NCBI GenBank assembly: GCA_016281125.1
Contig: JAEEIA010000053.1
Span: forward strand, 1 to 64,000
DNA: 64,000 bases
Direction: 5' to 3'
Origin: Oscillospiraceae bacterium
Lineage (GTDB): Bacteria > Bacillota > Clostridia > Oscillospirales > Ruminococcaceae
This document shows positions 1-64,000 of this stretch, in pieces (position 1 is the stretch's first letter; each line of letters opens with the position of its first letter). Both the position numbers and the translations under genes were made by a program. The notes below the pieces were generated by a model that saw only the letters and a program-made list of their open reading frames with translations, ran no database searches and had not been told where the DNA came from.

Positions 1-3000
1 AGCGTCAGGCTAGCGCCCTTGACTTCTGCGCCGAACTGATCCGCCTTGTTGATCTTCACATTCGCGGTCGGTGCCGGGGTTGTGGTCGTCACGGTCGTGG
101 TAACTTCCGGTGCGGTCGTGGTGACCGTCGTAGTCGTAACCTTCGCAGTTGTCGTGGTAGTGGTCGTAGTGGTTGTCGTAGTAACGGTCGTCGTCGTTAT
201 GGTGATGATCTTTTCATCGACCATTTCGATAACCTTGTCGCCCTCGACGTCCTCGCCGTTGATCTTCACCAGCTTGCCGCCGGAAATCTCAAACGTCATG
301 TCGTGCGCGGTTTCGTATTCGCCCGGTGTGACCTCCTCGTGGAGTGTGTACTTGCCGTCCGGCAGGTTCTTCACATCGGTTGGCTCAATGCCCGAGTACC
401 AGACCAGTGCGTCGCCGCTGCCGTTCACCAGCTTTGCCTCCGCGCCGAGCTCCAGGCTGCCTGCTGCAAAGACAATGCCCTTGCCGCCTGCATCCTCGCC
501 CGTCAGCTTCAGCATCGCACCCTTGACCTCGTCGCCGAACTGATCCGCCTTGTTGATCTTCACATCCGCGGTCGGTGCCGGTGCGGTGGTCGTTGTGACA
601 GCTGCGCGCTCATTGACCATGGTCACGCCTGTTCCTGTCACGGCCACCATGGTGCCGTCTTCGCCTTCGGTTTCATCCTCGATGATCACGCCGTCCCGCA
701 CCTCAAAGGTGATGGGCTCTGCAACGGTATAGCCGTCCGGCGCTTTCACTTCGGAGAGTGTGTACAGGCCGTCCATCAGGCCGACAAATTCCTTCGGATT
801 GTTTGTTTCGTCCGTCACCCATGTGACCGACGCCTTGGGTGCCAGCGTATCGTCCGTAACCTTCTGATACGTCTTGCCGGTTGCCAGACTGCTGAACGTC
901 AGCTTCATCTCAGCACCTGCAAGCAGTGCGCCGTCCGGATCCAGCTTTGCAAGCCGGAGCTTCGATACATTGTCTGTGATGATCAGCTCGTCATCCTCGC
1001 CCTTGAGCGTAAAGCCGTCGGTCGCACTGCCGAGCATCGCAATCTTCTGGACATATCTGTAATTCTCCGGATTGTTCGCATCTTCCGCGATGCGCTCCTC
1101 ATAGACACGGAACCGGAATTCGGATGTCACCTTGGTAAAGCCGTTCGGTGCCGTGACCTCTGTCAGCGTATATTCGCCCGGCTTCAGTCCGATAAAGTCA
1201 GCGCTGTTGCCGTCGAATTTGCCGTCTGCGGCGAGCGGCGCACCGTTCACGGTCACGCCCTCAATGGTGCCGCCCTCGGCAGGCTGGAGCGTAAACTTTG
1301 CACGGTTATTCGCCGCGACCGTTCCGCCCATGCCTTCCTTGCCGATGTTCAGGATCTTTTCATCGGAAACAGTCGCGCTCGTTGCGCCGGTTTCCTTGAT
1401 TGCGCCGTTCTCAACGGTGATCGTGCGCGGAGCCGCCTTGGCATAGCCTTCCGGTGCCTCCAGCTCCTCGACCGTATACTCGCCGTCCGGCAGCTGCTCA
1501 AAGATGACGCCGTTTCCGATGGTCGTCCACTCGATGATATTCGGATCGGTGTTCTCATCCGGAATGATATTCGTCCGGACGAGGTTACCGACGTTGCCGA
1601 GCGTCCGGCCGTCGTCGCCCTTGTCAACCGTGCTGAGGCCGTCCGCCGAATCCGCCGTCACATAGAGCTGAACGTCACGCATTCTGACATTGGAAAGATC
1701 AATTGCATCTCCCGATGCCGTCTTTCCGGTCAGCCGCATCTTTGCGCCCGGCACCGGCGTATCGGTTTCGCCTGTCACACCGGTCAGCGGTCTGGTCTTA
1801 CGGAGGTTGAACGTGATTAGTTCGTCCGTTGCGACGATTCTGTCAGGATCTGTGTCATTCCCGGAGTTCGTGCGCACATAATCGCGGTTACCGCCGTTCA
1901 GATACTCGATCTTTCCGTCCGCGGAAATGAACTGATAAGCACCTGCATTTCTGTAACCTACCGGTGCGCTGAGCTCCGTCATTTCGTATTCGCCGTCCGG
2001 GAGGTTTTTGAACACGACTTCCGTGCCGTCGGTCGTCCATGTCAAAGTCATGCCGTCGCTGCTGAGTTCCGCTGCACCCGCCGGTTCGATGTTCACATCC
2101 GCCAGGGTATGATTGGATGCATACGCTCTGACCAGCGTCAGCTGCATCTCTGCACCGATGACAGGATCCGGATCCTCAACCGTACCGTCCTTTGTATCGT
2201 TCAGCTTGCGCTTGTTGTCCTGCTTATAGAACGAGATGCTGTTGGACTGCGGCGCATCCGTCATGCTGAACTGGAATTCGTCATAGGTACTGCCGTTCGG
2301 TTCTGTCTTCTGGACGCCCTCTGCCTGCTTGAAATTGTCAAGATCGGTATAGGCATCCTCTGCGAGTGCCGCATTTGCTTCGTCGTTCATATCCAGAACG
2401 TAGAGCTTCAATCCCTCGTCGCCGTAGCGCGGATACGTGAAGTAGAAGTAGATCGGCTTTGCCCTGCTGTAACCGGCAGGGACAGCCTCCTCGCTGAAGC
2501 AGTAGATGTGATACACAACGCTGTCCTTCGATGCCGGCCTGCCTGGGATCGGGCTCTGCTGTTCGGCCGCAAGGTCGCTGTTCAGGGTATCCTCTGTTAC
2601 GGTACGCAGCAGCGTACCCGCCCCACCTGCGTCTGCAGGGAGATTGATGCTAAGTGCCGTTGCCGGAGTGCCGAGCAGATCACTGACGATGTTTGCGGTC
2701 AGCGCGTTCAGTTCCGAACCGGTATAATCGGTCAGCCGGATGTTCAGGCTTTCCAGATCCGCGGTGTTGGCAATGCTCAGGATCTCGCCCTTTTCATTGA
2801 CCTTGCTGAACACAACCTTATCGCCGGTCTTGGCGTTCGGCAGCGTGACCGTTACAGCCTTGCTCTCTGCATTGGTTTCCACCGTGAAGCCGGTCACACA
2901 GACTGTTCCAGGTACTGCGATGCCGTCGCTGTCCACGGTGAACACATTGAGCTTATCCACCGCATCGTGCGAATAAGGCCGGTTGGTCATCGCCGTTTCA

Positions 3001-6000
3001 ACAACTGCATAGGTGCCTTCGCCCAGTGCTTTGGTTCTCTGATAGACGGTGCCGGAGCGGATATTCGCTGCGACAACCTCGTATGCGGAGGCATCCAGCT
3101 CAGAATAGAGCGTCTTGCCGTCCAGTGCATCCGGATCCGTGATGCGGATGAGCTGGAGCGTTGCGCCGGTAATCAGCTGGCCGGTCGCCGCATCGGTCTT
3201 GCGGAGGTTGAACTTCTTTTCCTCGTCGTCCGCGAGCGTGATGAGCCGCTGTGCCGGTGTGCTTTCGGAAAGCGTCAGCTTGCTCCAGGCATTTGCCTGA
3301 ATGGGATCAATCTCACCGGTCGCCCGGAACGGTACGACCAGATTGGTTCCGATCGTGACTTCCCTCTGATACAGCACATCGCCGAAGATGAAGAAGTAGG
3401 TTTCGGTTGTTGCATCAACATAGCCCGACGGCTTTTTGGTTTCGCTCATCTTATAGATGTGCAGTACCTTTCCGCCGGAAACCTCTGCCTTCTGAATTTC
3501 TGCGCCGTGCTCGCCCGTCAGGTCGGTCGCGTCCGCAACGGCTGCGGTGAATTCCTTGTCGGTCTGCGTGGTGAATCCGCGTGCAGTGCCGACTGCGGTC
3601 AGCGTGCGCGGATTGCTCAGCGTTGCCTCGTACTCCGCAATCGCCATGCCTGCGCCTGCGAGCGGCTCCTTGTCCTCGTCGCCGCGTGCGATCTTGCGCA
3701 GGGTAATTGCCTCGCTGTTCAGGAATTTGAACGGCGTCGGCGCGGAAGGCGTCATGTCAACCGCAGGCTGAACGGCTTTCTCATCCTTGACCAGCCAGTA
3801 ATACGGCATTTCCGCGCCCGACTTGTCATACAGCTTATGCAGTGCAAAGCCGTCCTCGGTTACTTCCTCGCCGTCGCGGTAAATCCTGACAATCGTATCG
3901 CCTTCGGTTTCAAAGGTGTAGTGATGCTCTGTGCCCTCATCATCCTCGATGAGATAGGCATTCTTTTCCACGTCAAGCGGCGAACAGGTCTTGACTGTTC
4001 CGACCGGCGTCGTGAAGGTGCTGTCCTCGCCGTAATACGTCACGGTCGGCTCCTTGTACTCCACGCGCTGGTAAACCGGCATCATGGTCGTGGGATAGCG
4101 CTCGTGCTCGCGGCCTTCCTCTGTCACATTCAGTACCTTATAATACTGATATTCGGCAGGATCCAGCTCCACGGTGCTGTCGAAGTACGGATAGGCCGGA
4201 TCGGAAGCGGTGATGCCGGTGCGCTGGGCGCTCATGGCCGACCAGTCCTTGCGTCCCGCTGCGACGGTGCCGTTCTCCGTGCCGTCCGCGACGGTCAGAT
4301 CCAGCAGAATCTTTACGACCTTGCCGTTGCTGCCGTTGAACGGAATCGCACTGATCTGGAATCCGTTTGTGCCAACCGCCTGATCCGGAATCCGGAAGCA
4401 GGCATTGCCGTTCGTATCGGTCGTCGGTGTCAGTGTAAAGGTTTCGCGGTCGAAGGTCGTTTCCTTCTCATACGAATAATTGAACTCCTTGACGAGCAGC
4501 GGGTCGCTTTCCGCACCGTAAACGGTAATGGATTCGACCGTCACGCCCTCGCTCGGGATATATCGCTGATAGCCCCCGAAGCCGCCTGCGTCGCCCTCGT
4601 AGAGTACGATTTCCGTATCTCCTGCCTCGACCTCTTTTTGTTCGATGATATTCGACGGATTGTAGCGTTCTGCGATGTCCACGGTACCCGGCCCGCCGGA
4701 AATATTCAGCACTGCCTTTACGATCTTGCTTGTCTGAATATCGTATTCGCCGACCGGACCGCCGCTGTCCGGAAGCAGTTCGTCCTGCTGGTTATAGGTA
4801 TCGTACATGGTGACGCCCTTCGGCGAACCGTCATCGTTGAACTCGTAGGTCACTTTGTTGACCGTCACGGTTTCCTTGCCGCTCAGGTATTCCGTATGTT
4901 TCAGCGCGGGCTGATCCAGCACGAAGGTCACGGCATTCGGCGTCACGCCGTCCGATGTATAGAAATAGAACGAATTCTGGTCATACAGGAATTTGGAAGG
5001 ATCGTTCATCGCAGCCTCGCGGTTGTCGGTGATCGTCTTTCCGGAATCGCTCTCCACCGGCTTTACCGTGTCGTAAAGATCCTCAAAGGTGTAGAACGAC
5101 GAGCCCGGAATCCGGTCAAATGTCTTGCCGCCGACCTCCGCAGAAATATCCGCATAGTCATATTCGATCTTGCTGCCGAGCTCCGGCTTTGTCTTTCCGG
5201 TATCATACTGAGCGGAATTCTTCTCGCCCTCATTGACCTCAAAGTAATAGACCGCATTGCTCAGCTGATAGCCGGGCGGCGCTGCAATCTCCTTGATGCA
5301 GTACTGTCCCGGTCTGGAAAACCACAGCTTGATATCCTCATCCCCGGTCACCTCGGAGTCGATCAGCTGTTCCTTCCAGCTTTCGACCGTGATGCCGTCC
5401 TCACCGTATACCGGTGTCAGGCGGTACAGTCCGAGCGTTGCGCCAGGCAGATAATCCGTGCCGTTGCCCTTGAACTTGGAGGCTTCCACATAATATCCGG
5501 TCTTGACGCCGACGATCGAGCTCGGGCCTTCAAACGGGCGGTAGCCGTATTCCACGGTACCCTCAAAGCACTTTGCGATCATCGCACCGGACAGATGCGG
5601 GTGAGATTCGGAATTGCCGATGAAGCATTCGTCTGTAATATGTGCATCCGGCGCCAGAATGGTGCCCTGGAATGCACCGGACAGCACGATCTGCTTTGCA
5701 TCCGAGAAGTTGTACAGCAGCGAGGTGACGCCCGGATCGTTGTTGGCGCGGTAATTGCTGTCAGCGCCCTTGTCGCACTTGTCCTTGGAAACAGACACGC
5801 CGTTGATCCATGTGTACTTCTCACCGCCGTAGTGCGAAGAAACACCGAGGTGATAATCGTACATCGGATCAATGCCGTTTGCTTCGTCATATTCCAGATC
5901 GGAAGCACGCAGCGCACCGCTTTCGATGTACGCGTCGCCTTCCTTCTGCACATTGGTACCGCCGTCCACCGTGATGACGATGAATGCGTACTTCCACTCC

Positions 6001-6926
6001 ACAGGGTCGCCGCCATCGGACGGCATCTCGTAACGCGGCGTTTCAAGCTCCGGAATATTCTCGAACTCAATGTTCGTCACATTCATCCGGAATTCCTCGA
6101 ACTGCTCCGGTGTCAGGTGGCAGTAGACGGTATCCTTCTGCTCGCCCTCGTAGATGAGCCGCATGGTTTCGCCGTTCGTGATGATCTGAAACTCATTCGG
6201 TTTTTCTGCCAGCATGAGGGAACGCTCGCGGAGCATACTGAATGTTTCATCGAAGTCGATCAGATTTGCCTGATAGAACAGATTCAGCTTGCCGGAGTAA
6301 TTCTCTCTGACATAATTCTCGCCGTAGCTCACGCCGTCCGGAACATAATCCTCCACAACGATATTCTTCGGAGAATTATAAATGTTCTGCGAGCTGTACG
6401 TCGTATCCACGGCGATGTTGTTCAGCAGCGGATTCGGTGTTTTCTCGGTCGGATTCGCGCCCCAGATGATGTGCGCGAAATCCTTGCTGCCGACCAGCTC
6501 CTCCAGGCGGATATTGCTGTTGTAATCGCCCTTTGCGATCTCATACTGCCAGCCGGTCTGCGCATCGAAGTTGCCGCCGACTGCGGTACGTCCCTCGGAG
6601 TCGGAATCATGCGGGATGAAGCAGTGATGCATGAACACGGAGAACTGCGACGCAATACCGAGCGCATACGCATTTTCGTAGTTCATGATCGTTTCTTCCA
6701 GCGTATCGCCGCGGAGCGGGTTGACGCCTCCGTTCAGCGGCGTGCCGATCAGCAATGTGATGTCGTCCGTCTGCACGTTGCCGGCAAGGTTTTCCACAGT
6801 TTCAGCATGGACGGTCATCCCGCCGATTCCGTCCGTGAGCCTGATCCCGGGCGGCAGCAGATACACCGCCGTCATTACGGCCGAGGTCACACCGCTGAGC
6901 ATGCGGTGCTTCCATGTCTTTCTCAT
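1..6926 (-). CDS. Giant secreted SpaA/Cna-B-type adhesin, C-terminus beyond window
   Basis: The reading frame is open from an ATG at 6926 to the left edge (about 2,308 codons), so the C-terminus and any sortase or dockerin anchor are outside the window. The start has a good ribosome site (AGGGAGGATC) and is followed by a basic N-terminus, a hydrophobic stretch and a likely signal-peptidase site near residue 40. Residues about 45-430 resemble a choice-of-anchor A domain, including the typical D-x-EGRTAVGG motif. The C-terminal third (about residues 1575-2240) holds repeated SpaA/Cna-B-like modules with the signature PDGEYTLTE..AP.GY, five or more of them. At nt 66-206 lies a nearly pure Thr/Val linker, then the start of another module that repeats the KINKADQFG.EVKGA motif seen near nt 540. 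The same frame at both ends argues against a frameshift. The likely role is surface display or adhesion. Isopeptide bonds and partner are inferred, not seen. Confidence 0.85.
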   Translation of the reverse strand, partial: MRKTWKHRMLSGVTSAVMTAVYLLPPGIRLTDGIGGMTVHAETVENLAGNVQTDDITLLIGTPLNGGVNPLRGDTLEETIMNYENAYALGIASQFSVFMHHCFIPHDSDSEGRTAVGGNFDAQTGWQYEIAKGDYNSNIRLEELVGSKDFAHIIWGANPTEKTPNPLLNNIAVDTTYSSQNIYNSPKNIVVEDYVPDGVSYGENYVRENYSGKLNLFYQANLIDFDETFSMLRERSLMLAEKPNEFQIITNGETMRLIYEGEQKDTVYCHLTPEQFEEFRMNVTNIEFENIPELETPRYEMPSDGGDPVEWKYAFIVITVDGGTNVQKEGDAYIESGALRASDLEYDEANGIDPMYDYHLGVSSHYGGEKYTWINGVSVSKDKCDKGADSNYRANNDPGVTSLLYNFSDAKQIVLSGAFQGTILAPDAHITDECFIGNSESHPHLSGAMIAKCFEGTVEYGYRPFEGPSSIVGVKTGYYVEASKFKGNGTDYLPGATLGLYRLTPVYGEDGITVESWKEQLIDSEVTGDEDIKLWFSRPGQYCIKEIAAPPGYQLSNAVYYFEVNEGEKNSAQYDTGKTKPELGSKIEYDYADISAEVGGKTFDRIPGSSFYTFEDLYDTVKPVESDSGKTITDNREAAMNDPSKFLYDQNSFYFYTSDGVTPNAVTFVLDQPALKHTEYLSGKETVTVNKVTYEFNDDGSPKGVTMYDTYNQQDELLPDSGGPVGEYDIQTSKIVKAVLNISGGPGTVDIAERYNPSNIIEQKEVEAGDTEIVLYEGDAGGFGGYQRYIPSEGVTVESITVYGAESDPLLVKEFNYSYEKETTFDRETFTLTPTTDTNGNACFRIPDQAVGTNGFQISAIPFNGSNGKVVKILLDLTVADGTENGTVAAGRKDWSAMSAQRTGITASDPAYPYFDSTVELDPAEYQYYKVLNVTEEGREHERYPTTMMPVYQRVEYKEPTVTYYGEDSTFTTPVGTVKTCSPLDVEKNAYLIEDDEGTEHHYTFETEGDTIVRIYRDGEEVTEDGFALHKLYDKSGAEMPYYWLVKDEKAVQPAVDMTPSAPTPFKFLNSEAITLRKIARGDEDKEPLAGAGMAIAEYEATLSNPRTLTAVGTARGFTTQTDKEFTAAVADATDLTGEHGAEIQKAEVSGGKVLHIYKMSETKKPSGYVDATTETYFFIFGDVLYQREVTIGTNLVVPFRATGEIDPIQANAWSKLTLSESTPAQRLITLADDEEKKFNLRKTDAATGQLITGATLQLIRITDPDALDGKTLYSELDASAYEVVAANIRSGTVYQRTKALGEGTYAVVETAMTNRPYSHDAVDKLNVFTVDSDGIAVPGTVCVTGFTVETNAESKAVTVTLPNAKTGDKVVFSKVNEKGEILSIANTADLESLNIRLTDYTGSELNALTANIVSDLLGTPATALSINLPADAGGAGTLLRTVTEDTLNSDLAAEQQSPIPGRPASKDSVVYHIYCFSEEAVPAGYSRAKPIYFYFTYPRYGDEGLKLYVLDMNDEANAALAEDAYTDLDNFKQAEGVQKTEPNGSTYDEFQFSMTDAPQSNSISFYKQDNKRKLNDTKDGTVEDPDPVIGAEMQLTLVRAYASNHTLADVNIEPAGAAELSSDGMTLTWTTDGTEVVFKNLPDGEYEMTELSAPVGYRNAGAYQFISADGKIEYLNGGNRDYVRTNSGNDTDPDRIVATDELITFNLRKTRPLTGVTGETDTPVPGAKMRLTGKTASGDAIDLSNVRMRDVQLYVTADSADGLSTVDKGDDGRTLGNVGNLVRTNIIPDENTDPNIIEWTTIGNGVIFEQLPDGEYTVEELEAPEGYAKAAPRTITVENGAIKETGATSATVSDEKILNIGKEGMGGTVAANNRAKFTLQPAEGGTIEGVTVNGAPLAADGKFDGNSADFIGLKPGEYTLTEVTAPNGFTKVTSEFRFRVYEERIAEDANNPENYRYVQKIAMLGSATDGFTLKGEDDELIITDNVSKLRLAKLDPDGALLAGAEMKLTFSSLATGKTYQKVTDDTLAPKASVTWVTDETNNPKEFVGLMDGLYTLSEVKAPDGYTVAEPITFEVRDGVIIEDETEGEDGTMVAVTGTGVTMVNERAAVTTTTAPAPTADVKINKADQFGDEVKGAMLKLTGEDAGGKGIVFAAGSLELGAEAKLVNGSGDALVWYSGIEPTDVKNLPDGKYTLHEEVTPGEYETAHDMTFEISGGKLVKINGEDVEGDKVIEMVDEKIITITTTTVTTTTTTTTTTTTAKVTTTTVTTTAPEVTTTVTTTTPAPTANVKINKADQFGAEVKGASLT

Positions 6927-7124
6927 AGCCTGATCCTCCCTTTCTGTCATAAATTCCGGATCCGGCGGCCTTCAGCTGTCCGCTGAGGAGCCGGAGAACA
7001 TTTTGACCGGTACATGCATCCGCATGTCCGGCACTCCAAATCCGGTCATAATATTTAATGATACCGTATTCTCCGGGTTGCCGGAGTGTATAATACGGAG
7101 CATTATCGTCCTGACCTTTTCTAT

Positions 7125-7153
7125 ATTATACCTTTGCAGTATGAAAAAGTCAA
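7125..7153 (-). promoter_or_regulatory. Sigma-A promoter of the giant adhesin gene
   Basis: On the minus strand TTGACT (7153-7148) is separated by 17 bp from a perfect TATAAT (7130-7125). Transcription would start near 7118 and leave a leader of about 190 nt before the ATG at 6926. Confidence 0.8.
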
Positions 7154-7476
7154 GAGCGTTCCGGAAAGATTATATGCATTTTGCACTATTTCTACACATG
7201 GTACAAATAAACATGTCTGCTTTTGAGCAAAACGCCAAGAACGCTACGCATTAGTCGGAATTCACGTATTTACGTTATTTTTATATATTGTTTCATTTTA
7301 CGGTTAATAATTACAAATATATGCAAACAAATACAACTCTATAACCAGTAGAATTTTATTGCATATATACTCAAGGTAATATTTTCAGAAGAAATAACGC
7401 TGAGAGCAACCAGGGAACGCGCCTCGGAATTTTGTTTTCCGGAAGAAACAAAAACGCCTGCGGTACACTTTTGCAT
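7154..7476. other. AT-rich intergenic region without a visible gene
   Basis: This part of the 620-bp gap between the adhesin and the next minus-strand gene is A/T-rich, especially 7255-7345. Short frames occur but lack ribosome sites and protein-like composition. I see no further regulatory motif. Confidence 0.5.
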
Positions 7477-7512
7477 AAAAAAGCGGCCGCACCGCACAAA
7501 GCGGTACAGCCG
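7477..7512 (-). terminator. Rho-independent terminator of the 7547-8059 gene
   Basis: On the minus strand a 12-bp stem (arms 7512-7501 and 7495-7484, three G-U pairs) with a 5-nt loop runs into six U residues (7482-7477). Confidence 0.85.
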
Positions 7513-7546
7513 TTCTGTTTCATTATCATATGACGGATGCAGCCTT

Positions 7547-8059
7547 TCAGCCCCGTCTGCTGCCGAAGCGCTCCTGCAAACGGCACAGCGCATCCTCGCC
7601 GCAGAGCCGTGAAGCACAGACCATCAGCGTAAAGAGATAGGAGTGCATGCCGGTTTCCGAAGCAGCCTCCATGCAGTCCTCCAGCGAATACTGCTCCAGC
7701 CGCCGGACCTCGCACCCGGCGGGATCGCAGCCCTCTGCGCGCGCAAACAGCGGAGAATCCGCAGGCTCGTATTCCTTCAGCATGGCAGTCAGCAGCTTCA
7801 TGGCCGTGCCGGAGGCAGCGCCGTTTTCAGCTGCCCTGCATTCCTCGTCAAACAGCGTGCGCACAATCTGCTCACGCGCAGCTTCCGCCCGGTCAGCATA
7901 GGCCAGCGCATAGCAGAGCCGCAGGCGTGCGGCTGCATTGGCATCCTTTCCGCCGGACGTTTCATGATACATGTATTCCGCAGTATTTCCGCGCAGCCAG
8001 TGCCGCAGATCGGATCGCATATCTGCCAGCATTGCCTGAAAGACCTCGATATACTCCAT
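7547..8059 (-). CDS. Hypothetical protein, 170 aa
   Basis: The frame could be extended to 8158, but the ATG at 8059 is chosen because it follows AAGGAGG at ideal distance, and the promoter found upstream (8130-8158) would overlap the longer version. The protein is acidic, Ala/Glu/Leu-rich and predicted helical, with several Cys residues and no signal peptide or membrane segment. I recognise no family. It has its own promoter and terminator, so it is a single-gene transcript between the adhesin and the ABC transporter. It is probably a cytoplasmic lineage-specific protein. Confidence 0.75.
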   Translation of the reverse strand: MEYIEVFQAMLADMRSDLRHWLRGNTAEYMYHETSGGKDANAAARLRLCYALAYADRAEAAREQIVRTLFDEECRAAENGAASGTAMKLLTAMLKEYEPADSPLFARAEGCDPAGCEVRRLEQYSLEDCMEAASETGMHSYLFTLMVCASRLCGEDALCRLQERFGSRRG

Positions 8060-8129
8060 ACTGTCCTCCTTATTTTCAAATCGGACACCTTGCGGCAGGG
8101 GGCACAGTTTCCCCCACCCGTTTTTCCCC

Positions 8130-8158
8130 ATTATACCACAGAAGCGCGTCGAATTCAA
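8130..8158 (-). promoter_or_regulatory. Sigma-A promoter for the 7547-8059 gene
   Basis: On the minus strand TTGAAT (8158-8153), 17 bp, TATAAT (8135-8130). The start point is about 65 nt before the chosen ATG. Confidence 0.75.
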
Positions 8159-8244
8159 TCCGATTTTCCAACAATCTGCTTACAATTTGGAAACAAAACC
8201 GTGCTTTCGCGGCCATCTTTAGAAAATCTTAATCATTTTGCATC

Positions 8245-8273
8245 TTGTTTCTTCATAAAGATTTTGCTATAAT
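8245..8273 (+). promoter_or_regulatory. Sigma-A promoter for the ABC transporter gene
   Basis: TTGTTT (8245-8250), 17 bp, TATAAT (8268-8273), about 50 nt before the ATG at 8331. Divergent from the promoter at 8130-8158. Confidence 0.65.
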
Positions 8274-8330
8274 GTAGCTACATTCAGAACTTTGCGCACC
8301 CCCTGACTGCGCAGTGAAAGGAGCCCGAAG

Positions 8331-11147
8331 ATGCTTGAAACCAGGAATCTCTGCAAAACCTACAAGCCGAAAAAAGGCGTACCGGTTCTTGCGGTAGATC
8401 ACATTTCTCTTCGCTTTCCGGAAAAGGGCATGGTCTTCCTGCTGGGCAAATCCGGCTCCGGCAAATCGACAATGCTCAATCTTCTGGGCGGACTCGATCA
8501 GTATGACGACGGCGAGATCATCATCAAGGGCATTTCATCCAAGGATTTTACGCAGCAGCGTTTTGACAGCTACCGCAATACCTACGTCGGCTTCATCTTC
8601 CAGGAATACAATGTGCTGGAGGAATTCACTGTCGGCGCAAACATCGCGCTCGCGCTGGAGCTTCAGGGCAAAACGGCGACTGACGCCGAGCTGAACGAGA
8701 TCCTCAGGGCTGTGGATCTGGAAGGCTTCGGCGACCGCAAGCCGAATGAGCTCTCCGGCGGCCAGAAGCAGCGCGTCGCAATCGCAAGAGCGCTGGTCAA
8801 GAAGCCGGAGATCATCATGGCAGACGAACCGACCGGCGCGCTCGATTCCAACACCGGACGCCAGGTGCTCGATACACTGAAAAAGCTCTCCGCAGAAAAG
8901 CTGGTCATCGTTGTTTCGCATGACCGCGAATATGCAGAGCAGTACGCCGACCGCATCATTGAACTGGCGGACGGCAAGGTCATCCGCGATGTCGAAGCCG
9001 TGCAGGATGCGGACAATGCCGAAAAGGCGCTGATCTTCCGTCCCGCGAGCATCGAGATCCCGCCGGATTATCACCTGACGGAGGAGGACCGCATCCGGAT
9101 CAACGAATATCTGGATCAGCTCCGCACCGGTGCCACGGTCACGCTGCCGAGTACCTCGCAGCGCTTTCAGGATACCGACACCGAAAAAATCCCGGTGCAG
9201 GACGGTTCTGATTTCAGCCTGATTAAATCCGTGCTGCCGATGAAAAGCGCATTCAAGATCGGCGCAAGCAGCTTAAAGCATAAGCGCTTCCGCCTGGTCA
9301 TGACGATTCTGCTTTCCGTCGCGGCATTTACATTATTCGCACTGGTCGATACGTTCAGCTCCTACGACCACATCCGAGCCTGCACGGATTCGCTGCTTGA
9401 CAGCGGCATCCGCTACATCTCCGCGAACAAGGCGCACAAGATGGGCGGCGGACTCATGAACGAGTGGTGGATGACCGACGGCCTCAAGGTTACACCGGAT
9501 GAGCTGGAGCAGTTCAAAACGGAAACCGGACTGGACGCTGCGGGTCTTTACATTCCGCCGAACGCCAATCTGCGCTTTGACGATCAGTTCGACAGCTCCT
9601 ATGAGTTCACCAAGGGTATGTTCAGTCCCAACATGGAGCATTTCTGCGGCTTTGCAGAAATCGACGACGAGGTCATGAACCGCCTGAACTATAAGCTGGT
9701 CTGCGGCGACCTGCCGGACGGCAGCAAGGACGAAATCGCAATCAGCGCCGCACTCTGCGACACCTTCCAGCGCGCAGGCTACCATGCGCCGCTCACAGAC
9801 GACGAGCGCAAGGAGCTTCATACGCCGCTGAAATATCAGAAGATCACCTCGCCGCTGGAAATGGTCGGCAAGGTCATCCGCCTGATGGGCACTGATTATA
9901 CCGTGACCGGCGTCGTGGACACCGGCATGGATCTGACGCGCTTTGAAAAGCTGCGTGAAAACAGTGAGCGCCTCGGCAAAGACGAAGAACTGGTCGCTTA
10001 TTTGCTGAATGAGGAGTTCTCGGTCGAAGCCAATTACAGCATGAGCGGCTGCGCCATGATCGGCAAGGGAAGGCTCGCAAAAATGATTGCCGACCAGCCG
10101 CAGATCTACGAATGCGGCAGAGGAAACGGCAACCTGAGCCTTTCCTACGAAAACCGCAGCGCAAAGCTCTGGGCAAATGCATGGGTTGATTCCTGCACGC
10201 TGCTGGACAAGATTCCGGCAGAGGACATCGTCTGGCTTGACAAGCCGCAGACCGCCCTTGCGGACAATGAAATCATTGTTTCACTCCGGTACTTCAGCAT
10301 CTATGATGACAGCAACAGTGTGCCGGAAGGACAGAAAATGCTCGATGACATCGTTTCCGGCAAAACAGAGCTGACATCAGAAGCATTCAAAGCCGTGCTG
10401 GATACGCTGAACGGCGGCAAATGGACGCTCTACAACGGATACCAGGACGAGTGGGGCAATTACCAGAGCACGGAGGACAACAACGCAAAGATCGTCGGCG
10501 TTGTCAGACCGGACAGCGCTTATGAAAATGCCAGCGTTATCCCGCAGAAGTATTTCTCGATTCTGGTGCGGGATCCGGACGGCATCTATGACAGCATCCT
10601 CAGCGCCATGCCCGAGGACAGAGCCGGCATCGAGAGCTTTGTCCGCTTCTGCTACCGCGACGGCAAGGACGTCACGGTACGCTATCAGATGAACAATGCG
10701 GTCACCACGGAGCTTGATACCGTGAACGCCGTTCTCAAGGGGCTCGCAAAGGTCTTCTTCTGGATCGGCCTGTTCTTCGCTCTCTTTGCCGCACTGCTCA
10801 TGGCGAACTTCATTTCAACCAGTATCCATTACAAGCGGCAGGAGATCGGCATTCTCCGTGCGATCGGCTCGCGCTCGGCGGATGTGTTCCGTATCTTCTT
10901 CTCGGAGAGCTTCCTCATCGCAATGATCAACTTTGCGCTCTCCGCAATCTTCTGCGCGGCGGCGGTCATCCTGATCAACTTTGTCGTCAGAAATCATCTT
11001 CACGTTCTCATTACCGTGCTGCATTTCGGCATCCGCCAGATTATTCTGCTGCTGCTTGTCAGCCTTGCCGTCGCAGCCGTCGCCAGCTTCCTTCCGGTTC
11101 GCCGGATCGCCAAAAAGCGTCCGATCGACGCTATCCGCGACAAGTAA
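8331..11147 (+). CDS. ABC transporter, ATPase fused to FtsX-type permease
   Basis: The 938-residue protein has an N-terminal MacB/LolD-type ATPase: Walker A GKSGSGKST (39-47), Q-loop near 91, signature LSGGQKQR (141-148), Walker B IIMADEP (161-167) and H-loop His197. A linker leads to a first membrane helix (about 321-340), a large extracytoplasmic region of roughly 460 residues, and three C-terminal helices with the FtsX-like permease pattern, ending RRIAKKRPIDAIRDK. This is the topology of peptide or lipid mechanotransmission transporters rather than of channel importers. Fusion of ATPase and permease on one chain occurs in Clostridia. No two-component regulator or accessory protein lies next to it, so the substrate (antimicrobial peptide, lipoprotein or cell-wall signal) cannot be assigned. 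The ATG is preceded by AAAGGAG. Confidence 0.9.
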   Translation: MLETRNLCKTYKPKKGVPVLAVDHISLRFPEKGMVFLLGKSGSGKSTMLNLLGGLDQYDDGEIIIKGISSKDFTQQRFDSYRNTYVGFIFQEYNVLEEFTVGANIALALELQGKTATDAELNEILRAVDLEGFGDRKPNELSGGQKQRVAIARALVKKPEIIMADEPTGALDSNTGRQVLDTLKKLSAEKLVIVVSHDREYAEQYADRIIELADGKVIRDVEAVQDADNAEKALIFRPASIEIPPDYHLTEEDRIRINEYLDQLRTGATVTLPSTSQRFQDTDTEKIPVQDGSDFSLIKSVLPMKSAFKIGASSLKHKRFRLVMTILLSVAAFTLFALVDTFSSYDHIRACTDSLLDSGIRYISANKAHKMGGGLMNEWWMTDGLKVTPDELEQFKTETGLDAAGLYIPPNANLRFDDQFDSSYEFTKGMFSPNMEHFCGFAEIDDEVMNRLNYKLVCGDLPDGSKDEIAISAALCDTFQRAGYHAPLTDDERKELHTPLKYQKITSPLEMVGKVIRLMGTDYTVTGVVDTGMDLTRFEKLRENSERLGKDEELVAYLLNEEFSVEANYSMSGCAMIGKGRLAKMIADQPQIYECGRGNGNLSLSYENRSAKLWANAWVDSCTLLDKIPAEDIVWLDKPQTALADNEIIVSLRYFSIYDDSNSVPEGQKMLDDIVSGKTELTSEAFKAVLDTLNGGKWTLYNGYQDEWGNYQSTEDNNAKIVGVVRPDSAYENASVIPQKYFSILVRDPDGIYDSILSAMPEDRAGIESFVRFCYRDGKDVTVRYQMNNAVTTELDTVNAVLKGLAKVFFWIGLFFALFAALLMANFISTSIHYKRQEIGILRAIGSRSADVFRIFFSESFLIAMINFALSAIFCAAAVILINFVVRNHLHVLITVLHFGIRQIILLLLVSLAVAAVASFLPVRRIAKKRPIDAIRDK

Positions 11148-11217
11148 GAGGCAGCCGGCAGTTCATAACATGCTTTCCTCTATATTGTAATACTTCCTTA
11201 ATACTTCCTTTTGCTTG

Positions 11218-11260
11218 AGCCTGAGACCGCCTGAAATTCGGTCTCGGGCTGCCTTTTTTT
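11218..11260 (+). terminator. Terminator of the ABC transporter gene
   Basis: A 12-bp stem (11218-11229 with 11239-11250, one G-U pair) is followed by GCC and seven T residues. Confidence 0.85.
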
Positions 11261-11432
11261 CAGGGTATCACAGGAAAAATGCATGTGCATACAGTCAGAA
11301 AACGGGCTGTACGGCCGCGGATTTTGTATACTCCGACAGAAAATGCATCGGGAGCTTTCTTTTTTTCAATTTTTCTGGTATGATAACAATAGAAGAGTAT
11401 CCGATCAGGTTCGGAGAAAGGAGCTATACAGC

Positions 11433-12860
11433 ATGAGCAACGCAGAAAAAAAGAAAATGTCGCAGAAGAAACAGATGATCATTATGGTCGCTGTGCTTGC
11501 TGTCTGTGCCGTTCTGGTTACATGGACCGTCCTGCTGCTGAAAGACCGTTTCGGCCAGGATCCGACCAATGAGCAGAATTCACAGTTTGATATCGCGCAG
11601 GTAGACAGTGAGGCGGAAACCACCGCACCGGTCACGGAAGCCACCGGACTGGGCATGTGGGAGGACGTCCTCGCCGGAAGCGATACGACACCGACCAGAA
11701 GGACCCTGACGCTTTCCGACATCACGACGACCGCAACCCAGCCCGTCACCAAAAAGCTCGTGACGCAGGCCGCTGTCTTTATCAAGCTGACAACTGCGAA
11801 AACAAACGCAACCCATAAAAAGACCACGACGACCACAACGGTGAGCAAAAAGCCGAACGGCCAGAACGGTACGACCGGCGCGCAGAATCATGCGACGACC
11901 GCTTCCCAGCAGGCGGGAACACATACCACAGCGTCGCCGCATACCACGCATACACAGACTGCAACGCAGCCGCCGCAGACCACGCCGGCACCGTCCAACG
12001 TCACGCCGCCTTCCTCTGCGCAGGTGATTTACAACCAGCTGCTTGCCGTATATCTCGGCGCAGGCGCACAGAACGGCAGAGCATATTACTTTGAACCGGC
12101 AGGAAACGATCTGCCGACCGTCGTCATCGGCAACCAGAACGGCTACCGGGCTGTCTGCAAGTCCGACCAGAGCGCGTCAACCGTGCGGCTCGGCGGCACC
12201 GGCGACGAGAACCCCTGGAAGACCGGCGCAGACTTCACATTCCGCAAGAATACGGGCGGCACGAACTATGCGTTCTATGAGAGCCAGGGCAGCAACAACA
12301 AGATCATGGGCGCATTCAATCCGAACACCGGCGACAACATCTGGATGCGCGTACAGTACACCGAGGAGAACGGTGCAGTCAAGGCGGAGTACCACATCTA
12401 CCGTCAGACTGCCGCAGGCGCATCCACGGAGCTTTCGGGCGGCACCTGCAATGCGGACAGCGTCTATGCGATCCCGGCAGACCTCGCAGCCATCACGGCG
12501 GCGGCAGGCTTCCCGGCAGGCGACCTCTCGTCGCTCCCGGAGGTCACGGCCAATGCGCAGGGCGACCTCGCAGCACTGCGGAACCGCGCAGGCACCTATA
12601 ACGATGACTTCTCGCTCGCCAAGCCCGACTGCATGTACGGCGTCATCAGTGCAAATGCTGACAGCGCCTATCTCCGTGCCGGCATGAGCTATGCATCCAA
12701 TATCATCGCATCGCTCCCGGCCGGTACATTCGTCAGCGTGGACGGCAACTTTGATCCGGACGATGCAACCGTCTGGTGTCCGGTCAGCGTCAATGTGAAC
12801 GGCACAGAGCAGAGCGGCTATGTTTCCAGAGTCTATGTGCTCACATGGAAGGCTGAATAA
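11433..12860 (+). CDS. Membrane-anchored protein with Thr-rich linker and C-terminal SH3-like domain
   Basis: The ATG at 11433 follows GAGAAAGGAG. The frame is open further upstream, but there is no ribosome site there. The 475-residue product starts with a Lys/Gln-rich cytoplasmic tail and one membrane helix (about residues 14-36). An extracellular, low-complexity Thr/Ala/Gln/Pro stretch (about 60-195) looks like a wall-spanning or O-glycosylated spacer. A globular region (about 200-395) is of unknown family, and the last 75 residues resemble a bacterial SH3 (SH3b) domain, with a VWCPVSV core and GYVSRVYV near the end. SH3b domains often bind peptidoglycan, so an envelope-sensing or wall-binding role is plausible but inferred. 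It forms a single-gene unit with its own terminator. A weak -10 (TATGAT, 11379-11384) lies upstream. Confidence 0.8.
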   Translation: MSNAEKKKMSQKKQMIIMVAVLAVCAVLVTWTVLLLKDRFGQDPTNEQNSQFDIAQVDSEAETTAPVTEATGLGMWEDVLAGSDTTPTRRTLTLSDITTTATQPVTKKLVTQAAVFIKLTTAKTNATHKKTTTTTTVSKKPNGQNGTTGAQNHATTASQQAGTHTTASPHTTHTQTATQPPQTTPAPSNVTPPSSAQVIYNQLLAVYLGAGAQNGRAYYFEPAGNDLPTVVIGNQNGYRAVCKSDQSASTVRLGGTGDENPWKTGADFTFRKNTGGTNYAFYESQGSNNKIMGAFNPNTGDNIWMRVQYTEENGAVKAEYHIYRQTAAGASTELSGGTCNADSVYAIPADLAAITAAAGFPAGDLSSLPEVTANAQGDLAALRNRAGTYNDDFSLAKPDCMYGVISANADSAYLRAGMSYASNIIASLPAGTFVSVDGNFDPDDATVWCPVSVNVNGTEQSGYVSRVYVLTWKAE

Positions 12861-12878
12861 GCAGAAGAAAGAATCAGG

Positions 12879-12916
12879 CGCTGCATTCTCACGAGAGGGT
12901 GCAGCGCTTCATTTAT
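12879..12916 (+). terminator. Terminator after the SH3-like protein gene
   Basis: GCGCTGCA (12879-12886) pairs with TGCAGCGC (12901-12908) around a partly paired 14-nt middle. The T tail is short and interrupted. Confidence 0.6.
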
Positions 12917-12924
12917 ACATCATG

Positions 12925-12983
12925 TGCCTCCAGCGGATTCATCATGGGAGCGCCGCCCCATTTTGAATCCATCGGAGATGCCG
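12925..12983. repeat. Dispersed palindromic repeat, copy A (short, both arms)
   Basis: A compact inverted repeat. The right end reads AATCCATCGGAGATGCC; its reverse complement is the type-1 arm ATCTCCGATGGATT..AATGGGG shared with the copies at 38836, 49264, 54236 and 62630. The left end (CCTCCAGCGGATTCATCATGGG) is a diverged arm in opposite orientation. It lies between a terminator and the rrf2-like promoter. Confidence 0.7.
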
Positions 12984-13076
12984 CTTTTTCCTATTTTCAT
13001 ACGGATTTTGTATGAAGTGCAGAGGAACGCACCTCCAGGTGCCCGAAAAAACGTGATTCCGACGAACCGCACGCGC

Positions 13077-13105
13077 TTGCATACACATGAAATCTGTGGT
13101 ATAAT
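13077..13105 (+). promoter_or_regulatory. Sigma-A promoter of the Rrf2 regulator gene
   Basis: TTGCAT (13077-13082), 17 bp, TATAAT (13100-13105). The start point would be about 30 nt before the ATG. Rrf2 proteins often bind their own promoter, but I see no clear IscR-type palindrome. Confidence 0.75.
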
Positions 13106-13140
13106 AAACATGATTTCACGGGGCAGAAAGGAGTATTTCC

Positions 13141-13578
13141 ATGAAGATTTCGACAAAAGGAAGATATGCGCTGCGCATGCTGATCGAGCTGGCTGCGCAT
13201 CAGGAAGAGGGCTTTATGTCCCTGAAGGAAATCTCAGAGCATCAGGGAATCTCAAAGAAGTATCTGGAGCAGATTGTTCCTATGCTTAACAAGAACGGCA
13301 TTCTGCGGACAAACCGCGGAAACAAGGGCGGATATATGCTGGCGAAATCACCGCGGGAATGCACCGTCGGGGATGTGCTGCGCGCAACGGAGGGAAGCCT
13401 CGCGCCGGTGGCCTGCCTGGAATATGAGGTCAACGACTGTCCCCGTGCGGAAAGCTGTGCGACGCTGTATGTCTGGCAGGGCCTGCAAAAGGCTGTGGAG
13501 AGTTACCTCGACAGCGTGACGATTCAGGATATCCTTGACCGGAACGCAGGCAATGCCGGGAATGATTACTGCATCTGA
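13141..13578 (+). CDS. Rrf2 family transcriptional regulator (IscR-like)
   Basis: The 145-residue protein has the characteristic Rrf2 start MKISTKGRYALRMLIELA, a winged helix (about 1-80) with recognition-helix and wing motifs ISKKYLEQI and RGNKGGY, and a dimerisation helix. Three cysteines, Cys92, Cys100 and Cys106 (C-x7-C-x5-C), sit where IscR holds a [2Fe-2S] cluster, so iron-sulfur or redox sensing is likely. No cysteine desulfurase or isc/suf gene is adjacent. The convergent neighbour is an FAD-dependent reductase. The gene is monocistronic, with its own promoter and terminator. Homology to CymR (cysteine regulation) is an alternative, but CymR lacks this Cys triad. Confidence 0.92.
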   Translation: MKISTKGRYALRMLIELAAHQEEGFMSLKEISEHQGISKKYLEQIVPMLNKNGILRTNRGNKGGYMLAKSPRECTVGDVLRATEGSLAPVACLEYEVNDCPRAESCATLYVWQGLQKAVESYLDSVTIQDILDRNAGNAGNDYCI

Positions 13579-13608
13579 GCAGACAGAATCTTATACAATA
13601 CTGATTAA

Positions 13609-13650
13609 CAGGGCGCCGACCTTCACTTTGAGGTCAGCGCCCTGTTTATA
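13609..13650 (+). terminator. Terminator of the Rrf2 gene
   Basis: CAGGGCGC and GACCT (from 13609) pair with AGGTC and GCGCCCTG (to 13644) with a single C/A mismatch, followed by a short T-rich tail. It may also stop transcription from the convergent minus-strand gene. Confidence 0.75.
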
Positions 13651-13708
13651 CTATTATAATATTATACTATATAAAGTCACGTTCTGAATCACAGCAAAGC
13701 GATCTCGC

Positions 13709-15346
13709 TTACAGCTGCCCGAGCGCGTGCCGGGCGGCAATCATGCCGAATGTATAGCAGCGGCCGAGTGACAGGCCGGTCTGATGGAACGGATAATCGC
13801 TGCCGCCGAAAAACGGGCCGCCCAGATTGCCCGCGCAGTACAGCCCCGGAATCGGCGTGCCGTCCGCGGAAAGCGCCTGTGCATTCTCATTGATCCGAAT
13901 ACCGGAAACACCCGCAGAAACACGGATATGCTTGCGCGCGCCCCAGAACGGCGGCTTCACAATCGGATGCAGATATTTCGCCGGCTTGCCGAAATCGGTA
14001 TCGCAGCCCTGCGCACAGAGTTCATTATAACGTGCAACCGACCGGAGCACCGCATCGCACGGCAGATCCAGCTCCGCCGCAAGCTGCTCCAGCGTATCGC
14101 ATCTGTGCAGGTCAATCAGGTTTTTGAATACGCCCTGCGGATTCTCCACCGCGCCCGGAATAAACTTCTCCATCACAAACGGCGGCACGGGGCCGTCCAC
14201 AAAGGAATCCGGATCCCATTCCATATAGCTGCTGTCATACAGCGTGCAGTACCAGCCCTTTGACCCGTCCGGATGATCCGCGTCCAGCATACTGCCTTTA
14301 TAGGCAGGCTGATCGCGCAGCAGATTGCCCATATACACAAACCCGGTATATTCATTCGTAAAGCGCTCGCCGCGCATATTCAGATACAGGAACGGCTCCT
14401 CAAACATCAGCGCGGAGTCAAAATCATGCATCATTTTGGTATGCCCGACCGGCTCCATCTCCGCACCGGCACTGACCGCCAGCACATGACCGTCACCGGT
14501 TTTGCCGAACTGCTTTTTATCAAAATCCGCAATATCCGGACACCAGCGCGCAACCATTGCCGGATTGTTCGTATAATCGCCGGTCGCCAGAATCACGGCC
14601 CTGGCTGCGCGGAACAGCGTATGACTGCCGTCGGACTGCCGCCCGATGACGCCGGTGACGCGTCCGTTTTCGGTGACAAGCTGCACGGCAGGCGTATGAA
14701 AGAATACCTCAAGATTCGGATGCTCTGCGCGTACCCTGTCCACGACCTTGCGCAGTGCATGGCCGACATTCAGCGGCTTCGGTCCGATCCACGGCGCCCA
14801 GAAATAGCAGTGGTCGCTGCCGTAATCGTAGGTATTGCCGCGATCCTGCCACAGCCCGGTGAAATCGCCGCTTGTGCTGCGGAATGCGCAGAGCCTGTCG
14901 CCGTCATTGAGCAGCTTTGCGCTCTCGGCGTTGTTGTCCACGCGGCTGCCGTCGCCGTATTCCGTTTCAGCGGTCAGACCGGCACGGTTCAGCAGCCAGA
15001 TCATAGCCTCTTCGGAGTGCTCGGCATATGCACGGAGCTGCTTTGTATCCGCGCGCCAGCCGCAGAGGCTGTTCGTGTGGTGGATCCATTTTGCGATGCC
15101 TGCCTCTGTCGAGCGGGAGCGGATAATCGCGGAGCCGCAGTTGCCCTGCGAAACGACGCCAGCTTCCTTCTGGAGCAGCGCGGTCTTTGCACCGAGCTCT
15201 GCTGCCCAGCCCGCGGCCGGGACACCCGCTGCGCCCGCGCCGACGACAACGATGTCGAAATCCAGGACGCGGTCAGGCGTGACTGTTCCGGTTTCGCAGA
15301 CGGAGCATGCGATTTCCTGCGATGTGAGCTGTGTTTTTTGATTCAT
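13709..15346 (-). CDS. FAD-dependent oxidoreductase, fumarate reductase flavoprotein-like
   Basis: The ATG at 15346 (MNQKTQ) is chosen over the 23-codon longer frame because AGAAAGGGTG lies just upstream. Residues 31-60 form the dinucleotide fold (DIVVVGAGAAG, GxGxxG at 36-41), and the C-terminus carries the family signature for FAD closure (GLYCAGNLGG, then FHQTGLSLGRCYTFG). The whole 545-residue chain fits the FAD_binding_2 superfamily (fumarate reductase, urocanate reductase, 3-ketosteroid dehydrogenase). There is no signal peptide, FMN-attachment domain or heme domain, so it is a cytoplasmic single-domain enzyme, probably reducing a C=C bond of an unknown substrate. It lies downstream of the 15442-17784 gene and converges on the Rrf2 regulator. 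Confidence 0.82.
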   Translation of the reverse strand: MNQKTQLTSQEIACSVCETGTVTPDRVLDFDIVVVGAGAAGVPAAGWAAELGAKTALLQKEAGVVSQGNCGSAIIRSRSTEAGIAKWIHHTNSLCGWRADTKQLRAYAEHSEEAMIWLLNRAGLTAETEYGDGSRVDNNAESAKLLNDGDRLCAFRSTSGDFTGLWQDRGNTYDYGSDHCYFWAPWIGPKPLNVGHALRKVVDRVRAEHPNLEVFFHTPAVQLVTENGRVTGVIGRQSDGSHTLFRAARAVILATGDYTNNPAMVARWCPDIADFDKKQFGKTGDGHVLAVSAGAEMEPVGHTKMMHDFDSALMFEEPFLYLNMRGERFTNEYTGFVYMGNLLRDQPAYKGSMLDADHPDGSKGWYCTLYDSSYMEWDPDSFVDGPVPPFVMEKFIPGAVENPQGVFKNLIDLHRCDTLEQLAAELDLPCDAVLRSVARYNELCAQGCDTDFGKPAKYLHPIVKPPFWGARKHIRVSAGVSGIRINENAQALSADGTPIPGLYCAGNLGGPFFGGSDYPFHQTGLSLGRCYTFGMIAARHALGQL

Positions 15347-15441
15347 CTGATACACCCTTTCTGTTTGGATTCCGGATACCGCCCTTATGATACCGCGAAT
15401 CTGCCCCGACTGCATATTATGTTCCGGGGCAAAGCAATCAC

Positions 15442-17784
15442 TTATTCAATCTCCAGCGCGATGTATGCGGTATTGGGGTGAACAACCAGATTCTCGTCCA
15501 GACGGACAGAGAAGTCCAGCAGCTGCTCCGGCGACGCTTCATACGGATCGCCCTCCTTGCCTGCCGCACACGCCGCTGCAAGCAAACCGGTAATCTTATG
15601 ATCCTCCGCTGCCGTCACCTTCATCCAGAGCTCGTTGTCATCCCCGTTTTTATCGCGGACACAGACATATGCATTCTCCGGCGCCTTATCGAACAGCGCG
15701 GCAAAAATCGGATAGCGCTCCTGTGCCAGCGCCGCCGTCTTGCGTGCCGTCACAATGTAATTGCCGTACATGAACCGGTTGAATTCCTCCTCGGAAATGA
15801 CCAGCCGCTCCCGTTTGCAGGTGCCGTCCGGGTTTTCATTGCCCGCCAGATACAGCACGGCATTGCCGCTGCATGAATCGGCATCGTCACCGACATGTGC
15901 CTGACGCACAGCCCAGCCCGCGGGATCGCTCTCCGGATAATCCTTCTCCGCCTCCGAAGCAGGCTGCCACAGGCAGCGGAAATCCGTATCATCCGTCATC
16001 CGGACGACCGCGAACGGCTCACCGGCATTGGCGGCCTCTCCGCGCAGCAGAATGCGCTCCGCAGCAAAGCAGAGCATATCGCAGTACCGCGGGAAGTTTT
16101 CCTTGGTCGCGTCCAGAATCTCAAGCTCCCGAAGGCCGCAGCAGCGCAGTCCCTGCGTGGAGATCCAGAGGTAATCGGAATCCGGCAGTCCGCGAAGCTG
16201 AAGATTATACAGATAATCGACCAGCGGCGGCACATCGCTCTTCGCGGCCAGCGCCACCCAGCCTGCGGGCAGCAGCTTCATGCGGGAGAAGTCCAGGAAC
16301 GCCGCTGCATCCGGGCAGAGCAGGTTCAGCAGGCGGAGCTGGAAATGCAGCGCCAGATCCGGCTGCATATCCTCAAACTGCGTGATGCAGAGCACCATGC
16401 CCTCTGCCTGCTTGATCTGATCGAGCAGACCGTCCGGAATCGGGCTTGCCGGACGGAAATCCTCCGGCGGCGGAACCTCCTGGCACACAAAAAGAACCCG
16501 GTGAATATTGGCAGAGCCGTCGCCCTCGGCGATTTCCACCGCGATGACGCCCTGCGTTTCCTCGGCGGCGCGCATCACAACCTTGAAGCGGCCGTCGGCG
16601 TCCAGTGCTTCGCTGATGCTTTCCGCGGTGAGCACATCAGGCAGCGCGGTGCAGACTGCACCGATGACCGACGGCGTCTGCTCCGCAAAGCAGCCGATCA
16701 GATCGACTGCTTCCTCGTCATAGGGAGCATCCTCTGCGTTCAGCGCATCTGTGCAGACGGTATTGCCGTTACGGGCATCAAATTTCTCGGCGAGCTCTTT
16801 CGCCTCTGCATAGAAATAATCGCGCATTGCCGCTGCCTCATAGCGGTTTTCCGCACTCCAGAGCGGACATTCCCGCGGCATCACCATGTGGAAGGATTCG
16901 ACCTCCACGCGGGAGAACAGTCTGTATGCGCCCATTGCGAACTGCATCCGCATCCAGTGATTGCGGCAGTTTGCGTAATCGCGGACGGAGTGCCGGAAGA
17001 TATTGATTCCGGTCTGCCGGTTGGTCAGGCTGTACAGATGCATCAGCGTTCCGATTTCATAAAGCATATCCATCCGGTGCCGCACCATCGGCCAGAGGCG
17101 CTTGCCGAGCTTATTCGCATCGGTATAGTCGCCGTGCCGGATATCATAGCGGATCCATGCGGCATAGGTCGTTTCCGGCACCTCGCCGCAGTGCATTTCA
17201 CCGGAGAAGATCGGTTTGCCGATTTCCCGCGCCTCCTCCGGACGCTCCCGGAGCAGCGCAATGCGCACGTCATGGGAAAGCTCGCAGGCGTTGCAGTCCT
17301 TCAGCTCATCTGCGGGCAGGTCACGGTACTGACCGTATTCTTCATCCGGCAGATGGTTGCCGGTCAGCTCGGAAACATCCTCGCGCTTGAAATAATAGGT
17401 GCGCAGTGATTTGCCCGCTGCCTCCAGACGGCGCCGGAACTCTGCAAAATACGAATCAATCTGCGCCAGAGAGATATGGTGGAACTTCGGCGCATTTTCA
17501 ATCATATGCTTGAAGCACCACATCAGGCGCTCAAAGTTTTCGTCATCGGCCTGCAATTCCTCATTGCGGTCGTAGAGCGCAATCATCTCCGGAAAAATGA
17601 TCATCGCATCGACGTCGTCGCATTCAAATGTGGATTCGTTCAGGCAGCGCTCCCGGAACCGGAAGCTCCATTCATCATCGTGTGCGGCATCCGCAGCACG
17701 GTAGGCCTTCTGGATCGCGCGCAGGCGCGGCGCGCCGTGCTCCATCGCCTGAAATTCTGCGATATACTGTTCTGCATCAAACAT
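15442..17784 (-). CDS. Large hypothetical protein, possibly DUF4026/DUF2314-related
   Basis: A soluble 780-residue acidic protein without signal peptide or membrane segment. The N-terminal half (to about 350) is helical and may be TPR-like. The C-terminal half contains Trp/Asp-rich segments, and the last 100 residues (ELWMKVTAAEDHKITGLLA and a final FSVRLDENLVVHPNTAY) resemble the DUF2314/DUF4026 kind of domain. That assignment is from memory and uncertain. Its ATG (17784) is 2 nt after the stop codon of the small gene upstream, so the two are translationally coupled. With the TerB-like gene they form a cluster of unknown function. A hairpin with arms TGCCCCG/CGGGGCA, without a U tail, follows at about 15400-15435. 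Confidence 0.75.
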   Translation of the reverse strand: MFDAEQYIAEFQAMEHGAPRLRAIQKAYRAADAAHDDEWSFRFRERCLNESTFECDDVDAMIIFPEMIALYDRNEELQADDENFERLMWCFKHMIENAPKFHHISLAQIDSYFAEFRRRLEAAGKSLRTYYFKREDVSELTGNHLPDEEYGQYRDLPADELKDCNACELSHDVRIALLRERPEEAREIGKPIFSGEMHCGEVPETTYAAWIRYDIRHGDYTDANKLGKRLWPMVRHRMDMLYEIGTLMHLYSLTNRQTGINIFRHSVRDYANCRNHWMRMQFAMGAYRLFSRVEVESFHMVMPRECPLWSAENRYEAAAMRDYFYAEAKELAEKFDARNGNTVCTDALNAEDAPYDEEAVDLIGCFAEQTPSVIGAVCTALPDVLTAESISEALDADGRFKVVMRAAEETQGVIAVEIAEGDGSANIHRVLFVCQEVPPPEDFRPASPIPDGLLDQIKQAEGMVLCITQFEDMQPDLALHFQLRLLNLLCPDAAAFLDFSRMKLLPAGWVALAAKSDVPPLVDYLYNLQLRGLPDSDYLWISTQGLRCCGLRELEILDATKENFPRYCDMLCFAAERILLRGEAANAGEPFAVVRMTDDTDFRCLWQPASEAEKDYPESDPAGWAVRQAHVGDDADSCSGNAVLYLAGNENPDGTCKRERLVISEEEFNRFMYGNYIVTARKTAALAQERYPIFAALFDKAPENAYVCVRDKNGDDNELWMKVTAAEDHKITGLLAAACAAGKEGDPYEASPEQLLDFSVRLDENLVVHPNTAYIALEIE

Positions 17785-17786
17785 GC

Positions 17787-18086
17787 TTATGCTCCTTCGT
17801 TCTTCGGTTCCTGCGGGAACGGCTTATCGTATTCGGCCTGCAAATAGTCCAGCATCTGCTGAAAGCCCTCCTCCGAGATCTGAAAGTCCGCGTGACCTTC
17901 CAGCTCGCCGCGCTCCTGCACGATCTCAAAGCAGAGATCCTGCCGCCAGACGTCAATATGCAGCATACCGTCCGCGGGCTCCACGCGGTAGCGCAGATGC
18001 TTCCGGCTGCCGGAATGCACATTGCCGACCTCAAAATAAAACACCTTCGGGATATCAAACGCATTCCGCGGCTGATGCTCCTCCAT
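17787..18086 (-). CDS. Small hypothetical protein, 99 aa
   Basis: The ATG at 18086 (MEEHQPRNAF) follows AAGGAGG. A TTG-initiated version 6 codons longer is less likely because that TTG overlaps the ribosome site. The protein is soluble, acidic and mixed alpha/beta, with a pattern of short beta strands (VFYFEVGN, LHIDVW) and a C-terminal helix. I do not recognise it. It is directly followed by the 780-residue gene after 2 nt, which suggests joint function. Confidence 0.75.
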   Translation of the reverse strand: MEEHQPRNAFDIPKVFYFEVGNVHSGSRKHLRYRVEPADGMLHIDVWRQDLCFEIVQERGELEGHADFQISEEGFQQMLDYLQAEYDKPFPQEPKNEGA

Positions 18087-18113
18087 GACTCCGGCCTCCT
18101 TCAAAAGCCAAGC

Positions 18114-18156
18114 GCCCCCGCAGATGTTCCGGTCAGCGGAGCATTCCGGCGGGGGC
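18114..18156 (-). terminator. Hairpin between the TerB-like gene and the small downstream gene
   Basis: GCCCCCGC (18114-18121) and GCGGGGGC (18149-18156) form a strong GC stem around a partly self-complementary loop. On the minus strand the tail is only TTGGCTTTTG, so it may be an attenuator or processing stem rather than a full terminator. Confidence 0.45.
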
Positions 18157-18171
18157 GGCTCGTTTCAGTTT

Positions 18172-18612
18172 TTATTGTTCCACGACAATCGGGGAAGGCT
18201 CTGCGTTGAGCGCATCCTCAATCGCTGCATAGACGCTGAACAGATCCTGCGCACAGGCCTCCAGCTTATTGCAGATATGGGCATCCAGTCCGAGGGCTTC
18301 GCGCAGCTCGTTGAGCGCTCTGCGCTCTGCGGGATCCTCAAATTCGTCACAGATCGCAAAGGAATACAGCTCCATATAGACCTTGCGCTTGCTGACCTCA
18401 TTCAGCTGCGCCATTGTATCGCGTGCAGCAGCGGCTGCCGCAGCGTCATAGGTAAATCCGCGCACACCGAGCGCCTCTGCATAGTCGCTGAGCAGTGCGT
18501 CTTCCTCTGCTGTCACGACGCCGTCCTCCTCGATCATTTCAGAAGCAAGCGTCAGAAACGCTTCCGCCTCGATCCGTTCAAACTCATGCAAAAAAAGCAC
18601 CGGAAATCCCAT
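18172..18612 (-). CDS. TerB-like domain protein
   Basis: A 146-residue helical protein whose middle (LTLASEMIEEDGVVTAEED) matches the acidic, calcium-binding-like motif of TerB/TerB-like domains, followed by a second similar segment (AICDEFEDPAERRALNELRE). TerB-like domains occur in tellurite resistance and in poorly understood stress and membrane-associated complexes. No other ter gene is present, so tellurite resistance should not be inferred. The start ATG (18612) sits very close to AGAAAGG. It is first in a cluster with the two downstream genes, served by the promoter at 18654-18682. Confidence 0.7.
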   Translation of the reverse strand: MGFPVLFLHEFERIEAEAFLTLASEMIEEDGVVTAEEDALLSDYAEALGVRGFTYDAAAAAAARDTMAQLNEVSKRKVYMELYSFAICDEFEDPAERRALNELREALGLDAHICNKLEACAQDLFSVYAAIEDALNAEPSPIVVEQ

Positions 18613-18653
18613 CCTTTCTTGTTATATTTCACACCGGCTCATGCCGTACTATC

Positions 18654-18682
18654 AGTATAGCACAAACTGCCGAAAAAAGCAA
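18654..18682 (-). promoter_or_regulatory. Sigma-A promoter for the TerB-like cluster
   Basis: On the minus strand TTGCTT (18682-18677), 17 bp, TATACT (18659-18654), about 40 nt before the ATG at 18612. Confidence 0.7.
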
Positions 18683-18745
18683 GAGGCATTTGCGCGGATC
18701 AGTCAACAAATGCTATAAATTTTTTATCTGTACACCTCCGCTTTC

Positions 18746-19534
18746 TCACCGGAGCAGATGCTCCGCATGAAACAGCCTCGCGGCATTCTCCGCTGTGATG
18801 CGGCAGATTTCTTCTGTCGTCACGCCCTTTTCCCGCGCCATGACAGCAGCGGTTTCGGTCAGCATGGTGCTGTCGCACCGCTTGCCGCGGAACGGCACCG
18901 GCGCCATATAAGGGCAGTCCGTTTCGATCAGCAGGCGGTCAGCCGGGATACTCCGCAGGGCTTCCAGCGGCTTTTTTGCGTTCTTAAAGGTAATGACGCC
19001 CGTGAAGCCGATATACAGTCCCATTTGCAGCACCTCCCGCGCAGTTTCCGCAGAGCCGGGAAAGCAGTGCATCACGCCGTCCAGCGGTGCAAATTCCCGC
19101 AGAATCCCCATCATATCGCCGGTGGCATCGCGGCAGTGCAGAATAACCGGCAGGTTCAGCTTTTTTGCAAGCAGAAGCTGCTCTCTCAGAATGCGCTGCT
19201 GCTGTTCCTTATCATAGCCCTCATAATGGTAATCCAGCCCGATCTCCCCGATTGCATGAACGGTTTCCGAGGCTGCAAGCTGCTCCAGCGTCTGCAAATA
19301 ATCCGCGGGCGGCACCGGGCATTCCGGGTGAACGCCGACTGCCGCGATCATCAGCGCCGGATACTGCTCCGCCAGACGGATGCAGGCCGCGGAGATCGGC
19401 AGATCCGTGCCGCAGACCATGCAGCCGGTGACGCCCTTTTCCGGGAACGTCCGGAGCAGCGCGTCGCGGTCGGGATCGAAGGCCGCATCTGTATAGTGGG
19501 TGTGACTATCAAAAATGCACAAATCTGCCTGCAT
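18746..19534 (-). CDS. tatD: TatD family metal-dependent hydrolase/DNase
   Basis: The 262-residue protein shows every TatD landmark: the metal-binding FDSHTHYTD at the N-terminus, GEIGLDYH, LPVILHCRD, the HCFPGSAE loop and a late LLIETDCPYMAP. The family has a TIM-barrel fold and 3'-5' exonuclease/deoxyribonuclease activity, with proposed roles in DNA repair and D-aminoacyl product clearance. It is monocistronic here, not next to metG or rsmA as in many Firmicutes. GGAAAAGGAG precedes the ATG. I found no convincing promoter. Confidence 0.93.
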   Translation of the reverse strand: MQADLCIFDSHTHYTDAAFDPDRDALLRTFPEKGVTGCMVCGTDLPISAACIRLAEQYPALMIAAVGVHPECPVPPADYLQTLEQLAASETVHAIGEIGLDYHYEGYDKEQQQRILREQLLLAKKLNLPVILHCRDATGDMMGILREFAPLDGVMHCFPGSAETAREVLQMGLYIGFTGVITFKNAKKPLEALRSIPADRLLIETDCPYMAPVPFRGKRCDSTMLTETAAVMAREKGVTTEEICRITAENAARLFHAEHLLR

Positions 19535-19636
19535 GTTTTATGCTCCTTTTCCCGCGTTCATATCTTGTTCATTCCGGTTCATAACTTGTTCACGGAAAGT
19601 TGAAAAAAAGTGCAAGCAATTCCCGCGGAACCGTGG

Positions 19637-19730
19637 TATAATAAAGCCATGATAAATGAACATGATAAATAATACCTCTCTACTTCTTCCCGGAACGCGG
19701 CTGACTGATCATCAGCCGCGTTTCGACTTT
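19637..19730 (+). ncRNA. Candidate short transcript (small RNA or leader) with own promoter and terminator
   Basis: An extended -10 element (TGGTATAAT, TATAAT at 19637-19642) lies about 50 nt upstream of a 10-bp GC-rich hairpin ACGCGGCTGA/TCAGCCGCGT (19695-19721) followed by TTCGACTTT. The predicted transcript, from about 19649, is only 75-80 nt. It could encode the 7-residue peptide MINEHDK from 19650, but no ribosome site precedes it. There is no good -35. This may instead be a remnant or a terminator for something else. It lies between tatD and the lipoprotein operon promoter. Confidence 0.4.
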
Positions 19731-19762
19731 ATACGGTGTTTTTCCGCACAGACGTTTATCCG

Positions 19763-19791
19763 TTGAAAAAAACAGTATAATATGTTATAAT
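19763..19791 (+). promoter_or_regulatory. Sigma-A promoter of the lipoprotein-surE operon
   Basis: TTGAAA (19763-19768), 17 bp, TATAAT (19786-19791). The leader is about 85 nt. Confidence 0.8.
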
Positions 19792-19822
19792 AGAGTGCGG
19801 AGCCAATTCGGTTCCGCACTCT
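19792..19822 (+). other. Perfect 10-bp inverted repeat at the transcription start
   Basis: AGAGTGCGGA (19792-19801) and TCCGCACTCT (19813-19822) directly follow the -10 box. There is no T tail, so it is either a repressor operator overlapping +1 or a 5' stabilising hairpin. Confidence 0.6.
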
Positions 19823-19882
19823 GATTATATCACAAACCGGCAGGGTTTGCAAGTCCCCGCCGTGCAGAAAGGAGAAGGCGCC

Positions 19883-21148
19883 GTGAAACACAGATTCTTT
19901 CCCGCAGTGCTCTGCTGCGGACTGCTTCTGCTGGCAGGCTGCGGCTCATCCGGTCCGGACGGGAATTCAGTGACGTTCGACGAACTGTATGAGGAAGCAA
20001 TGCAGCAGGCGGAAGATGTGATTGCGAGCGAGTCCCTGATGGACGATACCTCGCTCAGACGGGATTACGGGGATGCGGAAGAAGATTCCGTGCCGGATCC
20101 CGCAGACGAAAACGACATCTCCCGGCAGCAGGAGGAAGAAGCGGACGATACCCCGGAAACGACCGCAGCACCGGAAACAACTGCGCCCCCGCAGCCCGCA
20201 CAGACGACCGTCACCGCTGCGGATACAGATGCACCGGACGCCGCAGAAACAACCGTTTCGGATACACCGCAGGAGGAACTGCCGCAGGAAACGGTACCGG
20301 TTCCGGATCCAGATTTTGAAGCTGACGCAGGCGAAGCCGCCGTCATCGGCTACCGCCTGAAGAACGCGCCCGCGGCACCGCTGACCGTTCCGGCAGAGCT
20401 CGGCGGGCTGCCGGTCACCGCGGTTGCCGAATACGGATTTTATTCGGCGCGCTATGCTGCAAATGTCGTGCTGCCGGGAACTGTCCGGCGCATGGGCGAT
20501 TACGCGTTCAACGGCTCTGCGCTGAAAGAATTTGCATTTGTGCCGGATTCGGCACTGACCGTCGGGGCGCACGCCCTGGCCGACTGCCGCGCACTGGAAA
20601 CCGTCCGCTTTGCCGACCGGGAGTATACCTTCGGGGATTACTGCTTTGAGCAGAGCGGCATTGTGACGGTCACGGCGGAGAACGCCGTGCTCCGGCTTGC
20701 CGATCACTGCTTCCAGAATCTGTCCAAGCTAAAGCAGGTCACATTGCAGGGCAGCCTGACGACCGGCGAATCCTGCTTCCGGCGCTGTCCCGCGCTCCGG
20801 GAGGCGGCTTTCTCCGGCGGGACGGTTTCGCTGGGCGCACACACGTTCCAGAGCTCCGGCCTCCGGGACGTCACGTTCACGGACTGCACCGGCACCGTCG
20901 GCGCACAGTGCTTTGCGGACTGCGAGGATCTGCGGACCGTGAAGCTCGGGGAAGGAATCACCGCGCTCGGGGATTACGCCTTTGCCGACTGCCGTTCGCT
21001 GCGCACCGCAGAGCTGCCCGGCAGTCTGACGCGCATTGCGGATACCTGCTTTGCCGACTGCCCGGAGCTGACCGTTCTGGCGCCCGCCGATTCCGCAGCG
21101 TACCGGTTTGCGCAGAAAAACGGGATTAAGGTGAAAGCGGTCGGATAA
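19883..21148 (+). CDS. BspA-like leucine-rich-repeat lipoprotein
   Basis: The GTG at 19883 is preferred because AGAAAGGAG precedes it and a lipoprotein signal follows directly (KHRFFPAVLC..LLLLAGC, lipobox Cys about residue 20). Residues about 25-160 are acidic and Thr/Glu/Pro-rich, a spacer for wall crossing. From about 165 the chain is a series of LRR_5 (BspA-type) repeats with the pattern LxxxCFxxCxxLxxVxLxxxxTxIGDYAF, ending in a capping segment (FAQKNGIKV). Such proteins mediate adhesion or ligand binding at the cell surface. Here it leads an operon with a membrane protein and surE, spaced 22 nt from the next start. The ligand is unknown. Confidence 0.85.
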   Translation: MKHRFFPAVLCCGLLLLAGCGSSGPDGNSVTFDELYEEAMQQAEDVIASESLMDDTSLRRDYGDAEEDSVPDPADENDISRQQEEEADDTPETTAAPETTAPPQPAQTTVTAADTDAPDAAETTVSDTPQEELPQETVPVPDPDFEADAGEAAVIGYRLKNAPAAPLTVPAELGGLPVTAVAEYGFYSARYAANVVLPGTVRRMGDYAFNGSALKEFAFVPDSALTVGAHALADCRALETVRFADREYTFGDYCFEQSGIVTVTAENAVLRLADHCFQNLSKLKQVTLQGSLTTGESCFRRCPALREAAFSGGTVSLGAHTFQSSGLRDVTFTDCTGTVGAQCFADCEDLRTVKLGEGITALGDYAFADCRSLRTAELPGSLTRIADTCFADCPELTVLAPADSAAYRFAQKNGIKVKAVG

Positions 21149-21170
21149 CGATAAAACGGAGGAATTGCAC

Positions 21171-21980
21171 ATGATTCAGGATTACTATGAAACATATAAG
21201 CAGATGCAGGAGCGGAAAAAGGAGAATACCGGCGGGAAGAAGGCCTCCGGCTTTCTCCGTGCATGGAAAGAAACCGAGGACGGGGAGAATCCCGCTGACC
21301 CAAAGAGCCTTTCGTTCCGACGGATGATGACAGTTTATGTTGCTCTGTCCGCATTATGGTTGATTACACTGTTTCCGGCCGTTACATCGCAAACACCGTT
21401 CTGGAGAATCGTCTTTTCCGTTTTCCTGATTCTTTGGTTTATGCTGGTAACGGTCATAAGCAGACGGAACAAAAAATGGAGAGTGGGCTTGTATTTTCTG
21501 AATATCCCGTATTTTGAAGCGCTGGATCATGCCGCCGAGCTGGGCAGAGAATTTCACTGCAAGTTCCGTTTCTCAACAAAGGAACAGTTTCAGATGATTC
21601 TGCACGATGCGGAGCAGTACAGTCAGGAGTTGTCAGGGCAAAGTCAGAAATATCGGCACAATGCAGAACAGGTGCTCTGGGGTGGAATTCTTGCAAGCAC
21701 ACTTGCGGTGGTGCCTGCCGTTTTGACCGGCATCATGGACAATTATGACAATCTCACAGCGATTATGCCCTTATTGCAGAATATCTTTGCGACTTGTGTC
21801 AGCATCCTGTTTTTGCTGGGATGGTTTTATTTTGTGTATAATATCAAGGCATGGAAAATCGACAAGCAGCAGAAGGCTTTCATGTATTTTCTCTCTGATG
21901 TGAAAATGCTGACCGAAATCCTGGCCGGGCTGCATCCGTCCTCAGACCTGAAACTGGACAGCAAGGAGGTTCCCGCATGA
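21171..21980 (+). CDS. Membrane protein with four TM helices, unknown function
   Basis: The start ATG at 21171 follows CGGAGG; a TTG two codons earlier is less likely. The 269-residue product has a charged cytoplasmic N-terminus, two helices near residues 50-95, a soluble stretch of about 75 residues with many charged residues, then two helices (about 170-190 and 205-230) and a cytoplasmic tail. No family is recognised. Its last codons overlap the surE start (ATGA), so it is made together with SurE. Base composition is slightly more AT-rich than its neighbours, which may mean a younger or acquired gene. Confidence 0.75.
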   Translation: MIQDYYETYKQMQERKKENTGGKKASGFLRAWKETEDGENPADPKSLSFRRMMTVYVALSALWLITLFPAVTSQTPFWRIVFSVFLILWFMLVTVISRRNKKWRVGLYFLNIPYFEALDHAAELGREFHCKFRFSTKEQFQMILHDAEQYSQELSGQSQKYRHNAEQVLWGGILASTLAVVPAVLTGIMDNYDNLTAIMPLLQNIFATCVSILFLLGWFYFVYNIKAWKIDKQQKAFMYFLSDVKMLTEILAGLHPSSDLKLDSKEVPA

Positions 21981-22693
21981 CGCGCACCATTCTCATCACC
22001 AATGACGACGGCATCTGTGCAGACGGCCTGATCCGTCTGGCAAAGGCCGCACAGGACTTCGGGGAGGTCTGGGTAATTGCGCCGGATAATCAGCGCAGCG
22101 CCGCCTCGCACAGCATCACGCTGCACAGCCACATTGACGTTTTTCCGCATGATTTTCCGGTCGCGGGTGTCCGGGCGTTCTCATGCAGCGGCACCCCCGC
22201 CGACTGCGTGCGCATCTGCCCGAACCTGATGCCGCGCCGCCCCGATGTTGTGCTCTCCGGCATCAATCACGGCTACAACGTCGCATCGGATATCCAGTAT
22301 TCCGCGACGGCGGGCGCCGCGTTTGAGGCGGCGTTTCAGGGCTATCACGCGATTGCGCTCTCCGAGGAAGCCTGCGGCTGCCACGCGGTCACGGACGCCT
22401 TTCTGCATGACATCCTCACGGAGCTGCTGGATCAGAAGCTGGGGCACGGGCAGATTCTGAACGTCAATTTTCCCGGCTGCCCGCCCGAAGAATGCGGCGG
22501 CATTCTCTTTGACAGAACCGTTTCGCACGGAATGATCTACCGTGACCATTACAATGTCATCGAACAACTGCCCGAGGGCGGTCTGCGGCTCATGGTCGAG
22601 GGCGACTACAACGAGGACGCCGAGGACGGCACCGATTTTCAGGCGGTCATGCAGGGATATATCTCCGTCGGCATCGCTGACAATATCGGCTGA
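21977..22693 (+). CDS. surE: 5'/3'-nucleotidase SurE
   Basis: The 238-residue protein has the diagnostic ILITNDDG (Asp10, Asp11 bind metal), the APDNQRSAASHSIT loop, CSGTPADCV and VLSGINHGYN (Asn97 in the metal site), matching SurE nucleotidases in order and spacing. SurE removes phosphate from nucleoside 5'- or 3'-monophosphates and polyphosphate, and is linked to stationary-phase survival. The start codon overlaps the preceding stop, with AAGGAGG upstream. It is last in the operon and followed by a strong terminator. The usual neighbours pcm and rpoS are absent, as expected for a Firmicute. Confidence 0.95.
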   Translation: MTRTILITNDDGICADGLIRLAKAAQDFGEVWVIAPDNQRSAASHSITLHSHIDVFPHDFPVAGVRAFSCSGTPADCVRICPNLMPRRPDVVLSGINHGYNVASDIQYSATAGAAFEAAFQGYHAIALSEEACGCHAVTDAFLHDILTELLDQKLGHGQILNVNFPGCPPEECGGILFDRTVSHGMIYRDHYNVIEQLPEGGLRLMVEGDYNEDAEDGTDFQAVMQGYISVGIADNIG

Positions 22694-22746
22694 CACAGTC
22701 CGCGATCCGTTCAGCGGCAGGCCTGCGCACGGCAATCTGATACCGA

Positions 22747-22783
22747 AACAGCGCCGGGATATTGTTCCCGGCGCTGTTTTTTT
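22747..22783 (+). terminator. Terminator of the surE operon
   Basis: AACAGCGCCGGGA (from 22747) pairs with TCCCGGCGCTGTT, followed by seven T residues. Its stem core AGCGCCGGGA recurs in the terminator at 24642. Confidence 0.9.
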
Positions 22784-22932
22784 ATGTGAAGAGAAAAATT
22801 TATCGTTTATTTATTTCGCGTGTGAAAAGATTTTTTCATCATTAGAATCTTTGTAGATTACAGGAATTTCTTGCGTTTCTTGTATTTTTTCACAATTATA
22901 TTGCTTTTAATAAAATATGATAGCAGCAAAAA

Positions 22933-22969
22933 AGACTGAAACAAAAATCAGATATTTCCAGTCTATAAT
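22933..22969 (+). promoter_or_regulatory. Probable promoter region of the transglutaminase-like gene
   Basis: A TATAAT (22964-22969) lies about 70 nt before the ATG at 23042, but no good -35 is spaced correctly. Instead an imperfect inverted repeat (AGACTGAAA..TTTCCAGTCT, 22933-22962) occupies the -35 region, so an activator or repressor may act here. The surrounding gap 22784-22930 is AT-rich and otherwise empty. Confidence 0.45.
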
Positions 22970-23041
22970 AACAGGACGGAAAACGCATCCGCCCTGTGTG
23001 CACACAAAACAATCATCACATCATCCAGGAGGTCAAACATT

Positions 23042-24610
23042 ATGAAACACAAGAACGCAAAACGATTTACGGCATCCCTTTTGTCCGGCGCAATGCTGGC
23101 AGCGGGATTATTGAGTGCAATGCCCGTACTGCACGTAAGTGCGGACGCAAATGAGCAGTTCAAAACCTATGGCGGCCTGAAGTACTGTTATATTGTCAAG
23201 GATGCAAATTCCTGCATTCTGAAACGGATCAGTGATGCAGACAGCAACACAGATCTTACGACAACACCAGAACTTACCATTCCGGACAAGATCCCAGGAA
23301 CGAATTATGTCATCAAAGAACTGGGCGCCCAAAATCAGGCAATCATTCGCAGCAAAAATGCAAGTCAGACCCGCGTATCCTCGATCACGCTGCCGAAGCA
23401 GGTTGAAAAGATCAATAACAAGGCACTTTATTATAATGATCTTCCGGCGCTGACCGACCTGTATGTCAACCTGAACAGCCTGAAGAATTGCGGCGAAAGT
23501 GCATTCGGCTCCAACTGCACTGTCCAGAATCTCTACGCGTATGATTCCAGCAAGAAAACATACGTCACCGCCGGAACAGTGGAGAACTTTAAAAAATACT
23601 ACGGCGTGGTTGACGCCCAGTATACGGCACTTGCAGGTGATCTGTTCCAGATCAACAGCTCCGCTCTGGACGGTAAGCTAACATTCCTGAATGCAATCGC
23701 CGTATCTCCGTATTCCAAGAAGGTCGGTTTTAAATTTGCAACGGCAATCGCAGAGGAAAACAAATTCAATTCCACCGCTGTTTCCAAGCAGCGGAGATTG
23801 CAGATGATCTACAATTATCTCGTTTCGCACGAGCGCTACTCCGCCATTTATGATACGGCCGGAACCCGTATGAGTAAACTGAGCGGTTCGGCACTGAGTG
23901 CGCTTGCACTGAACAGCGGCGTCTGCGGCAGCTTTGCACATGCATTTGAGATGCTGTGCCGCGCCAGCGGATTTACCATCACGGATAACCCTTCAGCCTC
24001 TGAGGTCGTTTGTGTCGGCGTACCTGGCCATGCTCTGAACGCAGTCCGTTTATCTGCAAGCGAAGGCTATTACATCATCGACTGTGTCGCTAAGCGCGAT
24101 GATCCGGTCTTTATGAGAACCAAGGGTTACGAAAACGTACAGTTTTCCAACATGTACTGCTACGGAACCTCCACCACCCTCAATCAGGTCGACAGCAATG
24201 CTGTTCCGTTCTCCGCAAGTATGCTCTCTGACAACCAGTTCAGAGGCTGCAATTCCTTCGTAAAGGTAATCAACAATGCCGGCGGCAATCTGAAAGTTGA
24301 AGTCTATGACAAGAACAACACCTCCTGCAAGTTCATCAACTACAATGCAGTGATCAAACCTGCGGTCGGTTCCACCTGCACGCTCTCACAGATTGCAAAT
24401 CAGAGTACGCTTCCGCAGTATCTCTCCGGTTCCTGCTATTTTGCAGTCAGAATCGGCGGTGAGGTTCTTGATTTGAGCCAGAAAACGCAGAACATCACGG
24501 TCGGCGGAAAGCAATACCTTGTTACGTTTGAAACCCGCAATTTCGGCAGCGGTCAGAAGCAGGTCTGCGCCAATTCCGACTACTACTACCTCTCGATCAC
24601 TCCGGCTTAA
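23042..24610 (+). CDS. Secreted transglutaminase-like protein
   Basis: A signal peptide (basic MKHKNAKR, hydrophobic core, cleavage near residue 35 at VSADA) starts this 522-residue protein. Residues about 40-180 resemble degenerate LRR_5 repeats (ITLPKQVEKINNKAL). The central part has a transglutaminase-core order: Cys in SGVCGSFAHAFEMLC, His in VGVPGHALNAVRL and Asp in YYIIDCV, the expected Cys-His-Asp triad of papain-like transglutaminase/protease folds. The C-terminal 130 residues form a beta-rich domain. Related proteins of ruminococci and clostridia act on surface or extracellular proteins, but the substrate is unknown. It has no dockerin and is monocistronic. CAGGAGG lies 8-9 nt before the ATG. 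Confidence 0.8.
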   Translation: MKHKNAKRFTASLLSGAMLAAGLLSAMPVLHVSADANEQFKTYGGLKYCYIVKDANSCILKRISDADSNTDLTTTPELTIPDKIPGTNYVIKELGAQNQAIIRSKNASQTRVSSITLPKQVEKINNKALYYNDLPALTDLYVNLNSLKNCGESAFGSNCTVQNLYAYDSSKKTYVTAGTVENFKKYYGVVDAQYTALAGDLFQINSSALDGKLTFLNAIAVSPYSKKVGFKFATAIAEENKFNSTAVSKQRRLQMIYNYLVSHERYSAIYDTAGTRMSKLSGSALSALALNSGVCGSFAHAFEMLCRASGFTITDNPSASEVVCVGVPGHALNAVRLSASEGYYIIDCVAKRDDPVFMRTKGYENVQFSNMYCYGTSTTLNQVDSNAVPFSASMLSDNQFRGCNSFVKVINNAGGNLKVEVYDKNNTSCKFINYNAVIKPAVGSTCTLSQIANQSTLPQYLSGSCYFAVRIGGEVLDLSQKTQNITVGGKQYLVTFETRNFGSGQKQVCANSDYYYLSITPA

Positions 24611-24641
24611 CCTACATAATAATCATTTGATACACATACAC

Positions 24642-24678
24642 AGCGCCGGGATGAGATCATCCCGGCGCTTCTTTCAAG
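24642..24678. terminator. Bidirectional terminator between convergent genes
   Basis: A 13-bp perfect palindrome AGCGCCGGGATGA..TCATCCCGGCGCT (24642-24669) with a 2-nt centre, followed by TTCTTTC on the plus strand. It separates the transglutaminase-like gene from the minus-strand DUF4363 gene. Confidence 0.75.
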
Positions 24679-24680
24679 GT

Positions 24681-25040
24681 TCAGAACAGCGATAGCTCCT
24701 GCCCGCGGATCCACTCCAGATCCGCCCTGACCGCAGCAAGCTCCGCGCGCAGCTCATCGCAGCGGTCGGTGTTCAGCGCATCCAGCCGGAAGACCGTTTC
24801 ATTCAGGTCGGTCAGCGGCTGATTCGGGACGAACAGATGCAGCGGGATGCTGTACCGCCGCCACTGCGCCTCCAGTGCCTTGATTTCTGCGGCAGTCTGC
24901 TCCGTGCCGAGCGACGTTGCAACGCGCTCTGTCTGCCGGAGCAGCCGTCCGCAGCAGTGCTGCACTGTCAGCACCGAGCCGGTCATCAGCAGAATGACCA
25001 TGCTGAGCACCGCAAGCGCCGTGCAGATCCGCCTGTTCAT
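24681..25040 (-). CDS. DUF4363 family protein
   Basis: The ATG at 25040 (MNRRIC) overlaps the stop of the YetF gene (ATGA) and is preferred to a much longer upstream frame. The 119-residue product has one N-terminal membrane helix (about 7-25) and an extracytoplasmic helical domain with Trp/Arg/Asp-rich pattern (EAQWRRYSIPLHLFVP), as in DUF4363 proteins that follow DUF421 genes in Clostridia. The function of the family is unknown. The conserved pairing suggests a small membrane complex with the YetF-like protein. Confidence 0.75.
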   Translation of the reverse strand: MNRRICTALAVLSMVILLMTGSVLTVQHCCGRLLRQTERVATSLGTEQTAAEIKALEAQWRRYSIPLHLFVPNQPLTDLNETVFRLDALNTDRCDELRAELAAVRADLEWIRGQELSLF

Positions 25041-25714
25041 ATCTGCGCCTCCCTCTTTACAAGGCAGCGGACACCGGATGCATCCGCAGTCAGAAGATAC
25101 ACCTGCTCTGCCGAAAGCTGCTGCGCCCGGAGCGAATGCAGCAGCCGCTCCTCTGTCCAGCCTGCCGCACGCATGCCCTCCCTGCTGATGCACCCGTCCG
25201 CAATCAGCACCTCCGGCGGATCTGCGGATTCCGGATGCAGCTTGATATCTGCGCAGGTCACCGTCCGCGCATCCGCCTTCTGATAAACCGAAACCCTGCC
25301 GTTCGTTTCCACAACGGCCAGCTGCACCTCCGCAATGTCAAAGACCCCGCTGCCCCGGAGCGCGGTCATCAGGTCATCGAGCGTGAAGCGCAGCGCCCGC
25401 ATAACCCGCTGGTCGATCTGACCGCCGCGGATCACGACCTGCGGCGCTCCCGAAAGCAGATGCCGCAGCCGCCTGCTTTTCAGCACGCCCCATGAGAGCA
25501 GCACCTCAAAGCAGACCAGCAGCAGCATCGGCACAATGCTCATCAGCAGCGGGAGGTTCTGATCCTCCAGCGGGAGCGTCGCAATGTTGGAAATCAGAAT
25601 CGTGACAACCAGCTCCGTCGGCTGCAATTCGCCGAGCTGCCGCTTGCCCATGAGTCGGATGCCGAATACGACAATCGGATACAGAATCAGCACACGCAGA
25701 AAGCTGACAAGCAT
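25037..25714 (-). CDS. DUF421/YetF family membrane protein
   Basis: The 225-residue protein begins with three membrane helices containing the family motif FGIRLMGKRQLGELQPTELVVT, continues with a cytoplasmic beta-rich domain (about 95-160), and ends in a DUF421 C-terminal segment. YetF-like proteins in Bacillus are membrane-bound, and several are made in the forespore. This gene lies 17 nt downstream of the spore protease gpr and overlaps the DUF4363 gene, so a sporulation-related co-transcript gpr-yetF-DUF4363 is likely. Confidence 0.88.
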   Translation of the reverse strand: MLVSFLRVLILYPIVVFGIRLMGKRQLGELQPTELVVTILISNIATLPLEDQNLPLLMSIVPMLLLVCFEVLLSWGVLKSRRLRHLLSGAPQVVIRGGQIDQRVMRALRFTLDDLMTALRGSGVFDIAEVQLAVVETNGRVSVYQKADARTVTCADIKLHPESADPPEVLIADGCISREGMRAAGWTEERLLHSLRAQQLSAEQVYLLTADASGVRCLVKREAQI

Positions 25715-25731
25715 CGCATACTCCTTCCGGT

Positions 25732-26598
25732 TCAGAGCGCCTCCGCATCCGCATAGCTTAACTGCGGATGCAGCGCGAGATTCAGGGACAGTGCGAGCAG
25801 CCTTGCCGCATGGTGCAGCAGCTCGTCAATATTCCGCGGCGTGACCATCATATTCGGGACGGTATCCAGATCCGCCTGTTCCGCTGCCTGCCGCACGACC
25901 GTGTGCAGATCGACAACCGTCGGCACCCCGACCGCGATCACCGGGACGCCGAGCGTCCGCTGACTCAATTCCGCACGCGCATTCCGGACGCCGCTGCCCG
26001 GGGAAATCCCCGCGTCGGAGATCTGCACCGTGGTGCCGAGCCGCCGCAGATCCGAGCAGGCCAGCGCATCCACCGCAATGACGCAGGACGGCGCCACGGT
26101 CTGCTTTAAGGCCGCAATCAGCTCGGCGGTTTCAATGCCGGTCTGGCCGAGCACACCGTTAGCCAGCACGCTGACCGGCCGCAGCGCCCGCAGAAAATCC
26201 GTATCCGGCGCATTGTCTTTCAGCTCCTGCCGCAGATGCCGCGTCGCAAGAACGCGCCCCGCCGTTTCCGGGCCGACGGCGTCCGGCGTGATGTCCGCAT
26301 TTCCGAGCCCGGCCACCAGCACCGCCCCAGCCGGAATAAACGGACGCAGCTCGTCTGCAAGCTCCTCTGCCTGTTCCCTGAGCTGCGGCGTTGTGCGGTG
26401 CAGGTCGGCAGATTCCAGCGTCAGATACCGTCCTTTGCCCCGTCCGATTGCTGCGCCGTCCGCATCCGAAGCAATCGTGATTTCGGTGATGCGGAACGCT
26501 TTTCCGCGCTCCCGGACCGTAATACCCGTGCTGTACCCCACCGTCGCGGCCTGCTCCAAAGCCAGATCCGTGCGGCTGTGCCCTGTCTGCTGCTGCAT
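25732..26598 (-). CDS. gpr: Germination protease GPR
   Basis: The 288-residue protein matches the A25 germination protease: N-terminal RTDLALE (propeptide region), VLVAGLGNADITPDAVGP, SVLANGVLGQTGIETAE, VIAVDALACSDLRRLGTT..DAGISPGSGV, and PVIAVGVPTVVD. GPR degrades small acid-soluble spore proteins when spores germinate, and it is found essentially only in spore formers. The N-terminal propeptide is short. The ATG follows GGGGAGGG. A sigma-G promoter would be expected on the minus strand at 26610-26680, but I cannot make a convincing match. The gene is divergent from rpsT, a common arrangement in Clostridia. Confidence 0.93.
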   Translation of the reverse strand: MQQQTGHSRTDLALEQAATVGYSTGITVRERGKAFRITEITIASDADGAAIGRGKGRYLTLESADLHRTTPQLREQAEELADELRPFIPAGAVLVAGLGNADITPDAVGPETAGRVLATRHLRQELKDNAPDTDFLRALRPVSVLANGVLGQTGIETAELIAALKQTVAPSCVIAVDALACSDLRRLGTTVQISDAGISPGSGVRNARAELSQRTLGVPVIAVGVPTVVDLHTVVRQAAEQADLDTVPNMMVTPRNIDELLHHAARLLALSLNLALHPQLSYADAEAL

Positions 26599-26679
26599 AT
26601 TGTCCCTCCCCGCTGCGGAAGTTGTGCATTCCGCCGAAACAGCCCGCGAAATACCGGCAAAAATCCGCAGTTTGCCCTA

Positions 26680-26708
26680 TTGCATTTTTCTGCCGAACCT
26701 GATATAAT
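26680..26708 (+). promoter_or_regulatory. Sigma-A promoter of rpsT
   Basis: TTGCAT (26680-26685), 17 bp, TATAAT (26703-26708). Transcription would start near 26715, giving a leader of about 145 nt before the rpsT start at 26861. Confidence 0.8.
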
Positions 26709-26756
26709 AATACTTGGTTTGGCAGCATGTAACGTATGCGGTCCCCACCCGCGCCG

Positions 26757-26785
26757 GCAGAATGATCCCGCCATAATCGTTCTGC
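26757..26785 (+). promoter_or_regulatory. Hairpin in the rpsT leader, possible autoregulatory element
   Basis: GCAGAATGAT (26757-26766) pairs with ATCGTTCTGC (26776-26785), ten base pairs including one G-U and a 9-nt loop. A structured leader before a primary rRNA-binding protein gene suggests feedback by S20, but this is inference. Confidence 0.4.
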
Positions 26786-26860
26786 ATCTACTGTGTGCCG
26801 CTTTCCGAGAATTATTCAGAAATTCTGCAAATTGGCAGACAAGAAAAGGAGTACCAGAAA

Positions 26861-27133
26861 ATGGCAGCTGCAAAGAATGCTGGGCCGAAGAAGCGCCCGA
26901 CACCGGAAAAAAGAGATAAGACCAACAAGATCCGTGCTGCGCGGAACAAGGCGACCAAGTCCGCTCTGAAGACCGCGATCAAGAAGGCATATGTCGGCGG
27001 TACCGACCGCGTTGCTGTGATCCGTTACGCAATCAAGCGCGTGGATCAGGCATGTGCAAAGGGCATCCTGCACAAGAACAATGCCGCAAGAAAGAAGTCA
27101 CAGTTGATGAAGCTCCTGAACAAGGCAAGCTGA
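26861..27133 (+). CDS. rpsT: 30S ribosomal protein S20
   Basis: The 90-residue, strongly basic protein starts MAAAKNAGPKKR and contains the S20 pattern (NKIRAARNKATKSALKTAIK, KGILHKNNAARKKSQLMK). S20 binds 16S rRNA early in 30S assembly. The ATG at 26861 follows AAAAGGAG. An in-frame start 66 nt upstream lacks a ribosome site and would add a foreign leader. The gene is monocistronic, divergent from gpr and followed by two terminators. Confidence 0.97.
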   Translation: MAAAKNAGPKKRPTPEKRDKTNKIRAARNKATKSALKTAIKKAYVGGTDRVAVIRYAIKRVDQACAKGILHKNNAARKKSQLMKLLNKAS

Positions 27134-27157
27134 TCGGATCAACGATGCAAACAAAAT

Positions 27158-27195
27158 GCCGCCGCTTTCTGTTTACAGAAGGCGGCGGTTTTTTT
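27158..27195 (+). terminator. Primary rpsT terminator
   Basis: A 13-bp stem CCGCCGCTTTCTG/CAGAAGGCGGCGG with a TTTA loop (one G-U pair) followed by seven T residues. Confidence 0.92.
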
Positions 27196-27203
27196 GTGCG
27201 GAA

Positions 27204-27240
27204 ACGTCCGCATCCTCATTCGGGGATGCGGGCGTTTTTT
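27204..27240 (+). terminator. Second, tandem terminator
   Basis: ACGTCCGCATCC pairs with GGATGCGGGCGT (one G-U), followed by TTTTT, right after the rpsT terminator. It sits just beyond the 3' end of the convergent anti-sigma gene and may protect it from read-through. Confidence 0.85.
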
Positions 27241-27249
27241 ATCGGTCTG

Positions 27250-28380
27250 TCAGGTCAGGGAGATTTCTGCACCGTTGATGCGGATTGCGGTCAGACCGTC
27301 CAGCGTGAACGGGGTCGCAATATAGTATTCCCGTCTGAGTTCCCAGTCATAGCCGCCGTCAGGGTTGGGGCAGCTCATACCACCGCCGCTGCCGGCACCG
27401 GTGTTCTGGATCAGCGCACGCTCGGTTCCGTCCGCATAAACAGCCGTGAAGCTGACAGGAACCTGCCCGTCGCCCCAGACCACGCCCCATTTCGGTACTG
27501 TGTCAAAGACTCCGACGTGTCCGGACGCAACAAATTTCAGCAAAAACGGCGTCAAAATCAGATCATCAAAGATGTTTTCGTTGGCATCGTTCGGCAGTGT
27601 GCCGCCGTAATGTGCGGTCATGCCCGGCTGAACCGTGATGCCGGAAAGATCGTAGCACAGTTCAAAATCGGGTGCGGAAAGTTTCATCCATTGGCCTTTG
27701 CCTTCCTCTGAATAGCCATAGCCGATACAGAGCGGCTCCCCTTCATCTATCGGGGCGAGGCGAAGCCGGGTTCCGTTCAGACCGGTTCCGAAGTCCATTG
27801 CGATGACTTCCATGCAGTGCCATACGCCTTCTTCGTCGCACACAGGCCGCGGGGCTGCCCCGCCGCGGTTCAGGAATTCATTGTTCCTGCCTTCTTCGTC
27901 ACCCGGAATTTCAATCAGTGAAGCCATATTGACAGACAGCTCAGCGTCATCATACGCTGTAAAAATTGCATTGAACTCGTCGCTCAGCTCCACATCATAA
28001 GCAATATAGACATTGCTTGCATCTGCCATGACCGACTGCACCGTCATTGTAAAGCCGTCACCTTCGATTTTCTCTCCAATATCCAGCCCCATGCCGGTGA
28101 AGTCATAGCTGACCTGTTCACCGGATTTCTCTGCGAAATACCGGCTGAAAACAGCCGAATAGTCCCAGTTGTTCACCGCCCCGACCGTGACCGTGCCGCC
28201 GATCATGATTGCTGCTGCCGCAGCGCCGATCACGCCGATCATCCTTCTGCCGGTGTGTGTTCTGATGCCCTGCGCAGGCTGTTCCTCAAACTGCGCCTGA
28301 ATTTGCCGTGTTTTCATGCGGATCTCCTCCTCCGGTACGGAAATCTGCTGCATCGCTCTTTGATAAGTCGTTCTGTTCAT
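27250..28380 (-). CDS. Anti-sigma factor-like membrane protein (DUF4179-like)
   Basis: The ATG at 28380 has a good ribosome site (AAAGGAG, 9 nt). The 376-residue protein has a cytoplasmic helical N-terminus (about 1-45) suited to bind a sigma factor, one membrane helix (about 46-68, IGVIGAAAAAIMIGGTVTVG) and a large extracytoplasmic domain with the DUF4179 look (TMTVQSVMADASNVYIAYDVELS). In Firmicutes such proteins follow ECF sigma genes and hold the sigma inactive until an envelope signal arrives. No zinc-binding HxxxCxxC motif is present, so it is not a ZAS-type anti-sigma. It overlaps the sigma gene by 95 nt in another frame. Confidence 0.8.
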   Translation of the reverse strand: MNRTTYQRAMQQISVPEEEIRMKTRQIQAQFEEQPAQGIRTHTGRRMIGVIGAAAAAIMIGGTVTVGAVNNWDYSAVFSRYFAEKSGEQVSYDFTGMGLDIGEKIEGDGFTMTVQSVMADASNVYIAYDVELSDEFNAIFTAYDDAELSVNMASLIEIPGDEEGRNNEFLNRGGAAPRPVCDEEGVWHCMEVIAMDFGTGLNGTRLRLAPIDEGEPLCIGYGYSEEGKGQWMKLSAPDFELCYDLSGITVQPGMTAHYGGTLPNDANENIFDDLILTPFLLKFVASGHVGVFDTVPKWGVVWGDGQVPVSFTAVYADGTERALIQNTGAGSGGGMSCPNPDGGYDWELRREYYIATPFTLDGLTAIRINGAEISLT

Positions 28381-28861
28381 TCTGCAAAACTCCTTTCAGC
28401 TGATTCTTCGCCCTTGTCAGCCATGAGCTGACCGTGTTGCTGCTTCTGTGCAGAATTGCAGCGATCTCCCTGATCGAATATTCTTCGTAATAGTAAAGGT
28501 AGATCACATTCCGGAAATCCGGCCGGAGCTGCTGCACCGCATTGAGTATCATCTGCGCCGTATCGTCTGCGAACCCGCCGCTGTCCGCGGGGAGCATATT
28601 CTCCGCCGTATCACTGAGCGCGACCGTGCGGGTTCTGCGAGCGGATCTGTAATAGTCATTGCAGCGATTGATCGCCGCCCGGATCAGGAATGCCTTTGCC
28701 TGCCCGTCATCGCGGAAGGTTTTTCCGGATTCGAGCAGCTTTAAGAACGTGTCCTGCACAATGTCCTCTGCTTCGGCACGGCTGCCGGTATGCTGAACAG
28801 AAAGCCGCAGCAGTGTATTATAATGTCTGAGCATCAGCTCCTCAAAGCTGATCGGTTCCAT
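28286..28861 (-). CDS. ECF-type RNA polymerase sigma factor
   Basis: The 191-residue protein has region 2 (residues about 8-75: YNTLLRLSVQHTGSRAEAEDIVQDTFLKL, then AFLIRAAINRCNDYYRS) and region 4 (about 105-155: QLRPDFRNVIYLYYYEEYSIREIAAIL and a helix-turn-helix with SSNTVSSWLTRAK). The ATG follows a near-perfect ribosome site (AAGGAGGTGATCC). A normal ECF sigma would end about 30 residues earlier. The extra tail (NDLSKSDAADFRTGGG..) is hydrophilic and lies entirely within the anti-sigma overlap, so it may be an extension after loss of an earlier stop codon. The target regulon is unknown; such factors usually activate their own promoter. Confidence 0.93.
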   Translation of the reverse strand: MEPISFEELMLRHYNTLLRLSVQHTGSRAEAEDIVQDTFLKLLESGKTFRDDGQAKAFLIRAAINRCNDYYRSARRTRTVALSDTAENMLPADSGGFADDTAQMILNAVQQLRPDFRNVIYLYYYEEYSIREIAAILHRSSNTVSSWLTRAKNQLKGVLQNEQNDLSKSDAADFRTGGGDPHENTANSGAV

Positions 28862-28969
28862 GCAGGATCACCTCCTTTTCCGATTCGGCGCGCGCCGCCG
28901 TGAGGGACGTTCTCTCTCCGCCCTTCACCTATAAAACGATTCAGCGGGCTGTTTTCGTGCAGTCCGCAG

Positions 28970-29011
28970 AAAAAATAATAACGGGAATCTGTCGGCCGGA
29001 CAGATTCCCGT
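28970..29011 (-). terminator. Terminator of the ROK regulator gene
   Basis: On the minus strand a perfect 13-bp stem (ACGGGAATCTGTC and complement, 29011-28999 and 28993-28981) with a short GC loop is followed by TTATTATTTTTT. Confidence 0.88.
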
Positions 29012-29064
29012 GTGCGTACCAATTATAAATTCCCCATTCAGTAAGATATCGCGCTTGCTGAGAT

Positions 29065-30255
29065 TCAGTTTGCAGTTTCACCCGGAAGCATGCCGCCCAT
29101 CTCGTAGAACTGACGCTCAATGGTCAGTGCAGAGCCGGCAAGGAAGCTGTTTTCCCCGTCGATGCGGCTGTAAGTCAGCTTGACCGGTCTGTTGCTGCCG
29201 AGCACCTCCAGCTTGTCGCAGATGAGCTGGAAGATCTGCTCGCTGAACTTGAAGCCGTGCATAACAACGCGGCGGACATGGTGACCGGTCGTAGCGTTAT
29301 ACAGCAGTAAGCAGAACTGGTCAATATATTTATTCACCAGTTTGACAATGTCCTTATCGCCTGCTGCATATGCCTCGTTGATATCGCTGACGGTCAACTG
29401 CTTGCCCTTCAGTGCGGAAGCCTTCCGCAGCATCGCCGGGCGGGTGAGCTCCGCATAAACAGAGCCGTCCGGATAGCCCTCGCAGGGGGTGCCGCCGACC
29501 TCGGCGATCATGTGGCTGACGGAATCGGAATCCGCAAGGAATCCGCCGAGCAGCTCCTGACCGACAACCGGGACGGAATTATACGCCTGACCGGAGTACA
29601 GCAGCAGCTGATTTGCGCTTTCCGGATTCGCGTAATCAATGTTGGCGAGTGCATAGAGATTGATTGCGGTGTCTGCCAGAACCGGAATGCTCAGCTCCAT
29701 TTCAAGCAGGTAGACGAGCTTGTCAAAGGTGATGATCGGGCCTTTCAGCTCTCCGCGCAGCTGCTCCCAGCGTGCGGGAATGACGCCGATACCAAGGCCG
29801 AGCATCTGCTTGGTGCTCAGGGAATGCTTCTTCATCAGCTCACGGCAGCTGGTGACAATGAACGAGATGATCTCGTCCGGCTCGGTTTCCTCACCGATCT
29901 CCAGATACTTGTGATCGATCGGCTCGTTTGCGAGATTCGCAAGGCCGACGCTGATGTCATTTTCGTTGATCGCAGCACCCAGAACATACTTGAATGTCGG
30001 GTTAATGCGGATCATGGTCTTTTTTCTGCCCTTTTTCTTCGGGGCGTTCTGATCCTCGGGCAGCGGACCGTTCATGTCCTCCAGAATGTTCTGGGTGATC
30101 ATCTGGTTGGTGATGATCGTCACCGCCGCGCGGGTCAGAGAAAGCTGTGCTGCAATATCCACACGGGCGAGCATTCCCGCCTGACGGATTGCGAGCAGAA
30201 TCTGCTTTCTGTTTCTGCGCTTGAGATCGAGCTTGCTGATTCCTTTGGTTTCCAT
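29065..30255 (-). CDS. ROK family transcriptional regulator (NagC/XylR type)
   Basis: The ATG at 30255 (METKGISK) is preceded by GGAGGAA; the frame also offers a TTG two codons earlier. Residues about 8-65 form a winged helix (NRKQILLAIRQAG, VDIAAQLSLTRAAVTIITNQMI), followed by a basic linker (PKKKGRKK) and a ROK sugar-kinase-like fold (GAAINENDISVGLANL, GLGIGVIPA). The usual zinc motif CxCGxxGCxE is degenerate: the aligned segment reads GGTPCEGYPDGSVYAE, with a single Cys. This implies a regulator without kinase function and possibly a changed effector. Likely ligands are sugars or sugar phosphates. The leader is long (about 240 nt); see the promoter at 30503. Confidence 0.87.
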   Translation of the reverse strand: METKGISKLDLKRRNRKQILLAIRQAGMLARVDIAAQLSLTRAAVTIITNQMITQNILEDMNGPLPEDQNAPKKKGRKKTMIRINPTFKYVLGAAINENDISVGLANLANEPIDHKYLEIGEETEPDEIISFIVTSCRELMKKHSLSTKQMLGLGIGVIPARWEQLRGELKGPIITFDKLVYLLEMELSIPVLADTAINLYALANIDYANPESANQLLLYSGQAYNSVPVVGQELLGGFLADSDSVSHMIAEVGGTPCEGYPDGSVYAELTRPAMLRKASALKGKQLTVSDINEAYAAGDKDIVKLVNKYIDQFCLLLYNATTGHHVRRVVMHGFKFSEQIFQLICDKLEVLGSNRPVKLTYSRIDGENSFLAGSALTIERQFYEMGGMLPGETAN

Positions 30256-30502
30256 ATACAAATTCCTCCTCCGTATTGCAGCGTTTCAGTTCACGCCGAA
30301 TTGGTACAACGTCCGGCTGTATTGTGAACGAAACGCGAAAAAGCAAATGAATACAATGCTTTTTTACATTTACAATTATAAGTTATAAATGTGTGTATTC
30401 TGTGAACAAAATGTGAATATTATGTAAAAGACAAAAAGGAAAACAAAATAATATACATGAAAATGAATGGATTTCTAAATATAATCTTAATCGGGTGGCA
30501 TT

Positions 30503-30531
30503 ATTATACCAAAACGCTTTGAATGATACAA
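30503..30531 (-). promoter_or_regulatory. Promoter for the ROK gene inside the 3' end of yfhO
   Basis: On the minus strand TTGTAT (30531-30526), 17 bp, TATAAT (30508-30503) overlaps the last yfhO codons and its stop. The transcript would have an AT-rich leader of about 240 nt (30256-30496) with two TTCACA repeats and no gene. No yfhO terminator is visible in this gap, so read-through is also possible. Confidence 0.6.
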
Positions 30532-33179
30532 ATTGCCGTCGGGAGCAGATAAACCAGCAGCAGAATCGCCGCATAACTCAGCTGAAGCAGAATTGCACAC
30601 AAACGGTATCCCGCCGTGCAGACCGCATCCGGCAGATGCCTCCGCAGCAGCAGATACAGAATCAGCCCGGTCATCCCGCAAAGGCCGAGCAGAATCCCCG
30701 CATGCAGTCCCCGCACACGAAAGCGCATCTCAACCCGGCTGTGTCCTTCCGGCACACGGACGGCCGTCTGACAGCTGTTCACACGGTACACCTTCGCAGG
30801 CTGCCCGTTGACCTCCGCCGTAAAGCCCTCGTCAAAAGCGGCTGAAAGGATCAGCGTTTTCGGCACATCGCAATCGCATTCCGCGGAATAAACGCCTTTG
30901 CAGTATTGCAGCGCAGCCCCGTCTGCCTGCTTCATCGCTTCGGCGAGCGGTGCGGTTTTCATGCCGAAAAGCCCGAAGCTCTCGCAGGAAAACGCCTTGT
31001 GAACCGTAATGCTGACAACGGTCATACCCTCGCACGCGCCGAGAAACACAAGCCCGTTGTGATTGTTCTGCGGATGCTCCGTCTGCACGGTCACACCGTT
31101 GACTGTGATGTCGCAGGCGCCGCTGTTCGGGTCATGCAGTGCCGTACCGTGATCGGTATAGATGTCAAAGTACAGCGCCTGCTGCTCCCGCAGAAAGAGC
31201 GCGTACCGGATTTCGCCGCCGCGTTCCGTATCCTCCGGTTCACAGACAGCGCCGGTTTCCGATGCATTGAGCGTCACGCCGTTCAGCGCAGTCGGTTCGT
31301 AGGGAACCACCGCATCCCGGACGCCGAGAAACCGCTCAGCCAGATACTGCTGCACAGCCATGCGGCTTCCGTCGGGCAGCTCCGCGATCTCCTCCGGCGC
31401 AGCATCCGTCAGGAATGCAGACGGCAGCGTCATCCGGCTTTTTACCACGGAAAACGCGCCCTCTGTGCAGACGGGCTCTGTCCACGGCGGAAAATCATAG
31501 GGACTGCCGAGCAGATACCGGATATTCCAGAGCGCATCGGAAAGCAGCGTGCCGCCGGTGGACGGAACCTCCATCCAGTAGGAGCTGTAACCGAACCGCT
31601 TCATGCCTTGCAGATAATCTGCGCGCGTCAGAGATGTGTAATGCGCCGTCGTCGGATATCCGACCGCACCGAGCATGTTGGCGTGGGTATACTTGCGCGT
31701 CAGCTTCAGCCTTGCCGCAGGCTCCTCCGGGATAAAGCTGTCAGCCACAGCAGCAGTCTGTGCAATGACATCGCCGCTGTCGGCTGTGCTGCCGAAATAA
31801 GCACCGTAGCTCAGCGAAAACTCCAGCAGGAACAACACCGAAAAAAAGCCCGCGCAGCCGCGGAGAGAAAAGGTTCGCTGCTGATAGGCCGTGACAGCCC
31901 AGCAATAGAGCACGGTCGCAAGAAAGCACCAGCAGAGCATACAGAGTGCGTGCTCCGGACTGACCCACAGGCTTGAAACATAGGAGCGCAGAAAGCCGCC
32001 CGCATACACATGCAGCACGAAAGCCGCCGCCGCTGCGAGCAGAATACCGGTCACCGGCAAAAGCGGATGCAGCGTCTTGCGGGTATCGCCGGGAATGCAT
32101 GCGTCCTCCGAGAGCTGTTCACCCGCGAGCGTCAGCATCAGCAGAATCGGATACATGCCCCACCGCAGCGGAAACGCCTGATAGCTGCCGCCGTGCCAGA
32201 TCTGATTGACCGGATCCAGCAGCGCCGCTGCCGCCAGCAGAAGAAAGAGCCTTCTGTTCCGGCGTGTTTCGGGCGTACAGGGTTTCAGCGGAATCCAGAT
32301 CAGCGGGAGCACCGCAAATCCGATGCACGCCGCACCGAGCACGCAGATCTTGTCAGACAGATGACGCAGCAGCTCCGGCTGCATCAGATCATCCAGCAGC
32401 TTGCCGCTGCGTCCTGAATGCATGATTTGCAGCAGACAGGGCAGCCAGACAAAGGCCGTCGCGCAGGCAGCAAGGATGCTTGCACCGAAAAAGCGCGCCG
32501 CCGTTTTCCCGCGCCGCTCCGCCGGAACCGTAAACCGCACGGAGAGCGCCGTATACAGCAGCACGAACAGCACAGTCATCCAGCCGAGGTAAAAGCACAG
32601 GATTACCGTCACGGAGAGCACCGCCGCATAGGGCAGCGCCTTTCCCGTTTTCAGCAGGTGCCGGAGCGCACAGAGCAGAAGCGGCGCCGTCAGCATGATG
32701 TCCAGCCACATCAGATTCTGATAGTAGAACAGACCGTAGCCGGAACAGCCGTACATCACGGCGAGCAGCAGCTGCATCACATCCGGCAGCTTGGCAATGC
32801 GGTACCGGAACCAGACCGCCGCCGTTCCCGCGGAGAGCGACAGCTTGACAATCACGAGCAGAACTGCGAGCCTGTCAGCAGGCAGATCCGTCAGCAGAAT
32901 GAGAAAGGAAAGCGGATTGCTGAGGAAAAAGAAGAATACGCCGTAAAACTGCATACCGCCTGCATCCAGCGCGGAATAGCTTATCCCCTCGCCCCTCATG
33001 AGCTGCTGTTTCAGCTGCATCAGAAGCGGAACGGCCTGCTGCTCCATATCGCACCAGACGACGGTATTGCTGCCGCACGGAAAAATGCCGTACACGGCGT
33101 TGAAGATCAGAAACAGTGCAAAAACTGTCAGGCTGGAGAGCAGGGGAATCCCCGCGCTCCGGAAACGTATTCGGTTCAT
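30504..33179 (-). CDS. YfhO family multi-spanning membrane protein
   Basis: The ATG at 33179 (MNRIRFRS) is chosen because GAGGATCGC precedes it and a 32-codon longer frame has no ribosome site and would span the promoter. The 891-residue protein has about 12-13 membrane helices, with the family signature after helix 1 (DMEQQAVPLLMQLKQQL, YSALDAGGMQFYGVFFFFLSNPLSFL), like GT-C glycosyltransferases. A large extracytoplasmic C-terminal region (about 530-850) precedes a final helix pair near 855-885. YfhO proteins are linked to glycosylation of teichoic acids or other envelope polymers in Firmicutes. The sugar donor would be a lipid-linked sugar. No glycosyltransferase partner is adjacent. Confidence 0.88.
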   Translation of the reverse strand: MNRIRFRSAGIPLLSSLTVFALFLIFNAVYGIFPCGSNTVVWCDMEQQAVPLLMQLKQQLMRGEGISYSALDAGGMQFYGVFFFFLSNPLSFLILLTDLPADRLAVLLVIVKLSLSAGTAAVWFRYRIAKLPDVMQLLLAVMYGCSGYGLFYYQNLMWLDIMLTAPLLLCALRHLLKTGKALPYAAVLSVTVILCFYLGWMTVLFVLLYTALSVRFTVPAERRGKTAARFFGASILAACATAFVWLPCLLQIMHSGRSGKLLDDLMQPELLRHLSDKICVLGAACIGFAVLPLIWIPLKPCTPETRRNRRLFLLLAAAALLDPVNQIWHGGSYQAFPLRWGMYPILLMLTLAGEQLSEDACIPGDTRKTLHPLLPVTGILLAAAAAFVLHVYAGGFLRSYVSSLWVSPEHALCMLCWCFLATVLYCWAVTAYQQRTFSLRGCAGFFSVLFLLEFSLSYGAYFGSTADSGDVIAQTAAVADSFIPEEPAARLKLTRKYTHANMLGAVGYPTTAHYTSLTRADYLQGMKRFGYSSYWMEVPSTGGTLLSDALWNIRYLLGSPYDFPPWTEPVCTEGAFSVVKSRMTLPSAFLTDAAPEEIAELPDGSRMAVQQYLAERFLGVRDAVVPYEPTALNGVTLNASETGAVCEPEDTERGGEIRYALFLREQQALYFDIYTDHGTALHDPNSGACDITVNGVTVQTEHPQNNHNGLVFLGACEGMTVVSITVHKAFSCESFGLFGMKTAPLAEAMKQADGAALQYCKGVYSAECDCDVPKTLILSAAFDEGFTAEVNGQPAKVYRVNSCQTAVRVPEGHSRVEMRFRVRGLHAGILLGLCGMTGLILYLLLRRHLPDAVCTAGYRLCAILLQLSYAAILLLVYLLPTAICIIQSVLV

Positions 33180-33246
33180 GCGATCCTCATTTGCCGGATT
33201 GCTCCGGCAGATATTCTGCTGATTCTTTTCTGATTTACCATTGCAT

Positions 33247-33275
33247 ATCATAACATATTCAACTTGAAAATACAA
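33247..33275 (-). promoter_or_regulatory. Sigma-A promoter of the yfhO gene
   Basis: On the minus strand TTGTAT (33275-33270), 17 bp, TATGAT (33252-33247). It has the same -35 hexamer as the ROK promoter at 30503-30531. The leader is about 60 nt. Confidence 0.65.
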
Positions 33276-33429
33276 GTAGCTTCATAAAATCTTCATGTTT
33301 CCTCAAATAACATTCAGAATTAAGAAGCTGACAGGCGGATTTCAGGCGCAATATCATTTTAGTTAAGCGTGTTTTGTCATAATAAACAGTGCATCCGGGC
33401 GATTCGGCGCAGGATGTCCGGCGCCTGCT

Positions 33430-34167
33430 TTAACGAAGATCCGGATGCACATAGCGCGCCCTGCCCGCTGACTTGTCACCGTATTCGATCGCACCGGCCG
33501 GACAGCGGTTCAGGCACGCGGTACACATGGCGCAGGTCGCCTTCACCCAGACCGGTCTGCCGTTCTCCATACGGATTGCGTCCTCGGGACATCGCTTTGC
33601 GCAGGCGCCGCAGCCGGTGCAGCTGTCCTCTGCGCGGAACGGCACCGTGGAGCTGGATTTGCGGAGCGCAGGCTGGAACGCCGTCGCAAGCAGACCGCCG
33701 CGCACCGGCTTCACGGGATGCTTTTTCAGCTTTTCCTTCAATTCGGCAAAGCGCACCTCCGCCTTTGCAAGCAGCCGCTGACGCTTGTCCTCGGGCGGTG
33801 TTTCCATGTAGGTGATGGCGTTGTTCGGCATCCGGACAAAGGTTGCGTAATGCAGGCGGATGCCGCGTTCCGCCAGCTCATGCCGGAGCAGACCGGCCGC
33901 AAAGCTGACCACGCCGCCGCAGGTGATCACCGCAAAGCAGTACGGATGGCCTTTGATTTCCAGACTGCGCACGAAGTCCAGCACGGGCTTGCCCACCGTG
34001 GAGCAGTATTCCGGGAACACAATGCCGAGGCGCTCGCCCTTTTTGAATGTGTAGGAATATGCACGGGTCTTGTTGGCCTCCGCAATGCTGACAAGCTGCT
34101 CGCCGTCCTCCGCGAGTGCTTTTGCAGCGGCAAGGGAATTGCCGGTTCCAGTAAAATAAAAAATCAT
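33430..34167 (-). CDS. EFR1 family flavodoxin-ferredoxin fusion
   Basis: The ATG at 34167 gives MIFYFTGTGNS, the exact start of an EFR1 protein; the longer frame upstream is artefactual. Residues 1-150 are a flavodoxin-like FMN fold (phosphate loop FTGTGNS), and the C-terminus has two 4Fe-4S motifs (CTGCGACAKRCP and CAMCTACLNRCP). Such 245-residue proteins are common in anaerobic Firmicutes and archaea and probably shuttle electrons to oxidoreductases. No partner enzyme is adjacent, so the redox pathway is unknown. Ribosome site GAAAGGATCC. It has its own promoter. Confidence 0.93.
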   Translation of the reverse strand: MIFYFTGTGNSLAAAKALAEDGEQLVSIAEANKTRAYSYTFKKGERLGIVFPEYCSTVGKPVLDFVRSLEIKGHPYCFAVITCGGVVSFAAGLLRHELAERGIRLHYATFVRMPNNAITYMETPPEDKRQRLLAKAEVRFAELKEKLKKHPVKPVRGGLLATAFQPALRKSSSTVPFRAEDSCTGCGACAKRCPEDAIRMENGRPVWVKATCAMCTACLNRCPAGAIEYGDKSAGRARYVHPDLR

Positions 34168-34270
34168 GGCAAAAGGATCCTTTCGTTTGATATTTTGCCG
34201 GAAAATCGCTGATTTCATCCGGTACACAGGCTGCATGCAGATGTGCGCCGCGGTTTCCGGGATCACGCCT

Positions 34271-34299
34271 ATTATAGCACGATTTTCCGCACATGACAA
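34271..34299 (-). promoter_or_regulatory. Sigma-A promoter of the EFR1 gene
   Basis: On the minus strand TTGTCA (34299-34294), 17 bp, TATAAT (34276-34271), with a leader of about 95 nt. Confidence 0.75.
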
Positions 34300-34415
34300 G
34301 GGGTATTTTACGGCAAAACGCCGCTGTCTGCGCTTCCCATTCCGCTTTGCCTGCCGCCCGCGGCTGCTCCCGTGCAAAACGTGCCGGATTCCGATGAAAA
34401 AATCTGTCTGCGGCA

Positions 34416-34444
34416 TTTACATTTTCCGAAAAGTGTGATATAAT
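34416..34444 (+). promoter_or_regulatory. Sigma-A promoter of the three-gene membrane protein operon
   Basis: TTTACA (34416-34421), 17 bp, TATAAT (34439-34444), about 50 nt before the ATG at 34496. The 328-bp intergenic stretch thus holds two divergent promoters and nothing else visible. Confidence 0.75.
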
Positions 34445-34495
34445 AGAATGGAGTATTTATATTTTGAGCTTGCTGCCGGAAACGGAGGGATGCTT

Positions 34496-35161
34496 ATGGC
34501 AAGCTGTCTGACAGACGATGAACGCGAACGGCGGTATATTGCGCTGCGCAAAAAAAAGCGCCGCTGTGATTATCTGTGCGGGGTTCCCGCGCTGATTGCA
34601 ATCTGTATTTTCATCTTTGCTCTGATATCCATTCTCTACGCGGCGCGTGATATCATGACCGGCTCCGGATACGGAGAACTTCTCGGAACGCTGCTGACGC
34701 TGGCCGCTGCCGCAATTACGGCATTCTCGGCATACAGCAGAAATCTGAAATACATCCTCGCAGCGGCAGGCGTCCTGATCCTGCTGTCATTCATCGGCCG
34801 GAGCCCGGGCATCATCATCTTCTGCTTTCTCCTGATTCCCGCCGCAATCGGCGCATTTTTCTGGAGCAAGCTGGAGGATGAAGAGGGCTTCCCGCTGTTC
34901 CGCATTCCCTATTCCGAGATGGCCGAGCGCAGGGTCAATGCGGAGCGGAAAACCCGCATCCGCGCGGAGCTGAGCGGCGCCCGCAGACCTGCCGACGCGG
35001 AAGTACACGGCGCGATGGGCGACCTGCTCGACGAGCGCGAGAATACACCGGTGCTGACCGCAGCGCTGCACGGCTATCACGAACGCAGCGATCAGGCAGT
35101 CGGCAGCTTTCAGGCACCGGCCAGCAGCTCCGGCGAGCCCGGAAAAATGGAGGAGCTCTGA
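34496..35161 (+). CDS. Four-TM membrane protein, first of three paralogues
   Basis: Two ATGs lie after GGAGGG; the second (34496, MASCLT) has the right spacing. The 221-residue protein has a basic cytoplasmic N-terminus (RKKKRRCDY), four closely packed helices (about 30-135) and a hydrophilic C-terminal tail. After the last helix it carries LEDEEGFPLFR, a motif shared in form with the next two genes (MEGYPEFHEK and LKDEPGYPLFS). I recognise no known family. The shared topology, motif and adjacency suggest a paralogous operon whose products work together in the membrane. Confidence 0.75.
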   Translation: MASCLTDDERERRYIALRKKKRRCDYLCGVPALIAICIFIFALISILYAARDIMTGSGYGELLGTLLTLAAAAITAFSAYSRNLKYILAAAGVLILLSFIGRSPGIIIFCFLLIPAAIGAFFWSKLEDEEGFPLFRIPYSEMAERRVNAERKTRIRAELSGARRPADAEVHGAMGDLLDERENTPVLTAALHGYHERSDQAVGSFQAPASSSGEPGKMEEL

Positions 35162-35212
35162 ACGCTCCGAACGGACAGTTTATTATTATAGTATGAAAGG
35201 ACGGCGACCACA

Positions 35213-36253
35213 ATGGCAAATCAGACTATGAATCCCTTTGAAGAAGAAAAACCGAAGATCGTTCATTTTGAAAAGGACGAATCCCACTACGAATACTGCC
35301 GGATGCAGATGCATGATATTGAGCATGTTCACCGCCGGACATTCTTCTGTAATCTGGCGCTCTGCATTTTTGTATGTCTGCTGTCAGTATTCCGTGTGTA
35401 TATCGGCGGCTTTGACTGGCTGAGCTTTTCCGGTGCGGCCGGGATCAATGAGTCCATGGCCGTGCTTTCCGACGGTATCTTCCAGATCATCACGGCTATG
35501 GTGATTATCCTTCTCGGTTATCTTGCATGGGCAAATTTCCGTTCTCTGAATATCATTCTGGAAATGTGGTATGTCGTTGTCACGATTGTCGGCATTGTCC
35601 GCCTGGACTATATCACCGGCCTGATCGGCGCAGTCGGCATTGTGTTCTATTTCTTCTCCATCCGCGAGCTTTCGCATGAGGAATCCCTCGCGCAGATGGA
35701 GGGCTATCCGGAATTCCACGAGAAGCTGGATATGTCCAATTCGGATTTTGTGGTGCAGACGCTCATGGCGCACAAGGGGGATCGCTTCAGCAAGAAAAAG
35801 AAGAAGCTCTCCGCGGACTATTCGCTCCGCAAGCTGAAAAAGAATCCGGAGGATTCTCCGGAATCAGACGGCGAGGCCGGTCTTGCACTGGCAGCTGAAC
35901 TGCAAAAGCAGATCGGAAAGGTGCAGAATCAGGAGAAGGCCGCACAGGAGCAGCAGGCTCCGGCCGCGGAGGCGCCTGCAGAACAGGCAGCTGCGCCTGC
36001 TCCGGAAATGAGCGATCTGACCGCCGATGCCGCACCTTCTGCCGATGCATCCGCAGCGGCGGAAACCCCCGATGAGATTCTCGCGCAGGCAGAGGCCAAA
36101 GCAAAGGCGCTCCTGGAAGAAGCGGTCGCAAAGGCCAATGCACTCAAATCCGATGCAGCGGCAGCCGCACCGGCGGAACAGGCTGCTCCGAAGCCGCAGA
36201 ATGCAGCTGCAAAACAGCAGCCCCGCAGCGGCGGCAAGAAAAAGCGCAGATAA
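35213..36253 (+). CDS. Four-TM membrane protein with Ala/Pro-rich tail, second paralogue
   Basis: A 346-residue protein: cytoplasmic N-terminus (about 1-40), four helices (about 45-155) and the post-membrane motif MEGYPEFHEKLD. A long tail (about 185-346) is rich in Ala, Pro, Glu and Gln, ending in a basic cluster (GGKKKRR). The tail is low complexity and probably a disordered or coiled-coil interaction arm. The ATG follows AAAGGACGG. It lies 51 nt after the first paralogue and 30 nt before the third. Function unknown. Confidence 0.75.
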   Translation: MANQTMNPFEEEKPKIVHFEKDESHYEYCRMQMHDIEHVHRRTFFCNLALCIFVCLLSVFRVYIGGFDWLSFSGAAGINESMAVLSDGIFQIITAMVIILLGYLAWANFRSLNIILEMWYVVVTIVGIVRLDYITGLIGAVGIVFYFFSIRELSHEESLAQMEGYPEFHEKLDMSNSDFVVQTLMAHKGDRFSKKKKKLSADYSLRKLKKNPEDSPESDGEAGLALAAELQKQIGKVQNQEKAAQEQQAPAAEAPAEQAAAPAPEMSDLTADAAPSADASAAAETPDEILAQAEAKAKALLEEAVAKANALKSDAAAAAPAEQAAPKPQNAAAKQQPRSGGKKKRR

Positions 36254-36283
36254 TGCGGATACGGAAACAAAAGGAGAACAACT

Positions 36284-37237
36284 ATGGCCATGTCAAGAGA
36301 AATGGAGGCGCGTTTTGAATCGAACCGCTTGAAAAAAGCGGAAAACGACACCAACCGCAGACGCTGCTTCTGGGCACTTTTCATTCTCGGCGCAATCATA
36401 TTCGGCACGTCCTTTATGGCAGGTGCCGCATCCGCGTTAAAGGATCAAATGCACGGCTCCGCGATCTTTTATGTCGCGTTCACGTCGGGCGTCTTTCAAA
36501 TTCTGCTCGGCATTGCCACCGCACTGGTCGGCTGGCTGAATTACCGCGAGGTGCGGATTCCGGGCATTCTCTATATCATCCTGTGCTTTTTGTTCGCGCT
36601 CTACTTTGGCCTGCATCTGAGCCAGAGCTTTGCGGCATTCAATATCTTCTTCCTGCTGTCCGGAATCGGTCTGAATATCTGGGCGCAGGTGATTTTCCAC
36701 ACGGAGGATGCATTGAAGGATGAACCGGGCTATCCGCTGTTCTCGCCGGAGGCATCCCAGCCCGCAAGATATGAGCTGCCCAAGGACGTCATCGCGGCCA
36801 GGGCAAAGGCATCTCAGAATATGGATACAATCGGCGGGCCGGCAGTGCCTTCCGCATCGGAAATGCCGGTGCCGGAGGCGCCCGCGCAGCCGGATCCGTA
36901 TGCAATCAGATTTCCGGAGGAGGTGCGTCTGCCGGAGGTGGATGCATCCGCATTCGGTCTGGAGGCCGACCTCGGCACCGCCCGTGCGCCGCTGCCCGTG
37001 CCGGAAATCACCGGCGACGTGACGCTGGAGGGCTTTTCTGAGGCAGAAAGCGGCGTCAGGGAGAAGGGCATTGACGCGCTGCCGCAGGTTTCCGCTGCGG
37101 ATCTGCTCATGGATATGACAGCCGCGCCGTCCCATGCAACCGTCAAGGGCGACGTGTCCCAGCTGCCGGATCCCGCAGAGGTGCGGGCGCGCATGGCAGC
37201 GATGAAAAAGGCCAGAGAGGAACATCCGCTGAGCTGA
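36284..37237 (+). CDS. Four-TM membrane protein with Pro/Glu-rich tail, third paralogue
   Basis: A 317-residue protein with AAAAGGAG before the ATG, a short charged N-terminus, four helices (about 25-145), the motif LKDEPGYPLFS and a Pro/Ala/Glu-rich tail of 165 residues that ends in a basic helix (ARMAAMKKAREEHPLS). It resembles its two upstream neighbours in topology and motif. A TTG-started comM/yifB gene follows after 47 nt, probably on the same transcript. Function unknown. Confidence 0.75.
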   Translation: MAMSREMEARFESNRLKKAENDTNRRRCFWALFILGAIIFGTSFMAGAASALKDQMHGSAIFYVAFTSGVFQILLGIATALVGWLNYREVRIPGILYIILCFLFALYFGLHLSQSFAAFNIFFLLSGIGLNIWAQVIFHTEDALKDEPGYPLFSPEASQPARYELPKDVIAARAKASQNMDTIGGPAVPSASEMPVPEAPAQPDPYAIRFPEEVRLPEVDASAFGLEADLGTARAPLPVPEITGDVTLEGFSEAESGVREKGIDALPQVSAADLLMDMTAAPSHATVKGDVSQLPDPAEVRARMAAMKKAREEHPLS

Positions 37238-37284
37238 TGCGTCCCTCCGGCAGAAGAATTCAACTGACAGAGGCGGTGAGCTGA

Positions 37285-38817
37285 TTGTTTGCAAAAGTAA
37301 GCAGCCTCGGGCTGTTCGGACTGAATGCGTTTCCCGTCGATGTGGAGATTTCCGTGAACAAGGGGCTCCCGCGCTTTGAAATCGTCGGGCTTGCGGATAC
37401 CGCCGTGCAGGAGAGCCGCGAGCGCATCAAGTCTGCACTGTATACCTGCGGGATTGTGTTCCCGACCTCAAACTGCATTGTCAACCTTGCACCGGCGGAT
37501 AAGCGCAAAAACGGCAGTATGCATGACCTCGCAATCTTTATGGCAATCCTCGCTGCACTCGGCAGAGTGCAGGTGCCTGCGGAGGCGGCCATCATCGGAG
37601 AGGTTTCACTGAACGGCGACATCCGGCCGGTGAACGGCGTTCTGCCGATGACGCTGACCGCCAAAAGCCGCGGCATCACCACAATGTATGTGCCGCAGGA
37701 AAACGCCAAGGAAGCAGCCGTCGTGGAAGGCATGACCGTCTACGGCATTGCGAATGCAAAGCAGCTGCTTGCGCATCTGGAGGGGGATGAGCCCCTCAGT
37801 CCGGTCGCGCATATCGGGCTGGAACAGGCGGGGATGCCGCCGATTCCGGATTTTGCCGATGTTCACGGACAGACAGCCGCCAAGCACGCGCTGGAGCTGG
37901 CTGCGGCAGGCGGACACAACGCCCTGCTGATCGGCCCGCCGGGCAGCGGTAAAAGCATGCTTGCCAAGCGGATGCCGGGGATTCTGCCGGAGCTGACCTT
38001 TGCAGAATCCATTGAAACCACGATGATTCATTCCGTGGCGGGGCTGCTGGATGCAGATCACCCGCTTGTAACCGTGCGGCCGTTCCGTTCGCCGCACCAT
38101 ACCATCTCCTCTGCGGGACTTGCAGGCGGCGGAACAATTCCGCATCCGGGCGAAATTTCGCTTGCGCATAACGGTCTGCTGTTCCTCGACGAGCTTGCAG
38201 AATTTGACCGCCGGACGCTGGAAATCCTGCGGCAGCCGCTGGAGGACAGAGAAGTCACGATTTCCCGTGCGGCGGGTACAATCCGATACCCCTGCTCGAT
38301 TATGCTGATTGCGGCCATGAACCCATGCCCATGCGGATACCTCGGGCATCCGACGAGACCGTGTACCTGCGGACAGCGTGCCGCAGCGCAGTATCTGAAC
38401 CGGATCTCCGGCCCGCTGCTCGACCGCTTTGACCTGCATATCGAGGCGGCGCCCGTCACCTTTGACGACCTCTCCTCGCAGCAGCCGGAGGAATCCAGCG
38501 CGGAAATCCGGAAGCGCGTGGTCGCGGCAAGGGCGATCCAGAATGCCCGCTTTGAGGGTACCGGCATCACCTGCAATGCGCGGATCACGCCGGACAAGCT
38601 GGCGAAATTCTGTCCGATGACGGACAAAGCCAAGGCACGGCTGAAAGCGGTCTTTGAAAAAATGGGGCTGTCCGCCCGCGCCTACGACCGGCTGCTCAAG
38701 GTCGCAAGAACCGCAGCTGACATGCAGCAGAGTGAGGTCATCGACGCGCAGCACATTGCAGAGGCAGTGCAGTACCGCACGCTTGACCGCAAATACTGGC
38801 AGACCTCAGAGAAATAG
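37285..38817 (+). CDS. comM: YifB/ComM family Mg-chelatase-like ATPase
   Basis: The TTG at 37285 is the start: it follows AGGCGGTGA, and the conserved family N-terminus FAKVSSLGLFGLNAFPVDVE begins right there. The 510-residue protein has the lon-protease-like N-terminal domain, a Walker A GPPGSGKSM near residue 215, Walker B LLFLDELAEF, sensor motifs, the zinc-like CPCGYLGH..CTC insertion and the C-terminal Mg_chelatase_C helical domain. Characterised ComM is a hexameric helicase promoting branch migration in natural transformation. In Firmicutes the role is less clear. No dprA is adjacent here, although comM/yifB often precedes dprA. Confidence 0.92.
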   Translation: MFAKVSSLGLFGLNAFPVDVEISVNKGLPRFEIVGLADTAVQESRERIKSALYTCGIVFPTSNCIVNLAPADKRKNGSMHDLAIFMAILAALGRVQVPAEAAIIGEVSLNGDIRPVNGVLPMTLTAKSRGITTMYVPQENAKEAAVVEGMTVYGIANAKQLLAHLEGDEPLSPVAHIGLEQAGMPPIPDFADVHGQTAAKHALELAAAGGHNALLIGPPGSGKSMLAKRMPGILPELTFAESIETTMIHSVAGLLDADHPLVTVRPFRSPHHTISSAGLAGGGTIPHPGEISLAHNGLLFLDELAEFDRRTLEILRQPLEDREVTISRAAGTIRYPCSIMLIAAMNPCPCGYLGHPTRPCTCGQRAAAQYLNRISGPLLDRFDLHIEAAPVTFDDLSSQQPEESSAEIRKRVVAARAIQNARFEGTGITCNARITPDKLAKFCPMTDKAKARLKAVFEKMGLSARAYDRLLKVARTAADMQQSEVIDAQHIAEAVQYRTLDRKYWQTSEK

Positions 38818-38835
38818 ACTGACATATCATACAAC

Positions 38836-38902
38836 GCCAAAGGGACACTGTCCCTTTGGTCAGATTTGGGCTGAAAGCCCATGATCAATCCATCGGAGAT
38901 AC
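38836..38902. repeat. Dispersed palindromic repeat, copy B (single type-1 arm)
   Basis: One arm in reverse orientation: the hairpin CCAAAGGGACA..TGTCCCTTTGG, the hairpin TTTGGGCTGAAAGCCCA and the terminal ATCAATCCATCGGAGATAC. A TATAAT (38905-38910) lies 3 bp beyond its end, 26 nt before the rodA start, so the repeat forms the upstream part of a possible promoter. Confidence 0.8.
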
Positions 38903-38936
38903 ATTATAATAAAAGAGAATACAGGAGAAAACAAAA

Positions 38937-40097
38937 TTGAAGCGAAACATCTCAACCGAGACAGCGCGCGGCGGCTTTTTCAAGCGCATCGACAGGCTGC
39001 TGCTGCTGCTCGTGACGCTCTGCGCCGGCACGAGCGTCGTGCTGCTCCGGACACTCTGGACGCAGCAGATCACGGATGAGGTCGATGCAAACGACTGGAT
39101 CGTGCAGCTCATTTCCATGGGAATCGGGCTGGTCGGATGTCTGGTTGTTTCGGCAATCGACTATCACAAGCTGGCGAAATTCTGGTTTTTATACGCGCCG
39201 GTTGCGCTCGGTCTGGTCGCGCTGACCTTTACGAGTTTAGGCTACGGACGCGAGGGCGCCGACGACCGCAACTGGATCGACTTCGGCTTCGTGCAGGTGC
39301 AGCCCTCGGAAATCTTAAAGCTGGTCTTTCTGCTGACCTTTGCGTATCACATATCAAAGGTCGGCGACAGGCTGAATCAGCCGTTTCAGCTCTTTCTGCT
39401 GCTGATGCACGCCGGAATCCCGATGGGTATTGTGGCATTGCAGGGCGACTACGGCACGGCGATTATCTTCGCGGCCATGACGGTGTTTATGCTGTTCACG
39501 GCCGGGCTCTCGCTCTGGTATATGCTCGGCGGCGCCGCGCTGATGCCGCTGCTGATCTGGTTCGTCTGGACGTATGCCTTCGGGGACGTCCACCGGAACC
39601 GCATCCGCGTGCTGCTCAATCCCGGCACCGATCCGCTCGGTCTGGAATATCAGCAGAACCTCGGCCTGAAAGCAATCCGCCGCGGCGGACTGTTCGGGCT
39701 CGGGCTGAACGGAGAGGGCTATGTTTCCGTGCCGGAAATGCACAATGACTTCATCTTCTCGTTTATCGGAGAGGCGTTCGGCTTTGTCGGCGCTATTGCC
39801 GTGATTGTGCTGCTGGCGGCAATCTGCCTGCGGATCTTCCGCGACAGCCGCGCCGCAAAGGACGCCATGGGCAGAACGCTCTGCATGGGCGTATTTGCAA
39901 TTCTCTTTACGCATGACCTGATGAACCTCGGCATGGTGCTGAAGGTGATGCCGGTTATCGGTATCCCGCTGCCGTTTTTCAGTGCCGGCGGTACGGCGAT
40001 GCTTTCGATGTATCTCTGTATCGGTCTGGTGATCAGCGCATATTCCCATAACCGGAAAAAATACCGCGTATTCTATGATGCGGAGGCCGCACAGTAA
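38937..40097 (+). CDS. rodA: SEDS family peptidoglycan polymerase, RodA/FtsW/SpoVE
   Basis: A TTG start (38937) follows CAGGAG; no ATG lies nearby in frame. The 386-residue protein has about ten membrane helices and SEDS signatures: WIDFGFVQVQPSEILKLVFLL, the catalytic-loop region NPGTDPLGLEYQQNLGLKAI, VPEMHNDFIFSFIGEAFGF and GIPLPFFSAGGTAMLSMYL. SEDS proteins polymerise glycan strands with a cognate class B PBP. The gene is not next to a PBP or mreCD, so RodA versus FtsW or SpoVE cannot be decided by context. mreB, the usual RodA partner, lies at 61616. Confidence 0.88.
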   Translation: MKRNISTETARGGFFKRIDRLLLLLVTLCAGTSVVLLRTLWTQQITDEVDANDWIVQLISMGIGLVGCLVVSAIDYHKLAKFWFLYAPVALGLVALTFTSLGYGREGADDRNWIDFGFVQVQPSEILKLVFLLTFAYHISKVGDRLNQPFQLFLLLMHAGIPMGIVALQGDYGTAIIFAAMTVFMLFTAGLSLWYMLGGAALMPLLIWFVWTYAFGDVHRNRIRVLLNPGTDPLGLEYQQNLGLKAIRRGGLFGLGLNGEGYVSVPEMHNDFIFSFIGEAFGFVGAIAVIVLLAAICLRIFRDSRAAKDAMGRTLCMGVFAILFTHDLMNLGMVLKVMPVIGIPLPFFSAGGTAMLSMYLCIGLVISAYSHNRKKYRVFYDAEAAQ

Positions 40098-40149
40098 GCT
40101 GCCGCCCGCGTCTGAATGATATTTTATTATTTCAAAGGAGCATATTATT

Positions 40150-40449
40150 ATGGATAGGACCCTGTTCCCGATCACAATGGAAAAGCACATCATTTTCTGT
40201 GCGGTTGCAACCGTTTTCTTTCTGCTGCAATTCATCCGCACCAAGCGGATCTATCAGCTGATTCTTGCGATTGCCGTGCCGCTTTCGCTGGTCGTCTATG
40301 TCGCGCCGGAAAACAACACGGTGTTCTACGGCGTCGGCATTGCAGAGGCTGTGCTGCTGGTGCTCGCATTCATCCTGAGCATTGTCCAGAACAGCCGTGA
40401 CAAAAAGGCAGAGAAGCTGAAGCAGGCAGCAGCCGGTGCGGAGGGCTGA
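40150..40449 (+). CDS. Small membrane protein, 99 aa
   Basis: The ATG follows CAAAGGAG. Three hydrophobic segments (about 12-30, 36-52, 57-80) and a basic, Lys-rich C-terminus characterise this small protein. No family recognised. It sits 52 nt after rodA and 2 nt before the 2-hydroxyacid dehydrogenase gene, so it belongs to the same operon and may be a regulator or chaperone of a membrane neighbour. Confidence 0.75.
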   Translation: MDRTLFPITMEKHIIFCAVATVFFLLQFIRTKRIYQLILAIAVPLSLVVYVAPENNTVFYGVGIAEAVLLVLAFILSIVQNSRDKKAEKLKQAAAGAEG

Positions 40450-40451
40450 TT

Positions 40452-41441
40452 ATGCGCGCGGATCGAATCGTTATTCTCGACTGGGACACGATGGCCTTTC
40501 ACCGCGATGAACTGAATGCCCGCCGCTTCGCCTCGCTGGCTGCGCATGTGGACATCTATCCGCAGACCAAACCGGAGGAAACCGCTGAGCATATCGGGGA
40601 TGCGGATGTGGTCATCTGCAACAAGGTGCTCATCACGAAAGAGGTGCTGGACGCCTGCCCGAATGTCAAGTACATCGGCATTCTCGCAACCGGCTATAAC
40701 AACGTCGATACGGCGGCCGCCGCGGCAAGGGGCATTCCGGTCTGCAATGCAGGCAGCTATTCCACGGACGCGGTCGCGCAGCTCGTGTTTGCGTACATCT
40801 TTGACTATTTCCAGCGTGTCGCGCTCTATGCCATGGAGGTGCGGCTCGGCGGCTGGGAAAAATCCCCGACCTTTTCCTATTTCCCGTATCCGACCGGAGA
40901 GCTGCGCGGCAAGACGCTCGGCATCATCGGTTACGGCAATATCGGCAAACAGGTTGCGAAAATCGCGGATGCGTTCGGCATGTCCGTGCTGATTGCGACC
41001 AGAACGCTGCCGGAAAACTGCCCGTATCCGGTCGTGACCGCGGAGGAGGTTTTCCGCCGCGCCGACGTGCTGACGCTGCACTGCCCGCTCACCGAGCAGA
41101 CACAGGGGCTGATCTGCAAGCGCTCGCTGGCGCTGATGAAGGAATCCGCAATTCTCATCAATACCTCGCGCGGCGGCACGGTCGTCGAGCAGGATCTTGC
41201 GGATGCACTCAATCACGACATGCTCGCAGCGGCGTATCTCGACGTGCTGGAAAAGGAGCCGATGAGCGCAGATACCCCGCTGAAAAATGCGAAAAACTGC
41301 ACCATCACGCCGCATATCGGCTGGACGCCGCTCGATACCAGAAAGCGCCTGCTCGATATTACCGAGGATAATCTCCGCGGCTGGCTCGGCGGAAACCCGC
41401 AGCATGTCGTCAACGGCGTCACAGCCGCGCAGACAGAATAA
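40452..41441 (+). CDS. D-isomer-specific 2-hydroxyacid dehydrogenase (glycerate/hydroxypyruvate type)
   Basis: The 329-residue protein has the family architecture: N-terminal catalytic half with NVKYIGILATGYNNVD, NAD-binding GIIGYGNIGKQ (about 153-163), the catalytic Arg in LINTSRGG, Glu in YLDVLEKEP and His in TPHIGWTP. The sequence pattern is closest to glycerate/hydroxypyruvate reductases (HprA/YoaD type) rather than SerA, since the ACT domain is absent. The product would reduce hydroxypyruvate or glyoxylate with NAD(P)H. The gene is followed by proB after 46 nt. Confidence 0.9.
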   Translation: MRADRIVILDWDTMAFHRDELNARRFASLAAHVDIYPQTKPEETAEHIGDADVVICNKVLITKEVLDACPNVKYIGILATGYNNVDTAAAAARGIPVCNAGSYSTDAVAQLVFAYIFDYFQRVALYAMEVRLGGWEKSPTFSYFPYPTGELRGKTLGIIGYGNIGKQVAKIADAFGMSVLIATRTLPENCPYPVVTAEEVFRRADVLTLHCPLTEQTQGLICKRSLALMKESAILINTSRGGTVVEQDLADALNHDMLAAAYLDVLEKEPMSADTPLKNAKNCTITPHIGWTPLDTRKRLLDITEDNLRGWLGGNPQHVVNGVTAAQTE

Positions 41442-41487
41442 ACGGTACACGGCGGAACACCCCCCGCCGATGAAAGGAAGTTATCAT

Positions 41488-42300
41488 TTGGAAACGCATA
41501 ATACCCTGCGCCCGCTCTCGGAGAGCAAGCGCATTGTTGTCAAGGTCGGCACCTCAACGCTGACGCACCGCACCGGCAGAATGAACCTGCGCCGGTTCCA
41601 CAATCTCGTGCGTGTGCTTGCCGATCTTTCCAACGCCGGAAAACAGCTGATCCTTGTTTCGTCCGGTGCAGTCGGCCTCGGCGTCGGACAGCTCGGCCTG
41701 CGCGAACGCCCGACCGATACCCCGACCAAGCAGGCCTGTGCTGCGGTCGGTCAGTGTGAGCTGATGTATCTCTATGACCGGCAGTTCGGCAATTACAGCG
41801 TCAATGTCGCACAGGTGCTGCTGACAAAGGCCATCCTGAATTCCAACGGCGGCGTCAATGCGGGCAACTGCATGGAGCGGCTGCTGGAGCTCGGCGTCAT
41901 CCCGATCGTCAATGAGAACGATACAGTCGCAATCGACGAGCTGGAGCTTGAAATCGGCGAAAACGATTCGCTGGCGGCGATTGTGGCGGGACTTGTCCAT
42001 GCGGATACGCTCGTGCTGATGAGTGATATTGAAGGACTGTATTCCGCAGATCCGCACAAGGATGCAAATGCAGAGCTGATTCCGGTTGTGCATGAGATTA
42101 CGCCGGAAATTGAGGCAGTCGCAGGCGGCGCAGGAACGCCGAATGCCCGCGGCGGCATGACGACAAAAATCTCCGCGGCGAAAATCGCTGCGGAAGCAGG
42201 GATTGACATGGTCATCATGAACGGCGAAAAGCCGGAGCGTCTGTACGACCTGCTGCTCAATGACGAGCCGGTCGGAACACGTTTTGTCGCAAAGAAGTAA
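41488..42300 (+). CDS. proB: Glutamate 5-kinase
   Basis: The start is read as TTG at 41488 (METHNTLRPL) because GAAAGGAAG lies just upstream; an ATG 18 nt earlier has no ribosome site. The 270-residue protein has the amino-acid-kinase signatures KRIVVKVGTSTLTH, VSSGAVGLGVGQLGL, PIVNENDTVAIDEL, VLMSDIEGLYSADP and the glycine-rich GGMTTKISAAKIAAEAGI. It lacks the C-terminal PUA domain of the E. coli enzyme, as many short clostridial ProB forms do. It catalyses the first, proline-inhibited step of proline synthesis. proA follows after 29 nt. Confidence 0.95.
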   Translation: METHNTLRPLSESKRIVVKVGTSTLTHRTGRMNLRRFHNLVRVLADLSNAGKQLILVSSGAVGLGVGQLGLRERPTDTPTKQACAAVGQCELMYLYDRQFGNYSVNVAQVLLTKAILNSNGGVNAGNCMERLLELGVIPIVNENDTVAIDELELEIGENDSLAAIVAGLVHADTLVLMSDIEGLYSADPHKDANAELIPVVHEITPEIEAVAGGAGTPNARGGMTTKISAAKIAAEAGIDMVIMNGEKPERLYDLLLNDEPVGTRFVAKK

Positions 42301-42329
42301 CCGCAAATCAGATCACGGAGGATCATAAT

Positions 42330-43583
42330 ATGGAACAGCTGACCGTTCAGCAGCTCGGCGCGCGTGCAAAGGCCGTCGCGGCGGTGCTTGCTGCTGCATC
42401 ACCCAAACAGAAAAACGACGCGCTCGCGGCCATTGCGGACGCTCTGACCGCCCGCACAGACGAAATCATTGCGGCCAACAGGACCGACCTTGAAAACGCA
42501 GTCAAAAACAATATGTCGAAGGCGCTTCAGGACAGACTGCTCCTGAATGCAGACCGGATCTGGGGCATTGCGGACGGCGTGCGCAAGCTCATTTCGCTGG
42601 AGGAGGTCGTCGGACAGGTCGAGGCGGGATATGTCCGCCCGAACGGTCTGCGCATTCAGAAAACCAGAGTACCGCTCGGCGTCATCGGCATTATCTTTGA
42701 GAGCCGCCCGAACGTGACGGTCGATGCTGCAACGCTCTGCATGAAGGCAGGCAACTGCGTGATTCTGCGCGGCGGCAAGGAGGCATTCTCCTCCAACGTC
42801 TGCCTGACGGACATCATGCGCGATGCGGTCGCATCCGCCGGACTGCCCGCGGATGTGATCCAGCTTGTGCCGGATACCTCCCGCGAGTCCTCCAACCAGC
42901 TGATGAAGCTGTCGGAGTATCTTGACGTGCTGATTCCCCGCGGCGGCGCAGGGCTCATCAATGCCGTTGCGGAAAACGCGACCGTTCCGGTCATCAAGAC
43001 CGGCGTCGGCAACTGCCATGTCTATGTGGACGATTCCGCAGATCTGGAAATGGCGGTCAATATCGTGGACAACGGCAAGACGCAGCGCCCCTCTGTGTGC
43101 AATGCGATTGAAACCGTGCTGATTCACCGCGATGCCGCGGCAAAGTTCCTGCCGATGATGAAGGCCAGACTGGATGCGCATAACGTCACGCTGCACGGCG
43201 ATGCCGGAACGCAGGCGGTGCTCGGTGAATGCGTCATTCCCGCAAATGACGAGGACTGGGCAACGGAATACCTGGATTATCAGCTTGCAGTGAAGATTGT
43301 GGACAGTGTGGATGAAGCCATCGCGCATATCTCGAAATACGGCACAAATCACAGCGAATGCATCGTGACAAAGTCGCTCGATCACGCGGAGAAATTCCAG
43401 CGGGAGGTCGATGCAGCGGCGGTGTACGTCAACGCATCCACCCGCTTTACGGACGGCGGAGAATTCGGCTTCGGCGCGGAGATCGGCATTTCCACGCAGA
43501 AGCTCCATGCCCGCGGCCCGATGGGGCTTTACGAGCTGACATCTGTGAAGTATCTGATCAACGGCGACGGCCAGATCCGCTGA
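42330..43583 (+). CDS. proA: Gamma-glutamyl phosphate reductase
   Basis: The 417-residue aldehyde-dehydrogenase-fold protein shows the ProA pattern: PLGVIGIIFESRPNVTVDAA, CVILRGGKEAFSSN, VIPRGGAGL, the catalytic Cys in GKTQRPSVCNAIET, and the closing FTDGGEFGFGAEIGISTQ then HARGPMGL. It reduces gamma-glutamyl phosphate to glutamate semialdehyde with NADPH, the second step of proline synthesis after ProB. CGGAGGATC precedes the ATG. proC is not in the window. Confidence 0.96.
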   Translation: MEQLTVQQLGARAKAVAAVLAAASPKQKNDALAAIADALTARTDEIIAANRTDLENAVKNNMSKALQDRLLLNADRIWGIADGVRKLISLEEVVGQVEAGYVRPNGLRIQKTRVPLGVIGIIFESRPNVTVDAATLCMKAGNCVILRGGKEAFSSNVCLTDIMRDAVASAGLPADVIQLVPDTSRESSNQLMKLSEYLDVLIPRGGAGLINAVAENATVPVIKTGVGNCHVYVDDSADLEMAVNIVDNGKTQRPSVCNAIETVLIHRDAAAKFLPMMKARLDAHNVTLHGDAGTQAVLGECVIPANDEDWATEYLDYQLAVKIVDSVDEAIAHISKYGTNHSECIVTKSLDHAEKFQREVDAAAVYVNASTRFTDGGEFGFGAEIGISTQKLHARGPMGLYELTSVKYLINGDGQIR

Positions 43584-43586
43584 CAA

Positions 43587-44555
43587 ATGGCACTTTCGGA
43601 TCGGGAGCTGAACGAGATGCTCGACCAGCTCCGGCATGAAAAAAAACCGGAAACCGCACCGGAAAGACAGCCGGTGCCGGTTTCTGTTGCCGTCCGGAGG
43701 CAGCAGCGCAGACGCGCTGCCGGAAAGCAGGCTGCAAAGCCGGTTCCGGTGCGGCGTCAGTCTGCCGATGCCGCAAAACGTGTACGCCGCATCTATGACG
43801 TCCCGGCGCAGCCCGCACCGGAGGAACCGGCACCAGCACCGCAGGCAGCAGCGGCGCCCGCGAAAAAAACGGATCTGCTGCGCAGCATAAGGATGCGGGA
43901 TGCTGCGGTCGGACTGGTGCTGCTGATTCTTGCGTGCATCGGCGCAGCTTCGCTGATCTCCGCTGCATCCAAAGCGGCAAAGGCACACAAAGCTGAAAAA
44001 AATACAGCGCTGACACAGTGCATCCTGCCGCTCTGCATCATGGATATGCCGTCCTTTTCGTCCCCGGAGGAGCTGACCGACGAGCAGTTCCTGACAGCGG
44101 CCGTCTGGGCGTATATCACAGACGGCAGACTCAGCGAGCATCCGACGGACACGAACCTCTGCACCGTCCCTGCTGCGGAGATTGCAGCGGCGGGCAATGC
44201 CAGATTCGGCACCGCAAGGAAGCCGCAGTACCGCACGATCGGTTTTACCGATGCGCTGCGGTTTTATTACGATGCGGATCAGGACAGCTATCTGCTGCCG
44301 GCGGATCCGCGTTATTTCGCCAATCTGCCGGAGGTCATCAGCTGCACGGAGCAGAACGGGCTATATACGATCAGCGCCGTTTGCAGGCCGGAACAGCCCG
44401 CATGGTATCAAACCGGTGCGCCGGTCGTCCGGAATCCGGTGTTTACCATGCAGCAGGATCACGGAACATGGCAGATCTGCGCCTTGCAGAGCGATGCGCC
44501 GGATGCGCAGAATGATGACGAAACGGAGCCGGATAATCCGCATGACGATGAATAA
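43587..44555 (+). CDS. Single-pass membrane protein, unknown function
   Basis: It starts 3 nt after the proA stop, with no strong ribosome site, so translation is probably coupled. The 322-residue product has a basic, Pro/Ala/Gln-rich cytoplasmic region (about 1-105), one membrane helix (about 107-128) and an extracytoplasmic globular domain (about 135-300) with four Cys. It ends in an acidic tail. I recognise no family. The same plan (charged cytoplasmic arm, one helix, external domain) is seen in the 11433-12860 gene, without clear sequence similarity. The 14-nt overlap with the next gene ties it to the M16 peptidase pair. Confidence 0.75.
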   Translation: MALSDRELNEMLDQLRHEKKPETAPERQPVPVSVAVRRQQRRRAAGKQAAKPVPVRRQSADAAKRVRRIYDVPAQPAPEEPAPAPQAAAAPAKKTDLLRSIRMRDAAVGLVLLILACIGAASLISAASKAAKAHKAEKNTALTQCILPLCIMDMPSFSSPEELTDEQFLTAAVWAYITDGRLSEHPTDTNLCTVPAAEIAAAGNARFGTARKPQYRTIGFTDALRFYYDADQDSYLLPADPRYFANLPEVISCTEQNGLYTISAVCRPEQPAWYQTGAPVVRNPVFTMQQDHGTWQICALQSDAPDAQNDDETEPDNPHDDE

Positions 44556-45852
44556 GACTGCATATCCCGTTCCGGACTGTCCGGAATACACCGGAAACGG
44601 GATCCGATATACCGGGCTTTGCAGCCCGAAATTCCGCAGCTGTCTGCTGACGCTGCATTTCTATGTACACAGAACGCCGGAAACAGCGCCGGTGCATGCG
44701 CTGCTGACCGATCTGCTGACGGCCTCGTCTGAAGCATATCCGGATCACGCGGCGCTTTCGCTGCGGCTGGAATCGCTGTACGCGGCGGATCTTTCAGCCA
44801 AGCTGACGCTCTGCGGGGACGACGCCGCGCTGGTCTTTACGGCCTCGTGGCTCGATGACCGCTATGCGCTGGACGGCGAGCAGATCACCGCGCAGATGCT
44901 GGAGCTTGTGCTCGGCTGTCTGCTGCACCCGAATGCGGCAGACGGCGCATTTCTGGATCCGGCCTTCCGGATCTGCAAGCAGAATCTGCTCGATGACATT
45001 GACTGCGCCTGCAACGACAAGCGCGAATACGCCTTGCAGCAGGCGGCGGAAGCGGCTTACAGCGGAACGCCCGCGGCCATTTCCGTCCACGGCAGCCGGG
45101 AATATGCCGAACGCATCACGCCGGAGCAGGCGTATCAGGTCTGGCAGGAAATCCTGCGGACATCCTTTGCGGACATTGTCTGCGTAATGCCGGAGCCGAA
45201 GCCGGAAATCCGGGATGCTGTGCTGAACGCACTGAACAGCATCCGCAGGGAGCCGGAAGTTTTCTCCTTTGCAGCACCGGTACAGCCGCGGACAGAGCCC
45301 GTCTGCAAGACGGCATTCATGCCGCTGGAGCAGAGCAAGCTCGTGCTGGTATACCGCTATGACGACATTCCGCGGGAGGTGCTTGCCGTGCTCTGCGGCG
45401 TCCTCGGCGGAATCTCAGAATCCCTGCTGTTCCTGAACCTGCGGGAAAAGCAGGGGCTCTGCTATTACTGTGCGCTGCAAAGCTCGGGCTTCAAGCATAC
45501 GCTGACGATTGACTGCGGCATTGACGCGGAACAGGCCGAGGCGGTGCAGGCCGCTGCCGCTGAACAGATCCGCACGCTGCAAACGGGCAGCTTTCCGGCG
45601 GAGATGATGCAGCAGGCGGTGCTGCAATACAAATATCACGCGGCAGCGATACAGGATGCGCCGGATTCTCTGGCGGCATCGGCTGCGGCGATGCACAGAA
45701 GAAACGATCCGCGCACGCCCGCTATGCTCGCAGAAGCGATGCGGCAGGTCACCCGCGGACAGATCGCGGAGGCCACAAAGCAGCTCAAACTGCATACGGT
45801 CTGTCTGCTGCGGGCAGAGGACGGAGAGGAGGCGGTGCCGGATGCCGGCTGA
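44542..45852 (+). CDS. M16 family peptidase homologue lacking the catalytic motif
   Basis: The ATG at 44542 overlaps the previous stop by 14 nt; a second in-frame ATG lies 6 nt later. The 436-residue protein has the two-lobed M16 fold pattern, including a C-terminal segment with FLNLREKQGLCYYCALQSSGF, but no HxxEH motif in its N-terminal half. It is therefore the non-catalytic partner, like YmfF in Bacillus-type pairs. It precedes an apparently active M16 gene of exactly equal length (436 aa), as expected for a heterodimer in which one subunit carries zinc and the other shapes the chamber. Confidence 0.88.
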   Translation: MTMNKTAYPVPDCPEYTGNGIRYTGLCSPKFRSCLLTLHFYVHRTPETAPVHALLTDLLTASSEAYPDHAALSLRLESLYAADLSAKLTLCGDDAALVFTASWLDDRYALDGEQITAQMLELVLGCLLHPNAADGAFLDPAFRICKQNLLDDIDCACNDKREYALQQAAEAAYSGTPAAISVHGSREYAERITPEQAYQVWQEILRTSFADIVCVMPEPKPEIRDAVLNALNSIRREPEVFSFAAPVQPRTEPVCKTAFMPLEQSKLVLVYRYDDIPREVLAVLCGVLGGISESLLFLNLREKQGLCYYCALQSSGFKHTLTIDCGIDAEQAEAVQAAAAEQIRTLQTGSFPAEMMQQAVLQYKYHAAAIQDAPDSLAASAAAMHRRNDPRTPAMLAEAMRQVTRGQIAEATKQLKLHTVCLLRAEDGEEAVPDAG

Positions 45853-47152
45853 AATCACCCGCCTGACCGATCCCTGCACCGGGGACGTCTGCATCCGGAT
45901 GCTGCATGACAGCGGACTGGAGATCCGTGTCATGGAGATGCCGGAATTCAGCACATCCTATGCGCAGTTCGGAATCCGGTTCGGCTCGGTTCACAGAGCA
46001 TTCCGCTGCACGGGCGATGCCGATTTCACGGAGATGCCCGCCGGAATCGCGCATTATCTGGAGCACAAGCTGTTTGAAAATCCCGAAAGCAGCATCTCGG
46101 CAGCGTTCAGCAGCCTCGGCGCGCGGGACAATGCCTATACCGATTTTGACCGCACGGTCTATTATTTCCAGACGCAGCAGCATTTTTACGAGGCGCTGGC
46201 GCTCCTGCTGGAATTCGTCCAGCAGCCCTATTTCACAAAGGAAAGCGTCGAAAAGGAGCGCAGCATCATTGCACAGGAGCTGCGGGAATGTCTGGACGAT
46301 CCTGCCGATCAGGTCTTTTTCCAGCTGCTCGGCGGACTGTATCCGGAGCATCCGGTACACACGGACGTACTCGGGACAGAGGAGAGCATCATGCAGATCA
46401 CCCCGGAGATGCTCTATACCTGCCATGACCTGTTTTATCATCCGCAGAACATGGTGCTCTGCTGCGCGGGCAATGTGCAGGCGGAGAAAATTCTCCGGCT
46501 GGCTGACCGTCTGATTCAGAAGCGGGCGCCGGTGCCTGCGGAGCTGTTCCGCTATCCTGCGCAGCCGCCGACGGGGCGTCTGATCCGGAAAAAGCGGATG
46601 CCTGTCGGAAAAACACAGTTTTCCGTCGGGTTCCGGAGCAGACCGGAATCCGGCATCACGCGCCTGCGGGAATCGCTGCTCGCGTCCCTGACGGCAGAGC
46701 TGCTGACCGGCTCCTCCTCACCGCTCTATCAGAAGATGCTCGCGGACGGGCTGATCAACGACACGTTTTCGACCGACTGCTTTGCGGGCAGCGGATGGTT
46801 CACCGTCTTAGCGGAGGGTGAATCGGACGACCCGGAGGCCGTGCTCGATGCGCTCTGCGGGGAGATCGAACGCGTGAAGCACGAGGGCGCTGACCGCGCG
46901 CTCTTTGACACGCTCAAGCGTGCCGCCTACGGCGACACTGTCATCGGCATGAATCATCCGGAGGCGGTCTGCACGGCCATGCTCGATTCCTTTATCTGGG
47001 ACGGCATCCCGCCGTTCGCACGGACAGAGGTGCTCTCCCAGCTCACCGCGGACGATGTCCGCGGCTGTCTGGAAACACGCTTCTGCACAGACAGTATTTG
47101 TCTTTCGGTCATCGAACCGGAATCACTCGGAAAGGAAGAATCTGAATTATGA
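45842..47152 (+). CDS. M16 family zinc metallopeptidase
   Basis: The ATG at 45842 (MPAEITRL) follows AGGAGGCGG and overlaps the partner gene by 11 nt. The 436-residue protein carries the inverted zinc motif HYLEH (GIAHYLEHKLFEN) and a downstream metal-ligand Glu in SIIAQELRECLDDP, so it should be active. It resembles YmfH, which acts with YmfF. These enzymes cleave oligopeptides or process exported peptides. The stop overlaps the lgt start (ATGA), suggesting a processing or lipoprotein-related operon. Confidence 0.9.
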   Translation: MPAEITRLTDPCTGDVCIRMLHDSGLEIRVMEMPEFSTSYAQFGIRFGSVHRAFRCTGDADFTEMPAGIAHYLEHKLFENPESSISAAFSSLGARDNAYTDFDRTVYYFQTQQHFYEALALLLEFVQQPYFTKESVEKERSIIAQELRECLDDPADQVFFQLLGGLYPEHPVHTDVLGTEESIMQITPEMLYTCHDLFYHPQNMVLCCAGNVQAEKILRLADRLIQKRAPVPAELFRYPAQPPTGRLIRKKRMPVGKTQFSVGFRSRPESGITRLRESLLASLTAELLTGSSSPLYQKMLADGLINDTFSTDCFAGSGWFTVLAEGESDDPEAVLDALCGEIERVKHEGADRALFDTLKRAAYGDTVIGMNHPEAVCTAMLDSFIWDGIPPFARTEVLSQLTADDVRGCLETRFCTDSICLSVIEPESLGKEESEL

Positions 47153-48375
47153 TTTACTCTGCTATCTGCGCAGCGGATCCGAACCGCATCAGCTTCCCGA
47201 AGCTCGGGCTGGAGCTGACCGTTCGGAGCACCGCCTTTACCCTGTTCGGCTTTTCCGTCACATGGTACGGCATCCTGATCACGGTCGGCATGATGCTCGC
47301 CATGTTCTATGCCTTCCGCAGAATGCGCAGCTTCGGTCTGGATGCCGACCGCGCACTGGACGGCATCATCGGCGGCGTCATCGGCGGTATCATCGGCGCA
47401 AGACTGTATTACGTCATCTTCCACTGGGAGAGCTATTCCGGCGACTGGAAAACGATCTTCAACATCCGGAACGGCGGCCTTGCGATCTACGGCGGTATCA
47501 TCGGCGCATTGATTGTCGGCTCGGTGGTCTGCAAGCTGCGCAAGGTGCGTCTGCTCCCGATGTACGACATTGTATCGCTCGGCTTCCTGATCGGCCAGTG
47601 CATCGGCCGCTGGGGCAACTTTATGAACCATGAGGCGTTCGGCTGCAACACGGACAGCATCTTCGGCATGACGAGCGGCAGGATTCAGTCCTGGATTGAG
47701 CGCAATTATGCCGACGGCTCGCTGGTTTCAACGCAGCCGGTACACCCCTGCTTCTTCTACGAATCCATGTGGTGCCTGCTCGGCTTCATTCTGCTGCATA
47801 TCATCTCGAAGAAATGGCGCAAATTCGACGGACAGATCTTCCTGATGTATGTGATCTGGTACGGCACCGGCCGGTTCTTCATCGAGGGACTGCGCACGGA
47901 CAGCCTGTATGCCGGCACACTGAAAATCTCGCAGGTCGTTGCGGTGATCTCCGTTGTGACCGCGCTCGTGCTGCTGCTGATCGGCTTTGGACGCACCAAG
48001 CGCCTCGGCACGGATTATCAGCTCTACTATGAAACCGAGGAATCAAAGCAGCTGCTTGCAGAAAGCGACGCCAAAGAGCAGGAGTGGCTGGAAAAGCACA
48101 GCAAAAAGCCGATCACCCCGGATGAGGAATCCACGCATGTGCTGATTCCGGAGGAGGATGCAGCCGTCAAGGCAGAAAAAGACGCCAGGGTCGATGCAAT
48201 CCTTGACGAACTGAAGGAAAAGGCGGAATCCGCGGCGGAACAGGCTGCCGATGCCGTAAAGGAGGCCGCTGAAACGGTCAAAGAAACCGCAGAAACAGCT
48301 GCGGAGGCAGGAACAGATGCAGCCAAAGAAGCCGCAGAGGCGATTGCAGACGCAGCAGACCAGGCGGTAGAATAA
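47149..48375 (+). CDS. lgt: Prolipoprotein diacylglyceryl transferase with helical C-terminal extension
   Basis: The first 300 residues match Lgt: SVTWYGILITVGMML, a glycine-rich helix around GGVIGGIIGARLYYV, NGGLAIYGGIIGA, the signature IGRWGNFMNHEAFG, HPCFFYESMWCLLGF and GTGRFFIEGLRTDSL. It adds the diacylglycerol thioether to the lipobox Cys of prolipoproteins; the BspA-like lipoprotein in this window would be a substrate. Unusually, a tail of about 110 residues (about 300-408) follows, rich in Ala, Glu and Lys with a heptad-like pattern. It probably forms a cytoplasmic coiled coil. Normal Lgt ends near 270-300. The start overlaps the M16 stop. Confidence 0.93.
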   Translation: MIYSAICAADPNRISFPKLGLELTVRSTAFTLFGFSVTWYGILITVGMMLAMFYAFRRMRSFGLDADRALDGIIGGVIGGIIGARLYYVIFHWESYSGDWKTIFNIRNGGLAIYGGIIGALIVGSVVCKLRKVRLLPMYDIVSLGFLIGQCIGRWGNFMNHEAFGCNTDSIFGMTSGRIQSWIERNYADGSLVSTQPVHPCFFYESMWCLLGFILLHIISKKWRKFDGQIFLMYVIWYGTGRFFIEGLRTDSLYAGTLKISQVVAVISVVTALVLLLIGFGRTKRLGTDYQLYYETEESKQLLAESDAKEQEWLEKHSKKPITPDEESTHVLIPEEDAAVKAEKDARVDAILDELKEKAESAAEQAADAVKEAAETVKETAETAAEAGTDAAKEAAEAIADAADQAVE

Positions 48376-48409
48376 CATTTGTTAATTAAAATATCAGGAG
48401 GAATCTATC

Positions 48410-49261
48410 ATGGCACAAATCATTGACGGCAAGCAGATTGCCGCAAACGTGAAGGCAGAGGTACGCGCAGAGGTCGAAAACCTCCGCGCACAGGGCGCAG
48501 ATCCGGGACTGGCCGTCGTGCTGGTCGGCAACAATCCGGCCTCCCGCGTCTATGTATCCAACAAGGAAAAGGACTGCGCGGAATGCGGCTTCAAGTCCTA
48601 TGAATACGCACTGCCGGAGGAAACCACAGAGGCGCAGCTGCTGGAGCTGGTCGCACAGCTGAACGCTGACGAAAAGGTCAACGGCATTCTGGTGCAGCTT
48701 CCGCTGCCGAAGCAGATCTGTGAGCAGACGATTCTGCACGCAATCTCCCCGGCCAAGGACGTCGATGCATTCCACCCGGAAAACGTCGGCAGAATCATGA
48801 TCGGTGATTACAGCTTTCTGCCCTGCACCCCGGCAGGCGTCATTGAGATGCTCGATGCCATGAAGATTGACATCAGCGGCAAGCACTGCGTCGTCATCGG
48901 CAGAAGCAACATTGTCGGCAAGCCGATGGGCATGCTCCTGCTCCACCGCAGCGGCACGGTCACGATCTGCCACTCCCGCACGCAGAACCTGCCGGAGATC
49001 ACCCGTCAGGCGGATATTCTGGTCGCGGCAGTCGGCAAGGCCGGGTTTGTCACGGCGGATATGGTCAAGGACGGCGCCGTGGTCATCGACGTCGGCATGA
49101 ACCGCAATGCAGAGGGCAAGCTCTGCGGCGACGTCTGCTATGACGAGGTTGCAGCCAAGGCCTCCGCAATTACCCCGGTGCCGGGCGGTGTCGGCCCGAT
49201 GACGCGCGCAATTCTGATGCGCAATACCCTGACCGCTGCAAAGGAACAGCTCTCCAAATAA
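48410..49261 (+). CDS. folD: Bifunctional methylenetetrahydrofolate dehydrogenase/cyclohydrolase
   Basis: The 283-residue protein has all FolD hallmarks: catalytic Tyr/Lys in ASRVYVSNKEKDCAECG, GILVQLPLPKQI, the substrate loop PAKDVDAFHPENVG, CTPAGVIEMLD, VVIGRSNIVGKPMGMLL, TICHSRT and the terminal PVPGGVGPMTRAIL. It interconverts 5,10-methylene- and 10-formyl-tetrahydrofolate with NADP. CAGGAGG precedes the ATG. It is the last gene of the long operon. A palindromic repeat and then a terminator follow. Confidence 0.97.
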   Translation: MAQIIDGKQIAANVKAEVRAEVENLRAQGADPGLAVVLVGNNPASRVYVSNKEKDCAECGFKSYEYALPEETTEAQLLELVAQLNADEKVNGILVQLPLPKQICEQTILHAISPAKDVDAFHPENVGRIMIGDYSFLPCTPAGVIEMLDAMKIDISGKHCVVIGRSNIVGKPMGMLLLHRSGTVTICHSRTQNLPEITRQADILVAAVGKAGFVTADMVKDGAVVIDVGMNRNAEGKLCGDVCYDEVAAKASAITPVPGGVGPMTRAILMRNTLTAAKEQLSK

Positions 49262-49263
49262 GC

Positions 49264-49496
49264 GGTATCTCCGATGGATTGATCATGGGGCGCTGCCCCA
49301 AACCCCGCTTAAGGGCTGCTAGCCCTTAAGAATCCCATTCTGATGGAAATCGTGTATTTACTTTGTTTTTTCTTGTTTTTGGATTCCAAAGGGACAATGT
49401 CCCTTTGGCGGGTTTGGTGAGTTTGCGGTGCAAACTCATAGCAAAGCGGGCGAGAGCCCCATTATAAATCATCGCACAGCAATACCTTTTTCGACA
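49264..49496. repeat. Dispersed palindromic repeat, copy C (full, 233 bp, two arm types)
   Basis: The left end is a type-1 arm: GGTATCTCCGATGGATT, then hairpins GGGGCGCTGCCCC and TTAAGGGCTGCTAGCCCTTAA. The right half contains CCAAAGGGACAATGTCCCTTTGG and ends, in reverse complement, with a type-2 arm GGTATTGCTGTGCGATGATT. The ends are GGTATC and AATACC. It lies between the folD stop and its terminator, linked by TTTTTCGACAAGCTGAGG. No coding capacity. Confidence 0.85.
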
Positions 49497-49500
49497 AGCT

Positions 49501-49533
49501 GAGGCCTCCCCAAAACCGGGGAGGCCTCTTTGT
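49501..49533 (+). terminator. Terminator of the long proBA-lgt-folD transcript
   Basis: GAGGCCTCCCC (49501-49511) pairs perfectly with GGGGAGGCCTC (49518-49528), followed by TTTGT. It may also work for the convergent dockerin gene. Confidence 0.8.
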
Positions 49534-49550
49534 AATCAGGATTTCACTGA

Positions 49551-50402
49551 TCAGGTTGTAAACTCAAAACCGCTGGTGGTGTATGTGACGTAACCGTATT
49601 CGCCGGACATTCTGCCGTAGCCATAATGGTTATAGATTTCCATGCAGTCGCCGGAGTCGATCTGTCCGTTTTTGTTGACATCGGCTGCTGCGATCCGGAC
49701 CGTTCCGGCCACACCCGAAGCGCCGGTCCAGCCGGTGTTGTTATTCACCCAGGTGACATCGCCGAAGCTGACGATCGAATCGCCGTTGGCGTCGCCCTGC
49801 TTGACCGGACGGACAACATATTCCAGCGTATACTGCTGGCCGTTGGAAAGGCGTGTCATTGTGCCGTTGTTTCTGGAGAATTCAGAACCCCAGTGTACCT
49901 TCAGCCCGTTATTGTTGATCATCTCGCTGCAAATGATGTTGCCGGTGGAAGTGCCCGTAACGAACACATAGGTGCGGACACCGTTCCGCTTCAGAACAAG
50001 CTGGTCGCCCTGCTTCAGATCGCGGGCGTCACCGTAGCAGTTGATCACACTGTTCGCGTGCTCCATATAAATGACATCCGGGGTGTAGAAACGGTTGGCC
50101 AGATACCGGGTCCATGCTTCCTGGCCGGTCAGTGTGGTTCCCCACTGGTTTCCGCTGTAATTTGAGTAGGTGAAGCCGTTGCCGTAAACCGGGCCGCTCA
50201 TGACCGACTGGTTGAAAGGCGAGCCTTCCTGATGCTGCTGCTGGATCCAGTAGAGATCATGTGCGAAGTACATGCCGTATTCACGCTGATCCTGTGATGT
50301 CAGCGTGAAGCCGAGTGCAGAGGCCGTGACGGACTGCATGGTGCAGAGTGCGGTTGCAGCCGCAAAGACAGCTGCTGCGATTCTTGATTTGATGTGTTTC
50401 AT
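49551..50402 (-). CDS. Secreted dockerin-containing protein, catalytic domain unknown
   Basis: The ATG at 50402 (MKHIKSR) follows AAGGAG and a clear signal peptide (cleavage about residue 30, after VTASA). Residues about 32-195 form a domain I cannot assign, rich in Tyr, Asn and Gly. It is followed by a dockerin at about 200-262 with two calcium-binding F-hand repeats: DANGDSIVSFGDV and DVNKNGQIDSGDC. A short Tyr/Thr tail ends the chain. The dockerin should dock it to a cohesin of a cellulosome scaffoldin. Length (283) and domain size suggest a small binding or structural module rather than a large hydrolase. It is monocistronic with a strong promoter and possible operator. Confidence 0.85.
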   Translation of the reverse strand: MKHIKSRIAAAVFAAATALCTMQSVTASALGFTLTSQDQREYGMYFAHDLYWIQQQHQEGSPFNQSVMSGPVYGNGFTYSNYSGNQWGTTLTGQEAWTRYLANRFYTPDVIYMEHANSVINCYGDARDLKQGDQLVLKRNGVRTYVFVTGTSTGNIICSEMINNNGLKVHWGSEFSRNNGTMTRLSNGQQYTLEYVVRPVKQGDANGDSIVSFGDVTWVNNNTGWTGASGVAGTVRIAAADVNKNGQIDSGDCMEIYNHYGYGRMSGEYGYVTYTTSGFEFTT

Positions 50403-50434
50403 GATAATGCTCCTTCTGTAAAATAAATATATAT

Positions 50435-50455
50435 TTGCGCATTTTTTGTGCGCAA
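50435..50455 (-). promoter_or_regulatory. Palindromic operator candidate TTGCGCA-N7-TGCGCAA
   Basis: A perfect 7-bp inverted repeat directly after the -10 box of the dockerin gene, in the position of a repressor operator. A stem at the start of the mRNA is the alternative. Confidence 0.55.
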
Positions 50456-50459
50456 TATT

Positions 50460-50488
50460 ATTATAGCACAATTATCTCAAAATAGCAA
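50460..50488 (-). promoter_or_regulatory. Sigma-A promoter of the dockerin gene
   Basis: On the minus strand TTGCTA (50488-50483), 17 bp, TATAAT (50465-50460), about 50 nt before the ATG. Confidence 0.8.
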
Positions 50489-50530
50489 TATATTACGACA
50501 GAATGCCGGATTTTCAGGATGAAGTGCCAT

Positions 50531-50570
50531 ATACGGCGACGAAATGCCGAATACGGCGACGAAATGCCGG
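50531..50570. repeat. Tandem 20-bp repeat, two copies, and adjacent hairpin
   Basis: ATACGGCGACGAAATGCCG occurs at 50531 and 50551 with period 20 and one mismatch between units. A 10-bp inverted repeat CGCCGTTCGT/ACGAACGGCG follows at 50585-50609. No gene lies here; the rest of 50403-50709 holds only promoter elements. Confidence 0.7.
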
Positions 50571-50709
50571 AGCTCCGTTCTTTTCGCCGTTCGTCACGGA
50601 CGAACGGCGGGAAGGCGTTCCCGTCGGGATGCACAAAACAGGGTGCCGTTTTTTGTTGGTTTTGTCGGTTCTCTTGACCGGAACCGGTCTATCATTTATT
50701 ATCAGATAC

Positions 50710-50738
50710 TTGACTTTTTTCACAAATTATGGTATAAT
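50710..50738 (+). promoter_or_regulatory. Sigma-A promoter of the 50815-51318 gene
   Basis: TTGACT (50710-50715), 17 bp, TATAAT (50733-50738). The leader carries a 7-bp hairpin GGCGCAA..TTGCGCC (50746-50767). Confidence 0.85.
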
Positions 50739-50814
50739 TATTTCCGGCGCAAAAGGAAAATTGCGCCCGCGGGCACTTGCCCAAGAGGATTTTTGATTGG
50801 GAAAGGATACTGAC

Positions 50815-51318
50815 ATGAGTGAGAAGCAAACAAAACCCGAAGCAAACCTCGACAAGCTGTATGCAGAGATTGAACAGAACGCAAAACTCGAACAGAGAAA
50901 TCTTGCTGCACAGGCTGAGGCAAATGCAAGCAAAGCAACCAAGGAGCAGAATGAACTGCTGCGTTTCTTCGGCGGCATGCTGCTGTTCGGCGCAGGCATG
51001 TTCATGATCTTCCAGAACCTGGTTGTGGAAAGCAGCTGGGGCATGGGCTCCGTGTTCCGCATCGGCGGCTACGGCATCCCGAACGGCACGATCATGATTC
51101 CGCTGCTGATCGGCATTGCCCTGCTCTTCCTGTGCGACAGAAAGCTCTGGGGCTGGCTGTTCATTGCGGTCGGCTTCGTCATCATCATCGCGGCGGTCAT
51201 TATGAGCGTCAGCGTGCGGTGGCGCACCTCCAGCGGCTGGATGTTCTTCGTCATGTTTGCGCTGACTTTCGCAGGCGGCGCCATGATGCTCCGTGAGCTG
51301 TTCCGCGGAAAGGATTAA
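50815..51318 (+). CDS. Four-TM membrane protein with coiled-coil-like N-terminus
   Basis: The ATG at 50815 (MSEKQTK) follows GGGAAAGGAT. The 167-residue protein has a charged helical N-terminus (about 1-48, many Glu/Lys/Ala/Gln, likely coiled coil) and four membrane helices (about 50-72, 90-110, 112-132, 140-160). I recognise no family. It is monocistronic with a strong promoter and terminator, so it may be well expressed. The plan (charged arm plus compact four-helix unit) recalls the 34496-37237 paralogues but lacks their post-membrane motif. Confidence 0.8.
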   Translation: MSEKQTKPEANLDKLYAEIEQNAKLEQRNLAAQAEANASKATKEQNELLRFFGGMLLFGAGMFMIFQNLVVESSWGMGSVFRIGGYGIPNGTIMIPLLIGIALLFLCDRKLWGWLFIAVGFVIIIAAVIMSVSVRWRTSSGWMFFVMFALTFAGGAMMLRELFRGKD

Positions 51319-51376
51319 CCGAAAAAGCATACATAAGAGGCTGCCGCAGTTCAGGCAGATACCCATACAGCAGTTT

Positions 51377-51418
51377 TGCCCCGAAGCGTTATCAGGCGCT
51401 TCGGGGCATTGTTTTTCT
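51377..51418 (+). terminator. Terminator of the 50815-51318 gene
   Basis: TGCCCCGAAGCG pairs with CGCTTCGGGGCA (51377-51408), followed by TTGTTTTT. Confidence 0.88.
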
Positions 51419-51419
51419 G

Positions 51420-51875
51420 TTACCTTTTCAAAACGAATCTTGCGACCTTCACATTTCCGTCCATTTCGGCAGACACGATCTCAAATCCGCATTTTTCCGT
51501 ATAGAATCTTACATTTTCTTTTTTGTCTATCGGTGTGATTAACGTAAATTTGTCCCAATCCTTGTAGTACGACGTTACAAATCTGATTGCCTGTGTTCCG
51601 ATACCTCTTCCCTGATACGCGGGAATCACGCACAAACAGCCGACTTCATAGATTCCCGCTTCCGCCTGTTTGCACGAAACGCAGCCAACCGGCTTGTCAT
51701 GAAACAGAATCACGAACTTCGGATAATTGAGAATGGATTGTTCCATCATTTCTTTTGTCTTTCCATACGCAGGACATTCACCGTATGTTATATAATCACT
51801 GTAAAACGCAGAATTATAAATCTCTATCAGCAATTCTGCATCTGCAATCTCCGCTTTCCTGAATGCAATCTCCAT
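51420..51875 (-). CDS. GNAT family N-acetyltransferase
   Basis: The 151-residue protein shows the GNAT fold: N-terminal FRKAEIADAELLIEIYNSAF, strand 4 YEVGCLCVIPAYQGRGIGTQAI (acetyl-CoA pyrophosphate loop Q/R-x-x-G-x-G/A as QGRGIG), and NVRFYTEKCGFEIV near the end. It transfers an acetyl group from acetyl-CoA to an unknown amine. GAAGGAGC precedes the ATG. It is divergent from the xylanase gene and has a consensus promoter. Confidence 0.9.
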   Translation of the reverse strand: MEIAFRKAEIADAELLIEIYNSAFYSDYITYGECPAYGKTKEMMEQSILNYPKFVILFHDKPVGCVSCKQAEAGIYEVGCLCVIPAYQGRGIGTQAIRFVTSYYKDWDKFTLITPIDKKENVRFYTEKCGFEIVSAEMDGNVKVARFVLKR

Positions 51876-51914
51876 AGATCCCAGCTCCTTCCGCTCCGGT
51901 TTTCAGCAGCAACA

Positions 51915-51943
51915 ATTATAACACATCCCCACTGTACTGTCAA
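51915..51943 (-). promoter_or_regulatory. Consensus sigma-A promoter of the GNAT gene
   Basis: On the minus strand TTGACA (51943-51938), 17 bp, TATAAT (51920-51915): a perfect consensus at both hexamers and spacing. Confidence 0.88.
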
Positions 51944-52103
51944 CAGAAAATACCGCTGCGCTTCTGAATGCGGGTCAGAAACAGGACGGTCTGATCCTTC
52001 TGCTGGTGTGCTGCGCCTGCGCGGCGGCCTTTTTTGCCGCAATTTCAGCATGGTATCTGTTTCCGGTTATACTGGCTATGCGAAAAACCCTATACGCTGC
52101 CGC

Positions 52104-52132
52104 TTGCATTCTATGCGGGAATATGCTATAAT
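52104..52132 (+). promoter_or_regulatory. Sigma-A promoter of the xylanase gene
   Basis: TTGCAT (52104-52109), 17 bp, TATAAT (52127-52132), about 45 nt before the TTG start. The 306-bp divergent region 51876-52181 holds this promoter and the GNAT one and no gene. Confidence 0.82.
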
Positions 52133-52181
52133 GAGAATGGCCGGATATTCGGCTGAACATATTATCAAGGGGGAGTCCGAT

Positions 52182-54158
52182 TTGAAACGTATTCACAAGG
52201 TAACCGCCGCTGCCGTCAGCGCGGTGCTTGCACTGCAGGGAATGCCGCTGACCACCGGCATGACCCAGGCCGCAGAGGCAGGCAAGGAAATCCTCGTCAC
52301 AGGGTTCGAGGACGACGGCGCATCCAAATTCACCAAGCGCGGTGATGACGACACATCCGTCATCGAAAAAAGCACGAAGGATCCGCATTCCGGTGACGCC
52401 TGCATGTCCGTGACGGAGCGATCCGAGGGCTGGAACGGCCCGGCGCTCAAGCTGTCCGAGCTCGGCTGTGAGGCCGGCGTCCGCTACATCGCAAGCGCAT
52501 GGGTCAAAACCCAGTGGTACAACGAATGCAAGCTCAGCCTCCAGTATACCGATGCGGACGGCGAGCAGCATTACAGCAACCTGTCCAAGGCTATCAGCCA
52601 GGGCGAATGGGTCAAGATTCCGGAAACGAAGTTCAGCTTTTCCGCTGACATGAAGGACGTCCAGATCTACATCGAGAGCAACGACAAGGTCGATCTCTAT
52701 GTGGACGACTTCAAGCTGACCGAGGGGCCGTCTTACAGCATCCAGAAGGACATTCCGTCGCTGAAGGATGTGTACGGCAGCTACTTCAAAATCGGTACGG
52801 CGGTCACCGCTTCCGAGCTGGCACCGAATGCGACCAAGGAGCTGATCCTCAAGCACTTCAATTCGCTGACGCTCGGCAATGAGCTCAAGCCGGAAAACAT
52901 GCTTGACCAGAAGGCCTGCCAGAAGTACCTGAAGGAAACCGATGACAACACCGTTCCGCAGGTCAGATTGCAGGGCTCTGCAAAGATGATTCTGGACTTT
53001 GCGCTGAAGCACAATATTCCGGTGCGCGGCCATACGCTTGTGTGGCACAGCCAGACGCCGACATGGTTCTTCAAGGATGACTACACCATGGACGGCAAAT
53101 GGGTCACCAAGGATGTTATGATCAAGCGCATGGAAAATTACATCAAGGGCGTATTCGCAGCGATTGAGGCAGAATATGCCGACATCGACTTCTACGCATG
53201 GGACGTCGTGAACGAGGCGTTCAGCGAAGGCGGCGGCCCGCGTGATCCCGGCGTCTACGAGGACTACCGCGGCGATTCCGCATGGGTTAAGGTCTTCGGT
53301 GACAACTCCTTCATCAAGTACGCATTCCAGTATGCAAGAGAATATGCGCCGAAGGAAACCAAGCTCTATTACAACGACTACAACGAGTACATGACCGCCA
53401 AGCAGGAGGGCATCGTCAAGCTGGTCAGAGAGCTGGCAGCTGACGGCCTGATCGACGGCATCGGCATGCAGTCGCACCTCGATGTCAGAACTGGCTCCGA
53501 TGCATTCCCGTCCGCAAGTCATTACGCAACCGGCATGAAGGTCTATGCAGATCTCGCCAAGGAGCTGAACCTCGACCTCCAGGTCACCGAGCTGGACGCA
53601 ACGCTCGATAAGTCCTGCCTCAACGAAGCAGGCTTCAAGACGCAGGCAAAGTATTACAGCGACATCATGGATGTCATTGTCAAGTACAAGGATCAGATTT
53701 CCGCAGTCGTATTCTGGGGCACGACTGATGACCAGAGCTGGCGTGTCGAGGGACTGCCGCTGCTGTTCAATGAGGATTACACCGCAAAGCCCTGCTTTGA
53801 TTCGATCATTGACGGCATCGAGTACACGCCGCTGCCGGAAACCACCGCAAGACCGGAAACCACCAAGGCGGAAACCACCACGACGAAAACCACCACGACA
53901 GAGCCCGCTGTGACAACGCAGGCAGATGTCACGACGAGCGGCATCATCGCCGGCCCGGTCAAGCGGGGCGACATGACCTGCGACGGTACGGTCGATATTT
54001 CGGATGCTGTGCTTATCGCAAGATACCTTGCGGAGGACAGAAACGCAAAGATCACGGATCAGGGCATGGCAAATGCCGACGTGGACGACGTCAAGGGCGT
54101 CGCGGAGGGCGACCTGATTATGGTGCTCAAAGCGATTGCAAAAATCGTTGAGCTCTGA
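52182..54158 (+). CDS. Cellulosomal GH10 endo-1,4-beta-xylanase with CBM22-like and dockerin domains
   Basis: Translation is read from a TTG at 52182 (KRIHKVTAAAV..), preceded by AAGGGGGAG. A signal peptide ends near residue 32. Residues about 35-182 resemble a CBM22 (ILVTGFEDDG, DLYVDDFKLTEG). Residues about 193-545 are GH10: HFNSLTLGNELKPENM, RGHTLVWHSQTP, acid/base Glu345 in WDVVNEAF, nucleophile Glu470 in LQVTELDAT, and WGTTDDQSW. A Thr/Glu/Pro linker (about 550-590) leads to a dockerin (about 594-655) with DMTCDGTVDISDAV and ADVDDVKGVAEGDL as calcium loops. The enzyme should degrade xylan while bound to a scaffoldin. It is monocistronic and divergent from the GNAT gene. Confidence 0.96.
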   Translation: MKRIHKVTAAAVSAVLALQGMPLTTGMTQAAEAGKEILVTGFEDDGASKFTKRGDDDTSVIEKSTKDPHSGDACMSVTERSEGWNGPALKLSELGCEAGVRYIASAWVKTQWYNECKLSLQYTDADGEQHYSNLSKAISQGEWVKIPETKFSFSADMKDVQIYIESNDKVDLYVDDFKLTEGPSYSIQKDIPSLKDVYGSYFKIGTAVTASELAPNATKELILKHFNSLTLGNELKPENMLDQKACQKYLKETDDNTVPQVRLQGSAKMILDFALKHNIPVRGHTLVWHSQTPTWFFKDDYTMDGKWVTKDVMIKRMENYIKGVFAAIEAEYADIDFYAWDVVNEAFSEGGGPRDPGVYEDYRGDSAWVKVFGDNSFIKYAFQYAREYAPKETKLYYNDYNEYMTAKQEGIVKLVRELAADGLIDGIGMQSHLDVRTGSDAFPSASHYATGMKVYADLAKELNLDLQVTELDATLDKSCLNEAGFKTQAKYYSDIMDVIVKYKDQISAVVFWGTTDDQSWRVEGLPLLFNEDYTAKPCFDSIIDGIEYTPLPETTARPETTKAETTTTKTTTTEPAVTTQADVTTSGIIAGPVKRGDMTCDGTVDISDAVLIARYLAEDRNAKITDQGMANADVDDVKGVAEGDLIMVLKAIAKIVEL

Positions 54159-54177
54159 TTGCACACACAGAAATATG

Positions 54178-54215
54178 AATCCCCTGAGATTCCGATCTCA
54201 GGGGATTTCAGTTTG
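54178..54215. terminator. Bidirectional terminator after the xylanase gene
   Basis: A perfect 12-bp stem AATCCCCTGAGA/TCTCAGGGGATT with a 6-nt loop. Both flanks are modestly T/A-rich, so it can serve the xylanase gene and the convergent 54291 gene. Confidence 0.8.
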
Positions 54216-54235
54216 TCGATAAAGAAGTATCTCCG

Positions 54236-54270
54236 ATGGATTGATAATGGGGCAGCGCCGCCATTCTCTT
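54236..54270. repeat. Dispersed palindromic repeat, copy D (partial type-1 arm)
   Basis: GTATCTCCGATGGATTGATAATGGGGC identifies a truncated type-1 arm. Read on the minus strand it is followed by TTCTTTATCGACAAACTGA and then the terminator at 54178-54215, the same order as in the copies at 49264 and 62630. Confidence 0.8.
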
Positions 54271-54290
54271 TCATTACGCCAAGATTCCGT

Positions 54291-55019
54291 TCACGCCTGC
54301 AAAAAAGCAGAGGGCTCTGCGTCAGAGAGCACCATTCCGGCATTGTTCTTCACTCTGCGGTAATACTGCGCGGGCAGACTGCGCTGCACAATCCGCATGG
54401 TTTCCGCAAAACCGAGCGGCTCCGCAATGTCACGCGAGCCGGTCGCAATCAGGTGCGCGTACTGGTTTGCCAGCAGATACAGCGTCAGCTTCCGGTTTTC
54501 CGGGCGGAGCAGTCCGTTCACAGAAATCTGGAGCAGAATCCCCGCCTGACGCACCGCAATCCAGTCCTCCGGCGACCAGATGTCATACAGCCGGTCGGCG
54601 TCCGCTGCAATCGGGCACATGCCGCTGACGATTTTCAGCCTGGAAAGCTGCTCGCAGAGTTCCGCCGAAACCGGCTCATGCGGCAGATCCACAAGGAAGT
54701 ATCCGGACGCGCCGATGGCCAGCGGCCGGAGCATCCGCGGCTGTTCCATGCAGAACTGATACGGCAGAACTGCGCCGCCGACAATGCGCATCGGTGCGGC
54801 AGTTTCCGTCAGCGCTGCGATTTTTTCGTCCCGCACTGCAAGAAATTCCTCCGGCGTATATGCTGCGGGATCAAAGTACGGCGCGGCAACCGCCAGCTTG
54901 ACATTGCTCTCCTTGAAGACGGAAATGCGCGCATCGGCTTCACTTTCCGTCAATGCTCCGCCGCCCAGACCGGCAAGCCCGGGCAGCAGGTTCGCATGAA
55001 TATCCACATAATAATTCAT
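54291..55019 (-). CDS. Divergent PHP-like / CpsB-YwqE-like protein
   Basis: The ATG at 55019 (MNYYVDIHANLLPGLAG) is preceded by GGGGAGGTG. The 242-residue protein starts like the CpsB/YwqE tyrosine-phosphatase (PHP) family, DIHxHxLPGxDDG, but the second His is Asn and the Asp pair is missing (IHANLLPGLAGLGGG). Other segments (SGMCPIAADADRLYDI, RPENRKLTLYLLANQYAHLIATGSRDI) keep the barrel pattern: SDAH is replaced by GSRD. So metal binding is probably impaired, and the protein may be a regulator or an inactive homologue. No capsule genes are nearby. It has a strong promoter of its own. Confidence 0.6.
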   Translation of the reverse strand: MNYYVDIHANLLPGLAGLGGGALTESEADARISVFKESNVKLAVAAPYFDPAAYTPEEFLAVRDEKIAALTETAAPMRIVGGAVLPYQFCMEQPRMLRPLAIGASGYFLVDLPHEPVSAELCEQLSRLKIVSGMCPIAADADRLYDIWSPEDWIAVRQAGILLQISVNGLLRPENRKLTLYLLANQYAHLIATGSRDIAEPLGFAETMRIVQRSLPAQYYRRVKNNAGMVLSDAEPSAFLQA

Positions 55020-55076
55020 TGTACGGCGGCACCTCCCCTCTGCAAAGTCCCGCAAGTCAACATTCTACTATTTCTT

Positions 55077-55105
55077 ATTGTATCACACAAAAACGAAAAT
55101 GTCAA
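55077..55105 (-). promoter_or_regulatory. Sigma-A promoter of the PHP-like gene
   Basis: On the minus strand TTGACA (55105-55100), 17 bp, TACAAT (55082-55077), about 55 nt before the ATG. The next 140 bp upstream hold only the divergent promoter. Confidence 0.82.
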
Positions 55106-55242
55106 CGATTTATAAGGCATTTATGGACAGAAACCGTGTATAAATCCCATGGTCTGACAGATCCTCATCGTGCAAAATGACGAATTTACGGAACCGTATC
55201 CAAAATCATGCGGTTTTTTCGGCAAGAATCACGGTTTTCCCA

Positions 55243-55271
55243 TTGACAAAAACGATTGACTATGATAAAAT
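55243..55271 (+). promoter_or_regulatory. Sigma-A promoter of the cyclic-di-GMP protein / plsY operon
   Basis: TTGACA (55243-55248), 17 bp, TAAAAT (55266-55271), about 60 nt before the ATG at 55333. A second TTGACT overlaps the spacer. Confidence 0.75.
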
Positions 55272-55332
55272 AAATATAACTATCAGTATGCAGACTATGT
55301 TTCGCTACATATAGGAGAGAGGGGGGATACCG

Positions 55333-58300
55333 ATGCTGAATGACCGCCTGCTGCTTGCGCTCTGTACATCCCGGATTCAGAATCCGGAGATTCTGGAAAG
55401 CGTCAATGCATTTGTGCGGGAGGCACATTCCCGCGGTTACGGTGTGCTCGTGTTCAATTCCGGTCTGGATGCCAATGCACAGACCAGCCCGACAACCGAG
55501 GCAAGCTGTGCCAGCGTGTTTGATCTGATCCCGTATCAGTATGTGGATGCCGTTGCTGTGATGCATGAAACTATTGACAGCCGCATCGTTTCGGATATGA
55601 TCTCCGCGGCTGCCAAGGAGCACCGTGTCCCGCTGTTCAGCTATGACGGCTGCATGGAGGGCATTCCCTCTGTGTATTCCTACCCGAGCCAGGCCTTCGG
55701 CAGTCTGCTGGAGCATATTTTCGGAGAGCATCACTGCCGCCGCGTCGATCTGATGACCGGCATCCGCGGACATTACGGCTCTGAGAGCATGGTCATGTCC
55801 TATAACGATATTCTGCGCAAATACGGCATTCCGTTTGAGGAAAGCCGCCTGAGCTACGGCGAATTCAGCGAGAAAACCGCTGCCGAGGCGGCGGAGCGCT
55901 TCCTTGCATATGATACCCCTGAGGCGATTATCTGCGCCGGTGACGAAATGGCGCTTGCAGTCTGTTCCGTCCTCCGCAGACACGGTCTGCGCGTGCCGGA
56001 GGACGTCATCGTGACCGGCATGGACGGCATTGTTCAGGAGCAGATGTACTCCCCGCGGCTAACGACCTGCGTCAAGGATTATCCGCGGCTCAGCGCGGCC
56101 GCTCTTGATACCGCGGAGCTGATTCTCGGCGGAGAGAGCGTGAACGAGCAGATCCGGGTTGCGCCGATTCTCCGGATTTCCGAATCCTGCGGCTGCCGCG
56201 TGACCGAGCACCGCGACCAGAACGAGGCAATCCGCAGCCTCTGGCACCGGCTTCAGGTCTGTGTCGATGAGGAGTCTGAGGAGCACTGGCTGCTCGGCGA
56301 CATGCTGGACCGCAAATCCCCGACCGTCATCGACTATCTGGACGTCATGTCCGGGCGCATTCCGGAGGACGCATTCCTCTGTCTGCGCGATTCGCTCTGT
56401 GCGGAGCTGACCGACAGCAGCCTTCAGCAGTTTGCCGATCCCTCCGAGCTGATGAGCGCCGTCATGCACAAGCGCCGCGATAAGCAGTTTGCGATTATTC
56501 CGCGTTCCGGCCTGATTCCCGATCTGGATCAGGTGATCGCGGAAGGACGCGCGGTGTATGTCAATTCGATTTATATGCAGGGCGAGGTATACGGCTATTA
56601 CGCCTACCACGGCACTGCCATTGCAGAGGAGAGCTTCCGGCTCCCGAAGTTTATTCACACCGCAGGCAACGTCATCGGATGCAGCCTTTCCACGTCCCGC
56701 TTGCAGGCTATGAACGAAAAGCTCATGGCTGCGCGCATCCGTGATTCGCTGACCGGTATGCTCAATCTCCACGGCGTCATGAAGATGCTCGGAGAGCGCA
56801 TCCGCGAAGAAAATCACGCCGGCGAACGTCTGATCATGATTGTGATCGGGCTGAACCGTCTGCGGCAGATCAACAGCATTTTCGGCCGGAGCGAGGGCGA
56901 TCAGGCACTGCTGAGCCTCGCAAACGCCATTACGGACAGTATCGACAGCGATGCGCTGGCTGCGAGAGTCAGCGGGGATGAATTCCTGATTTCGCTGTTC
57001 CATTCCGATACCCATATGAATACGGCGGAGGCGCTGATCAGCGTGCTCCGGCGCCGTATGATGAGCTATAATCAGGTTTCCGGCAAGAGCTATACGCTGG
57101 AGATTTCAGTCGGCAAGGTTTCTGCGGAAATCAGTGAACGCATGTCTTTGGATACGCTGCTCAATGAGGCGATTACCAACAAGGATGAGCAGCGGATGCA
57201 CAATCACACGCAGATGGCGGAGCCGCCTGCCGTGACGGAGGCGGATGCTGCCCAGCTCGACCGCATTATCAATGAGAATCTGCTGAGCTACTTTTTCCAG
57301 CCGATCGTCAGTGCGAAGAACGGCCAGATCGTCGCTTACGAGGCGCTCATGCGTACCAGCGGCGGGCTGAAGGTGTCACCGCTGGCGCTGCTCGCACATG
57401 CGACTGCGACAAACCGCCTCTACGAAATCGAGTGGCTGACCTATAACAATGTGCTGAAATATGCGGATGCATCCCGTGACAAGTTCCAGGGGCGGCATAT
57501 TTTCATCAACAGCATTCCGGGGCATTTCCTCAATGACGCGGACTTTTCCAAGCTGTGCGAAAAGTACGGCGACCTGCTTCCGCAGCTCGTGGTGGAATTC
57601 ACCGAGCAGGCAGAAACAGAGGGCGAGGAGCTCCGCATGATTCAGCAGCGGTGTCAGCAAAACGGCATGGACATTGCCGTTGACGATTACGGCACCGGCT
57701 ATTCCAATGTGACGAATCTGCTGAAATACTCCCCGAATTACGTCAAGATTGACCGCGGTCTGATTGCGAATATTCACGAGGAGCCGAAAAAGCAGCATTT
57801 CGTGACCAATATCATCGAATTCGCCCATGCCAATGGCTTTATGGCGCTGGCGGAGGGCGTGGAAACCGCAGAGGAGCTGCGTGCGGTCATCCGCTTCGGT
57901 GCGGATCTGATTCAGGGCAACTTCACCTCTGTGCCGAATGCCGCACCGCTGGACGCAATCCCCGACCGCATTGCGGCGATGATTGTCAAGTTCAGCGCGA
58001 GCGCCGCAAAGCAGATCATTCAGAAGACCTATATGCTCTCCGGTGAGGAGATCGTGCATCTGCCGCGGCTGGATTCGGAGCATTATACCGATCTGTTCGT
58101 GTCGCAGCCGGAGCTGGAAATCATCGGCGATTTCAACGAGGCCAGCGGCATCCATATCAAAATCCGCGACAATACCGACTGTCATATCATCCTGCGGACG
58201 ACGCGCTTCTGTGCGCCGCAGCAGATTGTTTCGCCGGCGATTACGCTCGGCAAGAATTCGCATGTCACGCTGGAATTTGTCGGGGATAACCGCATGGATA

Positions 58301-59058
58301 CGGGCGGCATTCTTGTGCCGGAATCCAGCTCGCTGCACCTGACCGGTCAGGGCAATCTCAGCATCCGTGCGGACGATACGAAGGCATTTGTCATCGGCAA
58401 TGATCCCGATTTCGCCTGCGGAAATATCACAATCGACATGGCAGGCTGCCTGAACATCATTTCCAACGGCAATCAGTGTGTCGGCATCGGCTCCGGCATC
58501 GGCAAGGAGCAGCACATTGTCGTTGTCGGAACAAAGCTGTTCTTTGAGATGAGCGGCAAAACCGGCGTCAGCATCGGCGCGCTGGACGGCACTGCGGATA
58601 TTGCACTGTCCGGCTGCGAGGCGGATTTCACGCTGCGAATGGCAAACTGTGTCGCGGTCGGCACGGACGAGGGCTTTGCAAATGTCCGCTGCAATACGGC
58701 AAGCCTCAGCTTCCGCGGCTCGGGCAATTCCGTCTGCTGTATCGGTTCGCATACCGGCGGCGGCGAGATTTTCCTGCGCGATACGATGATTACGGCGGAG
58801 CTGACCGGACAGAACATCATGATTGCGGGCTCCGGCGATTCCGCGCCGAAAATCAGTCTGCGGCACTGCAAGGCGGAAATCCGCGCAGAGGGTATGCGCA
58901 CAATGGACTTCGGCAGCTACGAGTCAGACGCGGATCTGCTGGTGCTGGATTCCGATCTGGATGTGACGATGCAGAGCGCCAAGCCGCTGCATTTCGCGGC
59001 GGATCCCTCGCACTGTGTCCATACCGGCGGAGAAAGTAAGGTGGCGATCAACCAATGA
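55333..59058 (+). CDS. Soluble LacI-like sensor / degenerate GGDEF / EAL / beta-helix-like protein
   Basis: The 1,241-residue protein has no signal or membrane segment. Residues 1-290 resemble a LacI/GalR periplasmic-binding-like sensor without the DNA-binding head (AIICAGDEMALAVCSVLRRHGLRVPEDVIVTGMDG). Residues 290-460 may be a GAF-like link. The GGDEF domain (about 468-620) has RDSLTGMLNLHG but SGDEF (547-551), and the metal-binding Asp of the first strand is replaced (IGLNRL), so cyclase activity is doubtful. The EAL domain (about 640-880) keeps Glu670 (YEAL), Asn726, Glu755, Asp784-Asp785, Lys805, Glu841 and Gln861, so phosphodiesterase activity is likely. Residues about 960-1241 are Gly-rich beta repeats (VGIGSGIGKEQHIVVVG; GVSIGALDG) suggesting a right-handed beta-helix. 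Start: AGGAGAGAGGGGGG upstream. Confidence 0.85.
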   Translation: MLNDRLLLALCTSRIQNPEILESVNAFVREAHSRGYGVLVFNSGLDANAQTSPTTEASCASVFDLIPYQYVDAVAVMHETIDSRIVSDMISAAAKEHRVPLFSYDGCMEGIPSVYSYPSQAFGSLLEHIFGEHHCRRVDLMTGIRGHYGSESMVMSYNDILRKYGIPFEESRLSYGEFSEKTAAEAAERFLAYDTPEAIICAGDEMALAVCSVLRRHGLRVPEDVIVTGMDGIVQEQMYSPRLTTCVKDYPRLSAAALDTAELILGGESVNEQIRVAPILRISESCGCRVTEHRDQNEAIRSLWHRLQVCVDEESEEHWLLGDMLDRKSPTVIDYLDVMSGRIPEDAFLCLRDSLCAELTDSSLQQFADPSELMSAVMHKRRDKQFAIIPRSGLIPDLDQVIAEGRAVYVNSIYMQGEVYGYYAYHGTAIAEESFRLPKFIHTAGNVIGCSLSTSRLQAMNEKLMAARIRDSLTGMLNLHGVMKMLGERIREENHAGERLIMIVIGLNRLRQINSIFGRSEGDQALLSLANAITDSIDSDALAARVSGDEFLISLFHSDTHMNTAEALISVLRRRMMSYNQVSGKSYTLEISVGKVSAEISERMSLDTLLNEAITNKDEQRMHNHTQMAEPPAVTEADAAQLDRIINENLLSYFFQPIVSAKNGQIVAYEALMRTSGGLKVSPLALLAHATATNRLYEIEWLTYNNVLKYADASRDKFQGRHIFINSIPGHFLNDADFSKLCEKYGDLLPQLVVEFTEQAETEGEELRMIQQRCQQNGMDIAVDDYGTGYSNVTNLLKYSPNYVKIDRGLIANIHEEPKKQHFVTNIIEFAHANGFMALAEGVETAEELRAVIRFGADLIQGNFTSVPNAAPLDAIPDRIAAMIVKFSASAAKQIIQKTYMLSGEEIVHLPRLDSEHYTDLFVSQPELEIIGDFNEASGIHIKIRDNTDCHIILRTTRFCAPQQIVSPAITLGKNSHVTLEFVGDNRMDTGGILVPESSSLHLTGQGNLSIRADDTKAFVIGNDPDFACGNITIDMAGCLNIISNGNQCVGIGSGIGKEQHIVVVGTKLFFEMSGKTGVSIGALDGTADIALSGCEADFTLRMANCVAVGTDEGFANVRCNTASLSFRGSGNSVCCIGSHTGGGEIFLRDTMITAELTGQNIMIAGSGDSAPKISLRHCKAEIRAEGMRTMDFGSYESDADLLVLDSDLDVTMQSAKPLHFAADPSHCVHTGGESKVAINQ

Positions 59059-59675
59059 GTTTACACTGGCTCTGGATTCCGGCGGGGTATCTGCTGGGCA
59101 ATCTGAATACGGCCGCGATTATCGCGCGGTGCAAGGGCTTTGATATCCGGAAGAAGGGCTCCGGCAATGCAGGCGCATCCAATGCGCTTGTGACGATGGG
59201 CAAGGGCGCGGCGGTGACATCCGCGCTGGTCGATATTCTCAAGGCATTCGTGCCGGTCTGGCTGCTGCTGCATGTGATCCAGCTGCCGCCGGAATGCGCG
59301 CATGTACCGGTGCTGACGGGCGTGGCTGTGATTCTCGGCCACATGTACCCGTTCTGGATGCAGTTCCGCGGCGGAAAAGGATTTGCATCGCTGCTGGGAC
59401 TTTCACTTGCGGTGGACTGGCGCATGTTTCTGGCATGTATTGCGCTGCTGGGTGTGCTGCTGTTCACAACGCGGTATATCGCGCTGGCGACGGTCAGCTG
59501 TGCCGTGCTGGTGCCGGTGTGGCATCTGATCCGGACGAAGGACTGGCTGGAGTTTTCCGTGCTGGCAGTGCTCGGGGTCATTATGATTGTGAAGCATATC
59601 CCGAATATCAAGCGCATCCGCGCAGGCACAGAGATTCCGCTCGGGAAGAAAAAGGCGAAGCCTTCGGCGGAATGA
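59055..59675 (+). CDS. plsY: Glycerol-3-phosphate acyltransferase PlsY
   Basis: The 206-residue membrane protein shows the three PlsY motifs: GSGNAGASN after helix 1, GHMYPFWMQFRGGKGFA in the middle, and IKHIPNIKRI-like VKHIPNIKRIRAGTE at the end. It acylates glycerol-3-phosphate with acyl-phosphate, the first membrane step of phospholipid synthesis. It overlaps the upstream stop by 4 nt (ATGA), so it is translated with the cyclic-di-GMP protein. This pairing is unusual. plsX is not in the window. The terminator at 59701 ends the transcript. Confidence 0.95.
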   Translation: MSLHWLWIPAGYLLGNLNTAAIIARCKGFDIRKKGSGNAGASNALVTMGKGAAVTSALVDILKAFVPVWLLLHVIQLPPECAHVPVLTGVAVILGHMYPFWMQFRGGKGFASLLGLSLAVDWRMFLACIALLGVLLFTTRYIALATVSCAVLVPVWHLIRTKDWLEFSVLAVLGVIMIVKHIPNIKRIRAGTEIPLGKKKAKPSAE

Positions 59676-59700
59676 GAAATCGCTTTGTAATGATTGAGAA

Positions 59701-59741
59701 CGGGTGCTGGCCGGAAACGGTCAGCACCCGGCTCCGTTTTT
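59701..59741 (+). terminator. Terminator of the plsY transcript
   Basis: CGGGTGCTG pairs with CAGCACCCG, with an inner GCC/GGT-type extension (59701-59730), followed by GCTCCGTTTTT. Confidence 0.75.
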
Positions 59742-59772
59742 GCGCCCGTTTTACACTATGGCCGCTTTTTTG

Positions 59773-60008
59773 TACTTCTCCCATTACACTTTTCGTAATA
59801 ATATACTATAAGGCGGCAGTGCCGCCCTCCATTTTAACGCCCAATTTGCAAAACTATCATTTTTCGCATACTTCTCTCATTGCACTTTTCGTGATAATAT
59901 GCTATAAGGCGGCAGTGCCGCCCTCCATTTTAACGCCCAATTTGCAAAACTATCATTTTTCGCATACTTCTCCCATTGCACTTTTCGTGATAATATGCTA
60001 TAATACTG
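59773..60008 (+). repeat. 96-bp tandem repeat carrying a promoter in each unit (2.4 copies)
   Basis: Units start at 59773, 59869 and 59965 with an exact period of 96 bp; units 1 and 2 differ by a few bases, and the third is partial. Each unit has TTRCAC, 17 bp, TATAAG or TATAAT, then GGCGGCAGTGCCGCC (a 6-bp hairpin) and an AT-rich stretch. Only the last unit carries the perfect TATAAT. Confidence 0.9.
59976..60004 (+). promoter_or_regulatory. Promoter of the GNAT pair, third repeat unit
   Basis: TTGCAC (59976-59981), 17 bp, TATAAT (59999-60004), about 30 nt before the ATG at 60042. Equivalent elements with TATAAG lie at 59784-59812 and 59880-59908. Confidence 0.8.
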
Positions 60009-60041
60009 TTGTATGCCATTCTCTACGAAAGGAGCAGTATC

Positions 60042-60518
60042 ATGCACAATCAGATCCGGCTTGCCGTGCCTGCGGATATTCCGCAGCTTTGCAGACTGCG
60101 GCTCGCTTATTTTGACGAGGAATTCGGTACGCTCCCCGCAGACAAAACTGCCGCAATCAAAACGCACCTGCCTCTTTATTTTTCGCAGCATCTCGGCCAG
60201 GACTGCATTGCAGTCGTCGCTGAGGCAGAGGACGGCACGCTGGTTTCCAACGCGCTGCTGACTATCATCGAAAAGCCAGCAAATCCGACCTTTCCGTGCG
60301 GACGAAGCGGCTATGTCCTCGGTGTGTTCACGGAACCGGCTTACCGCGGACAGGGGCTTGCGACGCAGATCATGACGCAGATTCTTGCAGAGGCCAAGCG
60401 CCTTGCGCTCGACACCGTGACGCTCTCCGCGAGCGACATGGGCAAGGGCATCTACGAAAAGCTCGGCTTTACCGTCAGGCACAGCAAATTCACAGAAATG
60501 GAATGGTTCCCGGAATGA
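60042..60518 (+). CDS. GNAT family N-acetyltransferase
   Basis: The ATG at 60042 follows AAAGGAG. The 158-residue protein has the GNAT core: RLAVPADIPQLCRLR at the start, GYVLGVFTEPAYRGQGLATQIMTQIL with the acetyl-CoA loop RGQGLA, and DMGKGIYEKLGF near the end. Substrate unknown. It is translationally coupled to the next acetyltransferase gene (ATGA overlap) and transcribed from the repeated promoters. Confidence 0.92.
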   Translation: MHNQIRLAVPADIPQLCRLRLAYFDEEFGTLPADKTAAIKTHLPLYFSQHLGQDCIAVVAEAEDGTLVSNALLTIIEKPANPTFPCGRSGYVLGVFTEPAYRGQGLATQIMTQILAEAKRLALDTVTLSASDMGKGIYEKLGFTVRHSKFTEMEWFPE

Positions 60519-61534
60519 AGCACGCGGGGGCACAGACAATCCGGACGGAGCGCCTGATTCTGCGGCGCTTTTCAGAAGCTGACGCGCCGGATATGCTGCG
60601 GAACTGGGCAGCGGATCCGGATGTGCAGCATGAATACGGCGAGCCGGTCTATGAAACGGCGGAGGCCGTCCGCGGACTGCTTTTGCAGTATCTTGCGGGC
60701 TATGCGCGGCCGGATTTTTACCGCTGGGCAATCGAAGAACGGAAAAGCGGGCAGAACATCGGGATGATTGCATTCTGCAAGGTCTGGGAGGACTGCGAAA
60801 CCGCCGAAATCGAATACTGCATCGGTGCGGATTTCTGGGGGCACGGCTATGCCGGAGAAGCCCTCGGCGCCGTGATCGAATGGACATTTGACCAGACAGG
60901 GTTCCGTCGGCTGGAGGCCTATCACCGCGCGGCAAACCCGAAATCCGGGCGCGTGCTGCAAAAATCCGTCATGCGCCGGACAGCGACTGTCGAGCGCTTC
61001 CGCAGAGCCGGGGAAACACCGGACGGCGAGATTTGCTATGCGGTTGCCAAATATACAATCAGAGAAATTGCGCCCGATGAATATGCGCTTCTGAACGATT
61101 TTCTGTACAATGCGATTTTTGTACCGGAGGGTGTACCCGCACCGCCGCGTGAGATCATTAACCGACCGGAATTGCAGGTCTATACCGAAAAATTCGGGGA
61201 AAAGCAGGGCGACGCGGGATTTGTTGCAGAAGTCGGCGGAAGCATTGTCGGCGCGGTCTGGGTTCGCATCATGCAGGACTACGGACATATTGATGATGAC
61301 ACGCCCTCGCTTGCAATCTCGCTCTTTCCCGCATTCCGCGGGCAAAAGATCGGCACGGCGCTGATGCAAACGATGCTGATGCATCTGGCACAGACAGGAT
61401 ACAGGCAGGTTTCCCTCAGTGTGCAGAAACAGAATAAAGCCGTCAATCTGTACCGGGAGCTCGGTTTTCAGACCGCAGCAGAAACCGGCGAAGAATACAT
61501 TATGGTATACAGGTTTACGGATTCAGAACAATGA
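60515..61534 (+). CDS. Fusion of two GNAT acetyltransferase domains
   Basis: The ATG at 60515 overlaps the previous stop. The 339-residue protein begins with a RimJ/RimL-like GNAT domain (about 1-175: TIRTERLILRRFSEADAPDM, CIGADFWGHGYAGEAL, RLEAYHRAANPKSGRVLQK, then DGEICYAV) and continues with a second, shorter GNAT domain (about 176-335: TIREIAPDEYALLNDFL, ISLFPAFRGQKIGTALM, AVNLYRELGFQ). Both acetyl-CoA loops are present, although the N-terminal loop (WGHGYA) is a weaker match. The fusion implies two coupled acetylations or a dimer-like unit. Substrates are unknown. Confidence 0.88.
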   Translation: MKHAGAQTIRTERLILRRFSEADAPDMLRNWAADPDVQHEYGEPVYETAEAVRGLLLQYLAGYARPDFYRWAIEERKSGQNIGMIAFCKVWEDCETAEIEYCIGADFWGHGYAGEALGAVIEWTFDQTGFRRLEAYHRAANPKSGRVLQKSVMRRTATVERFRRAGETPDGEICYAVAKYTIREIAPDEYALLNDFLYNAIFVPEGVPAPPREIINRPELQVYTEKFGEKQGDAGFVAEVGGSIVGAVWVRIMQDYGHIDDDTPSLAISLFPAFRGQKIGTALMQTMLMHLAQTGYRQVSLSVQKQNKAVNLYRELGFQTAAETGEEYIMVYRFTDSEQ

Positions 61535-61615
61535 CCGATACAGAAAACAATCATCCGCAGTGAAAGGCGAAGCAGAACGGCGGCGGATACTGCCGGCAAG
61601 AAAGGAAGCAACCAA

Positions 61616-62626
61616 ATGGATATCGGAATCGACCTCGGAACGGCGAATATCATCATCACGCGGCGGCGGCACGGTGTTGTGCTCAATGAGCCGTCCGTGA
61701 TTGCATTCAACAAGCGCACGGAGCGTGTGGTCGCCGTCGGCGAGGAAGCATATAAAATGGAGGGGCGCTCGCCCTCGTATATTGCGGTCGTGCATCCGCT
61801 CCAGGACGGCGTCATTTCGGACGACATTCTGACGCAGGCACTGATCCGCGAGCTGATTGACGTGGTTTCGGGTGCGCACATCATCCGGCCGCGCATCGTC
61901 ATCTGCGTGCCGTCCCTGATTACGGACGTCGAAAAGCGCGCAATCCTCGATGCGGCCATGAGCACCGGCTCCCGCAAGGTGCATCTGATTCAGGAGCCGC
62001 TGGCGGCGCTGCTCGGCGCAGGCATCGCCATCAACCGGCCGGTCGGAAATATGGTCGTGGATATCGGCGGCGGCACAACGGATGTGGCCGTGGTTTCGAT
62101 GAACGGCATCGTGACGGCGCGTTCGCTCAAAACCGCCGGAAACAAGTTCGACCAGTCGATCATCCGCTATGTGCAGAATAAGTATCAGATTCTGCTCGGC
62201 CCGAAATCTGCGGAGCAGGTGAAGATTTCGCTCTGCAATCTGTATAATCCCGGCGAAGAGCGCATCGCGCAGGTCAAGGGACGGAATATTTCCCGCGGGC
62301 TGCCGGATCAGTGCGACCTTTCTGAGGCGGAGCTGTTTGAGGCACTGGAGGACGACATCAACGAGATCGGGGAAACGATCCGCCGCGTGCTGGAGGAAAC
62401 TCCGCCGGAGCTGGTCGGGGATATCTGTCAGAGCGGCATTCTGCTGACGGGCGGCGGCGCGCTGCTCGGCGGACTGGAGCCGTATCTGACGAGAATGCTC
62501 GGCGTGCCGTGCCGCACGGCAAAGGATCCGCTGACCTGCGTCGCGCGCGGAACAGAACAGGCCTTCCGCCGCAGAGATGTCCTCCTGGACGGCTTTGAAC
62601 GCATCGACAACTACACGCAGGCGTGA
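61616..62626 (+). CDS. mreB: Rod shape-determining protein MreB/Mbl
   Basis: The 336-residue actin homologue has phosphate-1 GIDLGTANIII, RPRIVICVPSLITDVEKRAI, the central IQEPLAALLGAGI, phosphate-2 VVDIGGGTTDVAVVS and adenosine-motif ILLTGGGALLGGLEPYL. It forms membrane-bound filaments that guide side-wall synthesis by RodA. It stands alone, without mreC and mreD, as Mbl-type genes do. Cocci usually lose MreB, so its presence hints at a rod or ovoid cell or a retained, possibly sporulation-linked role. Ribosome site AAGAAAGGAAG. It is followed by a repeat and a terminator. Confidence 0.95.
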   Translation: MDIGIDLGTANIIITRRRHGVVLNEPSVIAFNKRTERVVAVGEEAYKMEGRSPSYIAVVHPLQDGVISDDILTQALIRELIDVVSGAHIIRPRIVICVPSLITDVEKRAILDAAMSTGSRKVHLIQEPLAALLGAGIAINRPVGNMVVDIGGGTTDVAVVSMNGIVTARSLKTAGNKFDQSIIRYVQNKYQILLGPKSAEQVKISLCNLYNPGEERIAQVKGRNISRGLPDQCDLSEAELFEALEDDINEIGETIRRVLEETPPELVGDICQSGILLTGGGALLGGLEPYLTRMLGVPCRTAKDPLTCVARGTEQAFRRRDVLLDGFERIDNYTQA

Positions 62627-62629
62627 AAA

Positions 62630-62799
62630 GGTATCGCTGCGCGATGATTTGTAATGAGGACGCTGCCCTCAAACTCCCGCTGGGGACGTATCCCCAGAAC
62701 CCATTTTGTATACTTCATTTCTCATATCGTAGGATTCCCAAGGGATTGATCCCTTTGGCAGGTTTGGGCGGAGCCCATTCTGAATCCATCGGAGATACC
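62630..62799. repeat. Dispersed palindromic repeat, copy E (full, 170 bp, two arm types)
   Basis: The left end is a type-2 arm (GGTATCGCTGCGCGATGATT..AATGAGG) followed by hairpin CTGGGGACGTATCCCCAG. The right end is a type-1 arm: reverse complement GGTATCTCCGATGGATTCAG..ATGGGC, with the hairpin CCAAGGGATTGATCCCTTTGG. Ends GGTATC...GATACC. The arm order is the reverse of copy C. It lies between the mreB stop and its terminator, with TTTATCGAAAAGCTGAGAG as junction. Confidence 0.88.
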
Positions 62800-62829
62800 T
62801 CTTTACTGATACCGCTTTATCGAAAAGCT

Positions 62830-62864
62830 GAGAGCGCCGACGCAAAGGTCGGCGCTCTCTTTTT
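62830..62864 (+). terminator. Terminator of mreB
   Basis: A perfect 12-bp stem GAGAGCGCCGAC/GTCGGCGCTCTC with a 6-nt loop (GCAAAG), followed by TTTTTAC. Its end overlaps the stop codon of the convergent 62863 gene. Confidence 0.9.
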
Positions 62865-63561
62865 ACGTAAAATCTCCTGCTGTGCTCAGTCCGTTGACCG
62901 TGATGCGGCAGTCCGGATGCATCTCTTTCAGATGCGCGGCGGTTTCAGGCGGAATGCCCGCGTCACACCGGATCCGCAGTTCTGTCAGCGCAGTCAGCGA
63001 ATCCAGCGTATGCAGTGCCTCCGGCGGAATGCTCCGCTGAATATCCAGCGATTTCAGAAAGGTCAGGCTGCTCAGCGATTCGGTTTCGGATGTGCTCAGG
63101 TTGTGCTCAATCTCACAGCGGAACAGTGTCATCGCGGGCGCATCATCGCCTGCATGATAGTTATAGTACCGCACATTCTGCGGAATGCTGTCATCCTGAA
63201 GATGAAAGTCGAGCTTGATTTTATACGCACGCTCCGGCGCATCTGCTGTGTCCGCAAGATACGCATGTATATTCTGCACTGCACGGACGGTATCCGCAAG
63301 GGTTTCCGTCTGCGCGCAGAGCAGAATTGTTCCGGTTTCGCTGTCCAGCTCCGACTGATAGACGCTGACATTCCGCGTATGCTGTACGGTTTTCCGGAGC
63401 CCGGAAAAGGCCGGATCTGCCGCATTTTGCGCTGCAATTTCACTGCGGATGTACCTTCCGGCGGAGGTGAAATGCAGCGCAGTCAGCAGCAGCACCGCGA
63501 GGACTGCCGCCGCGGCCGTGCAGCCGAGAATGCAGGCCTTTTTCCTGCTGATGCTTTTCAT
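62863..63561 (-). CDS. Membrane-anchored leucine-rich-repeat-like protein
   Basis: The ATG at 63561 (MKSISRKK) has the right distance from CAGGAG; an ATG 6 nt upstream is too close. The 232-residue protein has a short basic N-terminus, one membrane helix or signal anchor (about 10-30) and an external domain. The last third shows LRR-like pattern (LSSLTFLKSLDIQRSIPPEALHTLDSLTALTELRI). No catalytic motif. It probably binds a surface ligand. It converges on mreB and shares the terminator zone. Confidence 0.7.
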   Translation of the reverse strand: MKSISRKKACILGCTAAAAVLAVLLLTALHFTSAGRYIRSEIAAQNAADPAFSGLRKTVQHTRNVSVYQSELDSETGTILLCAQTETLADTVRAVQNIHAYLADTADAPERAYKIKLDFHLQDDSIPQNVRYYNYHAGDDAPAMTLFRCEIEHNLSTSETESLSSLTFLKSLDIQRSIPPEALHTLDSLTALTELRIRCDAGIPPETAAHLKEMHPDCRITVNGLSTAGDFT

Positions 63562-63593
63562 TTGCATACTCCTGTGCGCAGAAACGGCAGGAT

Positions 63594-63628
63594 ACCGGCA
63601 GGACGTTCTGCGGATCCGTCCTGCCGGT
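63594..63628 (-). terminator. Hairpin between two minus-strand genes
   Basis: A perfect 12-bp stem ACCGGCAGGACG/CGTCCTGCCGGT around an 11-nt loop. The U tail is poor, so it may be a weak terminator or processing stem. Confidence 0.5.
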
Positions 63629-63651
63629 CATACTGCGGTATGTGATGCTGC

Positions 63652-64000
63652 TCAGAACCGGTTCAGCGGTTCGCAGCTTCCCATAAAGTTTCTGCGGTAG
63701 AGAATCTGCTCCCGCTGATCCTCTCCGAGATGCCGGAGCACTGTGAAGAACGCAAGGAACAGCCCGCCCTCAGCGGCCAGCACCGGCAGGGATGTGTCCG
63801 AGAGGAACATGATGTCCAGCAGCGGCAGCACGATGCCTGCGACCAGCGCTGCGACGCGCAGTGCCTCCAGACGGCGGAGATACCACGCGCACAGTCCGAG
63901 GATGCCCGCCGGAATCAGCGCAAGCATCCGGACAAACAGCAGCATTTCCCAGACATAGCAGCCGCCCACGCTGCCCGCAAGCACGCAGCCCAGCAGCATG
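63652..64000 (-). CDS. Membrane protein, probably N-terminally truncated by the window
   Basis: The frame is open from the right edge to a TGA at 63652. An ATG at 63999-63997 could be internal, so the start is uncertain. The visible 115 residues contain four hydrophobic segments (about 1-22, 24-43, 50-66, 70-88) and a basic C-terminus (EQILYRRNFMGSCEPLNRF). No family recognised. Confidence 0.55.
   Translation of the reverse strand, partial: MLLGCVLAGSVGGCYVWEMLLFVRMLALIPAGILGLCAWYLRRLEALRVAALVAGIVLPLLDIMFLSDTSLPVLAAEGGLFLAFFTVLRHLGEDQREQILYRRNFMGSCEPLNRF

Follow-up and report, generated by a model that had tools for sequence, protein, structure and literature searches.

Five places in the window, the whole stretch of 64,000 nt that was analysed, carry copies of one palindromic repeat. 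The genome holding the window (G000) comprises 3.9 Mb in 98 contigs and is 95.5% complete; its named relatives suggest a place among Ruminococcus-like Oscillospiraceae. One full copy begins 2 nt behind the folD stop codon and another 3 nt behind that of mreB; a single half-element lies between a comM-like (Mg_chelatase) gene and the next gene, a remnant follows a terminator-like hairpin (by eye), and a minimal element makes up the fifth. An initial annotation of the window had proposed that these loci share arms, and direct reading together with a rescan found the repeat at all five. The loci are thus real, but two bounds needed correction: the copy at 49264 ends at 49486 rather than 49496, and that placed at 54236 starts at 54226. 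The features are:

49264-49486, + strand: full mosaic element, arm 1 with inverted arm 2; covariance match at 49264-49336
49264-49280, + strand: arm type 1, GGTATCTCCGATGGATT (direct reading, rescan)
49285-49299, + strand: GGGGC hairpin, ATGGGGCGCTGCCCC (direct reading)
49309-49329, + strand: hairpin TTAAGGG..CCCTTAA (rescan)
49337-49379, + strand: AT-rich core common to other full copies (reading and core comparison)
49386-49408, + strand: hairpin CCAAAGGG..CCCTTTGG (rescan)
49419-49438, + strand: long end-hairpin module GAGTTTGC..GCAAACTCA (rescan)
49467-49486, - strand: arm type 2 (0 mismatches)
62630-62799, + strand: full mosaic element, arm 2 with inverted arm 1 (reading, pair search, covariance model)
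62630-62649, + strand: arm type 2 of this copy (0 mismatches)
62737-62758, + strand: hairpin CCCAAGGG..CCCTTTGG of this copy (rescan)
62783-62799, - strand: arm type 1 of this copy (0-1 mismatch)
12924-12982, + strand: minimal element, arm type 3 (12924-12939) facing arm type 1 (12966-12982, - strand, 0-1 mismatch)
38837-38903, - strand: single half-element, hairpin at 38837-38859 and arm 1 at 38887-38903 (0-1 mismatch)
54226-54264, + strand: single arm-1 remnant with GGGGC hairpin (arm 1 at 54226-54242, 0-1 mismatch)

Both arm types described at the outset are present, but the locus at 12925 contains a third (GTGCCTCCAGCGGATT) that faces a type-1 arm; the arms are interchangeable as had been claimed, but the hairpins behind them also vary and recombine. 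The description of the repeats as intergenic and non-coding holds by reading in the window, whereas genome-wide 30 of 142 loci fall wholly within an ORF according to the crude longest-ORF script that supplied the gene calls for all position counts. Two of these 30, both in the window, look spurious by eye, an opposite-strand ORF fitting better, and some extend only into the last codons of a gene.

The unit of the family is a half-element of ~73 nt, composed of an arm, a GGGGC hairpin, the motif A(A/T)ACCCCGC, a second hairpin and GAATCCC. In a full copy of ~190 nt, two inverted halves surround a conserved AT-rich core of ~43 nt, such that GAATCCC or its equivalent leads into the core and the reverse of the same grammar follows. 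The first hairpin is ATGGGGC-loop-GCCCC, with the variants GAGGGC, GGGAC and GGGGGC (by reading); the second occurs as TTAAGGG..CCCTTAA, CCAAAGGG..CCCTTTGG or CTGGGGA..TCCCCAG; and some halves include the longer end hairpin GAGTTTGC..GCAAACTCA. A 113-stretch sample around listed arms (520 kb of the 3.9 Mb, chosen for holding arms) contains 148 type-1 and 69 type-2 arms at ≤3 mismatches and 57 inward pairs of <450 bp; by the arm definition used, facing pairs account for only 57 of 142 loci's worth of arms. These pairs fall into three main size classes. The smallest, 59-75 nt, consists mostly of two arms around a single GGGGC hairpin; the other two span 96-112 nt and 183-193 nt. Further pairs lie between the classes, and others are longer, up to 338 nt. 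By eye, a deletion from one AATGGGG repeat to another accounts for a 96-nt form. Among full copies of 180-235 nt the core was recovered in 19 of 28, with a mean pair score of 9.96 against -0.78 for shuffled letters, and its conservation indicates that at least some of the amplification was of the inverted dimer as a whole. The arms combine freely: the 57 full copies comprise 34 with unlike arms (26.5 expected), 19 of type 1/1 (22.7) and 4 of type 2/2 (7.7), and unlike arms have little in common beyond GGTAT. The flanks read AAA(G/A)(A/C)-GGTATC, so that the only preference outside the arms is A-rich, with AAA at -5 to -3, mostly G/A at -2 and then A/C at -1.

Several composite arrangements were also encountered. 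Two tandem 188-nt copies with the same left flank (L067:1501-1942, contig C36 of the same genome) constitute a segmental duplication of ~254 bp. Longer composites in this genome (L047, L046, L015 and others) incorporate another repeated block (AAAAGTTTCGGTCAAGCCTTTTCAAAGGCTTG..) that ends in the terminator-like hairpin GGGGACGCCCTGCGATAGAGGGCGTCCCC; this block is a second repeat family. In two genomes (L027 and L141), the GCTGCCCC hairpin is followed by foreign sequences that resemble each other (CTCAAAATGCAGAATC / CTCAAAACGCAGAATT), which suggests a common insertion point.

Copy number and range across genomes

The expectation that the repeats are abundant genome-wide proved correct. At ≤2 mismatches, the type-1 arm has 171 matches in G000 and the type-2 arm 67, with 0 for either reversed pattern. 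Far from being confined to the window, the half-elements number at least 150 in this genome (covariance model; all 150 scored candidates match). A search of relatives for the arms and with the covariance model, as had been suggested, finds copies in congeners, with matches for 133 of 150 scored candidates in G002 and 68 of 150 scored in G003. Arm 1 at one mismatch occurs in 22 of 30 genomes of the genus and in 1 of 31 other genomes, there in apparent coding sequence; genomes with 0 arm matches may still have half-element matches (G005, eight contigs, 87%). The family looks non-autonomous, in keeping with the initial annotation, and is common to congeners, its presence differing between them.

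An arm-1 search of 247 genomes across the taxonomic family was positive in 13, usually with one or two matches, and 11 of these 13 are of other genera. Four of the 11 (G202, G225, G245 and G292) were inspected, together with G048. By eye, G202 and G225, from two other genera, hold real relatives that follow the same grammar with other hairpin modules, and the arm-1 matches of G245, G292 and G048 look like coding sequence. In a collection of named genomes, 67 of the 80 matches listed are in records titled as Clostridia, for the most part Oscillospiraceae from rumen and gut; the remaining 13 correspond to the scatter that a 17-mer is expected to give in a collection of this kind. No account of the repeat family was found in the open-access journal literature searched; the arm and module sequences used as text queries returned 0 papers, and within the 64-kb window no match reached an Rfam gathering score. 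Our best reading is that the family is new, belongs to a single genus of Oscillospiraceae and is related to repeats in at least two further genera.

Ends, target sites and transposases

A classical MITE would have arisen by deletion from a DDE insertion sequence that ends in the inverted repeats GGTATC..GATACC, and would be moved in trans by that IS. Such an element would share much with these copies: inverted ends, a length of <500 bp, an AT-rich core, intergenic location and copy number match the description of prokaryotic MITEs in the available text of PMC10969869. However, the search for target duplications that the initial annotation had advised gave none: of the 57 full copies, 0 are immediately bordered by a direct repeat of ≥3 nt. 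Abutting matches of 2 nt are rarer than in shuffled pairs (2 versus 6.0), and with 3 nt of slack the direct-repeat mean is at chance (0.58 versus 0.54). This lack speaks against an ordinary DDE transposase, although target duplications fade with age (PMC10969869, available text). The unlike arms of most full copies also count against a MITE, as does the fact that no transposase was seen between the 167 listed arms (by eye; 71 of the 171 type-1 arms are outside the list and the genome is incomplete). On balance, we regard this origin as unlikely.

An autonomous transposon between arms was likewise sought among the 167 listed arms, and none was seen. One neighbouring inward pair 400-4500 bp apart occurs among them, with ORFs that are not transposase-like by eye, and the loci inspected include one 589-bp inward pair with one poor arm. 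At a contig end (L020:1501-1720), an ORF with the start MNSITYIGLDV lies shortly behind an element; this start recalls IS110 transposases.

Mobilisation of REP elements by a RAYT (a Y1 transposase), as in Proteobacteria, would account for hairpin units that occur singly and as inverted dimers, for 3' positions and for the lack of target duplication, all of which are as in REP/REPIN systems. A RAYT or IS200-like transposase was accordingly looked for, as had been advised, but Y1_Tnp (PF01797) has 0 matches in G000 (95.5% complete), in a search that was positive in 5 of 14 control genomes, and 0 in G002 and G003, the two other genomes searched with the covariance model. Y1_Tnp is found in 3 of the 30 genomes of the genus, G000 being one of the 30. 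In G001 a Y1_Tnp gene lies ~140 bp from element sequence; yet its 158-aa protein reads as an ordinary IS200 tnpA, Pfam Y1_Tnp alone being unable to separate IS200 from RAYT, and for a nearly identical protein in G022 the 5 kb inspected contain no arm. RAYT-driven spread appears highly improbable, although in a genome 95.5% complete such a gene may have been lost or may have gone unassembled. The G001 gene (L319:1-930, contig 240; IS200-type transposase) is flanked by a related repeat module to the left and by element sequence to the right.

Gene 3' ends, orthologous sites and hairpins

With respect to gene orientation, the 142 loci divide into 69 between tandem genes, 48 convergent, 11 divergent and 14 at an edge. 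Elements lie ≤30 nt from a 3' end in 58 of 137 cases and from a 5' start in 10 of 73 (p = 2e-5), and at 59 gene ends the repeat starts ≤15 nt from the crudely called stop codon. Stop-codon distances of ≤400 nt (n=153) include 46 at 0-8 nt, 31 at 45-74 nt and 52 at ≥90 nt. A terminator-like hairpin was found beyond 21 of the 59 stop-abutting copies (4 in the reversed-sequence control), and 18 of 47 other copies have one separating them from the stop (control 0). Copies with a detected terminator are thus immediately next to it, on one side or the other; for most copies none was detected nearby. Between divergent genes the elements are depleted to a borderline extent only (11 of 128 loci versus 35 of 221 gaps, p = 0.07, the gaps being drawn from element-bearing stretches).

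Closeness to stop codons is also what an ordinary conserved 3' UTR structure or terminator, vertically inherited and not mobile, would display. Congeners provide points on both sides, the relatives compared reaching no more than ~89% identity over the genes examined. The half-element downstream of comM is present in G000, G003 and G011 and degenerate in G002, and a downstream mreB element recurs at L152; the comM and mreB sites look old and kept. A sequence conserved in place among relatives, which had been named at the outset as an argument against mobility, is therefore found at some congener sites, but other congeners are empty or hold other modules there, so that these sites are not fixed 3' UTR. 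Specifically, the element is absent after comM in G001, G004, G007 and G016 and after mreB in G003, and downstream of folD element-like sequence was recognised by eye in just 2 of 18 congeners (L173, L185). The smc-ftsY spacer was compared in 28 of 30 genomes (G016 and G025 being without an smc/ftsY match), of which 27 are informative, G001 being uninformative. A half-element is clear in G000, G020, G024 and G029, possible in G027 and ambiguous in G004; in 11 of the 27 the spacer is only 28-52 nt long and element-free, and in the remaining genomes it contains genes or other sequence without a recognised arm. Moreover, arms and hairpins differ at the same site: downstream of mreB there is an arm-2 half in G000 versus an arm-1 half at L152, downstream of smc a CCAAAGG hairpin in G000 versus TTAAGGG in G020 and G024, and a third orthologous site differs in arm and length (L065 versus L169). 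Given, in addition, that the arm sequence is common to unrelated genes, we consider a purely vertical 3' UTR structure very unlikely. The pattern of presence and absence at smc-ftsY, comM, folD and mreB fits gain and loss together with vertical persistence at some sites. The empty orthologous sites that had been thought worth seeking are found in part: spacers are empty, gene-filled or occupied by other modules, but a clean empty site with both flanks intact was not found for a full copy in the congeners compared.

In one of eight genomes compared (G003), a YezG-like immunity gene (Pfam PF04634; L195:3065-3544) lies between comM and the half-element. This gene, and three ORFs in G020 that by eye are arranged alike in G024, adjoin a single half-element only; gene cassettes bounded by facing arms were considered, and no repeated pattern of them was seen.

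The second hairpin shows compensatory changes. In an alignment of 75 of 85 half-elements, 97.1% of its cells are paired versus 83.8% after shuffling of partners, and pairing drops to 20-61% when partners are slid. Cells changed on both sides number 110 versus 43.6 expected, with double changes in 5 of 10 pairs, two of which mark the TTAAGGG/CAAAGGG subtypes; further pair types are not above shuffles (7 versus 9.5). Since the ten half-elements omitted from this alignment were removed by eye (for odd length or sequence, one as a near-duplicate) and several have a decayed second hairpin, the figure of 97.1% flatters, and the 90.0% (75.5% shuffled) obtained for 102 segments of the same genome, an overlapping collection without omissions by eye, is fairer. 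In 45 segments from other genomes the values are 95.7% and 81.2%. Template switching could be an alternative source of hairpin complementarity, one that operates without selection. As RNA, the copy at 49264 is strongly structured (z = -4.9 versus shuffles) and that at 62630 weakly so (z = -1.66; 11 of 200 shuffles as good).

These positions suggest how copies may persist. They would settle where they are least harmful, right behind a stop codon or behind a terminator, and there would be transcribed as 3' UTR hairpins. Such hairpins could protect the 3' ends of mRNAs, cause ribosomes to stall where the stop codon is near, or reinforce termination, roles proposed here from position and by analogy with the E. 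coli REP literature (PMC12306157, available text). Diversity would arise through recombination between copies and through deletion between short repeats.

Overall reading and known repeat systems

We conclude that this is probably a mosaic REPIN/BIME-like family of palindromic repeats, made of ~73-nt half-elements that were at least partly amplified as inverted dimers and are placed at 3' flanks, with its driver not found. Of the two classes offered by the initial annotation, the REP/BIME-like one is upheld, and a strict MITE and mobilisation by a RAYT are not. The label 'mobile' rests on distribution, not on any observed transposition. As to the means of spread, a REPIN-like system propagated by neither a RAYT nor a DDE transposase, perhaps by a recombinase or by a replication or repair process whose substrate is single-stranded hairpins at the 3' ends of genes, is a tentative and still doubtful proposal. 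If true, such a system would work with ends that differ, insert right behind stop codons without duplicating the target and exchange hairpin modules between loci, each genus having its own module vocabulary under one common grammar.

The probable REPIN/BIME-like family adds a large mosaic repeat family in gut and rumen Oscillospiraceae for which the usual driver was not found. It offers a test bed for repeat spread without RAYTs and for the effect on expression of hairpins right after stop codons; its repeats are also strain-typing markers, and call for caution when such genomes are assembled and their genes called.

High-copy palindromic repeats have been documented extensively in Proteobacteria and streptococci. 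The present units are palindromic, extragenic (30 of 142 loci being inside crude ORF calls) and in high copy, and occur also as inverted dimers (the 57 inward pairs, the 183-193-nt class and the common core). In these respects, and in being short, single or paired, and placed at 3' ends, they resemble the REP/BIME/REPIN repeats of the GTAG and CGTC superfamilies; BIMEs and RAYTs are treated in PMC2817692 (available text). According to the available text of PMC3733652, REP repeats lie mostly between tandem and convergent genes and near ORF ends (<20 bp for most convergent ones), and CGTC repeats are without a dedicated transposase, as none was found for the present family. REPs are also targets for insertion sequences (PMC1525189, available text). 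Unlike REP/BIME/REPIN repeats, the present family has a half-unit of ~73 nt with at least two hairpins, swappable arms and hairpins, and a host among the Clostridia, and the consensus of 75 copies contains no unpaired GTAG or CGTC foot (by reading). Neither the main text of PMC3733652 nor that of PMC12306157 contains the terms Firmicutes, Clostridi- or Ruminococc-.

The pneumococcal BOX, RUP and SPRITE repeats are similar in being modular (BOX), intergenic, hairpin-forming, in excess between convergent genes and nearly confined to close species, as described in the available text of PMC3049150, where an IS link of RUP is not supported. By the same description, BOX and RUP differ in causing target duplications, of which none were seen here. 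MITEs share the inverted ends, size, intergenic location and AT-rich core (PMC10969869, available text), whereas the present family often has unlike arms, and neither a target duplication nor, among the listed arms, a partner IS was found. Although no GTAG/CGTC foot, no RAYT in G000 and no target duplication of the MITE kind were seen, the family behaves like REP/REPIN/BIME repeats and is modular like BOX.
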